In this document: piece by piece, positions 1 to 37,692 of the stretch
Layout: each line of letters starts with the position of its first letter
How positions within the stretch are numbered: position 1 is the stretch's first letter
Assembly (NCBI RefSeq): GCF_001578945.1
Contig: NZ_KQ969550.1
Location: 336,068 to 373,759, forward strand
Reading direction: 5' to 3'
From: Streptococcus oralis
GTDB lineage: Bacteria; Bacillota; Bacilli; Lactobacillales; Streptococcaceae
Length of the DNA: 37,692 nt
The notes under the pieces: generated by a model
Told to the model about the DNA's origin: nothing
Database searches by the model: none
What the model saw: only the letters and a program-made list of their open reading frames with translations
Translations under genes and position numbers: made by a program

Positions 1-39
1 TAATTCCAGCACTCCAATTGTTAGCACAAATGGTAAGAG

Positions 40-68
40 TTGACACCTTCATTTATATTTGTTAAACT
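40..68 (+). promoter_or_regulatory. Promoter of the small membrane protein-tetR unit
   Basis: A perfect -35 TTGACA (40-45) is followed after 17 bp by TAAACT (63-68) as the -10. The expected start is near 75, so the palindrome at 83-96 lies just downstream of the start site, a classic repressor position. Confidence 0.6.
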
Positions 69-82
69 AGAAAATAAAAAAT

Positions 83-96
83 ACCGTCCGGTCGGT
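83..96. promoter_or_regulatory. TetR-type operator
   Basis: ACCGTCCGGTCGGT is an inverted repeat centred on CCGG with one mismatched pair, extended outward by an A-run and a T-run. GC-rich ACCG/CGGT palindromes are typical TetR-family targets in low-GC genomes. A TetR-family gene lies in the same transcription unit, so autoregulation is the simplest reading. Confidence 0.65.
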
Positions 97-115
97 TTTT
101 AAAAAAGGGGTCAAC

Positions 116-439
116 ATGAAAAAATCTATACTAGAAAAAACAAGCGATTTTGTTACAAAACAAAATCAAAGAGTACGTCAACAACAAATACGCCATCACG
201 AAGCCATTCAAAAGCAAAGAAAGCAACAAAAAGAACAGCTTTACCAATTAACACAAGGAGAGAGTGGTATCCGACATTCTCGTTTGGGAGTGAAATGTGG
301 ATATGCTACACTTACTGGAGGGCTCATCACTACTTTGTTTAGTCCTTGGAATGGTTTAGGAATAATGACCATTAGTGGGATTACAGTTCTCTCAAACTTG
401 TATCACATCAAACGTATAGAAGCAAAATTAAAAAGGTAG
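116..439 (+). CDS. Small membrane protein of unknown function in a TetR-controlled unit
   Basis: I do not recognise this 107-residue protein. Residues 1-50 are basic and Gln/Lys-rich (motifs such as RVRQQQIRHHEAIQKQRKQQK) and probably helical or coiled. Residues about 60-95 are hydrophobic and look like one long or two short membrane helices separated by SPWNG. A basic tail follows. No signal peptide precedes the basic segment, so the N-terminus is probably cytoplasmic. The ATG is preceded by a good AAGGGG ribosome site. A tetR gene follows 101 bp downstream on the same strand, and a TetR-type palindrome overlaps the promoter. This suggests an inducible, membrane-associated response protein, but the function is unknown. 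Confidence 0.7.
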   Translation: MKKSILEKTSDFVTKQNQRVRQQQIRHHEAIQKQRKQQKEQLYQLTQGESGIRHSRLGVKCGYATLTGGLITTLFSPWNGLGIMTISGITVLSNLYHIKRIEAKLKR

Positions 440-540
440 AGTGATTTTCTTAAGGAAGGCGGCTTATTAGACTGCTCAAATATTACCTTTTCTTCTTTTT
501 TTGATAAAATAAATTTAATAAAATAGAGAGAAGGAACTCA

Positions 541-1173
541 ATGGTCGCAAAAACAGAGAAATCTCAAGCAATGATTGAAAAAATTTTAACGACAGCTACA
601 CAGCTTTTTATTCAAAACGGCTATGACAAAACAAGTGTGCAAAACATAGCGCAAACAGCTGGCATTTCAAAAGGAGCCATTTATCACCATTTTCAATCAA
701 AAGATGAGATTGTTTTTGCAGTTTTAAAACAGCGTTATCAAGTGATGGAGAAGGAATTGCTAGACTGGTTGGAATCCACCAATCATTTAACTGGAAGAGA
801 ACAGCTCAAAGAAACCTTTCAGTTTAGTTTAAAAAGTCAGAAAACTAACTACGAAATGTTGAATCACGCGCCTCTTGATGCGGAGTTCATGCTGACTATT
901 ATCCGTTACAATCTGCGTATAGGAACTCCCCTTATTGCAGATATTATAAAAAAAGGAATAGAAGATCAGTCTATCCAACCTATCCCCTTCCCTAATGAAG
1001 CAGCTGAGACAATCTTGCTTTTGACTAACTTTTGGGTAGAAGGGAGTATTTTTGAAAATTCTTCTCAAAAAATTGTTGATCGTATCTATTTTTTACAATT
1101 TATGCTTCAATCCATCGGCTTAGATATTTTTGATGAACCTTTGATCCAAGAAATTTTAAGTCAATCAAATTAA
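541..1173 (+). CDS. TetR/AcrR-family transcriptional repressor
   Basis: The 210-residue length is usual for TetR-family proteins. Residues about 10-57 form the DNA-binding domain: a first helix (ILTTATQLFIQNGYDKTSV), then the helix-turn-helix IAQTAGISKGAIYHHFQSKDE with the family-typical G-YHHF-SK pattern. Residues 60-210 are the variable ligand/dimer domain, too divergent to name a ligand. The start has a GAGAAGGA ribosome site 6-7 bases upstream. The gene lies downstream of the small membrane protein and ends before a bidirectional terminator. The palindrome at 83-96 is its most likely operator, so it probably represses itself and the upstream gene. Confidence 0.9.
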   Translation: MVAKTEKSQAMIEKILTTATQLFIQNGYDKTSVQNIAQTAGISKGAIYHHFQSKDEIVFAVLKQRYQVMEKELLDWLESTNHLTGREQLKETFQFSLKSQKTNYEMLNHAPLDAEFMLTIIRYNLRIGTPLIADIIKKGIEDQSIQPIPFPNEAAETILLLTNFWVEGSIFENSSQKIVDRIYFLQFMLQSIGLDIFDEPLIQEILSQSN

Positions 1174-1266
1174 ATACAATCTTTTCGTTTACTTTTAAAG
1201 CCGTGGGCAAACGTAGAGCAAGGTGACATAACAACGTAATAAAAGATAAACTAAACGATTACAGCA

Positions 1267-1313
1267 AAAATAGGATGGCTCCCCAAATGTTTTTTGGCGA
1301 ACCATCCTATTTT
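1267..1313. terminator. Bidirectional terminator between tetR and uppP
   Basis: AAAATAGGATGG (1267-1278) pairs perfectly with CCATCCTATTTT (1302-1313) around a 23-nt loop. A- and T-rich flanks allow termination from both sides, matching the convergent genes. Confidence 0.8.
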
Positions 1314-1327
1314 ATTCTATTTTCAAC

Positions 1328-2173
1328 TTATACAAATAAACGCACAAAACTATAGAGCAACAAGACACTACCGAGTACGATACGGTATTTACCAAAGAGT
1401 GTAAAGTCGTGCTTCTTCACATAGCTAGTCAAGAAACGAATAGCAACCATGCTGACTGCAAAGGCAACTCCCATAGCGATCAAAAGCAAGAATAGTTGTC
1501 CAAAACTCAAGAGTTGACCTGCTTTAATAAATTTGAAAATCTTTAAAGCACTGGCTCCGAACATAACAGGAATTCCGAGATAGAAGGTAAACTCTGTTAC
1601 GACAGAGCGGCTTGTTCCATTCAACAAACCACCAACGATAGTCGCACCAGAACGACTTGTCCCTGGGAAAAGGGCGAGAACTTGGAAGAGTCCAATGTAA
1701 AGGGCTGTTTTATAAGGCAACTTGTCTAGCTCTGTTACTGTTGGTTCAATGGCTTGCGCCTTATTTCGTTTTTCAAGATAGATAAAGGCAACACCATAGA
1801 TAATCAACATAATCGCGACTGAAACCATGTTATGGAAGTTGGCATCAAACCAATCATCTAGTTTAAAAACCAATAGCAAAGGCAAGGTCGCAACCAAGAC
1901 TTTTGACCATAATTGCCAAGTTCTACGAACTTCGATCTTAGTTTTACCAGATTTAAAGGGATTAAGCTTGTTAAAGTAAATGACCATAACTGCTAAAATA
2001 GCTCCAAGCTGAATAACAACATTAAACATGGACATGAAGGCTTCATTTTGGTCCTTGTATTGTACAAATTCTTCAACCAAGATCAAGTGGCCAGTACTTG
2101 AAATGGGCAACCATTCTGTAATTCCTTCAACAATCCCAAAAAAGATTGATTTCAAAATTTCAATAAAATACAT
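1328..2173 (-). CDS. uppP: Undecaprenyl-diphosphate phosphatase (UppP/BacA)
   Basis: This is an integral membrane enzyme that dephosphorylates undecaprenyl diphosphate to recycle the lipid carrier for peptidoglycan and teichoic acid synthesis. Raised dosage is known to give bacitracin resistance. At 281 residues it has the expected length. The two family signatures are present: the glutamate-rich [15 protein letters not shown] near residues 16-30 and [10 protein letters not shown] near residues 169-178 (PGxSRSxxT). Seven or eight hydrophobic segments are visible. A GGAG site lies 6 bases before the ATG. An extended -10 (TGCTATAAT, -10 at 2198-2203) gives the gene its own promoter, so it need not be co-transcribed with the upstream DUF2207 gene. 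Confidence 0.95.
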
Positions 2174-2232
2174 ACATTACTCCTTTTTCTGTCCTCTATT
2201 ATAGCATAATTTCGGATGTTGCGATAGATTTT

Positions 2233-4122
2233 TTAGAAGGCACCGATGCTACCACCGCCACCTCCTCCTGAGAATCCTCCGCCAGAACTTCCACTTCCAG
2301 AAGATACGGAGTAGGTACTTGCTGTGTTTGCAATACTAGCGTACTGGCTCATTTGAGCAGTTGAATGATAAAACATACTATGCCATCCATAAGCCACGTA
2401 AAGATTGATATCTGGGTTCTCAACTTGAATCTGATAAGATTTCATCAAATGACTCACCTTGTCCGCATAACCAAATAAAGTAGCATAGACAAGGAGGCGA
2501 TTCCAAAGAACGATACTTTCTAATTCTGCCTTGTCTAGATGGGCGATATCGCGAAGCATGTTTTCAAAACTAGTCCAGAGATAGTACGCTTCTAGTCCTT
2601 CTTCGTTTAAAACACCATCACGAGTATCAAATCGGGTCGTCCAATAATAGACGGCAGCTAACATCAAGCCCACAAACCCAAGGATAGGAAGTGGCAGGGA
2701 AAGATACCCGTGAGCATCCAAACTATACAAGAACCAGCCAAAACCAACGAAAGCAGGTAGAAGCGTAGAGACACCTATCGTCAATCGCAGGATTTTTTCT
2801 CCATTACTCAGTGAACGATAATAATCTGGAAGTTGCAAAGAGGAAACCCGCTTTCTCACCCCATCCTGCATCTGTTTCAGAGCTTGCTCGAAAGAAGACT
2901 TAAGCTTACGTCCTGTTTTCTGAATCCGTTTTTCATCAGCTGCTTTTGCACCTTGGTAAAGACTAGTTGACACTTGGTAATCTGCAAACAAATCTGAAAC
3001 AAGCACTTCTTCTCTTCCTGAGAAGGCCAAATTAAGGCAATCCTTTTCAAAACTTGCCAATCCTTTTTCTTTTACGACTTTTAAACGAACCTCATCTCCA
3101 TTTGAGATGATCGAAACATTTCCACGGTCAATCACATCCAACAAGGTTGCCTGAACGAGTTGGTCAAAGGTGAACTTCCCTCCTCCCTTGGTCAAGGGGC
3201 TGACTTCCTCTAAAGAAGTGGAGTAAACAGCTTCCGATAAAACCATCGGTTCTAAGTCCATTGGCGGTTCATAGAGACGGTGATTTTGGGCATATTTCTT
3301 CGATGGGGAGTTTTTTCTTCTGTAAATGCAGTAGAAAATAACACTAAAGACTAAAGAAAGCGAGAGTAGTAAAGGGATAATCCACGTAACCAGAGCTTTA
3401 CTTTGAACTTTTTCAGCAGTAATGGATTCCTCTATTTTTTCAAATTCTGCTAAACGATTGCCCTTCAATCCCTGATCCAAAGCCGTTCCAAAATCTTTTC
3501 TAAGCCAATATGCATGCAATTCAACCCCACGCTGACGAGGTAGGTTCTGTAAATGAACACGATAAACACTATCTATCTTCTCTACCTTGCCCTCTGTAAA
3601 GAGTTTCCCTGTATGAAAGAAAAGTTTTTCTGCTCCATTAAAGCCCATTACTCGAAACTCAAAATTTTCGATAGGTGCTGAACTATCCGTCAGAGGTTGC
3701 CAATTAAGTTCCGCTATATCATCATATAGAAATAGGAGATTTTTTAGTTGCCATGTGATTACCACTTCAACGGTATCCCCCTCTTGGCCTGGATTATACA
3801 CTTTTACAGTATACCCTTCCGATTCTTCTATCACTTCACTATTGACATTTTCAATGGCAGCAGCATTTTTCCATACCTGAACCTTCGGACTGGGATCTAT
3901 TTCAAAGCCCTTTGGCATCTTACCAGAACGCCCAAGTCCTACTAGTTGTCCATTAAAGTCTTCATCAAAATGGTAGACTACTTTCTCCCTAAATTCTGCT
4001 GTATTATCTGCATGAATATACAAATCACCTTGATAAGAGCGAATCTTGAAATCAACCGCAAAAACAGAGAGTGGTAGAATACAAAACAAGCTAAATAAAA
4101 GCATGAAAAAAGTCTTTTTCAC
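2233..4122 (-). CDS. DUF2207-type membrane protein with Gly-rich C-terminus
   Basis: This 629-residue exported membrane protein starts at a GTG that has a GGGGG ribosome site 8 bases upstream. Residues 1-22 are a signal peptide (MKKTFFMLLFSLFCILPLSVFA). Residues 23-245 form an extracytoplasmic beta-rich domain. A membrane helix at about 246-268 leads to a cytoplasmic segment with a winged-helix-like region. Two further helices lie near 450-495, and the protein ends in a Gly/Ser tail (SSGGGFSGGGGGG then SIGAF). This architecture matches the DUF2207 (YciQ-like) family, whose function is unknown. An extended -10 (TGATATAAT, -10 at 4153-4158) lies upstream, divergent from the glutamine transporter promoter. 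Linkage to uppP is positional only. Confidence 0.85.
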   Translation of the reverse strand: MKKTFFMLLFSLFCILPLSVFAVDFKIRSYQGDLYIHADNTAEFREKVVYHFDEDFNGQLVGLGRSGKMPKGFEIDPSPKVQVWKNAAAIENVNSEVIEESEGYTVKVYNPGQEGDTVEVVITWQLKNLLFLYDDIAELNWQPLTDSSAPIENFEFRVMGFNGAEKLFFHTGKLFTEGKVEKIDSVYRVHLQNLPRQRGVELHAYWLRKDFGTALDQGLKGNRLAEFEKIEESITAEKVQSKALVTWIIPLLLSLSLVFSVIFYCIYRRKNSPSKKYAQNHRLYEPPMDLEPMVLSEAVYSTSLEEVSPLTKGGGKFTFDQLVQATLLDVIDRGNVSIISNGDEVRLKVVKEKGLASFEKDCLNLAFSGREEVLVSDLFADYQVSTSLYQGAKAADEKRIQKTGRKLKSSFEQALKQMQDGVRKRVSSLQLPDYYRSLSNGEKILRLTIGVSTLLPAFVGFGWFLYSLDAHGYLSLPLPILGFVGLMLAAVYYWTTRFDTRDGVLNEEGLEAYYLWTSFENMLRDIAHLDKAELESIVLWNRLLVYATLFGYADKVSHLMKSYQIQVENPDINLYVAYGWHSMFYHSTAQMSQYASIANTASTYSVSSGSGSSGGGFSGGGGGGSIGAF

Positions 4123-4183
4123 GACACAATCCCCCTTTTTATCTTTGCTATCATTATATCATTTTTTATAAGTAAAGGCTTAC

Positions 4184-4217
4184 TTGTATTGAAAATCTCA
4201 CTATTTTTCGATACAAT
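4184..4217 (+). promoter_or_regulatory. Promoter of the glutamine transporter operon, overlapped by an inverted repeat
   Basis: TTGAAA (4189-4194), a 17-bp spacer and TACAAT (4212-4217) form a strong promoter. An inverted repeat, TTGTATTGAAAA (4184-4195) with TTTTCGATACAA (4205-4216), matches at 11 of 12 positions and covers both promoter elements. A repressor bound there would block transcription. The regulator is not identifiable from sequence. Confidence 0.6.
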
Positions 4218-4256
4218 AGAGAGAAGTCATTTTTAGACTAGAAAATAGGAGAAAAC

Positions 4257-5819
4257 ATGAAAAAATTATGCTTATCTATCCTTGCTAGCCTAGCCCTTAC
4301 ACTGGGACTAGTTAGCCAGGTACAAGCTGACGAATATTTACGCATCGGGATGGAGGCAGCTTACGCCCCCTTCAACTGGACACAAGACGATGATAGTAAC
4401 GGCGCCGTTAAAATTGACGGTACCAACCAATACGCCAATGGCTACGATGTCCAAATCGCCAAAAAGATTGCCAAAGACTTAGGTAAGGAACCTTTAGTCG
4501 TTAAAACCAAGTGGGAAGGACTTGTTCCTGCTCTTACTTCTGGCAAAATTGATATGATCATTGCAGGTATGAGCCCAACGGCTGAACGTAAACAAGAAAT
4601 TGCCTTTTCAAGCAGTTACTATACTAGTGAACCTGTTCTATTGGTCAAAAAGGACTCTGCCTATGCCAACGCCAAATCTTTAGAGGACTTTAGCGGGGCA
4701 AAAATCACTTCTCAACAGGGTGTTTACCTTTATGACTTGATTTCCCAAATTTCAGGTGCAAAGAAAGAAACAGCTATGGGTGACTTTGCTCAAATGCGTC
4801 AAGCACTTGAAGCTGGTGTTATCGATGCCTATGTTTCAGAACGCCCTGAAGCCCTGACCGCTGAGTCTGCCAACGCTAAGTTCAAAATGATTCAACCCCA
4901 ACCAGGTTTCAAAACTGGCGAAGAAGATACAGCTATTGCCATTGGACTTCGTAAAGATGACAACCGTATCAGCCAAATCAACGCGAGTATCGAAACCATC
5001 TCTAAGGATGAACAAGTAGCCCTCATGGATCGTATGATCAAAGAGCAACCTGTGGAGTCTACAACAACAGAGGAAGAAAGTAGTTTCTTTAGCCAAGTCG
5101 CTAAAATTCTTTCTGAAAACTGGCAACAACTCCTGCGTGGTGCTGGCATCACACTCTTGATCTCCATTATCGGAACCATCACAGGTCTCATTATCGGACT
5201 TGCGATTGGGGTCTTCCGTACTGCTCCACTATCTGAAAACAAGGCCATCTATGGCTTGCAAAAACTACTTGGCTGGATCCTCAATGTCTATATTGAAATT
5301 TTCCGTGGTACACCGATGATCGTTCAATCTATGGTTATCTACTACGGTACAGCACAAGCTTTCGGTATCAACCTTGACCGCACACTAGCCGCTATCTTCA
5401 TCGTCTCAATCAACACTGGTGCCTACATGACAGAAATCGTCCGTGGAGGTATCCTAGCAGTCGATAAGGGACAATTTGAAGCCGCAACTGCTCTTGGTAT
5501 GACCCATAATCAGACCATGCGCAAGATTGTCCTACCTCAGGTCGTTCGCAATATCTTACCTGCTACTGGTAATGAGTTTGTCATCAATATCAAAGATACC
5601 TCTGTATTGAATGTTATCTCTGTGGTGGAGCTCTACTTCTCTGGTAATACTGTGGCCACCCAAACTTATCAATACTTCCAGACATTTACCATCATCGCCG
5701 TGATTTACTTTGTCCTCACCTTCACAGTGACCCGTATTCTACGCTTCATCGAAAGACGCATGGACATGGATACCTACACTACAGGTGCTAATCAAATGCA
5801 AACGGAGGATTTGAAATAA
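4257..5819 (+). CDS. Polar amino acid (glutamine-type) ABC transporter, fused substrate-binding protein and permease
   Basis: This 520-residue protein fuses the extracellular receptor to the membrane subunit, an arrangement known in streptococcal and lactococcal glutamine/glutamate importers. Residues 1-24 are a signal peptide (cut near VQA-DEY). Residues 25-265 form an SBP_bac_3 domain ([31 protein letters not shown]). Residues about 285-505 are a HisM/GlnP-type permease with the ATPase-coupling EAA loop ([20 protein letters not shown]). It overlaps the ATPase gene by one base at TAATG, so the two are translationally coupled. The promoter at 4189-4217 gives a leader of about 33 nt. Substrate specificity cannot be fixed from sequence; glutamine or glutamate is most likely. 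Confidence 0.93.
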
Positions 5820-6559
5820 TGACACAACCAATCCTTGAAATCAGACACCTCAAAAAATCCTATGGGCAAAATGAAGTCTTAAAAGACATTTCTCTCACCG
5901 TCCATAAAGGAGAGGTTATCTCCATCATAGGGAGCTCAGGAAGCGGAAAATCAACCTTCCTTCGTTCGATTAATTTACTAGAAACACCTACAGAGGGAGA
6001 GATTCTCTATCGAGGAGAAAATGTCTTAGAAAAAGGCTATAACCTCACCCATTATCGTGAAAAACTTGGTATGGTTTTCCAATCTTTCAATCTCTTTGAA
6101 AATCTGAATGTCCTTGAAAATACGATCGTTGCCCAAACGACTGTCCTTAAACGCGGCCACTCTGAAGCTGAAAAAATTGCCAAAGAGAATCTCGAAAAAG
6201 TTGGCATGGGAGAACGCTATTGGCAAGCCAAACCAAAACAACTCTCTGGTGGCCAGAAGCAACGTGTGGCCATCGCTCGCGCCCTCTCCATGAATCCTGA
6301 CGCCATCCTCTTCGACGAACCAACATCTGCCCTTGACCCTGAAATGGTCGGTGAAGTCCTTAAAATCATGCAGGAGCTAGCTCAGGAAGGATTGACCATG
6401 ATTGTCGTCACCCACGAAATGGAATTCGCTCGCGATGTCTCTCACCGTGTCATCTTTATGGATAAGGGTGTCATTGCTGAAGAAGGCAAACCAGAAGAAC
6501 TCTTCACGAACCCTAAAGAAGAACGGACAAAAGAATTTCTTCAACGTTATCTCAACTAA
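5819..6559 (+). CDS. glnQ: Amino acid ABC transporter ATP-binding protein (GlnQ-like)
   Basis: This 246-residue cytoplasmic ATPase pairs with the fused receptor/permease to import polar amino acids. It has Walker [10 protein letters not shown] at residues 38-46, a Q-loop ([10 protein letters not shown]), the signature LSGGQKQR near residue 142, Walker [13 protein letters not shown], and the switch histidine in VVTHEM. The Y-G-N-E-V-L-K-D start and the length are typical of the polar amino acid subfamily. The ATG overlaps the upstream stop. A hairpin with a T-run ends the operon at 6566-6593. Confidence 0.95.
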
Positions 6560-6565
6560 CAAACA

Positions 6566-6593
6566 AAGGCTGCATATTTCATGCAGTCTTTTT
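6566..6593 (+). terminator. Terminator of the glutamine transporter operon
   Basis: A 10-bp stem AAGGCTGCAT/ATGCAGTCTT (one G-U pair) with a 5-nt loop runs straight into a short T-tract. Confidence 0.8.
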
Positions 6594-6614
6594 ACTAACT
6601 CTTTGCAAAACAAA

Positions 6615-6641
6615 AGGCAGACTCACTTTAGAAGTCTGCCT
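6615..6641 (-). terminator. Terminator of the small HTH-like gene
   Basis: AGGCAGACT (6615-6623) and AGTCTGCCT (6633-6641) form a perfect 9-bp stem. On the minus strand it is followed by a TTTTGTTTT tract. It is back to back with the glnQ terminator. Confidence 0.8.
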
Positions 6642-6652
6642 GTAAGCCTAGT

Positions 6653-6868
6653 TTAATCTTCAAATTTTTCATGATTCTTGTCATAAAAATCAATCAAACC
6701 TAGGGCTGTTTCAAATGAAATATTTTTTACCTTTGCACGACCTTGCGCTAGAGCAATAATCGACATTTCACGCGCATTTGTTTCCTTAGAGATACGGTAT
6801 CCTGTGATTTTCTTATCACGAACCCAGCCAACAACTGATTCTACTTTTTCAAAGTTTGATTTAGCCAT
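6653..6868 (-). CDS. Small HTH-like protein of unknown function
   Basis: This 71-residue protein resembles a conserved streptococcal hypothetical that I recall near ilvA/glnQ in pneumococcus. Residues 18-45 (KKITGYRISKETNAREMSIIALAQGRAK) read as a helix-turn-helix: ITGYRISKETN followed by a recognition-like helix. It may therefore be a minimal DNA-binding protein, but no established family name can be given. A GGAG ribosome site lies 7-8 bases before the ATG. It ends at its own strong terminator. The role is unknown. Confidence 0.75.
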   Translation of the reverse strand: MAKSNFEKVESVVGWVRDKKITGYRISKETNAREMSIIALAQGRAKVKNISFETALGLIDFYDKNHEKFED

Positions 6869-6971
6869 GTTCTTCTCCTATTTCATTCTTTACGATGTTG
6901 AAATATAGCCATTTTGAGGACTATCCATTAAAAAAAATATCTATTTATTAAAAACAAATAATGAATTGTTA

Positions 6972-7868
6972 TTACTTAGCTTTTAAAGCTGACAATATGC
7001 TTGTTCGTATATCTTCAACTCCATCAGGATTTGCTGGTAGGAAGATGGTATTATTACCCTTATTGTCCGCGAAATTATTCAAAGTATCTAAATACTGATT
7101 TGTTAATAGAATGGACATGATCTGGGCTTCCGTAAGTTCAACATTAGCTCCTTTTAGCTCTTGAATAGAATCAGCAAGTCCGTCGACAATAGCCTTACGC
7201 TGTTCTGCAATCCCCACACCGTGTAGGCGATCTTTTTCTGCCTCTGCTTCTGCCGCGGTCACAATCTTAATCTTATCTGCTTCTGCAAGTTCTTGCGCAG
7301 CGACTCTTTTACGTTGAGCAGCATTGATTTCATTCATTGATTGTTTAACTTCAGCGTCAGGCTCAACCTTCGTAATCAGTGTTTTTACAATGATGTAACC
7401 ATATGTAGACATTTCTTCTGCTACTTGTTTTTGAACTTCTAATGCGATTTCATCTTTTTTCTCAAATAGTTCATCCAAGGTCAATTTCGGCACGGACGAA
7501 CGCAAGGCATCTTCAATATAGGATTTAATTTGAGCTTCTGGTCTCATTAGTTTATAGTAAGCATCTGTAACATTATTCTCATTCACTCGATACTGAGTCG
7601 CCACATTCATGGTCACAAACACATTATCCTGCGTTTTTGTTTCCACGACAATCTCACTTTGCAATAAGCGCAACTGCACTCTAGCTGCAATCCTATCAAT
7701 CCCAAAAGGTGCTCGCACATGAATTCCACTGTTACTCAACTTTTGGTATTTACCAAAGCGCTCGATAATGGCAACAGACTGCTGCCTTACAACATATACA
7801 GAGCTGATAATAATCGCTGATGCAATCAGCACTAGAATAAAGAGAACAAGTAAAACATGTAAAACCAT
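6972..7868 (-). CDS. SPFH/band-7 (stomatin-like) membrane-anchored protein
   Basis: This 298-residue protein has one N-terminal membrane helix (residues 2-27) followed by a band-7 domain (IIERFGKYQKLSNSGIHVRAPFGIDRIAARVQLR). A coiled-coil region rich in Ala/Glu/Lys follows (about residues 185-235, including AEADKIKIVTAAEAEAEKDR). Family members form membrane scaffolds or microdomains. No partner NfeD gene is visible nearby. The ATG has a GGGGGAG ribosome site and the gene has its own promoter (7895-7923). I see no clear terminator after it. The length is usual for bacterial stomatin homologues. Confidence 0.92.
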   Translation of the reverse strand: MVLHVLLVLFILVLIASAIIISSVYVVRQQSVAIIERFGKYQKLSNSGIHVRAPFGIDRIAARVQLRLLQSEIVVETKTQDNVFVTMNVATQYRVNENNVTDAYYKLMRPEAQIKSYIEDALRSSVPKLTLDELFEKKDEIALEVQKQVAEEMSTYGYIIVKTLITKVEPDAEVKQSMNEINAAQRKRVAAQELAEADKIKIVTAAEAEAEKDRLHGVGIAEQRKAIVDGLADSIQELKGANVELTEAQIMSILLTNQYLDTLNNFADNKGNNTIFLPANPDGVEDIRTSILSALKAK

Positions 7869-7894
7869 GGGAATCTCCCCCTTTCGTCACCATC

Positions 7895-7923
7895 ATTATA
7901 GCACTATTATAGGAAATTAGCAA
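7895..7923 (-). promoter_or_regulatory. Promoter of the SPFH gene
   Basis: On the minus strand TTGCTA (7918-7923), a 17-bp spacer and TATAAT (7895-7900). A second TATAAT copy sits 11 bp upstream at 7906-7911. Confidence 0.6.
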
Positions 7924-7945
7924 ATAATATGATAACAAATTTATT

Positions 7946-9196
7946 TTAGACTAGCATATTATACAAGGTTTCATTCCCGTTCAGATTGATATAGGATGGA
8001 TCAAATTTCTCCATTCGATGAATCAAACCAGCATAATCATGCTTATTAGCAAGGGCTACCCCAATCAATACAGGACCTGTTCCCTTGCTTGCTCGTTTGA
8101 TATATTCAAAACGAGTTATGTCATCATTTGGCCCCAAAATGTCATTTACAAACTCTCGTAGAGCTCCTGGACGTTGTGGGAAGTTCACAACAAAGTAATG
8201 CTTGATGCCATCATAAATCAAGGCGCGTTCTTCCATCTCTGGCATACGGTTGATGTCGTTATTTCCTCCAGAGATGATACAACAAATGGTCTTACCTTTA
8301 ATATAGTCTGATAAAACTTCCAAAGCTGCTACGCTTGCAGCTCCTGCTGGTTCTGCTACAATTCCTTGCTTGGAATAAAGATCAATCAAAGTCTCCGAAA
8401 TCAAGCCCTCATCCACTCCGATAAGCGTTTCAACATTCTTACGTGTCGCTTCATAAGTTAATTGTCCAACTTTCTGTACAGCTATCCCATCAGCAAACTT
8501 ATCAATCTCTTTGAGTTTAACTGGACCTCCCGCCTCAAAGGCCGCCTTCATAGAACGGGCACCATTGGCTTCTACACCAATTACTTCGATAGCGGGATTG
8601 GTTTCTTTGATATAGGTCGAAACCCCTGCAATCAGTCCGCCACCACCTACCGGAACTAATACTGTATCAAAATCAATAGACTCTTTACGGGCTTCTTCAA
8701 GAATTTCATAGGCTACAGTCCCTTGACCAGCCTGAACATGCGTATCATCAAAAGGATCGATAAAGGTTCTATTTTCTGAAACGGTGAATTCTTGGGCCGC
8801 CTTAGCCGAAGCGTCAAAAGTATCTCCGACCAATTTGATCGTCACATAGTCACCACCAAAGAAACGAACTTGACCAATTTTTTGTTGGGGCGTTGTGATT
8901 GGCATAAAAATCGTTGCGGGAATCTTCATCTCATTACAAGTATAGGCGACACCTTGAGCGTGATTCCCCGCAGATGCACAGACTACCCCACGCTCACGTT
9001 CTTCTCTTGTTAGTTGAGAAATGGCATAATAAGCTCCGCGAATTTTAAAAGAGCGAACTCGTTGCGCATTCTCCTTTTTTAAATAGATTTTAGCTCCATA
9101 TTTCTCTGATAAATAATGATCATATTCTAATGGTGTATTGACCACTACACCACTTAAAACTTTGTGGGCTTTCACCACATCTTTTGCACTTAGCAT
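7946..9196 (-). CDS. ilvA: Threonine ammonia-lyase (threonine deaminase), biosynthetic
   Basis: This PLP enzyme converts threonine to 2-oxobutanoate, the first committed step to isoleucine. The 416-residue protein has the PLP lysine in SFKIRGAYYA (K51), the Ser/Gly phosphate-binding loop GGGGLIAG near residues 183-190, and a C-terminal ACT-like regulatory domain from about residue 335 (HYFVVNFPQRPGALREFVNDIL), the single-domain form found in Firmicutes. It lies 79 bp downstream of ilvC on the same strand, with a strong hairpin (9227-9257) about 30 bp ahead of the start codon. The ribosome site is GAGGAGGAGAC. Expression therefore probably depends on readthrough or on a weak promoter at the ilvC 3' end. 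Confidence 0.95.
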   Translation of the reverse strand: MLSAKDVVKAHKVLSGVVVNTPLEYDHYLSEKYGAKIYLKKENAQRVRSFKIRGAYYAISQLTREERERGVVCASAGNHAQGVAYTCNEMKIPATIFMPITTPQQKIGQVRFFGGDYVTIKLVGDTFDASAKAAQEFTVSENRTFIDPFDDTHVQAGQGTVAYEILEEARKESIDFDTVLVPVGGGGLIAGVSTYIKETNPAIEVIGVEANGARSMKAAFEAGGPVKLKEIDKFADGIAVQKVGQLTYEATRKNVETLIGVDEGLISETLIDLYSKQGIVAEPAGAASVAALEVLSDYIKGKTICCIISGGNNDINRMPEMEERALIYDGIKHYFVVNFPQRPGALREFVNDILGPNDDITRFEYIKRASKGTGPVLIGVALANKHDYAGLIHRMEKFDPSYINLNGNETLYNMLV

Positions 9197-9226
9197 TGTC
9201 TCCTCCTCAAATACCTTTCAAGATAA

Positions 9227-9257
9227 AAGGCGAGTTAGGCACCCCCCAACTCGCCTT
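9227..9257 (-). terminator. Terminator/attenuator-like hairpin between ilvC and ilvA
   Basis: AAGGCGAGTT (9227-9236) pairs perfectly with AACTCGCCTT (9248-9257) around an 11-nt loop. On the minus strand it is followed by TTATCTTG, a weak U-tract. It stands directly before the ilvA ribosome site, so it may act as a partial terminator setting the ilvC:ilvA ratio. Confidence 0.75.
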
Positions 9258-9275
9258 CTGTTTTTATTCTAAGAA

Positions 9276-10468
<1,193 letters not shown>

Positions 10469-10469
<1 letters not shown>

Positions 10470-10945
10470 TAGTCGCGGGTAAATCCAGTTGCACCCGTAC
10501 GAGCGATATTTTTAATGCCGTATGGTCGAATGACTCGTAACAAAGCTTCACTCTTTTCAGCATTTCCAGTCATCTGAATAGTGATGGAGCTTGGAGCCAC
10601 ATCTACTACCGTTGCACGGAAAGGTTGGATAATGGCCAAGATTTCTGCACGCTTCTCAGCAGGAGCAGATACTTTTACCAAGATAACTTCTCTTTCCAAG
10701 TGTGGTTTATCTGTGATATCACGAATGCGAATCACATCAATCTGACGATTGAGTTGTTTAATGATTTGCTCGACTTCATCATGAGAAGCCACGTCGATAA
10801 TGATGGTAATGCGAGATACATCAGGATTCTCTGTCGCACCAACTGAGATACTCTCAATGTTGACCTGACGACGAGAAAGGACACCTGTAAAACGATTCAA
10901 AACTCCTGAACGATTTTGTAGTTTTGCTGTCAACATTCTACGCAT
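10469..10945 (-). CDS. ilvN: Acetolactate synthase small (regulatory) subunit
   Basis: This 158-residue protein gives valine feedback inhibition and full activity to IlvB. The N-terminal ACT domain (residues 3-78, LTAKLQNRSGVLNRFTGVLSRRQ) and a C-terminal ALS_ss domain (about 84-157) are both present. The start codon overlaps the end of ilvB by 8 bases, so the two subunits are translationally coupled. The TAA stop lies at the edge of a BOX-type repeat. Confidence 0.96.
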
Positions 10946-12638
10946 GGAACTTCACCCCCAACATCTCATGATTGCTCTTACCAGCTGGTACCATTGGTAA
11001 AACCTGTTCCTTACGAGAAATATCTACCTCGATAAACATGGGCACATCCTCCAGAATGACTTCTATATCCTGCTCTATCGTCTCTGGATTATCAAATTTA
11101 TAATTTTTGATGCCGTAGGCCTGTGCCATCAACTGAAAGTCAGGAAGTGTATCAAAGACTGACTCAGAAGTTCTACCCTCATAGAAGGATTCCTGCCACT
11201 GACGAACCATTCCTAGTGAGTGGTTATTCAACATAACAACCTTAATCGGCACCTTGTAGATGTTTAAGATAGCCAGCTCTTGGTTGGTCATTTGGAAACC
11301 ACCGTCACCGACAAAAAGGATTACTTCTTTTTCTGGATTGGCAATCTTGGCTCCGATAGCTGCAGGAACTCCAAATCCCATGGTACCCAAACCTCCCGAA
11401 GTGACTAACTGACGCTCATTTTGGTAAGGATAATACTGAGCTGTCCACATTTGATGCTGCCCTACGTCAGTGACAACAATGGCATCTCCATTCGTCAACT
11501 CACCGATGCGTTCAATAACGGCCTGAGGTTGAACCACACGTTCTTTCTTATCATAAGAACGAACTCGATTCTTGTCCTTGGTGACTTTTTCAATCCACTT
11601 TTCAGTATTGTTATGAACAGTTGGTTCTGCCAGTAGCATCTGCAAGGCTTTCTTAGCATCACCTACCACAGGAATATCTGCACTGATAATCTTACCAATC
11701 TCAGCTGGGTCAATGTCGATATGCGCAACCTTGGCATTTTTAGCAAAGGTCTTAGGATTTCCAGTTAAGCGGTCATCGAAACGGCAACCAATACTAATCA
11801 TAAAGTCCGCTTCGGTCATTGCAATGTTGGCCGCGAAAGAACCGTGCATTCCTCCCATTCCTAGGAAGAGCGGATGACTCGTTGCAATGGTACCTTGCCC
11901 CAAAAGACTAGTGACTACTGGAATTTGGTAACGTTCAGCAAATTCATTGAGCTCCTTAGAAGCTTCCGCATAGCTGATACCACCCCCTGCTAACAAGACA
12001 GGTTTCTTGGCTTTTGACAATTGCTTCAAGATTTTCTTGATTTGCATGTCATTCGGATCAAGCGTCGGTTGGTAACTTGGTAAATTCACCTCTGGTGAAT
12101 AGATGAAATCTGTCTCTAAGGCAGATACATCCTTTGGCAAGTCAATCACAACTGGCCCTGGACGACCTGTAGTTGCGATATGGACAGCTTCGGTGATGAT
12201 ACGGGGAATGTCCGCTGTCTCACGGACCTGGTAATTGTATTTGGTAATAGGCATGGTAATACCGACAATATCCGCCTCCTGAAAGGCATCCTTCCCAATT
12301 CCTGCGCGAGCAACTTGTCCTGTAAAGACCAGAAGGGGAACGCTATCACTCATGGCATCTGCAATCCCTGTAATGGCATTTGTTGCTCCCGGTCCACTCG
12401 TAACGACGGCAACACCCAACTTTCCAGTTGATTTGGCATATCCTTCAGCTTCGTGCAAGCAACCTTGCTCATGGCGTCCCAAGATGTGGCGAATACCTTT
12501 AAAATTGTATATCGCATCATATAAAGGCAAGACCGCACCGCCAGGATAACCAAATATGGTATCGATTCCTAAATCACGAAGTGTTTCCAAAACTAGGTCT
12601 GACCCCGTCTTAGAAGAGTCTAAACTGATTTTCTCCAT
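10938..12638 (-). CDS. ilvB: Acetolactate synthase large (catalytic) subunit
   Basis: This ThDP/FAD enzyme condenses pyruvate with pyruvate or 2-oxobutanoate, the first common step of branched-chain amino acid synthesis. At 566 residues it has full length. The N-terminal pyrimidine-binding domain carries the catalytic Glu in GRHEQGCLHEAEGYA (about residues 56-70), a central domain follows, and the ThDP/Mg motif GDGGFQMTNQELAIL (residues about 439-453) ends in NN. The ATG has a GGGGA ribosome site. A promoter at 12677-12704 and a CodY-like box at 12717-12731 suggest derepression when branched-chain amino acids fall. It heads ilvB-ilvN-ilvC. Confidence 0.97.
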   Translation of the reverse strand: MEKISLDSSKTGSDLVLETLRDLGIDTIFGYPGGAVLPLYDAIYNFKGIRHILGRHEQGCLHEAEGYAKSTGKLGVAVVTSGPGATNAITGIADAMSDSVPLLVFTGQVARAGIGKDAFQEADIVGITMPITKYNYQVRETADIPRIITEAVHIATTGRPGPVVIDLPKDVSALETDFIYSPEVNLPSYQPTLDPNDMQIKKILKQLSKAKKPVLLAGGGISYAEASKELNEFAERYQIPVVTSLLGQGTIATSHPLFLGMGGMHGSFAANIAMTEADFMISIGCRFDDRLTGNPKTFAKNAKVAHIDIDPAEIGKIISADIPVVGDAKKALQMLLAEPTVHNNTEKWIEKVTKDKNRVRSYDKKERVVQPQAVIERIGELTNGDAIVVTDVGQHQMWTAQYYPYQNERQLVTSGGLGTMGFGVPAAIGAKIANPEKEVILFVGDGGFQMTNQELAILNIYKVPIKVVMLNNHSLGMVRQWQESFYEGRTSESVFDTLPDFQLMAQAYGIKNYKFDNPETIEQDIEVILEDVPMFIEVDISRKEQVLPMVPAGKSNHEMLGVKFHA

Positions 12639-12676
12639 TGTTCCCCTTTCTCTTCTCTTAAAAATAGCTTGTTACT

Positions 12677-12704
12677 ATCATACCATTTTTTCAAAAATTT
12701 TCAA
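12677..12704 (-). promoter_or_regulatory. Promoter of ilvB
   Basis: Minus-strand TTGAAA (12699-12704), a 16-bp spacer and an extended -10 TGGTATGAT (-10 at 12677-12682). The expected leader is about 30 nt, too short for a T-box or peptide attenuator. Confidence 0.7.
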
Positions 12705-12716
12705 GACAAAAGAATC

Positions 12717-12731
12717 AATTTTCTGAATTTT
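12717..12731. promoter_or_regulatory. CodY-like box upstream of ilvB
   Basis: AATTTTCTGAATTTT matches 13 of 15 positions of the established CodY consensus AATTTTCWGAAAATT. It lies 12 bp upstream of the ilvB -35, a position from which CodY is known to control ilv genes in Gram-positive bacteria. The rest of the spacer (12732-12907) is AT-rich with no gene or structure that I can support. Confidence 0.6.
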
Positions 12732-12907
12732 CTATCTAAATGTGTTTTTTTTGACTATTTTCCTCATTTCTATTTATACATTATCGAGATTAGGAACCTT
12801 TAGCTACTTTAATTTATCAAATGAATGTATTTTCTTCGTGAATAGAGGTAGTATTTTTAGAACCTACATAATAAAACACCTTACGTGAATAAGACAAAAA
12901 TAGAAAA

Positions 12908-12932
12908 AAGGAAGCCACTATGTGACTTCCTT
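12908..12932 (-). terminator. fusA terminator
   Basis: The minus-strand stem AAGGAAGTCAC/GTGGCTTCCTT (G-U tolerant) with a 3-nt loop is followed by a T-run, 17 bp after the fusA stop. Confidence 0.85.
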
Positions 12933-12948
12933 CTATTGCGAAGACAGA

Positions 12949-15030
12949 TTATTCTTCACCTTTGTTTTTCTTGATGATTTCTTCTTGTACTGACTTAGGT
13001 ACATCTTCGTAGTGGTCAAATACCATCATGAAGGTACCACGTCCTTGAGATGCAGAACGAAGAACTGTTGCGTAACCGAACATTTCAGCAAGTGGAACGT
13101 AAGCACGAACGATTTGGCTGTTACCGTGTGCTTCCATACCATCTACACGTCCACGACGAGCAGTTACGTGACCCATAACATCACCAAGGTTTTCTTCTGG
13201 AACAGTGATTGTTACAAGCATCATTGGTTCAAGGATAGCTGGTTGTGCTGATTTAGCAGCTTCTTTAAGGGCAAGTGAAGCCGCGATCTTGAAGGCAGTT
13301 TCAGATGAGTCGACATCGTGGTATGAACCATCGTAAAGCTTAGCTTTAACGTCAACCATTGGGTAACCTGCAAGAACACCATTAGCCATAGATTCTACCA
13401 AACCTTTTTCAACCGCTGGAATAAATTCACGAGGAACCACACCACCGACGATTGCGTTTTCAAATTCGAATCCTTTACCTTCTTCGTTTGGAGTAAATTC
13501 AATCCATACATCACCGAATTGACCTTTACCACCAGACTGACGTTTGAAGAATCCACGTGCTTGAGTAGAAGCGCGGAATGTTTCACGGTAAGATACTTGA
13601 GGAGCACCTACGTTCGCTTCAACTTTGAACTCACGACGCATACGGTCAACAAGGACGTCAAGGTGAAGCTCACCCATACCAGAGATAACTGTTTCACCAG
13701 TTTCAACGTTTGTTTCAACGCGGAATGTTGGATCTTCTTCAGCCAATTTTTGAAGGGCGATACCCATCTTGTCTTGGTCAGCTTTAGATTTTGGCTCAAC
13801 CATCAATTGGATAACTGGTTCTGGAACGTTGATTGACTCAAGGATGATTTTAGCTTTTTCATCTGTCAATGAGTCACCAGTTGTTGTATCTTTCAAACCA
13901 ACGGCAGCAGCGATATCACCTGAGTAAACAGTGTCAATTTCTTGACGGCTGTTAGCGTGCATTTGAAGGATACGTCCGATACGTTCACGTTTACCTTTAG
14001 AAGTGTTCAAGACGTAAGAACCTGAATTCAAGACACCTGAGTATACACGGAAGAAGGTCAAACGACCTACAAATGGGTCAGTCATGATCTTGAAGGCAAG
14101 AGCTGCGAATGGCTCTTCGTCAGATGCTGGACGAGTTTCTTCTTCATCTGTATCTGGGTTGATACCTTTGATCGCTGGGATATCAAGTGGACTTGGAAGG
14201 TAGTCAATAACTGCATCAAGCATCAATTGAACACCCTTGTTCTTGAAGGCAGAACCACACAATACTGGGAAGAATTCAACGTTGATAGTCGCTTTACGGA
14301 TACCAGCTTTCAATTCTTCGTTAGTGATTTCTTCACCTTCGAGGTATTTCATCATCAGGTCTTCATCAGTTTCAGCGACTGCTTCAATCAATTTTTCACG
14401 GTATTCTTGAGCTTGGTCAAGGTAGTCAGCTGGAATATCTTCTTCAAGAATATCTGTACCAAGGTCGTTAGTATAGATTTCAGCTTTCATCTTGATCAAG
14501 TCGATGATACCACGGAAGTCATCTTCAGCACCGATTGGCAATTGGATTGGGTGTGCATTTGCTTGAAGACGATCGTGAAGTGTGCTTACTGAGTAAAGGA
14601 AGTCAGCACCGATTTTGTCCATTTTGTTAGCAAATACGATACGTGGTACTCCGTACTCAGTTGCTTGACGCCAAACTGTTTCAGTTTGAGGCTCAACACC
14701 TGATTGTGAGTCAAGAACAGTAACCGCACCGTCCAATACACGAAGAGAACGTTGTACTTCGATTGTGAAGTCCACGTGTCCTGGTGTGTCGATGATGTTT
14801 ACGCGGTGGTTGTTCCATTGAGCTGTTGTCGCAGCAGATGTGATAGTGATACCACGTTCTTGCTCTTGCTCCATCCAGTCCATTTGTGACGCACCTTCGT
14901 GAGTTTCACCGATTTTGTGGATTTTACCAGTGTAGTAAAGAATACGCTCAGTAGTTGTTGTTTTACCAGCATCGACGTGAGCCATGATACCGATATTACG
15001 AGTTTTTTCAAGTGAAAATTCGCGTGCCAT
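12949..15030 (-). CDS. fusA: Elongation factor G
   Basis: This GTPase drives ribosomal translocation and, with RRF, ribosome recycling. It is 693 residues, full length. G motifs: AHVDAGKT (17-24), the T-containing switch, DTPGH (81-85) and NKMD (135-138). Domains II-V follow, with the domain IV region around VSYRETFRA and the C-terminal [34 protein letters not shown]. It is the last gene of the rpsL-rpsG-fusA str-type cluster. Here a gap of about 560 bp with repeats and a terminator separates it from rpsG, and it has its own extended -10 promoter (15069-15074). Confidence 0.98.
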
Positions 15031-15068
15031 GAGGTTTGTTTCTCCTATTTATTTTTAATTTCTATTCT

Positions 15069-15074
15069 ATTATA
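15069..15074 (-). promoter_or_regulatory. fusA extended -10 promoter element
   Basis: Minus-strand TGTTATAAT (TG plus a perfect TATAAT) about 40 bp before the ATG. The -35 region (15092-15097, ATCCGT) is poor and lies in the terminator stem, so it would be an extended -10 promoter. Confidence 0.5.
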
Positions 15075-15090
15075 ACACGATTTTAATAAA

Positions 15091-15115
15091 AACGGATAGG
15101 CAGGACCTACCCGTT
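15091..15115 (-). terminator. Terminator upstream of fusA
   Basis: The minus-strand stem AACGGGTAGG/CCTATCCGTT (one G-U) with a 5-nt loop is followed by TTTTATTAAAA. It would end transcripts coming from rpsL-rpsG just before the fusA promoter. Confidence 0.75.
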
Positions 15116-15163
15116 CTCAATGTTTTCATGCTATTGTTGGTTTCAACTCAGCCTATTTGAGCT

Positions 15164-15255
15164 GGAACGGGATGCTGTGTGAAAAAGATAAACTTCCTTG
15201 TATTCATCGAATACTGCGTTAGTTTCCTATTTTCACTTTGCATCCTTGCTGTTCC
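15164..15255 (-). ncRNA. Candidate structured RNA element, copy 1
   Basis: Nested pairings read on the minus strand: outer GGAAC/GTTCC and GGATGC/GCATCC; P1 GTGAAAA/TTTTCAC (ends 15179 and 15236); P2 AAACT/AGTTT; and a terminal hairpin GTATTC/GAATAC. It is nearly identical to copy 2. The terminal loop reads GAT here against GAC in copy 2. Direction is inferred from the flanking genes. Confidence 0.45.
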
Positions 15256-15346
15256 TAGCATCATATTTGAACTCGGGCTAAAAGCTTAAGTTAGCTGAGT
15301 TGAACTCAATTGAACTCGGGCTAAAGTTAATTAGCCGATTTGAGCC

Positions 15347-15438
15347 GGAACGGGATGCTGTGTGAAAAAGATAAACTTCCTTGTATTCGTCGAATACTGC
15401 GTCAGTTTCCTATTTTCACCTTGCATCCTTACCGTTCC
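15347..15438 (-). ncRNA. Candidate structured RNA element, copy 2
   Basis: Same architecture as copy 1, offset by exactly 183 bp. The outer stem is improved (GGAACGG/CCGTTCC). P1 ends at 15362 and 15419. The terminal hairpin is the perfect GTATTCG-A-CGAATAC. Confidence 0.45.
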
Positions 15439-15498
15439 TAGCATCATAACTGAACTTGGGCTAAAAGCTTAAGTTAGCTAAGTTGAACTCAAGCTAAA

Positions 15499-15570
15499 AG
15501 TCTGGAGAAAAAGATGAATCTCATTGGTTGCAATCGCAACCTACTTCGATTCCCTATTTTCTCTGGGACT
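15499..15570 (-). ncRNA. Candidate structured RNA element, divergent copy 3
   Basis: Begins 24 bp after the rpsG stop. The architecture matches copies 1-2 but the paired bases differ: P1 GAGAAAA/TTTTCTC instead of GTGAAAA/TTTTCAC, P2 GAATC/GATTC instead of AAACT/AGTTT, and a terminal stem GGTTGC/GCAACC instead of GTATTC/GAATAC. Unpaired or linking bases are retained (ATAGG, GA-G-A, AA-GA, ATCTTTTTC). An outer AGTC/GACT closes it. Compensatory change in three helices suggests selection on RNA structure. Confidence 0.5.
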
Positions 15571-15594
15571 TTCTTAACGCTTTCGTATCCTATC

Positions 15595-16065
15595 TTACCA
15601 ACGGAAGTGTGCGAAGGCACGGTTAGCTTCAGCCATACGGTGAGTGTCTTCACGTTTCTTAACAGCTGCACCAGTGTTGTTCGCAGCATCCAAGATTTCT
15701 TTTGCAAGACGGTCTTGCATTGTGTGTTCACCGCGAAGGCGAGCGATGGTTACCAACCAACGAAGTCCAAGTGTTGTACGACGTTCTGGGCGAACTTCAA
15801 CTGGGACTTGGTAGTTAGATCCACCAACACGACGTGCACGTACTTCAAGTACAGGCATGATGTTTTCCATAGCTGTTTCAAATACTTCAAGTGCATCGTT
15901 ACCAGTAGCTTCTTTGATTTGCTCAAAAGCACCGTAAACGATTGAAGCAGCTGTACCACGTTTACCATCAAGCATAACGCGGTTGATAAGACGAGTAACT
16001 AGTTGTGAATTGTAAAGCGGATCTGGTAATACTTCACGCTTTGGAGCTCTATTTTTACGACTCAT
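15595..16065 (-). CDS. rpsG: 30S ribosomal protein S7
   Basis: This 156-residue primary 16S rRNA-binding protein nucleates assembly of the 30S head. It starts [18 protein letters not shown] and contains the RNA-binding [22 protein letters not shown] segment (about residues 76-97) and the C-terminal [10 protein letters not shown]. The length is standard for Gram-positive S7. It lies 19 bp downstream of rpsL with a GGGGA ribosome site. It is followed by the repeat-rich spacer and not directly by fusA. Confidence 0.98.
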
Positions 16066-16084
16066 TTCTCTTTATCCCCTTTCC

Positions 16085-16498
16085 TTATGCTTTTGGACGT
16101 TTAGTACCGTATTTAGAACGGCCTTGTTTACGATCGTTAACACCTGCAGTATCAAGTGCACCACGGACGATATGGTAACGTACCCCTGGAAGGTCTTTTA
16201 CACGTCCACCACGAAGAAGCACCACGCTGTGCTCTTGCAAGTTGTGTCCGATACCTGGGATGTAGGCAGTAACTTCGATAAGGTTGCTCAAACGTACACG
16301 AGCGAATTTACGAAGGGCTGAGTTAGGTTTTTTAGGTGTCATTGTTCCCACACGAGTTGCAACACCACGTTTTTGTGGTGAAGAAACGTTTGTTTGAACT
16401 TTTTTATGACTGTTATAACCAACGTTCAAAGCTGGTGATTTAGATTTTTCTACTTTTGATTTACGCGGTTTGCGAACCAATTGGTTAATTGTAGGCAT
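16085..16498 (-). CDS. rpsL: 30S ribosomal protein S12
   Basis: This 137-residue decoding-centre protein contains [11 protein letters not shown] with lysine at residue 56 and [14 protein letters not shown] with lysine at residue 101. These are the positions where streptomycin resistance substitutions are known; both are wild type here, so no S12-based resistance is predicted. It heads rpsL-rpsG(-fusA). A strong promoter lies about 130 bp upstream (16635-16664), giving a long leader that includes a hairpin. The ribosome site is CAGGAGA. Confidence 0.98.
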
Positions 16499-16597
16499 CT
16501 ACATTCTCCTGTGTTTTTTTATTTTTGGTGATGATACACTTGGTGACAGCTACCATCTGTGTGTACTTTTGCAACATTTGTCAGCACGTCCCTGTAC

Positions 16598-16617
16598 ACT
16601 TTTGAGAGACCAAAAGT
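16598..16617 (-). promoter_or_regulatory. Hairpin in the rpsL leader
   Basis: A perfect 7-bp inverted repeat ACTTTTG/CAAAAGT with a 6-nt loop lies about 10 nt inside the predicted transcript start, in a leader of about 130 nt. It may be regulatory or only a 5' stabiliser. Nothing else in 16499-16597 can be named. Confidence 0.35.
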
Positions 16618-16634
16618 AAAAAGTACCGTCTATT

Positions 16635-16664
16635 ATTGTAACACAATTTTTCCTTCATTGTCAA
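16635..16664 (-). promoter_or_regulatory. Promoter of rpsL-rpsG
   Basis: Minus-strand TTGACA (16659-16664), an 18-bp spacer and an extended -10 TGTTACAAT (-10 at 16635-16640). Expected start near 16628. Confidence 0.8.
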
Positions 16665-16730
16665 GATATTTTTCATTTTTATTCTGATCTTTTAACTCTT
16701 TGACACTAGCTTTCACCGCTTTTCTAAACC

Positions 16731-16761
16731 AGAAAAGGAGGCAATTCCCTTCCTCCTTTCT
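16731..16761 (-). terminator. Terminator of the two-component/ABC operon
   Basis: The minus-strand stem AGAAAGGAGG/CCTCCTTTTCT with a 10-nt loop lies about 55 bp after the response-regulator stop, followed by a modest T-run. Confidence 0.65.
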
Positions 16762-16816
16762 AGTATGGATTCCCTTCGATTCAAGTTATCGTTTCGGAAT
16801 TGTTTAACCCTTCTTA

Positions 16817-17416
16817 TCAAAGCCAACCAGATTCTTTTGCGATGTTGGCTGCATCTGTCCGATTACTAGCATCTAGTTTCGAAAGGATATTGGTGACATA
16901 GTTTCGGACGGTTCCATTTGATAGATAAAGCTGATTCGCGATTTCTTGATTAGACAAACCCTGAGCGATTCCCTTTAAAACAGCGATTTCTTGGTCTGTT
17001 AATGGGTTAGGATGCGTCATCACCACTTCCATCAATTCAGGCGAATATTCCTTACGTCCTTCGAGAACAGTGCGCAAGGTTTGCATGAGATCTGCGATGC
17101 TTCTTTCTTTTAAGACATAAGCATCCACTCCAGCCTTGACCGCACGTTCAAAATAGCCGGGGCGTTTGAAGGTCGTTACTACAACTACCTTTGTTTCTGG
17201 CTTTTCTGCTCTTATCCACTCCAAAACTTCGAGGCCTGTCTTAACAGGCATTTCTACGTCAAGAATGGCGATATCTACAGACTCCTTTTCTAAGAGTTGA
17301 ATTGCTTCTTGTCCATTCTTGGCTTGTAGGACAGTCTCTACATCTGGTTGAAAGCTAAGCAACTGGCACATGGCATCTCGCAACATACTTTGATCTTCTG
17401 CAACAAGTAGTTTCAT
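16817..17416 (-). CDS. NarL/LuxR-family response regulator
   Basis: This 199-residue regulator has a receiver domain with acidic pocket ED (7-8), phospho-acceptor Asp53 in ILDVEMP, T81 and K103. The LuxR-type HTH occupies about residues 135-199 ([43 protein letters not shown]). It is one base from the kinase gene, so it is its cognate partner. The 199/365-residue pair behind an ABC exporter resembles, from memory, pneumococcal TCS11; DesR-like is the other name for this subfamily. The palindrome at 20589-20602 is a candidate binding site. Confidence 0.92.
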
Positions 17417-17417
17417 C

Positions 17418-18515
17418 TTAGTTTCTCTCCTTATAAGGTAGTCGAACCTGCACTTCTGTCGGATGTTTCTGACTAATCACTTTTACTTCTCCTGAAAATG
17501 GAAGGACACGGTCTCGAACGGTATGGAGTTCATCTCCTTTTAGAGAAGCAAAGCCACAGCCATCATCTCTCACTGTTAGAATGAGTTCTTTCTCAGTTCG
17601 TTCTAATTTCAAATAAGCTTTCGATGCTTTAGCATGTTTGATGATGTTGGTCACTAACTCAAGCAAAATCATGGAAGCCGTTGACTCCAATTCCTGAGTT
17701 AGGCTAGCTGTATCTAGTTGGTGATTGATTTCCGTTTCAATTCCTGCAATTTCCAGCATTTTTTTAACAGTCGCAAATTCGGAAGCAAGGGTTCTGGTTT
17801 TAAGATTTTCGATAATTGTACGGACTTCATTCATGGATTCTTTACTGATCTGATGAATTTCTTTTAATTCTTTTTCCACCTGTGGATAAGCCTGCATTTG
17901 GAGAAGCTGGAGGGCAAGATCCGTCTTCACACTCAACATAGCAAAGGTATGGCCTAGACTGTCATGAAGATCCTGACCGATACGACTGCGTTCATTTTCA
18001 GCCAAGAAAAGATTAAGCTTGGCATTTTGTTTCATCTTTTCTTCTTTTATTTCCTCTGACACTCGAATTCGATAGAGACCAAAAGTCAAGGCATCCGAAA
18101 AGACAAAAGTCACCAAGAAAAAGAGCAGTTGCCAGGGACTAACTTGATCAACCATATAAATCCCGGTTAAAATCAATGGCTGCAAGACAACAAAACTGAC
18201 AAAACGCCAAGAGTGAAGAGAAATCTCATCCAGCTCATAAATGAGGAGGTTAGATAAGTAAAAGATAAACCATGTGAAACCCGAATTCAGCCAAACCGAT
18301 GTATAAAAAATGTAGGCAATCATGAGCCACCAAGTCAGCCACTGCACAGTACGGTTTTGACTTAATAAAATCGAATAGAAGGCTAGGACAAATAATATTG
18401 TCCATAACAAGGTTAAAAGCGGGTACTCTCCACTGATGACACCCGCTATAGGAAAGATGATAAACACTAATGAAATATGAAACATATAATGAGTGTTTTT
18501 AAATTTTTCCAACAT
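17418..18515 (-). CDS. HisKA_3-type sensor histidine kinase
   Basis: This 365-residue membrane kinase has five or six membrane helices in residues 10-150 with very short loops, as in intramembrane or membrane-property sensors. The dimerisation/phospho-acceptor segment is [18 protein letters not shown] with His184. The HATPase domain follows ([13 protein letters not shown]-box; DDGCGF G-box). The sequence is DesK/TCS11-like. It is one base from the regulator gene and 4 bp from the ABC permease gene, so the kinase, regulator and exporter are one operon. The signal is unknown; sensing via the transporter or membrane state is an inference. Confidence 0.92.
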
Positions 18516-18519
18516 AGAT

Positions 18520-19254
18520 TTATTTTACCTCAATCCGTTTTTTCAGCTGGATTACCAGTACACCAAAGAAAACCGTATAGCCTAGTACAACCAAGGAAGC
18601 AAGAATGTTAAACTCGTGGTGCTCCAAATAAGTAGAGACGACCTGCATCAGTTGATAGGTTGGGGTCAGTTTTCCAATGGATTGGAGCCATTCTGGGAAG
18701 GAACTCAAAGGGAACCAGAGTCCACCTAGGACAGCCAAAGCAATATAGGCGATATTTCCAATAACCGTCATCAGTTGGGCGCTGGGAAGCAAGCTCACCA
18801 AGACACCCATGCTGATAAAGACCACGCTTCCAATCAGCAAAATAATTCCAATCACCAACCAGTCAAGCCAAGGCAGAGTCACTCCACGGACAAAATGACC
18901 AACCGAAAAGACAACTATAATTGATAACAAGAAAGTCAGGAGGGTACTGAACAATTTTGATACATAATATTCTACCATAGATACGGGAGAATGTTGAATT
19001 AATTTTTGCCAGTTGTTTGTCTTGTCAGATTCGAGTGTGCTAGGGATGCTGAAAAAAGCACTTGACATGATACTAAAGAGCGTCATGGCAAAGAGATAGG
19101 CTTGAAGAGCGATCTCTGGAATGTCTGATCCTGACATCATACCAGAGAAAATAAGGTAAAACACACTTGGGAGTCCGATGGATAGTAAGTAGTAGACGGC
19201 TTGCCGTTTCATCAGAATGAGTTCCACTTTCATGAGACTTGTCATATTTTTCAT
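18520..19254 (-). CDS. ABC-2 type transporter permease
   Basis: This 244-residue membrane protein has about six helices arranged as in ABC-2 exporters. A long inward segment (SDKTNNWQKLIQHSPVSMVEYY) lies between helices 2 and 3, and a conserved GLWFPLSSFPEWLQSIGKLTPTYQLMQ precedes the last helix. The ATG at 19254 is preferred over an upstream TTG because GGAG lies 7 bases before it. It pairs with the ATPase gene just upstream. The substrate is unknown; the linked kinase suggests export of, or defence against, a membrane-active compound. Confidence 0.9.
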   Translation of the reverse strand: MKNMTSLMKVELILMKRQAVYYLLSIGLPSVFYLIFSGMMSGSDIPEIALQAYLFAMTLFSIMSSAFFSIPSTLESDKTNNWQKLIQHSPVSMVEYYVSKLFSTLLTFLLSIIVVFSVGHFVRGVTLPWLDWLVIGIILLIGSVVFISMGVLVSLLPSAQLMTVIGNIAYIALAVLGGLWFPLSSFPEWLQSIGKLTPTYQLMQVVSTYLEHHEFNILASLVVLGYTVFFGVLVIQLKKRIEVK

Positions 19255-19266
19255 CGTCAATCTCCT

Positions 19267-20142
19267 TTAATCTTGAGTCGTTTCGAAAATACTGTCTAAG
19301 AGAGTTCGATTGCGAACTTCAATTTCTTCGATCGTGCAGCCCTGTTCTTGCAAGACTTTCCATACCTGGCTGGCTTCTTTGGTTGTGAAGGAAAGAGCAT
19401 TTTGCTTGATTTCAATCTCTTGAACTTGGTCTAAAGTTCTGATAAATTCCTGATAAGTTAGAGGTACCGTAAAATGTTTTTCTTGTTCTTCACCACGCAT
19501 GGTATAAGGCGTCGTATCGCGAATCAATTCTCCCTTGTGGAGCACCAAAATGCGGTCAGCCGTATGCTCCACCTCTTCGATATAGTGAGAAGAATAAACA
19601 ATGGTGACACCATTTTTCTTTAATTGATTAACGATTTCCCAAAAATGCTGACGTGTCGATGTATCCATGGCGGCAGTTGGCTCGTCTAAAAATAGAATTT
19701 TCGGACGACCGATTAAAGTCAACACGAAAGAGAACAAACGTTTTTGCCCACCAGACAACTTGCCCGCTAGCTGATTTTTCTGCTTGTCTGAAAATCTCAG
19801 CAAGTCATCAATTTCTTTGTCTGAAAGGCTGTAGGGATAAAGTGACTTGAAAAATGATAGAAGTTCTTTCACCTTCAAGCTTTGGACAACTGCATTTTCT
19901 TGGGGCAAGACAGAAATAAGCTTCTTTAATCGAGGATCTGTTGGTGCAAAGCCTTGAATGGCTATCTGACCTGAGCTCATGAACTTGTCGCCCAAGAGGC
20001 AATCAATCAAGGTTGTTTTTCCTGCTCCGTTAGGCCCTATCAAGGCGACACACTCACCATCGTTGATTTCAAAGGAGATGTTCCGCAAGATCTCCTTGTC
20101 TTTTATTTTCTTACTCAATTTCTCAACTTTAATCACAGTCAT
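19267..20142 (-). CDS. ABC transporter ATP-binding protein (exporter type)
   Basis: This 291-residue ATPase has Walker A GPNGAGKTT (residues 37-45), Q-loop (SVLPQENAVVQ), signature LSGGQKRL, Walker B ILFLDEPTAAMD and switch His in YSSHYIEEVEHTADR. A C-terminal extension of about 80 residues follows, common in ABC-2 drug/antibiotic exporters. Its start overlaps the end of the 64-residue membrane protein gene by 14 bases. It forms the exporter with the next gene. Confidence 0.93.
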   Translation of the reverse strand: MTVIKVEKLSKKIKDKEILRNISFEINDGECVALIGPNGAGKTTLIDCLLGDKFMSSGQIAIQGFAPTDPRLKKLISVLPQENAVVQSLKVKELLSFFKSLYPYSLSDKEIDDLLRFSDKQKNQLAGKLSGGQKRLFSFVLTLIGRPKILFLDEPTAAMDTSTRQHFWEIVNQLKKNGVTIVYSSHYIEEVEHTADRILVLHKGELIRDTTPYTMRGEEQEKHFTVPLTYQEFIRTLDQVQEIEIKQNALSFTTKEASQVWKVLQEQGCTIEEIEVRNRTLLDSIFETTQD

Positions 20143-20323
20143 GGGACTCTCCTTTCAACCACTCCATTCCCAAAGGGAAAACAACGAAAATCATAAATCC
20201 AAAACCCCAAGCACCACGAATAAATTGGCGAAGCAAGGTTTGGTCAAACCAGCCAGTAAACATTTCCACTAACCATACTAAGAGTGACAGGCCGATAAAG
20301 AGATAGATGATTGCTTTTTTCAT
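20129..20323 (-). CDS. Mini membrane protein in the kinase/ABC operon
   Basis: This 64-residue protein has two hydrophobic segments (IIYLFIGLSLLVWLVEMF at residues 4-21; GFGFMIFVVFPLGMEWL at about 40-56). No family is recognised. It overlaps the preceding gene by 4 bases and the ATPase gene by 14, so it is tightly coupled. Together with the 63-residue protein it could be an accessory subunit of the exporter or of kinase signalling; this is inference from position and size. Confidence 0.75.
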   Translation of the reverse strand: MKKAIIYLFIGLSLLVWLVEMFTGWFDQTLLRQFIRGAWGFGFMIFVVFPLGMEWLKGESHDCD

Positions 20324-20511
20324 TCCTCAAACTCCTTTTTCACATCTGAGACCAATTTCAAACCTTCTCTGACAAGCCAAGACATCATTCCAAAGCCAGC
20401 AAAAAGCTCCCAAGGAAAATGATAGAAACCCTCGTCCAATCCTGAAAACATGAGATAGGTCATAACTCCTGCTGCTACTAAACTCACTGCGACAATCATT
20501 TTATTTTTCAT
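20320..20511 (-). CDS. First mini membrane protein of the kinase/ABC operon
   Basis: This 63-residue protein begins with a membrane helix (MIVAVSLVAAGVMTYLMF), then a second amphipathic or membrane segment (LFAGFGMMSWLV) and a charged tail (KLVSDVKKEFEE). No known family. It is the promoter-proximal gene, with a GGGAGGAAG ribosome site, and its stop overlaps the next start by 4 bases. Coding is supported by the good ribosome site and the two nested overlaps. Confidence 0.75.
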   Translation of the reverse strand: MKNKMIVAVSLVAAGVMTYLMFSGLDEGFYHFPWELFAGFGMMSWLVREGLKLVSDVKKEFEE

Positions 20512-20537
20512 TTCTTCTTCCTCCCGTTCCTACTTCA

Positions 20538-20543
20538 ATTATA
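20538..20543 (-). promoter_or_regulatory. -10 element of the kinase/ABC operon
   Basis: A perfect minus-strand TATAAT lies 27 bp before the first start codon. The matching -35 position (TAGCTC) is poor, consistent with an activator-dependent promoter. Confidence 0.5.
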
Positions 20544-20588
20544 GTACTTTGAAGTTAGCGGAGCTAGATGCTTCTGTCACTAGGAAAT

Positions 20589-20602
20589 ATGACAAATGTC
20601 AT
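20589..20602. promoter_or_regulatory. Perfect palindrome, candidate response-regulator site
   Basis: ATGACA-AA-TGTCAT is a perfect 6-2-6 inverted repeat about 65 bp upstream of the predicted start. A further TGTCA half-site lies at 20575-20579. The layout fits a NarL/LuxR-type dimer site upstream of a promoter with a weak -35. Confidence 0.5.
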
Positions 20603-20690
20603 AAACAGAGACAATGAGATAGAAACCGTTTGAAGTCTAAAAAAGGCCTGATCTTCGTTCGTTGCTCGTACAAAGGATTCTTACAAATAA

Positions 20691-20723
20691 AAAGAGGGCA
20701 GGATTTTTCGTCCTAGCCTCTTT
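20691..20723 (-). terminator. Terminator of the asp23-fakA-lipoprotein operon
   Basis: The minus-strand stem AAAGAGGCTAGGA/TCCTGCCCTCTTT (two imperfect positions) around a short AT-rich loop is followed by TTATTTG. It begins 4 bp after the lipoprotein stop. Confidence 0.8.
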
Positions 20724-20726
20724 CGT

Positions 20727-21278
20727 TTATTCTTCTTTGAATCCTTGTAATTTTAAACCAGCAATCAGTGCATTTGGCTTCTTAAAGTCTTCTATACTAT
20801 CCTCAAGTGGTTCAAAGAAATAAGTCTTTTTAACTCTATCCATATCTGCTTTTTCAAGGTCAAGATCGAGAACTATCCTCACCTTCTTATTATCGGCGAT
20901 AAAATATTCAACCTTAACACCAGGTTCATCCTTGATTTCAATATACTCTGGAGAGCTTTCCGCGGCTTCGCGAAAGGCTGCTTGAAATTCTTCCGGAGTA
21001 ATTTCTGCAGGGATCTCCTCTCCCATTTCTCCCAACATATCCATCTTGTATCGTTTTACAACATCCGTATAAACAAAAGTCATGGTTACATCAAATTCGT
21101 TCATCTTTCCTTTAAGGACTTTGGTCGTTTCCTTGATTTCTTCTTTTACCTGACTGGCCTGACTAGATGAATCAACCGAACTTGCTGTACTACTTGACTC
21201 TGTTGTTGCGGTGTTGGTTTGACCACAGCCAGCAAGAGCAAGTAACGCTACAAAAATCAATCCTAAAACTTTCTTCAT
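20727..21278 (-). CDS. DUF1307/YehR-like lipoprotein
   Basis: This 183-residue secreted lipoprotein has the lipobox LALAGC with the lipidated Cys at residue 18, then a low-complexity Thr/Ser linker (TNTATTESSSTASS). A domain of about 140 residues follows, resembling the YehR/DUF1307 family of surface lipoproteins. The ATG at 21278 is chosen because TAGGAG, which includes the fakA stop codon, sits 7 bases upstream and yields a normal signal peptide. It is the third gene after asp23 and fakA. The function of the family is not established. Confidence 0.85.
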   Translation of the reverse strand: MKKVLGLIFVALLALAGCGQTNTATTESSSTASSVDSSSQASQVKEEIKETTKVLKGKMNEFDVTMTFVYTDVVKRYKMDMLGEMGEEIPAEITPEEFQAAFREAAESSPEYIEIKDEPGVKVEYFIADNKKVRIVLDLDLEKADMDRVKKTYFFEPLEDSIEDFKKPNALIAGLKLQGFKEE

Positions 21279-21285
21279 AAATCTC

Positions 21286-22953
21286 CTACTCCACACTAAA
21301 AAGATATGGATATACGGGTTGTTGACCTTGGTGAATCTCTACTTCAACATCTTCAAATTCTTCTGCGATTTCTTGGGCAATTTCATTGGCAAGTTCTTCG
21401 CTTCCGTCTTCACCGACATAGAAAGTCACGATTTCACTATCTTCGTCCAACATATGTTTCAAAGTTTCGGTCAAGGTTTGGTGCATGTCAGGGTTTGACA
21501 CAAGGATTTTCCCATCAACCATACCAAGATTGTCATTTTCATGAATTTCCAAGCCATCGATAGTTGTATCACGAACGGCTGTTGTTACACTACCGCTGAT
21601 AACATCACCAAGGGCTGCAGTCATGCGTTCTTGGTTTTCCTCGATTGATTTGCTTGGATCAAAGGCGAGAAGGCTCGTCAAACCTTGAGGAATTGTACGT
21701 GCTTCTACCACAACAGCAGGTTGTTCAAGTACTTCAGCCGCAGACTGAGCTGCCATAAAGATATTTTTGTTGTTTGGCAAGAAGATAATGTTGCGAGCAT
21801 TGACCTGTTCAACAGCCTTGATAAAGTCCTCCGTTGAAGGGTTCATAGTCTGCCCACCTTCGATGACATAATCCACACCTTGAGCACGGAAGATATCTGC
21901 CAAGCCTTGACCAGCTACTACTGCGATAAGGGCATATTCCTTCTCTTCAGCTGGCTTGCTGACTTGTGCTGCTTCTTTTTCAACTTGTGCTTCGTGTTGG
22001 TTACGCATGTTGTCCACTTTAACCTTGACCAAGCTACCATATTTAAGTCCTTCTTGCATGACAAGACCTGGATCTTCGGTATGGACGTGAACTTTGACAA
22101 TCTCATCATCGTTGACAACAAGGAGGGAGTCTCCAAGTTCATTCAAGTAGTTACGGAATTCATCATAGTCAAAGTCCTTAGAATAAGTTGGGCCTTGTTT
22201 GAGAGCAACCATGATCTCCGTACAGTAACCGAAGGTAATATCCTCAGTTGCCACATGACCTGCTACAGACTTGTGGTGCTCTGCATTGATCATTTCACTC
22301 ATATTGGCAGGAGTTGCTACAAAGTCTTCTGAAGCACTGTATTCACCAGTGAGTGCTGAAAGGAATCCCTCGTAGATGAAGACCAAACCTTGACCACCAG
22401 AGTCCACGACACCAACCTCTTTCAAGACTGGGAGCATATCAGGAGTCTTAGCCAGAGCTCTCTTAGCACCTTCTAAGGCTGCTCGCATGACCTCAACAGC
22501 ATCATCTGTCTCCTCGGCTTTTTTCTTAGCCCCAATGGCAGCACCACGAGAAACTGTCAAAATAGTTCCCTCAACTGGTTTCATAACTGCTTTATAAGCT
22601 ACTTCGACACCAGATTGGAAAGCAAGAGCCAAGTCTTGACCTGTTAATTCATCTTTTTCCTTGATAGCCTGAGAGAAGCCACGGAAGAGCTGAGAAGTGA
22701 TAACACCTGAGTTCCCACGCGCACCCATCAAAAGCCCCTTAGCAAGAATGCTCGCCACTTCTCCAACTGTAGAAGCTGGCTTGTCTGCTACTTCTTTGGC
22801 ACCATTCTCGATGGTCATTCCCATGTTTGTCCCAGTATCTCCATCTGGAACTGGAAAGACGTTTAATGAATTGACATATTCAGCTTGCTTATTCAAACGA
22901 GTTGATGCAGCCTGCACCATCTCTTGGAATAAACTGGTAGTAATTTTTGACAC
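21286..22953 (-). CDS. fakA: Fatty acid kinase catalytic subunit FakA (DAK2/DhaL domain)
   Basis: FakA phosphorylates fatty acids held by FakB proteins so that exogenous fatty acids enter phospholipid synthesis. The 555-residue protein has an N-terminal DhaL-type kinase domain with the Mg/ATP aspartates in NVFPVPDGDTGTNMGMT (residues about 29-45) and the GARGNSGVI loop. A middle domain and a C-terminal DegV-like FakA domain (residues about 340-555) follow. It lies 2 bp downstream of asp23, the usual Firmicute arrangement. Its stop codon forms part of the ribosome site for the lipoprotein gene. Confidence 0.93.
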   Translation of the reverse strand: MSKITTSLFQEMVQAASTRLNKQAEYVNSLNVFPVPDGDTGTNMGMTIENGAKEVADKPASTVGEVASILAKGLLMGARGNSGVITSQLFRGFSQAIKEKDELTGQDLALAFQSGVEVAYKAVMKPVEGTILTVSRGAAIGAKKKAEETDDAVEVMRAALEGAKRALAKTPDMLPVLKEVGVVDSGGQGLVFIYEGFLSALTGEYSASEDFVATPANMSEMINAEHHKSVAGHVATEDITFGYCTEIMVALKQGPTYSKDFDYDEFRNYLNELGDSLLVVNDDEIVKVHVHTEDPGLVMQEGLKYGSLVKVKVDNMRNQHEAQVEKEAAQVSKPAEEKEYALIAVVAGQGLADIFRAQGVDYVIEGGQTMNPSTEDFIKAVEQVNARNIIFLPNNKNIFMAAQSAAEVLEQPAVVVEARTIPQGLTSLLAFDPSKSIEENQERMTAALGDVISGSVTTAVRDTTIDGLEIHENDNLGMVDGKILVSNPDMHQTLTETLKHMLDEDSEIVTFYVGEDGSEELANEIAQEIAEEFEDVEVEIHQGQQPVYPYLFSVE

Positions 22954-22955
22954 GA

Positions 22956-23321
22956 TTATTCTCCTACAACTTTGATATTTTGAATGTAGACATTCACAGT
23001 CTGAGCAGTGATTCCTAGTTGGTTTTCCAAACTAAAACGAACACGCTCTTGAATGTTTTTTGACACTTCGCTAATCTTTGTTCCGTAGCTCAACACGGTA
23101 TATACATCAACTGCAATACTGCCATCTTCGGCTGCCTTTACGACGACACCTTTGGAATAATTTTCCTTCCCTAGAAGGGCTTGGAAATTATCTTTGAGGG
23201 CATTTTTACTAGCCATACCGACCACACCAAAAATCTCAGTTGCTGCACCACCTACAACGGTTGCAATCACTTCATCTGTTAGTTCGATTTGACCATCTTT
23301 TGTATTAATTTTTACAGTCAT
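22956..23321 (-). CDS. Asp23/Gls24-family envelope stress response protein
   Basis: This 121-residue protein has the Asp23 domain throughout (GQIELTDEVIATVVGGAATEIFGVVGMASK near residues 9-38; IAVDVYTVLSYGTKI). Family members are abundant cytosolic or membrane-proximal proteins linked to envelope stress. It is first gene of asp23-fakA, with promoter TTTACA-17 bp-TAAAAT (23351-23379). The ATG follows a poly-A stretch and a GAGG ribosome site about 8 bases upstream. Confidence 0.93.
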   Translation of the reverse strand: MTVKINTKDGQIELTDEVIATVVGGAATEIFGVVGMASKNALKDNFQALLGKENYSKGVVVKAAEDGSIAVDVYTVLSYGTKISEVSKNIQERVRFSLENQLGITAQTVNVYIQNIKVVGE

Positions 23322-23332
23322 TTTTTTTTACC

Positions 23333-23344
23333 TCAACTAGTTGA
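23333..23344. promoter_or_regulatory. 12-bp perfect palindrome in the asp23 leader
   Basis: TCAACTAGTTGA lies between the promoter and the start codon and covers the transcript start/ribosome site region. It could be an operator; no regulator can be assigned. Confidence 0.3.
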
Positions 23345-23350
23345 TACTTT

Positions 23351-23379
23351 ATTTTATCATATTTCATTCCAAGTGTAAA
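23351..23379 (-). promoter_or_regulatory. Promoter of asp23-fakA
   Basis: Minus-strand TTTACA (23374-23379), a 17-bp spacer and TAAAAT (23351-23356); five of six matches in each box. Confidence 0.65.
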
Positions 23380-23447
23380 AGCAGAATGCTGTATCGGCGG
23401 ATATTTACTCTATTTTTCAAATGGTTTTATCTATAGAGCAAAAGAAA

Positions 23448-23464
23448 AAGACCTAGGTGGTCTT
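23448..23464 (-). terminator. rpmB terminator
   Basis: The minus-strand stem AAGACC/GGTCTT with a 5-nt loop runs into TTTCTTTT, 11 bp after the rpmB stop. Confidence 0.75.
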
Positions 23465-23474
23465 CTCATCTTTA

Positions 23475-23663
23475 TTAAACGCGTTCAACTTTACCTGATT
23501 TCAAAGCACGAGCTGAAGCCCAAACTTTTTTAGGTTTACCATCGATAAGAACAGTAACTTTTTGAAGGTTTGGTTTTACGGCACGTTTGGTTTGGTTCAT
23601 CGCGTGTGAACGGTTGTTTCCTGATACAGTCTTACGACCTGTAAAGTAACATACTTTAGCCAT
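23475..23663 (-). CDS. rpmB: 50S ribosomal protein L28
   Basis: This 62-residue protein has the L28 N-terminus [27 protein letters not shown], with a single Cys and no zinc-ribbon set (the zinc-free form). The ribosome site is AGGAGG. It is monocistronic, with its own promoter (23722-23750) and terminator, upstream of asp23-fakA on the same strand. Confidence 0.97.
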
Positions 23664-23721
23664 TGTGTTTTCCTCCTATTAGATCTAATATAGCGGATGT
23701 GCTAGCACCACATACCGTACT

Positions 23722-23750
23722 ATGTTATCACACTTTCTTGAATTTATCAA
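23722..23750 (-). promoter_or_regulatory. Promoter of rpmB
   Basis: Minus-strand TTGATA (23745-23750), a 17-bp spacer and TAACAT (23722-23727). Confidence 0.55.
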
Positions 23751-23767
23751 GGGCTTAGATTATTTTT

Positions 23768-24442
23768 TTATTTGACGTAAACAACACCAAGTTTACCAAA
23801 AGCGACTTCACCACGGATAATCAAGGTTTTGCTTGTTGGCGCTACAGGAGCGTCTGCCTTGGCTGCACCAAAGGATGTTTCTACTTTCAAATCTACACGC
23901 CAGTGTTGCGGAACATAGACAGTTGCATTTCCGAAGGCAACCTCAATATTTAAAGTTGCAAAATCACCTAACATCTCTGCATTATCATAGTAGATTTTAG
24001 CATCTCCAAAAGCAACTTCTACTTGGTCGTCTACCAGATCTTGATCCTGCTTATAGAAGGTTCCACTGCCAAAAGCAACTTCCTTGTCAGTGATGACGGT
24101 CTCTTTGCCATTGTACCACCATTTTCTTCCATACCAATACTTACTGGAGTGAGTGAGATAGCCAACACCAAGAACCACTAAGATACTAGCCCAAAATAAA
24201 GACTGATTTGGAATAGGCAAAATGTGATAAAAATGATTGGCAGTCATGAGAGCTATTAGACCTGTAAAAACTGCTGCTGTCAGATGGCGATTGAGCAGAG
24301 ATTCGATGGACTTGTAGACAAAAAAAGCAACACCAATCAAAGGCCATATTTTACCATCTAAAGAAGGAATTCCAAAATTCCCTTGCAGCAAGATCCAGGC
24401 TGCTAAAACCAATAAAACAATACCAAATGCTTTCTTTTTCAT
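23768..24442 (-). CDS. LiaF-like membrane protein, partner of the LytTR regulator
   Basis: This 224-residue protein has four hydrophobic segments in residues 1-100, then a cytoplasmic or peripheral beta-solenoid-like C-terminal domain with regularly spaced repeats (VAFGSGTFYKQ, VAFGDAKIYYD, VAFGNATVYVP, SFGAAKADAP, VAFGKLGVVYV). The repeated VAFG-A pattern is that of the LiaF/VraT C-terminal domain (DUF2154), known in LiaFSR systems as an inhibitor of envelope-stress signalling. Here no kinase is adjacent; the gene lies 5 bp downstream of a LytTR DNA-binding protein. By analogy with membrane-inhibitor/LytTR pairs in streptococci, it may restrain that regulator. This is inference. Confidence 0.85.
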   Translation of the reverse strand: MKKKAFGIVLLVLAAWILLQGNFGIPSLDGKIWPLIGVAFFVYKSIESLLNRHLTAAVFTGLIALMTANHFYHILPIPNQSLFWASILVVLGVGYLTHSSKYWYGRKWWYNGKETVITDKEVAFGSGTFYKQDQDLVDDQVEVAFGDAKIYYDNAEMLGDFATLNIEVAFGNATVYVPQHWRVDLKVETSFGAAKADAPVAPTSKTLIIRGEVAFGKLGVVYVK

Positions 24443-24447
24443 GTTTT

Positions 24448-24894
24448 TTACCTCATGTTTCTTAGATTTTCTTTTAGGAGGGATTGGTAATGCCGTGAGA
24501 CATGAACCTCCTTGTGCGTCTGATAAAAGGAAATGGTGCCCGTCCCTGAAAAGGACTTGTCCACTGAGTAAATCTGACGGATGTTTGCGATCGTTGACTT
24601 GGAAACTCGACTAAAATAGCGAGGTAAGATGGACTCCAACTCATAGAGCTTGAGGCGAACTTCATAGGCTTCCTTCTGGTTATGAGCGTAGATCTTGCTT
24701 CCTTCTGTTTCAAAGAAGAGAATTTCTGACAGGTCTAGATAATATTCACCTGTCCCCTTGTAAAAAGTTAACCTCGGAGCCTTTGACTCTTGCAAAAGTC
24801 GTTGCAAGTCTGCAATTTCATCTGTCAAAGTGGGGGTCTTGATGACAATTTCAGTCTCCTCTAAATTGCCGTCAATCTCAATTCGTAACTTCAT
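24448..24894 (-). CDS. LytTR-family DNA-binding regulator without receiver domain
   Basis: This 148-residue protein has an N-terminal region of about 50 residues followed by a LytTR domain (about residues 55-147: YLDLSEILFFETEGSKIYAHNQKEAYEVRLKLYELESILPRYFSRVSKSTIANIRQI). There is no phospho-acceptor domain. The ATG at 24894 is preferred over GTG at 24897 because GGAG lies 5 bases upstream of it. The promoter 24915-24943 is preceded by two direct repeats spaced 21 bp, the geometry bound by LytTR dimers, which points to autoregulation. Confidence 0.9.
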   Translation of the reverse strand: MKLRIEIDGNLEETEIVIKTPTLTDEIADLQRLLQESKAPRLTFYKGTGEYYLDLSEILFFETEGSKIYAHNQKEAYEVRLKLYELESILPRYFSRVSKSTIANIRQIYSVDKSFSGTGTISFYQTHKEVHVSRHYQSLLKENLRNMR

Positions 24895-24914
24895 CACATC
24901 TCCTTTCTGACTCT

Positions 24915-24943
24915 ACTATACCAAAGCTAAAACAGGAAAACAA
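24915..24943 (-). promoter_or_regulatory. Promoter of the LytTR/LiaF-like pair
   Basis: Minus-strand TTGTTT (24938-24943), a 17-bp spacer and extended -10 TGGTATAGT (-10 at 24915-24920). Confidence 0.6.
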
Positions 24944-24953
24944 GGGCAAAAAA

Positions 24954-24982
24954 GTAAGTGGTCAATCTAAGCCTGTAAGTGG
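24954..24982. promoter_or_regulatory. LytTR-type direct repeats
   Basis: GTAAGTGG occurs at 24954-24961 and again at 24975-24982 in the same orientation, 21 bp start to start (two helical turns). The inner repeat ends 10 bp from the -35. An inverted ACTTAC half-site lies at 24999-25004. Two short direct repeats about 21 bp apart are the known target layout of streptococcal LytTR proteins such as ComE. Confidence 0.6.
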
Positions 24983-25007
24983 GTGTAGGGCTAGCTTAAC
25001 TTACATG

Positions 25008-25511
25008 TCAGAATAGGAAGAAAAGGAATCCCCACACCAGACCACAGGCATAGCCAACCAAGACATCCTTGGGATAATGAACACCCCCTAAAACCCTCAC
25101 CAAGCCCAGCAAAGCTGAGAAGAGCAAGCATGCCAATCCAACAGGTAGACTAGCATGCAGACAGGCCATGGAGATGATGGTTGCCGAAAAAACATGGCGA
25201 CTGGGCATCGATCGTCCCGAACTATCCTTTTCAAGCAGAGGACTGATATCCCAAGTTTCATAAGGTCGCGGGTGGTTGATTTTCTTACGAAATAGGGACA
25301 AGATCACAAAGCCTGATGCAGGAATAAGCACATAAACCCCAACTTGCTGACCAAGTCCTAGTTGCAGGTAAGTGGTGACTAGCAAGGTCAAGTAGACTAG
25401 GGGCATAGCGACTGTCATCAAGCGATTGAAACTGCGTAATAGAAATAAAAGGGGGGGATGACTGATTAGTCTAGAGCTGATATTTCGATACCATTCTTGA
25501 TAATTTTTCAT
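25008..25511 (-). CDS. PAP2-family membrane phosphatase
   Basis: This 167-residue protein has the three PAP2 catalytic motifs in order: KKINHPRP (KX6RP type, about residues 77-84), PSRHVFSA (PSGH variant with Arg in place of Gly), and RVLGGVHYPKDVLVG (SR-X5-H-X3-D type). Five or six membrane helices are visible. Such enzymes dephosphorylate lipid phosphates, including undecaprenyl diphosphate (alternative to UppP), phosphatidylglycerol phosphate or phosphatidate. Its promoter (25567-25595) overlaps the terminator of the ABC exporter operon. The ribosome site is weak (GAGAATT). Confidence 0.9.
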   Translation of the reverse strand: MKNYQEWYRNISSRLISHPPLLFLLRSFNRLMTVAMPLVYLTLLVTTYLQLGLGQQVGVYVLIPASGFVILSLFRKKINHPRPYETWDISPLLEKDSSGRSMPSRHVFSATIISMACLHASLPVGLACLLFSALLGLVRVLGGVHYPKDVLVGYACGLVWGFLFFLF

Positions 25512-25566
25512 TTATAATTCTCATTCATTACCTTGTTTTCGTCTACAGGTGAGACGTTTGTCTTCT

Positions 25567-25595
25567 AGTATAGTGCAGAAAAAGAAGGCCGTCAA
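25567..25595 (-). promoter_or_regulatory. Promoter of the PAP2 gene inside the upstream terminator
   Basis: Minus-strand TTGACG (25590-25595) is exactly the loop of the terminator hairpin. A 17-bp spacer and TATACT (25567-25572) follow. A single segment ends one transcript and starts the next. Confidence 0.6.
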
Positions 25596-25604
25596 GCCTT
25601 CTTT
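25581..25604 (-). terminator. Terminator of the MarR-ABC exporter operon
   Basis: A perfect 9-bp stem AAAGAAGGC/GCCTTCTTT with a 6-nt loop, followed on the minus strand by a T-run, 4 bp after the stop codon. Confidence 0.85.
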
Positions 25605-25608
25605 AGAT

Positions 25609-27369
25609 TTATTCTTCTGTTTCATCTTCTGTAAATTGGCTATTGTACAAGTCAGCGTAGAAGCCGCCTTGTGCCATGAGCTCCTCGTGATTGCCTTGTT
25701 CAATGATATTGCCATCTTTCATGACAAGGATCAAATCAGCATTACGAATAGTTGACAAGCGATGGGCGATGACAAAGGAAGTTCTACCCTCCATCAAACG
25801 GTCCATAGCTTTTTGGATCAATTCCTCTGTACGTGTGTCGACTGAAGATGTCGCCTCATCCAGAATTAGGAGTGGCGCATCCTTGAGAAGCGCACGAGCA
25901 ATGGTCAAGAGCTGTTTTTGTCCAACAGACAAGGTCACGGTGTCATCCAAAACAGTATCGTAGCCATCTGGCAAGGTCATGATAAAGTGGTGGATTCCTA
26001 CAGCCTTGCTGGCTTCCATCATTCGTTCATCACTGATGTCTGTCTGATTATAGATCAGGTTCTCTCGAATCGTTCCTTCAAAGAGCCATGTATCCTGCAA
26101 GACCATTGAAAAGGCATCGTGTACTTCTGAGCGCTTCATATCCTTGGTATCGACACCATCGATGCGGATACTTCCCTTATCTATCTCATAGAACTTCATC
26201 AAAAGATTGACAATGGTTGTCTTACCAGCCCCAGTCGGTCCAACGATCGCGACCTTTTGACCTGCATGAGCTGTCGCAGAAAAGTCATGGATGATGGTGC
26301 GCTCTGGTGTGTAGCCAAATGACACATGATCAAAGACTACTTCCCCCTTCATGTTGCTCAATTGTCTTTCCTTGTGAGATTCATCTTGCATCTCTGCTTC
26401 AGCTAGAAATTCTAATACACGAGTCATGGCCGCACTTGCTTGTTGTAAACTCGTAATTCCTTGGGCAATCTGTGACAGAGGTTGAGAAAAAGTACGTACG
26501 TAAACCATAAAGGCCACGATAATTCCGATACTGATATGTCCTTCTAACGCCAGCGCGGCCCCAACGATAATGACTAAGACATAACTAAAGTTCCCAACAA
26601 AAATCATGGCTGGCATCATGATACCAGAGATAAACTGAGATTTCCAGATACTATCATGCAAGTCTTGGTTTAAACCTGCGAATGTTTCTTTAGTGGTGTC
26701 CACAGCGTTATAGCTGGTCACTACATTGTGGCCAGAGTACATTTCCTCTACGTAACCATTGACGGCTGCCAGATTGTTTTGTTGAGCTTCAAAGTGTCCC
26801 TGTGATTTAAGCATGATTACCGAAACAGCAGCAAAACCAAGAAGCGTAGAAACAACCGTTACTAGAGCCAAAATCCAGTTCATTCCAAACATGGTCACTA
26901 GAACAGCAATCAACAAGAAGCTAGCTGAGATAACTGTTCCCAGACTTTGGTTGAGAGATTGCGCCGCCGTATCCACATCATTGGTCACACGCGAAAGAGT
27001 ATCTCCTTGTGAATGACGGTCAAAATAGCCGAGAGGCAAACGATTAATTTTCTCAGCAATAGCCGTCCGTAAGCGTTTTGAAAAATACTGAATGCTAGTT
27101 GAAAAGATATAAGCTTGTGTATAGTTAAGAATAGCTCCAAATACATAGAGGACAACCAAGAAACCAGCAATACTTGATACAGCTCCTAAATCAATTCCGG
27201 TTGCCAATCCGTCTGAAATCAAGTTAGTAATTTCTTTAATCTTAGTTGGCCCATAAACGGTAATAATGCTTGAAATGACTACAGCCACAACTGCTACAAG
27301 GAGAGGGACTTGAAGACCTGTCATATACGGTTTGCACTGTTTCCAGAGCGACACTTTTTTATTTTCCAT
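25609..27369 (-). CDS. Heterodimeric multidrug-type ABC exporter, catalytic half
   Basis: This 586-residue half-transporter has an N-terminal six-helix domain and a C-terminal ATPase with Walker A GPTGAGKTT, signature LSVGQKQL, canonical Walker B LLILDEATSSVD and switch His (FVIAHRLSTI). The altered signature LSVGQ matches the degenerate site expected when its partner carries the altered Walker B. The ATG at 27369 is chosen for its AAGGAGG ribosome site, and it overlaps the partner gene by 11 bases. The arrangement recalls LmrCD/PatAB-type exporters, known for drug export; the actual substrate is unknown. Confidence 0.93.
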   Translation of the reverse strand: MENKKVSLWKQCKPYMTGLQVPLLVAVVAVVISSIITVYGPTKIKEITNLISDGLATGIDLGAVSSIAGFLVVLYVFGAILNYTQAYIFSTSIQYFSKRLRTAIAEKINRLPLGYFDRHSQGDTLSRVTNDVDTAAQSLNQSLGTVISASFLLIAVLVTMFGMNWILALVTVVSTLLGFAAVSVIMLKSQGHFEAQQNNLAAVNGYVEEMYSGHNVVTSYNAVDTTKETFAGLNQDLHDSIWKSQFISGIMMPAMIFVGNFSYVLVIIVGAALALEGHISIGIIVAFMVYVRTFSQPLSQIAQGITSLQQASAAMTRVLEFLAEAEMQDESHKERQLSNMKGEVVFDHVSFGYTPERTIIHDFSATAHAGQKVAIVGPTGAGKTTIVNLLMKFYEIDKGSIRIDGVDTKDMKRSEVHDAFSMVLQDTWLFEGTIRENLIYNQTDISDERMMEASKAVGIHHFIMTLPDGYDTVLDDTVTLSVGQKQLLTIARALLKDAPLLILDEATSSVDTRTEELIQKAMDRLMEGRTSFVIAHRLSTIRNADLILVMKDGNIIEQGNHEELMAQGGFYADLYNSQFTEDETEE

Positions 27370-29128
27370 GTTCCAATTCCTCCTTCGATAGTTGTGAGTA
27401 GGCAATTTCTTGGTAGACTTCGTTGGTAGCTAGAAGCTCCTTGTGGGTGCCTTGTCCCACAACTTTACCTTGATCCAGAACTAAAATCAAATCAGCATCC
27501 ATAATGGTAGAAATCCGCTGCGCTACGATGAGCTTGGTCATGGATTTTGTTTTCTCAGCTAGTTCTTGGCGCAGGACACGATCTGTCTTGTAGTCCAAGG
27601 CTGAGAAAGAGTCATCGAAGATGAGAATCTCTGGTTTACGAGCCAAGGCACGCGCAATGCCCAAACGCTGTCTTTGACCTCCAGAGAAGTTGGTTCCGCC
27701 TTGGGCCACTTCTGATGCAAGACCTGCTTCCTTGTCCTCGATAAAGCTTTTAGACTGGGCCAATTCAAGAGCTTGCCACATAGCAGCTTCGCTTAGAGGA
27801 GTTTCTTTGCTCTTACCAAAGTCCAAGTTCCCCTTGACATCTCCAGAGAAGAGTACAGCTTTTTGAGGGATATAGCCGACCTTATTGCGCAAATCTTCCA
27901 AGTCGTAATCTTGAACATTAACTCCGTCCACTAGGATTTCTCCATCTGAAACGTCGTAAAAACGTGGCAAGAGGTTGACAAGCGTAGATTTACCAGAACC
28001 AGTCGATCCGATGAAGGCTACGGTTTGACCCGCTTCTGCCTTGAAGCTGACATGTTCCACGACTGCTTCTGAGTTTTTAGAGTAGCGGAAAGTCACATCA
28101 CGAAATTCCACTTGCCCTTGAACTGAAGGATCCGCTGTCTGTGCATGACTAGGATTTTCAATAGAGGAATGCATATCCAAGATTTGATTGATCCGTTCTG
28201 CTGAAACTAAGGTACGAGGGAGGACAATAAAGAGTGCCCCCATGAGCAAAAAGCCCATCACAACCTGCATAGCATAGGACATGAAGACCACCATATCACT
28301 AAAGAGTGGCAGACGTTCTGTCAGACTTGCATCGTTGATGATATAGGCACCAATCCAGTAAATGGCTAAACTCAACCCACTCGAAATCGCCATCATAATC
28401 GGGTTCATAATCGCCATCAGCCGATTAACAAAGAGATTGAGACGCGTCACTTCGTCATTAGCTACTTCAAATTTTTCGTCTTGATAATCTTCCGCATTGT
28501 AGGCGCGAACAACTCGAATCCCAGTCAAACTTTCACGAGTGATGCTATTGAGTTTATCTGTCAATTTTTGGATGACCGATTGTTTTGGAAAGGCCAGAGT
28601 TATGAGAACAGTGGTCATCAAAACATTCACAATAACAGCCACAAGGACCGCCCAGAGCCAGTATTCCGATTTCCCAAGGATTTTTCCAATGGCCCAGATA
28701 GCCATGATTGGCCCACGAGTAACCACTTGCAAGCCCATGGTAAAGAGAATCTGTACCTGGGTAATATCATTGGTCGTCCGAGTCAAAAGACTTGGGATGG
28801 AGAAACGTTTGATTTCTGTCTGTGAAAAATCTAAAACCTGATGAAATACATCTCTACGTAGATGGGTTGTATAGGAGGCTGCAACGCGAGCGGCAAAGAA
28901 ACCAACCAAAACAGATGAAAAGAAGGCCAATAAAGATAAACCAATCATCTTCGCAGCTGGTGACCAGAGATCTCCTAACTCAGTTCCACTCGTTCCTAAG
29001 AGTTCGGTAATTTGGGAGATGTAGGTGGGCACCTCGAGTTCTAAATACACGGTAAAGCAGGTAAAAAGAATAGCCAAGAGGACCATTCCCCACTCTTTAC
29101 CGGTCATGCGTTTAGCGAGTTTCTTCAT
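27359..29128 (-). CDS. Heterodimeric multidrug-type ABC exporter, degenerate-site half
   Basis: This 589-residue half-transporter has a six-helix domain, then an ATPase with Walker A GSTGSGKST and signature FSGGQRQR. Walker B reads ILIFDDSFSALD, with Asp in place of the catalytic Glu, and the switch position is Gln not His (LIVAQRISTI). These two substitutions mark the non-hydrolysing site of asymmetric ABC exporters. The ATG at 29128 follows a GGAG site and lies within the end of the MarR gene (17-base overlap). It is co-transcribed with MarR and the other half. Confidence 0.93.
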   Translation of the reverse strand: MKKLAKRMTGKEWGMVLLAILFTCFTVYLELEVPTYISQITELLGTSGTELGDLWSPAAKMIGLSLLAFFSSVLVGFFAARVAASYTTHLRRDVFHQVLDFSQTEIKRFSIPSLLTRTTNDITQVQILFTMGLQVVTRGPIMAIWAIGKILGKSEYWLWAVLVAVIVNVLMTTVLITLAFPKQSVIQKLTDKLNSITRESLTGIRVVRAYNAEDYQDEKFEVANDEVTRLNLFVNRLMAIMNPIMMAISSGLSLAIYWIGAYIINDASLTERLPLFSDMVVFMSYAMQVVMGFLLMGALFIVLPRTLVSAERINQILDMHSSIENPSHAQTADPSVQGQVEFRDVTFRYSKNSEAVVEHVSFKAEAGQTVAFIGSTGSGKSTLVNLLPRFYDVSDGEILVDGVNVQDYDLEDLRNKVGYIPQKAVLFSGDVKGNLDFGKSKETPLSEAAMWQALELAQSKSFIEDKEAGLASEVAQGGTNFSGGQRQRLGIARALARKPEILIFDDSFSALDYKTDRVLRQELAEKTKSMTKLIVAQRISTIMDADLILVLDQGKVVGQGTHKELLATNEVYQEIAYSQLSKEELEHGK

Positions 29129-29576
29129 GACTTCTTTCTCCAATCTTTTCGATATTTTCTTGAAATTGTGCCAGAACTCGCTCAAAAGTCTGCAAGTCCT
29201 GTGGGGAAATTCCCTCTACTAGGTTTTGATCCAGCTGATCAAAGAACTCCTGAACTTGTTTCATCTGCGCTCGGGACTGGTCCGTGAGAGAGACAAACTT
29301 GGCCCGTTTATCCTTTTCACAGACCTCAATCGTAACTAAGCCATTTTGGATCATACGCTTGACCAAGTTACTGGCTACAGATTTACTGATATTTAGCTCT
29401 TTTTCAATATCTCCAACCTTGGAGGTTTGGCCCATTTCTTCTTGATGATTGAGATAGCGCAAGACTTGGCCCTGTGGTCCTCCAATAAATTCAAAACCAG
29501 ATCGTTTGGCTTCCGTCTTCATCATCAGATGAACTTGATGGCCAAAGCGCCTGAAAATTAACAAGGGTTTCTCCAT
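29112..29576 (-). CDS. MarR-family repressor of the ABC exporter operon
   Basis: This 154-residue regulator has a winged helix at about residues 48-110 (VLRYLNHQEEMGQTSKVGDIEKELNISKSVASNLVKRMIQNGLVTIEVCEKDKRAKFVSLT), with the family-typical recognition helix KSVASNLVKRM and wing DKRAKFVSLT. It is the first gene of the exporter operon and overlaps the next by 17 bases. Three GTTCTC/GAGAAC palindromes surround its promoter, so it is almost certainly autoregulated. The ribosome site is AGGAGT. Confidence 0.93.
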   Translation of the reverse strand: MEKPLLIFRRFGHQVHLMMKTEAKRSGFEFIGGPQGQVLRYLNHQEEMGQTSKVGDIEKELNISKSVASNLVKRMIQNGLVTIEVCEKDKRAKFVSLTDQSRAQMKQVQEFFDQLDQNLVEGISPQDLQTFERVLAQFQENIEKIGERSHEETR

Positions 29577-29603
29577 GGGTACTCCTTTCTCTACTTTTAA
29601 ATA

Positions 29604-29617
29604 GTTCTCATAAGAAC
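29604..29617. promoter_or_regulatory. MarR operator O1
   Basis: GTTCTCATAAGAAC, a 14-bp inverted repeat with one mismatched pair, in the transcribed leader, 21 bp from O2 (same helix face). AGTTCTCAT here and ATGAGAACT of O2 also form an 11-bp perfect larger repeat. Confidence 0.7.
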
Positions 29618-29624
29618 CATTTGT

Positions 29625-29638
29625 GTTCCCATGAGAAC
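29625..29638. promoter_or_regulatory. MarR operator O2
   Basis: GTTCCCATGAGAAC, a 14-bp inverted repeat with one mismatch, adjacent to the -10 and covering the predicted transcript start. Confidence 0.7.
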
Positions 29639-29639
29639 T

Positions 29640-29667
29640 ATTTTATCACTCCCAGAAGAAATGTCAA
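29640..29667 (-). promoter_or_regulatory. Promoter of the MarR-ABC exporter operon
   Basis: Minus-strand perfect TTGACA (29662-29667), a 16-bp spacer and TAAAAT (29640-29645). Confidence 0.75.
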
Positions 29668-29674
29668 GAAAAAA

Positions 29675-29688
29675 GTTTCCAAGAGAAC
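29675..29688. promoter_or_regulatory. Possible third MarR operator O3
   Basis: GTTTCCAAGAGAAC, a weaker match to O1/O2, upstream of the -35 and 50 bp from O2. Together the sites bracket the promoter. Confidence 0.5.
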
Positions 29689-29707
29689 TATTTTCTTGAT
29701 TGAAAAA

Positions 29708-29734
29708 ATCCCAAGTGAGTTTCTCACTTAGGAT
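29708..29734 (-). terminator. yebC terminator
   Basis: Minus-strand ATCC-AAGTGAG/CTCACTT-GGAT hairpin followed by TTTTTT, shortly after the yebC stop. Confidence 0.85.
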
Positions 29735-29752
29735 CATGTTCTCTAGGTTATA

Positions 29753-30470
29753 TTAGAATCCATCTACATTGGTGTAGATCTTTTGGACGTCCTCATCATC
29801 TTCAAGAACGCTGTAAAGTTTTTCAAAGGTTTCAAGGTCATCACCTGACAATTCCACTTCAGACTGAGGGATCATTTCCAATTCAGTTACTTGGAATTCT
29901 TCGATGCCAGACTCACGAAGGGCAACGATAGCCTTGTGAAGGTCTGTTGGAGCTGTGTAAACGGTGATTGTTCCTTCTTCTGCTTCTACATCGTCCACAT
30001 CTACATCTGCTTCTAGCAGTTGCTCAAAGACTGCATCAGCGTCCTCACCTGCAAATACGATCACACCCTTGTTATCAAAGAGGTATGAAACAGAACCTGA
30101 AGCGCCCATGTTTCCGCCATTTTTACCAAAAGCAGCACGAACGTTCGCAGCTGTACGGTTGACGTTTGAAGTCAAGGTATCCACAATCAGCATAGAACCA
30201 TTTGGTCCAAAGCCTTCGTAACGTCCTTCTGTAAAGGTTTCGTCTGTATTTCCTTTTGTCTTTATCAATCGCTTTATCGATAACGTGTTTTGGCACTTGG
30301 GCTTGTTTGGCACGATCGATAACGAATTTCAAAGCAGTATTTGATTCTGGGTCTGGATCACCTTTTTTAGCTGCTACATAGATTTCGACACCAAATTTTG
30401 CATATACTTTAGAGTTAGCTCCATCTTTAGCCGTTTTCTTGGCTACGATATTGGCCCATTTACGTCCCAT
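29753..30470 (-). pseudogene. yebC: YebC/PmpR-family regulator, interrupted by a single-base frameshift
   Basis: The 5' part (30470 to about 30260) encodes [20 protein letters not shown] through [11 protein letters not shown]. The 3' part in the next frame continues [20 protein letters not shown] to the normal end TNVDGF. The total of 718 bp is exactly one base more than a 238-residue YebC plus stop. Expected IDKAKGNTDE becomes shifted by one extra T on the plus strand near 30259 (CCTTTTGTCTTT where CCTTTTGCTTT is expected). YebC-type proteins are known as transcription regulators and, in recent work, as factors easing ribosome stalling at polyproline. Intact promoter, ribosome site and terminator suggest a very recent mutation or a sequencing error. 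Confidence 0.85.
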
Positions 30471-30505
30471 TAGGAATCTCCTTTTTTCACATTTTAATCT
30501 TTCTT

Positions 30506-30534
30506 ATTATAACACAAGTTTTTTCGATTTTCAC
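30506..30534 (-). promoter_or_regulatory. Promoter of yebC
   Basis: Minus-strand GTGAAA (30529-30534), a 17-bp spacer and extended -10 TGTTATAAT (-10 at 30506-30511). Confidence 0.65.
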
Positions 30535-30566
30535 TAGAGGAAATGGATTTTATTCAGCAAATCCAG

Positions 30567-31937
30567 CTAGGATTGTCCTTTGGCTGCCAAGATTTTCTTG
30601 CCTTCTTTTATCAATGGATGACGGAAAAGTGAAAAGTAAAGTTGGATGGTCATGGCAACCCAGATAAGAGGTTCGCAAAGGATGACTCCCCTATAGCCTG
30701 CCCAAGGAATAATCAAGACCACAAAAGCGATTTTCCCGATTAGTTCAATAAAGCTGGAAACCAGAGGAAGGACTTTCTGCCCCAAGCCCTGCAAACAATT
30801 TCGATAAATCAACAAGAGGCTCAAAATGGGATAAAATGCTGAACTGATTTGCAAGTAGAGACCACCATTTTCTACTAGGTATCCATCCGTCGAAGTGGCC
30901 AAGAAGGAAACCAAGGTGGGACTGGCAAAAAAGAGGAAGACACAAACAAAAACTGCCCAGGACATGCTTAGACGACTGCCGATTCGAAGTCCTTGAACAA
31001 TGCGGTCTGGGCGCTTAGCGCCTAGATTCTGAGAGGCAAAGGTCGTCATAGCAGAAGAAATAGCCGTCATCGGAAGGAGAGCAAAAGCCATAAGGCGTCT
31101 AGCTGCCGTCTGGGCGCTAATAATCACGGCCCCAAAGGTATTGACAGAAGACTGTAAAATCACACTACCGATAGACACAATCGAACTCATCAGCCCCATA
31201 GCCAAACCTTGCTCCAAGAGGTCCACATACAGGGCCTTGTTCCATTTAAAATGCTTGAGTTGAGGGAGTAGTTCTGGAACACTCTTACGGATATAAGCAA
31301 AGCAGAGAACCGCTGACAAGCCTTGCGAGATAATGGTAGCAAGCCCCGCAGATTGAACTCCCAGATGCAGTTGCGTGATAAAATAGAGATCCAGAACCAC
31401 ATTAACCAAAGCAGAGAAAATCAGAAATCCAAGAGCTGCTAGACTGTCTCCAATAGACCGCAACAAGCCTGCAAAGAGGTTATAGGCAAAGCTGACACCG
31501 ACACAGGTCACTATCATAGAAATATATTGATAGGACTGAGGAAGGATTTCTGCAGGGGTATCTAAATATTGCAAGAGTGGATACAGACCAACAAATCCCA
31601 TCAGCATGACCACAATGCTCAAAAGAGCACCTAAAATCCAAGTTGCAGCGACTGCTTCTTTAATTTTGGTGAAATTACGAGCCCCATAATAGCGGGCAAT
31701 GACAATCCCCATGCCATTTCCAACACCAAGTGTAAAACCTATAATCAAGTCAAAAATGGCAGTTGTCGCACCCACTGCTGCCAAGGAATCTTGACCAAGA
31801 AAACGCCCAACAATCAAGACGTCCGCAGTGTTATAGAGCTGTTGGAAAATATTAGACAGCAAGATTGGAAAGGCAAAACTTAATAGCGCAGGAAGAATGG
31901 GACCATGTATCAAGTCCACGGATCGTTTCTTATTCAT
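30567..31937 (-). CDS. MATE-family efflux transporter
   Basis: This 456-residue protein has twelve predicted membrane helices in two homologous halves. It starts MNKKRSVDLIHGPILPALLSF and has the MATE patterns FPILLSNIFQQLYNTADVLIVGRFLG and, in the second half, ISAQTAARRLMAFALLPMTAISSAMTTFASQNLGA. MATE proteins export cationic or lipophilic compounds using Na+ or H+ gradients; the substrate is not deducible. It is not the DinF protein normally linked to recA. No ribosome site precedes the ATG. A perfect TATAAT lies only 6 bp before it, predicting a leaderless mRNA (31944-31972). Confidence 0.92.
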   Translation of the reverse strand: MNKKRSVDLIHGPILPALLSFAFPILLSNIFQQLYNTADVLIVGRFLGQDSLAAVGATTAIFDLIIGFTLGVGNGMGIVIARYYGARNFTKIKEAVAATWILGALLSIVVMLMGFVGLYPLLQYLDTPAEILPQSYQYISMIVTCVGVSFAYNLFAGLLRSIGDSLAALGFLIFSALVNVVLDLYFITQLHLGVQSAGLATIISQGLSAVLCFAYIRKSVPELLPQLKHFKWNKALYVDLLEQGLAMGLMSSIVSIGSVILQSSVNTFGAVIISAQTAARRLMAFALLPMTAISSAMTTFASQNLGAKRPDRIVQGLRIGSRLSMSWAVFVCVFLFFASPTLVSFLATSTDGYLVENGGLYLQISSAFYPILSLLLIYRNCLQGLGQKVLPLVSSFIELIGKIAFVVLIIPWAGYRGVILCEPLIWVAMTIQLYFSLFRHPLIKEGKKILAAKGQS

Positions 31938-31943
31938 AAAGCT

Positions 31944-31972
31944 ATTATATCAGCTTTCTAGAGGAGCGACAA
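31944..31972 (-). promoter_or_regulatory. Promoter of the MATE gene, predicted leaderless
   Basis: Minus-strand TTGTCG (31967-31972), a 17-bp spacer and TATAAT (31944-31949). The expected start site coincides with the ATG (31937), and no Shine-Dalgarno sequence is present. Confidence 0.6.
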
Positions 31973-31998
31973 GGCTCTGTCACTAAGTTTGCAATCAA

Positions 31999-32027
31999 TT
32001 GCTTACAGAGAGACAATTTGCTATAAT
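31999..32027 (+). promoter_or_regulatory. Promoter of the divergent GNAT gene
   Basis: TTGCTT (31999-32004), a 17-bp spacer and an extended -10 TGCTATAAT (-10 at 32022-32027). The predicted transcript starts near 32034, so the leader is about 13 nt and consists of little more than the ribosome site. Confidence 0.6.
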
Positions 32028-32046
32028 CAAGAAAAGGAGGTCATGT

Positions 32047-32601
32047 ATGAGTTTGACCAGTCAATTAATAAACGATGCATTTCCAGATCTTGATAAGGTT
32101 GAAAAGCTAAACAAGGAAGCTTTTCCTGAGGAAGAACGAGTCCCTCTGTCTGAGTTCTTGCGCTATCAGGACCGAGAAGACGCCCACTTTTTTGCCTTTT
32201 ATAACCAAGAAGAGTTTGTCGGCTTTGCCTTCTCCATCTTCAATAAAAAAGCTTTTTATATCAGTTTTTTTGCCATCATGCCCCACTTGAGAAGCCATGG
32301 GTACGGAAAGGAAATCATCGAAAAGCTGACAGATTTTTACCAGCGAACCATGTTGCTGGAAGTCGAGCGATTGGATGAAGAATGCGATAACTTGGATCAA
32401 CGACAAGCTCGCATGGATTTCTACCTACAAAATGGCTTCAAAACAGCCAACGCTTTTCTAGAGTACGAAGGTTTGAGTTTTGAAATCCTCTATCGTGGCG
32501 ACTACTTTGATGAGGAAGCCTACCGCGATATCTTCCAAAAGTTACAGGATGAGCATTATTTTGACTTTCATATCGAGTATCGACGCTTTAGTGATCATTA
32601 G
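32047..32601 (+). CDS. GNAT-family acetyltransferase
   Basis: This 184-residue protein has a GNAT core: central strand FYISFFAIMPHLRSHGYGKEIIEKL, where R-SHGYGK (about residues 79-85) is the acetyl-CoA pyrophosphate loop, and a C-terminal MDFYLQNGFK motif. The ATG at 32047 is chosen because AAGGAGG ends 6 bases upstream; the in-frame ATG at 31999 lies inside the promoter. Substrate unknown. Divergent from the MATE gene and convergent with recA. Confidence 0.88.
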   Translation: MSLTSQLINDAFPDLDKVEKLNKEAFPEEERVPLSEFLRYQDREDAHFFAFYNQEEFVGFAFSIFNKKAFYISFFAIMPHLRSHGYGKEIIEKLTDFYQRTMLLEVERLDEECDNLDQRQARMDFYLQNGFKTANAFLEYEGLSFEILYRGDYFDEEAYRDIFQKLQDEHYFDFHIEYRRFSDH

Positions 32602-32683
32602 TTGCTAAATTCAATTAGCATATTAAAAATATGTTGGGCAAAAACTCAATTTCATGAGAAAACAAAGTAAGTCTTCCAACAAT

Positions 32684-32730
32684 AAAACGCATAATATCAA
32701 GGTTTTTCAACACCTGATACTATGCGTTTT
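32684..32730. terminator. Bidirectional terminator between the GNAT gene and recA
   Basis: A long stem AAAACGCATA-TATCA-GGT / ACC-GATA-TATGCGTTTT with A/T flanks on both sides. The convergent genes share it. Between the GNAT stop and this stem there is also a perfect TGCTAA/TTAGCA repeat at 32603-32620 without a T-run. Confidence 0.8.
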
Positions 32731-32761
32731 CTAATTTTAAAAACCTTTTGACTAGCCTCTT

Positions 32762-33928
32762 TTATTCTTCAATTTCGATTTCTAGTTCATCTCCCAGATC
32801 CAGCACAACTTCTTCTCCTTCATTATCTTGAGAAGCTGGTGTTTCTTTAGCAGTAACTTGAGCTTGCTCTTGTCCTTCCTCACCTTGGATCAAACCAAAT
32901 TTAACCCGGACTTGGTGATCGATTTCTTCAAAGACTTCTGGGTGATCTGCCAAGTATTTCTTAGCATTTTCAGAACCCTGACCGATCTTTTCATCCTTGT
33001 AGGAGTACCAAGCACCGGCCTTTTTGATAATTTCTAAATCACTTGCAATTTTCAAGAGTTCACCCGTTTTAGAGATTCCCTCACCATACATGATTTCCAC
33101 AATAGCTTCTTTAAATGGAGGAGCTACCTTGTTTTTCACGACTTTGATCTTGGTTTCCTTACCAACGTTGGTCTCTTTTTGGTCTCCTGTGCCCTTGATC
33201 TGGGTATTTCCACGAACATCTAGACGGACCGAAGCATAGAATTTAAGAGCTCGGCCTCCAGGAGTTGTTTCCGGATTTCCAAACATTACTCCAACTTTTT
33301 CACGTAATTGGTTGATAAAGATAGCAATTGTCTTAGTCTTATTGATAGAAGCTCCAAGTTTACGCATGGCCTGACTCATCATACGAGCTTGCAAACCAAC
33401 GTGGCTGTCCCCAATATCTCCATCGATTTCTGCACGAGGTACGAGAGCCGCAACTGAGTCAATAACGACAAGATCAACTGCACCTGAGTCAATCAATTTT
33501 CCTGCAATTTCAAGACCTTGCTCCCCTGAGTCTGGCTGCGACAAGAGCAACTCATCAATGTTCACTCCAAGAGCCGCCGCATAAGCCGGGTCAAGAGCAT
33601 GCTCCGCATCGATAAAGGCTGCGATACCACCTTCTTTCTGTGCTTGCGCAACAGCGTGAAGGGCAACCGTTGTCTTACCAGAAGACTCTGGTCCGTAGAT
33701 TTCGATGATACGTCCCTTAGGATAACCACCTGAACCAAGAGCAATGTCAAGAGCCAAAGACCCTGAACTCATGACCTGTACTTTTTGCTCTGCACGTTCA
33801 CCCAAACGCATGATTGAACCTTTACCGAAGTCTTTCTCAATCAATTTAAGAGCATCGTTCAAGGCTTTTTCACGATCAGCTCCGAATTTTTTTGAAATTT
33901 CATCTAATTTTTTTGGTTTTTTCGCCAT
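32762..33928 (-). CDS. recA: Recombinase RecA
   Basis: RecA forms ATP-dependent filaments on ssDNA for homologous recombination, repair and transformation. This 388-residue protein has Walker A GPESSGKT (79-86), Walker [11 protein letters not shown] and the L2/ATP-sensing region [32 protein letters not shown]. The acidic C-terminal tail ([18 protein letters not shown]) is streptococcal in type. It lies 54 bp downstream of cinA on the same strand. An extended -10 (TGATATAAT, -10 at 33970-33975) gives basal expression, and the cin-box ahead of cinA gives competence induction. A terminator follows directly, so dinF and lytA, recalled downstream in pneumococcus, are absent. Confidence 0.98.
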
Positions 33929-33969
33929 TCTATTCTCCTGTATTCTAATAGTCCTAAGACCTACCTACT

Positions 33970-33975
33970 ATTATA
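33970..33975 (-). promoter_or_regulatory. Basal recA promoter, extended -10
   Basis: Minus-strand TGATATAAT with a perfect TATAAT in the cinA-recA gap; the -35 (TTTATT, 17 bp upstream within cinA) is weak. Confidence 0.5.
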
Positions 33976-33982
33976 TCAAAAG

Positions 33983-35239
33983 TTAGTCACTTAATAAAGC
34001 CTTGCGAACTAGGTTAAAGGCATGCATAACCGCAATCTGACGAATATCCGCTCGACTCCGCCCTGCGATATTAACCATGATAACCTCTGTTCCTTTTGCA
34101 TGTGCCAAGCCGATAAAGACCGTACCAGCTGGATGCCCCTCTAAGCTATCTGGTCCTGCCACACCCGTCAAACTAACTCCGTAATCAGACTGAGTCTTGA
34201 GTCGTGCCTGCTCTGCCATCTTTTGAGCCGTAAACTCAGAAACAACACCGTGTTTTTTCAGCTCTTGCTCGGAAATATCCAGCATCTTTGATTTTTCTTC
34301 TAAACTATAGGTGACAAAGCCTCCGTTGAAAATAGCTGAAACACCTGAAAAGTCTGCTAAAGTAGCTTGAAAGAGACCTGCCGTCAAACTTTCTGCTGCA
34401 GTAATGCTTTTCTGTCTCTTCTTTAGCTCTTCTACAACGACACTTGCTAGACTGGTTTCTTCCCCATATCCATAACAGATATCTCGTAGAGAAATTCCCT
34501 CGAAAGTCTGACGATCCAAGATTTGATTTTCTAGGATATCCAGTGCTTGATCAGCCTTTTCTTGACTGACTGCTTTTGTAGACAAACGCAAGGTCACCTC
34601 TCCCGTTTTGGCATAAGGAGCCAAGGTCGGGTCGGTTTGATGGTCAATCAAATCCGCCAAAATGGTCACCAACTGACTCTCACCAATTCCAAAGAAACGA
34701 AGTACCCGGGAATAAAGTTTGGCACCTGTCACCAACTTGGGCAAGAGTTGATTTAAGACCATAGGTTTCAACTCACTTGGCGGTCCTGGAAGGACCACGT
34801 AGGTTACGCCATCCACTTCCGACACCCCTCCTACTGCTAAACCTGTCTCATTTGGCAATGGAGTTGCCCCTTCTACAATCTGAGCTTGGCGCTCATTATT
34901 CGGTGTCCGAGCATAGTCAGGTCTATGAGCAAAGAAGGTATCCAATTTCTCTTGCGCTTGAGGGTCAAACACTAGATCTTTTCCTAAAAATTTTGCCAGA
35001 GTTTGTTTGGTCAAATCATCCTCAGTTGGTCCCAAGCCCCCTGTCAAAATCACAAGATTACTACGTTGACTCGCAATCTCAAGCAAGGACAAAAGACGAG
35101 CTTCATTGTCTCCAACAGTTGTTTGAAAATAAACATCTACCCCGATTTCTGCTAGCTTCTCTGATAAAAACTGAGCATTGGTATTGACGATCTGCCCTGT
35201 TAAAATTTCTGTTCCAACAGCAATAATTTCTGCTTTCAT
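33983..35239 (-). CDS. cinA: Competence-induced protein CinA
   Basis: This 418-residue two-domain protein has an N-terminal MoaB/MogA-like domain ([45 protein letters not shown]) and a C-terminal CinA domain (about residues 260-415, [33 protein letters not shown]), known in other bacteria as an NMN deamidase. In streptococci it is co-induced with recA in competence and helps recruit RecA to the membrane. A cin-box TCCGAATA (35257-35264) lies just upstream, with AGGAGGAAAG before the ATG. Confidence 0.97.
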
Positions 35240-35256
35240 CTTTCCTCCTACCTATC

Positions 35257-35264
35257 TATTCGGA
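35257..35264 (-). promoter_or_regulatory. cin-box (ComX/SigX promoter) of cinA-recA
   Basis: Minus-strand TCCGAATA matches seven of eight positions of the established late-competence box TACGAATA and sits 17 bp before the start codon with a T-rich stretch upstream. The predicted start is near 35250, and the leader is almost only the ribosome site. Confidence 0.8.
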
Positions 35265-35277
35265 TTTTTTTTGAAAA

Positions 35278-35299
35278 AATCGCGGGAAATCCCACGATT
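35278..35299 (-). terminator. Terminator of the tsaE-GNAT-lytR operon
   Basis: Minus-strand AATCGTGGGA/TCCCGCGATT hairpin followed by TTTTTTC and a poly-T. Its T-tract is also the T-rich region of the cinA cin-box promoter. Confidence 0.8.
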
Positions 35300-35310
35300 A
35301 ATTCTTTGTT

Positions 35311-36345
35311 TTATTCTGTCTCTTCGCCTGAAATATTTGTTAAAGGCGCTGTACGACCATAAAGATTTTCATACAGAACAGCGTTGGTCTCCAACTCCGT
35401 CACATCTTCTCTCCCTAAGGAACGACGCAAGAGATTTTGCATTTCTAGCATATGCTCTCTCGTTACGATTTGGTAGGAGATTCCCTGCAATTCTTCGCCT
35501 TCACCACGAAGTTGATGAGTTTCGATGTTTTTAAAGGAATCTTGATAACCAAGTAATTGTGGAATACTGGAAGCAGACAAATCAACATTTGTCTGCATAT
35601 TGTCGCTCAGTGCTTTGAGAATGCCTTGGTAATGGCTCACACTATTCAAACTCAAAACCTTTTCAACGATTTTCTGAATGACTTCACGTTGACGTTTTTG
35701 ACGACCATAATCCCCTTCAGGGTCTTGGTAACGCATCCGCGAATACACCAAGGCTTCCTCACCATTCAAGGTTTGCTCACCGACCCCAATTGAGATTTTA
35801 TTAAACTCTTCCTGATCACTGATTGAAATTGGAAAACCGAGTGTGTTATTGACAGTGACACCGCCAACTGCATCAACTAGTTGTTGCAGGCCCTTCATGT
35901 TGACCATGACATAGCGATCGATATGAATATTCATCATTTTTTGAATGGTAGAAATGGCAAGTTCAGCTCCACCATTTGCATAAGCTGCATTGAGCTTTGC
36001 CTCCTGAATTTGACTATTTCCAGTCTCAATCCTGGTCAAAATATCACGTTCCAGACTCATCATGATAGTTTTCTTGGTTTTCGGATTGACCGTAAGAAGG
36101 ATCATGGAATCACTATTTCCAGCCCAAGGATCAAGACGTTCCTCGTTTCCCGTGTCCACCCCCATTAAGAGAATGGTCAAAGGTTCTGTTGCCTCGATAA
36201 CGTTGGTCTCTTCTCCGATTTTTTTGTAAGTTTTTTGGCTCAGAGTTGCAGTTCCCTGCTGGTAGATTGTGTAGGCATAACCCCCTACACCCAAAATTGT
36301 CACTGCTAGAAAAGCTAGTACCATTCCAATTAATTTTTTGATCAT
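35311..36345 (-). CDS. LytR-CpsA-Psr (LCP) family protein
   Basis: This 344-residue protein has a short cytoplasmic N-terminus, one membrane helix (residues 6-28) and an extracellular LCP domain. LCP residues are visible: ILLMGVDTG, NSDSMILLTVNPKTKKTIMMSLERD (catalytic Asp/Arg set), KLNAAYANGG and YSRMRYQDPEGDYGRQKRQREVI. LCP enzymes transfer undecaprenyl-linked polymers (teichoic acid, capsule) to peptidoglycan. It is the last gene of tsaE-GNAT-lytR, 4 bp after the GNAT gene, as recalled in pneumococcus. Confidence 0.94.
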   Translation of the reverse strand: MIKKLIGMVLAFLAVTILGVGGYAYTIYQQGTATLSQKTYKKIGEETNVIEATEPLTILLMGVDTGNEERLDPWAGNSDSMILLTVNPKTKKTIMMSLERDILTRIETGNSQIQEAKLNAAYANGGAELAISTIQKMMNIHIDRYVMVNMKGLQQLVDAVGGVTVNNTLGFPISISDQEEFNKISIGVGEQTLNGEEALVYSRMRYQDPEGDYGRQKRQREVIQKIVEKVLSLNSVSHYQGILKALSDNMQTNVDLSASSIPQLLGYQDSFKNIETHQLRGEGEELQGISYQIVTREHMLEMQNLLRRSLGREDVTELETNAVLYENLYGRTAPLTNISGEETE

Positions 36346-36349
36346 CTCG

Positions 36350-36871
36350 TTATTTATCTATCAGCTTGCCCCTAAGGCAAACGTCTAAAAATATCCCTTC
36401 TTCTAAATAGGCTCCTCTTTCTTGCAAGCCTTCTATGATAAATCCCATTTTTGAATAGAGGTGGACGGCCGCCTCATTTCGTTTTTGCACACTTAGTTGT
36501 AGTCGACGCAAAATACGGCTAGCTGTAGCCCATTCGATGCCTTCTTCTAAAAGAATAGTGGCCAAACCTTGATTCCAGAATTTCTTTCGAACTGCTAGAA
36601 AAACATCTCCAATATGTCGAACTCTTAAGTGTTGATCCGCTGTGATATTTAAGACACCCGCAATCTCATCATTCAGTAAGGCGAGGAGAGTAATTTGATT
36701 CTCCGATGCAGCTTGCTTTTCGATAAAAAGAGCCATTTCAGATGCTGTCATCATGATACCATTTTCATCTAGGCTAGTGAAGTCTGTCTCTTGACCGACA
36801 CAATCTAAAAATGCAATTAAGGCTGTAGCATCTGAAATCTCTGCCTCACGAATACACAACTCATACTCCAT
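36350..36871 (-). CDS. GNAT-family acetyltransferase in the tsaE operon
   Basis: This 173-residue protein has a GNAT fold: N-terminal MEYELCIREAEISDATAL, acetyl-CoA segment GDVFLAVRKKFWNQGLATILLEEGIEWA (about residues 88-115, Q/R-x-x-G-x-A type) and C-terminal LSVQKRNEAAVHLYSKMGFIIEG (RimJ/SpeG-like). The ATG at 36871 is chosen for the AAGGAG site 8 bases upstream, and the start lies 11 bases inside tsaE. Substrate unknown. Between tsaE and lytR in one operon. Confidence 0.9.
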   Translation of the reverse strand: MEYELCIREAEISDATALIAFLDCVGQETDFTSLDENGIMMTASEMALFIEKQAASENQITLLALLNDEIAGVLNITADQHLRVRHIGDVFLAVRKKFWNQGLATILLEEGIEWATASRILRRLQLSVQKRNEAAVHLYSKMGFIIEGLQERGAYLEEGIFLDVCLRGKLIDK

Positions 36872-37304
36872 CCTGAAGCTCCTTGATGAGTTGTTCAGCC
36901 CGAGGGCCATGAGCTGTAAAATGAAGGCAACGACCCTCAGCTTCTTTCAAAATTTCCAATTCCAAGTAAGAATCTGGTAAATCTTCACCCAAAAGATGCC
37001 CCCACTCAATAACAGTCACACCGCCACCAAAGAGAAACTCATCCAAGTCAATAGAATCAGCGTCTCCTTCAATTCGATAGACATCCAAGTGGTAGAGCGG
37101 AAGACGGCCTTCATACTCTCTTACGATAGTATAAGTTGGACTTTTGATCATCTGGCGGATATCCAACCCCTTAGCAAGACCCTTGGTAAAGGTTGTTTTG
37201 CCTGCACCCAGCTCTCCCGTCAAGATCAAAACATCGTTCTTTTGGAGTAAGATCCCTAGGTGTTCTCCCAAATCGATCAGCTCTTCTTCATTTTTTGTGT
37301 ACAT
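36861..37304 (-). CDS. tsaE: tRNA t6A37 biosynthesis ATPase TsaE
   Basis: TsaE is the ATPase that works with TsaB-TsaD to add threonylcarbamoyl to A37 of ANN-decoding tRNAs. This 147-residue protein has Walker A LTGELGAGKTT (residues about 28-38), a switch segment (IKSPTYTIVREYE) and a Walker B-like LYHLDVYRIE, and it ends with the VTVIEWG motif region and C-terminal tail. MYTKNEEELIDLGE is the expected start. A perfect extended -10 lies 6 bp before the ATG with no ribosome site, so the mRNA is predicted to be leaderless. Confidence 0.95.
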   Translation of the reverse strand: MYTKNEEELIDLGEHLGILLQKNDVLILTGELGAGKTTFTKGLAKGLDIRQMIKSPTYTIVREYEGRLPLYHLDVYRIEGDADSIDLDEFLFGGGVTVIEWGHLLGEDLPDSYLELEILKEAEGRCLHFTAHGPRAEQLIKELQDGV

Positions 37305-37310
37305 ACTACT

Positions 37311-37340
37311 ATTATACCAAAAAGTTTTCTTTTGTGTGAA
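37311..37340 (-). promoter_or_regulatory. Promoter of tsaE-GNAT-lytR, predicted leaderless
   Basis: Minus-strand TTCACA (37335-37340), an 18-bp spacer and extended -10 TGGTATAAT (-10 at 37311-37316). Only 6 bp separate the -10 from the ATG at 37304. Confidence 0.65.
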
Positions 37341-37425
37341 TTTTCTTTATAAACTTACTATAACAATTTTGGTAAAATAGGGGATTTTTATCGATCTTGA
37401 ATATACAATATAAGTGCACAATAAA

Positions 37426-37491
37426 AACTCATAAGATCTTCTAGTAGAATGGAATTAAACGAACTAGTTACGAAAGGAAATCTTATGAGTT
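37426..37491. promoter_or_regulatory. Long-range inverted repeat masking the transposase start
   Basis: AACTCATAAGAT (37426-37437) and ATCTTATGAGTT (37480-37491) are perfect 12-bp inverted repeats. The right arm contains the transposase ATG, so an upstream-initiated transcript would fold and hide it. Confidence 0.6.
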
Positions 37492-37692
37492 ATCACCATT
37501 TTAGCATGGATGAGCGAGAAAGTATTCTGATTTACCGTACAAAAGGCCTAAATTTTTCTCAAATTGCTAAATTACTTCATCGCCATCCTTCCAGCATTAG
37601 TCATAAATGGAAAGAACATACAAAATTCTCCAAGTTGAGCACAGGCATCTTACCATAATGCTAAATCAAACTGTGGCGAAAGAGAAAATTTG
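37485..37692 (+). mobile_element. IS30-family transposase, 5' end, frameshifted remnant (runs off the window)
   Basis: The ATG at 37485 has an AAAGGAAAT site upstream. The reading frame MSYHHFSMDERESILIYRTKGLNFSQIAKLLHRHPSSISHKWKEHTK is the N-terminal HTH of IS30-family transposases. After residue about 47 the frame is lost and stops at 37658. Similarity continues in another frame as NSPS, a TGA stop, then AQASYHNAKSNCG, followed by what looks like another shift near 37678. At least two lesions mean it is inactive unless rescued by recoding, which is unlikely with the extra stop. The remaining part lies beyond the window. Confidence 0.8.

What the first reader, a model, noticed from the sequence alone, without database searches (positions are those of the whole stretch)
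15164..15570. Three hairpin elements with apparent covariation between rpsG and fusA: candidate new structured RNA family
Two near-identical copies (15164-15255, 15347-15438) and one divergent copy (15499-15570) share a nested architecture. On the minus strand P1 is GTGAAAA/TTTTCAC in copies 1-2 but GAGAAAA/TTTTCTC in copy 3. P2 is AAACT/AGTTT against GAATC/GATTC. The terminal stem is GTATTC/GAATAC against GGTTGC/GCAACC. Between the stems, short unpaired segments (ATAGG, GA-G-A, AA-GA, ATCTTTTTC) are kept. Paired bases change together while linkers stay, which is the signature of selection on RNA structure and not a simple DNA repeat. The elements lie between the S7 and EF-G genes, so they could be regulatory leaders, processing sites or mobile RNA-like repeats.
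Basis: seen in the sequence. Interest (0 to 1): 0.75.

Follow-up and report, generated by a model that had tools for sequence, protein, structure and literature searches.

The report
Mobile hairpin repeats hugging streptococcal genes
The three hairpins belong to a family of about 110-base folded DNA repeats scattered through nearly all streptococci sampled and some relatives; they sit tightly against gene edges, and in many basic genes they lie between the ribosome-binding signal and the start codon, where folding should keep the two close together.

Summary
The three hairpins are full copies of a dispersed family of about 111 nt (GATAC...GTTC, ends paired): 16 copies in this genome, 17 to 36 in ten complete relatives, 100 of 395 sampled genomes of the order, 0 of 297 other genomes sampled in the phylum. 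Rfam has no match. Covariation is strong: 24 of 33 pairs change on both sides.

It is not simply an RNA family. Copies occur in both orientations, wobble pairs do not follow the host transcript, and one copy is an insertion in Streptococcus prophages with empty sites in relatives. I read it as a non-autonomous, structure-dependent mobile DNA repeat; the enzyme is unknown.

Unusual: the GATAC end faces the nearest gene, 60 of 160 flanks within 12 nt against 0 of 136 for the other end. In 11 gene families it lies between Shine-Dalgarno and ATG. For dnaJ, 28 of 30 loci have it and none of these has a nearer Shine-Dalgarno; both loci without it do.

The parts
15155..15264 (-). element copy 1 (GATGC...GCTC type)
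   Evidence: end pairs
15338..15447 (-). element copy 2, 93% identical to copy 1 over a 160-nt repeat
15481..15591 (-). element copy 3, divergent type; its GATAC starts 5 nt after the rpsG stop codon
15267..15282 (-). stray TTCAA-side end of an element (remnant TTTAGCCCGAGTTCAA)
15310..15325 (-). second stray TTCAA-side end (remnant)
15450..15465 (-). third stray TTCAA-side end (remnant)
15595..16065 (-). rpsG (ribosomal protein S7), upstream gene
   Evidence: Pfam PF00177
12949..15030 (-). fusA (elongation factor G), downstream gene
   Evidence: Pfam GTP_EFTU, EFG_IV and EFG_C

Best explanation
The hairpins are copies of a non-coding, non-autonomous mobile DNA repeat of about 111 bp whose substrate is the folded single strand. 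What is kept is a rod of stems with free sequence but strict pairing, plus fixed unpaired or odd positions (a bulged T in GA-T-AC, a bulged AA after GTTC, the TAGG/ATCT internal loop). Shown: the family, the pairing, the dispersal, both orientations, one insertion with empty sites, and the polarity (GATAC end towards the nearest gene). Inferred: an enzyme acting in trans recognises the folded form and inserts it beside genes. Copies are tolerated inside operons, and even between Shine-Dalgarno and start codon, because the transcribed rod folds and leaves the flanking signals close together. At rpsG-fusA successive insertions or exchanges left three full copies and at least three truncated TTCAA-side ends.
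For: Dispersal; specificity: 0 of 297 genomes outside the genus in the phylum sample. Pairing: (88.1% of cells paired against 74.9% shuffled; covariation score 0.382 against 0.137; best slid version 0.158); an added end pair, -1 with +3, is Watson-Crick in 87 of 92 (expected 50) with AT, TA, GC and CG all present. DNA level: both orientations; in antisense copies, where an RNA constraint predicts more A-C than G-U on the GATAC strand, the counts are 36 A-C to 56 G-U over all tested columns, and 25 to 25 without three problem columns; tRNA stems of the same loci give 52 G-U to 11 A-C. Insertion: Javan3 and Javan93 carry a stretch just upstream of the tape-measure gene that 5 aligned related phages lack (112 nt against Javan25). 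Polarity: 60 of 160 GATAC-side flanks within 12 nt of an ORF edge against 0 of 136 on the other side.
Against: No autonomous partner or transposase was found: in ten fetched partial matches the halves lie at most 139 nt apart, or only a decayed half was seen. No consistent target-site duplication. No clear replication-strand bias (64 against 75 clusters, p 0.40; 73 against 100 single copies, p 0.048). On the GATAC strand G-U exceeds A-C overall (100 to 66; column 18-96 alone 29 to 2) whatever the orientation, and an invariant G-U pair (37-78) was left out of that count: one strand of the element may matter, as DNA or as its own RNA. The site beside dnaJ (28 of 30 loci) and beside rpsG (26 of 30) is kept across the genus, which also fits a host function. 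Equal mismatch counts could partly reflect decay of old copies.
Confidence: 0.6

Rival explanations
1. A cis-acting regulatory RNA family: the transcribed hairpin binds a ligand, protein or ribosome and controls the adjacent ribosomal, chaperone and biosynthetic genes.
For: Strong covariation; retained beside dnaJ in 28 of 30 loci and just after rpsG in 26 of 30 loci; invariant internal loops; initiating-ribosome peaks in matching D39 stretches.
Against: Both orientations; wobble pairs do not follow the host transcript; unrelated element types occupy the same site in close species; no shared function seen among host genes; phage insertion.
Confidence: 0.2
2. Mobile repeats later co-opted as intra-operon RNase III or stability sites, explaining their abundance inside ribosomal protein operons, an rRNA spacer and next to tRNA genes.
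For: Positions inside rpsJ-rplC, rpsN-rpsH, rpsG-fusA and upstream of pnp, between 16S and 23S rRNA genes (L022, L026) and after a tRNA gene (L010); long duplex.
Against: Nothing here tests cleavage; both orientations.
Confidence: 0.3
3. It is a branch of an already described repeat: enterococcal EFAR/Efa-1 or the BOX-like RepSU1 of S. suis.
For: Relatives in Enterococcus share the TAGG/ATC core (weak by profile, best E 1.6e-6); Efa-1 is an intergenic structured repeat of E. faecalis; BOX holds similar words (TAGGAA, GCCGCAG).
Confidence: 0.25

Closest known systems
BOX, RUP and SPRITE repeats of S. pneumoniae
   Same: Short, mostly non-coding, intergenic, dispersed, strongly folded repeats in streptococci, regarded as parasitic (PMC3049150, parts 1-3 of 6 read)
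   Different: Different sequence and end structure; those are nearly confined to S. pneumoniae and S. mitis (BOX-like also in S. suis), this family is in at least 68 same-genus genomes of the sample (my count); gene-facing polarity
EFAR / Efa-1 of Enterococcus faecalis
   Same: Small structured intergenic repeat; EFAR is counted among MITEs (passages of PMC2267715 and PMC3733652); that Efa-1 is EFAR, and that EFAR inserts into stem-loops, is recalled
   Different: 163 bp, two adjacent stem-loops; sequence not compared
Split ribosome-binding sites of phage T4 genes 38 and 25
   Same: RNA structure between Shine-Dalgarno and AUG shortens the effective spacing (passage of PMC3014915)
   Different: There 22-27 nt and single phage genes; here about 105 nt, a dispersed family and cellular housekeeping genes
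attC sites of integrons (recalled)
   Same: Folded single strand with free but paired stems and fixed extrahelical bases; arrays
   Different: End motifs differ as far as I recall; no integrase or cassettes were looked for

Membership tests
Rfam families (release 15) | score at or above a family's gathering threshold | tested here: not met
   no match over an element in the window, in 20 loci with copies, or in 8 further loci; one search shows only two weak matches below threshold
BOX | boxA-boxC ends ATACTC...GAGTAT | tested here: not met
   one search shows BOX copies (probes recalled), one in this window at 10365-10469; model R1 does not match it at E 5
BOX / RUP / SPRITE | near confinement to S. 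pneumoniae and S. mitis | tested here: not met
   against PMC3049150
RUP | IS630-like terminal repeats (PMC3049150); TA duplication (recalled) | tested here: inconclusive
   no consistent duplication; ends not compared with IS630 or RUP
EFAR / Efa-1 | sequence model of the E. faecalis repeat | not testable with these tools
   a DOI recalled for the EFAR paper is not held; text searches gave no paper with its sequence
MITE | short non-coding insertion with an empty site | tested here: met
   phage comparison; one site only
MITE | terminal inverted repeats shared with an active transposon, and target duplication | tested here: not met
   no partner found in ten fetched stretches, no consistent duplication; a 2-4 nt duplication is possible at the phage site
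cis-regulatory RNA | one strand functional, constant orientation to the gene | tested here: not met
   (inference from orientation and mismatch counts)

The most novel reading that the evidence does not exclude
A genus-wide family of mobile hairpins is adapted to gene edges, including the gap between Shine-Dalgarno and start codon. In at least 11 gene families (dnaJ in 28 of 30 loci) the ribosome must initiate across a folded insert of about 105 nt, so translation of core genes depends on a transposable hairpin staying folded; swapping or melting the hairpin would tune the gene.
Probability: 0.4. Interest if true: 0.82.

Novelty: new variant of a known kind. Interest (0 to 1): 0.6.

Why it matters
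Bacterial small repeats are usually treated as inert clutter. This family combines strong compensatory evolution with DNA-level mobility, is anchored to gene edges with fixed polarity, and splits the ribosome-binding sites of conserved genes. It gives a natural, many-gene test of whether bacterial ribosomes initiate across a folded spacer, known so far (in the passage I read) for two T4 genes, and it warns that covariation alone does not prove an RNA gene.

Tried and rejected

Replication-strand insertion as the cause of orientation: 64 against 75 clusters, 73 against 100 single copies in nine genomes. Classic target duplication: not found. Autonomous partner among ten partial matches: not found. 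Plasmid copies by distant blastn: none for one Streptococcus and one Enterococcus query. Two further element types in phages: none. Viral contigs: 22 and 12 stretches by two patterns; a profile search of them gave 15 matches, 10 of them the same tape-measure insertion. Folded Shine-Dalgarno to AUG path: median 10 steps against 18 in shuffled spacers and 128.5 nt linear in 42 cases; only 19 of the 42 have at most 4 of 40 shuffles as short, so this supports proximity moderately. Literature: 10 searches; the only streptococcal paper found by element sequence was PMC9426450, which lists three matching stretches as small ORFs.

Weak points of my counts. Alignment A2: 54 of 79 candidate copies chosen by hand plus four more; 25 left out, six of them long forms of 116-119 nt, so pairing figures may lean high. 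Wobble count: copies over 88% identical dropped; the terminal hairpin and the invariant G-U pair 37-78 left out; with all other columns G-U to A-C is 33:18 sense, 56:36 antisense, 11:12 ambiguous, and without columns 18-96, 42-73 and 43-72 it is 10:8, 25:25 and 2:9. Gene calls outside the genes are an ORF heuristic (at least 80 codons, alternative starts), so some start distances are spurious (antisense GTG/TTG frames over rpsG), and one search has overlapping (negative) distances on both sides that are in the totals but not in the 'within 12 nt' class. Sites in related species are not independent. Loci were selected by the TAGG/ATC core, so invariance of that core is partly by selection; loci were not. 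In one search the terminal hairpin pairs only 38.3% because of alignment register, and one of five measures was reached by 32 of 500 shuffles. The tRNA control has 79 'other' cells, so its register is imperfect. Profile matches in Enterococcus and Lactococcus loci are weak, and some pattern hits there (L059, L087) were missed by the profile. The output was cut.

Full report
What is there. On the minus strand between rpsG and fusA (Pfam) lie three hairpins. A covariance model built from 58 copies, these three included, finds exactly these three in the window. Of 92 non-redundant copies, GATGC goes with GCTC in 4 of 4 and GATAT with ATTC in 8 of 10. A further end pair (-1 with +3) is Watson-Crick in 87 of 92 (expected 50), outside a bulged AA; of the offsets I tried, nothing further out pairs above chance. 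The unit is about 111 nt.

A dispersed family. The own genome has 16 copies, in or beside rpsG-fusA, rpsJ-rplC, rpsN-rpsH, and upstream of pnp, carB, deoD, dnaJ and other genes (family matches, and for deoD and dnaJ in related loci). Ten complete relatives hold 17 to 36 copies each. In 395 genomes of the order 100 have it at E 1e-4; by my count of that table 68 same-genus genomes have it and three are listed without it; the list of negatives is cut. In 299 genomes of the phylum only the 2 of the same genus match, 0 of 297 others. Named hits include many Streptococcus species, several Enterococcus and Lactococcus laudensis (80 of 118 stretches listed, scan stopped at its limit); the Enterococcus and Lactococcus ones are weak by profile, and four MAG hits (L070, L077, L078, L089) have no profile match. 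Rfam has no match over an element.

Covariation. With 58 sequences and 33 pairs, 24 pairs change on both sides, 88.1% of cells pair (shuffled 74.9%), and the covariation score is 0.382 against 0.137 shuffled and at most 0.158 when slid. Six pairs of the long helix never vary, including a G-U pair in the TAGG/ATCT region. The rows were chosen by hand, 54 of 79 candidates plus four.

RNA or DNA? Among 252 distinct copies, 126 lie antisense and 60 sense between co-directional genes, 14 between convergent and 14 between divergent genes, 8 inside short ORFs, and 30 at locus ends. If the transcribed strand were selected, sense copies should show G-U over A-C on the GATAC strand and antisense copies A-C over G-U. 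Antisense copies show 56 G-U to 36 A-C over the tested columns, and 25 to 25 without three problem columns (sense 33:18 and 10:8, ambiguous 11:12 and 2:9); tRNA stems in the same loci give 52 to 11. So the host transcript does not set the pattern. Column 18-96 (29 G-U to 2 A-C in all orientations) and the invariant G-U pair 37-78, left out of the count, hint that the GATAC strand itself is special, which would suit a single-stranded DNA substrate. In Streptococcus prophages Javan3 and Javan93 a copy sits just upstream of the tape-measure gene; related phages have the same region without it. Of 129 records matching the flanks, 11 are known to carry it. Of the 40 listed, 29 match in two pieces without that part; 89 were not listed. 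I aligned five without it. The filled region of Javan3 is 112 nt longer than that of Javan25, with a possible 2-4 nt duplication. So this is a DNA insertion. Replication-strand bias is not clear (64 against 75 clusters, 73 against 100 copies, nine genomes).

Gene-edge polarity. On the GATAC side, 60 of 160 flanks lie within 12 nt of an ORF edge; on the other side 0 of 136. In sense copies GATAC typically starts 0 or 4-6 nt after a stop codon. The types differ strongly among species whose rpsG is 97-99% identical to the window's, and truncated TTCAA-side ends lie further down. In antisense copies the GATAC end faces the start of the gene.

Split ribosome-binding sites. In 11 gene families (uvrA, dnaJ, parC, carA, carB, rnr, hisS, prmA, deoD, PDH E2, purE) the element ends 2-8 nt before the ATG with no Shine-Dalgarno in between, and an AAAGGA-, AAAGGG- or AGAGGA-type sequence lies on the far side. 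dnaJ was tested in 30 loci, the best matches among 59 genomes that all have the gene. Of these, 28 have the element with its GATAC end a few nt from the ATG; 0 of the 28 have a Shine-Dalgarno-like motif in the last 20 nt and 28 of 28 have GAAAGG or AAAGGA upstream of the element. The 2 loci without the element both have a nearby Shine-Dalgarno-like AAGG. Predicted folding brings the two signals to a median of 10 graph steps (linear 128.5; shuffled spacers 18; 42 cases); in 19 of 42 at most 4 of 40 shuffles are as short. T4 genes 38 and 25 are the precedent (passage read, PMC3014915).

Transcription. In S. pneumoniae D39, initiating-ribosome peaks were reported for small ORFs rio26, rio27 and rio28 (PMC9426450, part 1 of 3 of section 6 read). 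By eye their sequences match this family's rpsN-rpsH (rio26, rio27) and rpsG-fusA (rio28) copies; the gene assignment is my inference. 'BOX element' and 'intergenic repeat' do not occur in that paper's main text.

Verdict. A family of structured mobile repeats absent from Rfam, related in kind to BOX, RUP and EFAR, with unusual polarity and placement. I found no description of it in the papers searched, but EFAR and RepSU1 could not be compared. Mobility is shown at one site; the enzyme, the exact target and any host function are not.

Noticed in passing
window 10365-10469: A BOX-type repeat (ATACTC...GAGTAT, short form) lies at the ilvC side of the ilv genes; the neighbouring ORF call (9276-10382, TTG start) overlaps it.
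   Followed up: partly
L224-L227, L290-L292: A second module of about 50 nt (TACCTAAAGGTAGCC...TAAAGC...) sits at the same point (TTTA|TCT) of several elements with different stems, making a branched variant.
   Followed up: partly
L022, L026; G014 and G023: Copies lie between 16S and 23S rRNA genes in L022 and L026; sets of four equal-scoring copies in G014 and G023 suggest the same there, untested.
   Followed up: no
L010; L017, L031, L130, L306: In L010 a copy starts 8 nt after a tRNA gene; the others look alike by eye.
   Followed up: no
dnaJ leaders L258-L287: A small GTTC...GAAC hairpin between Shine-Dalgarno and element shares GAAC with the main stem in several leaders: mutually exclusive structures, a possible switch.
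   Followed up: partly
G366 (same order, other family): One match at E 1.1e-19, far better than other non-genus hits: transfer or contamination.
   Followed up: no
L218: The rpsG-fusA gap holds a mini-hairpin GATACTACGAGCTTTTAGCCCGAGTATC, apparently an internally deleted element.
   Followed up: no
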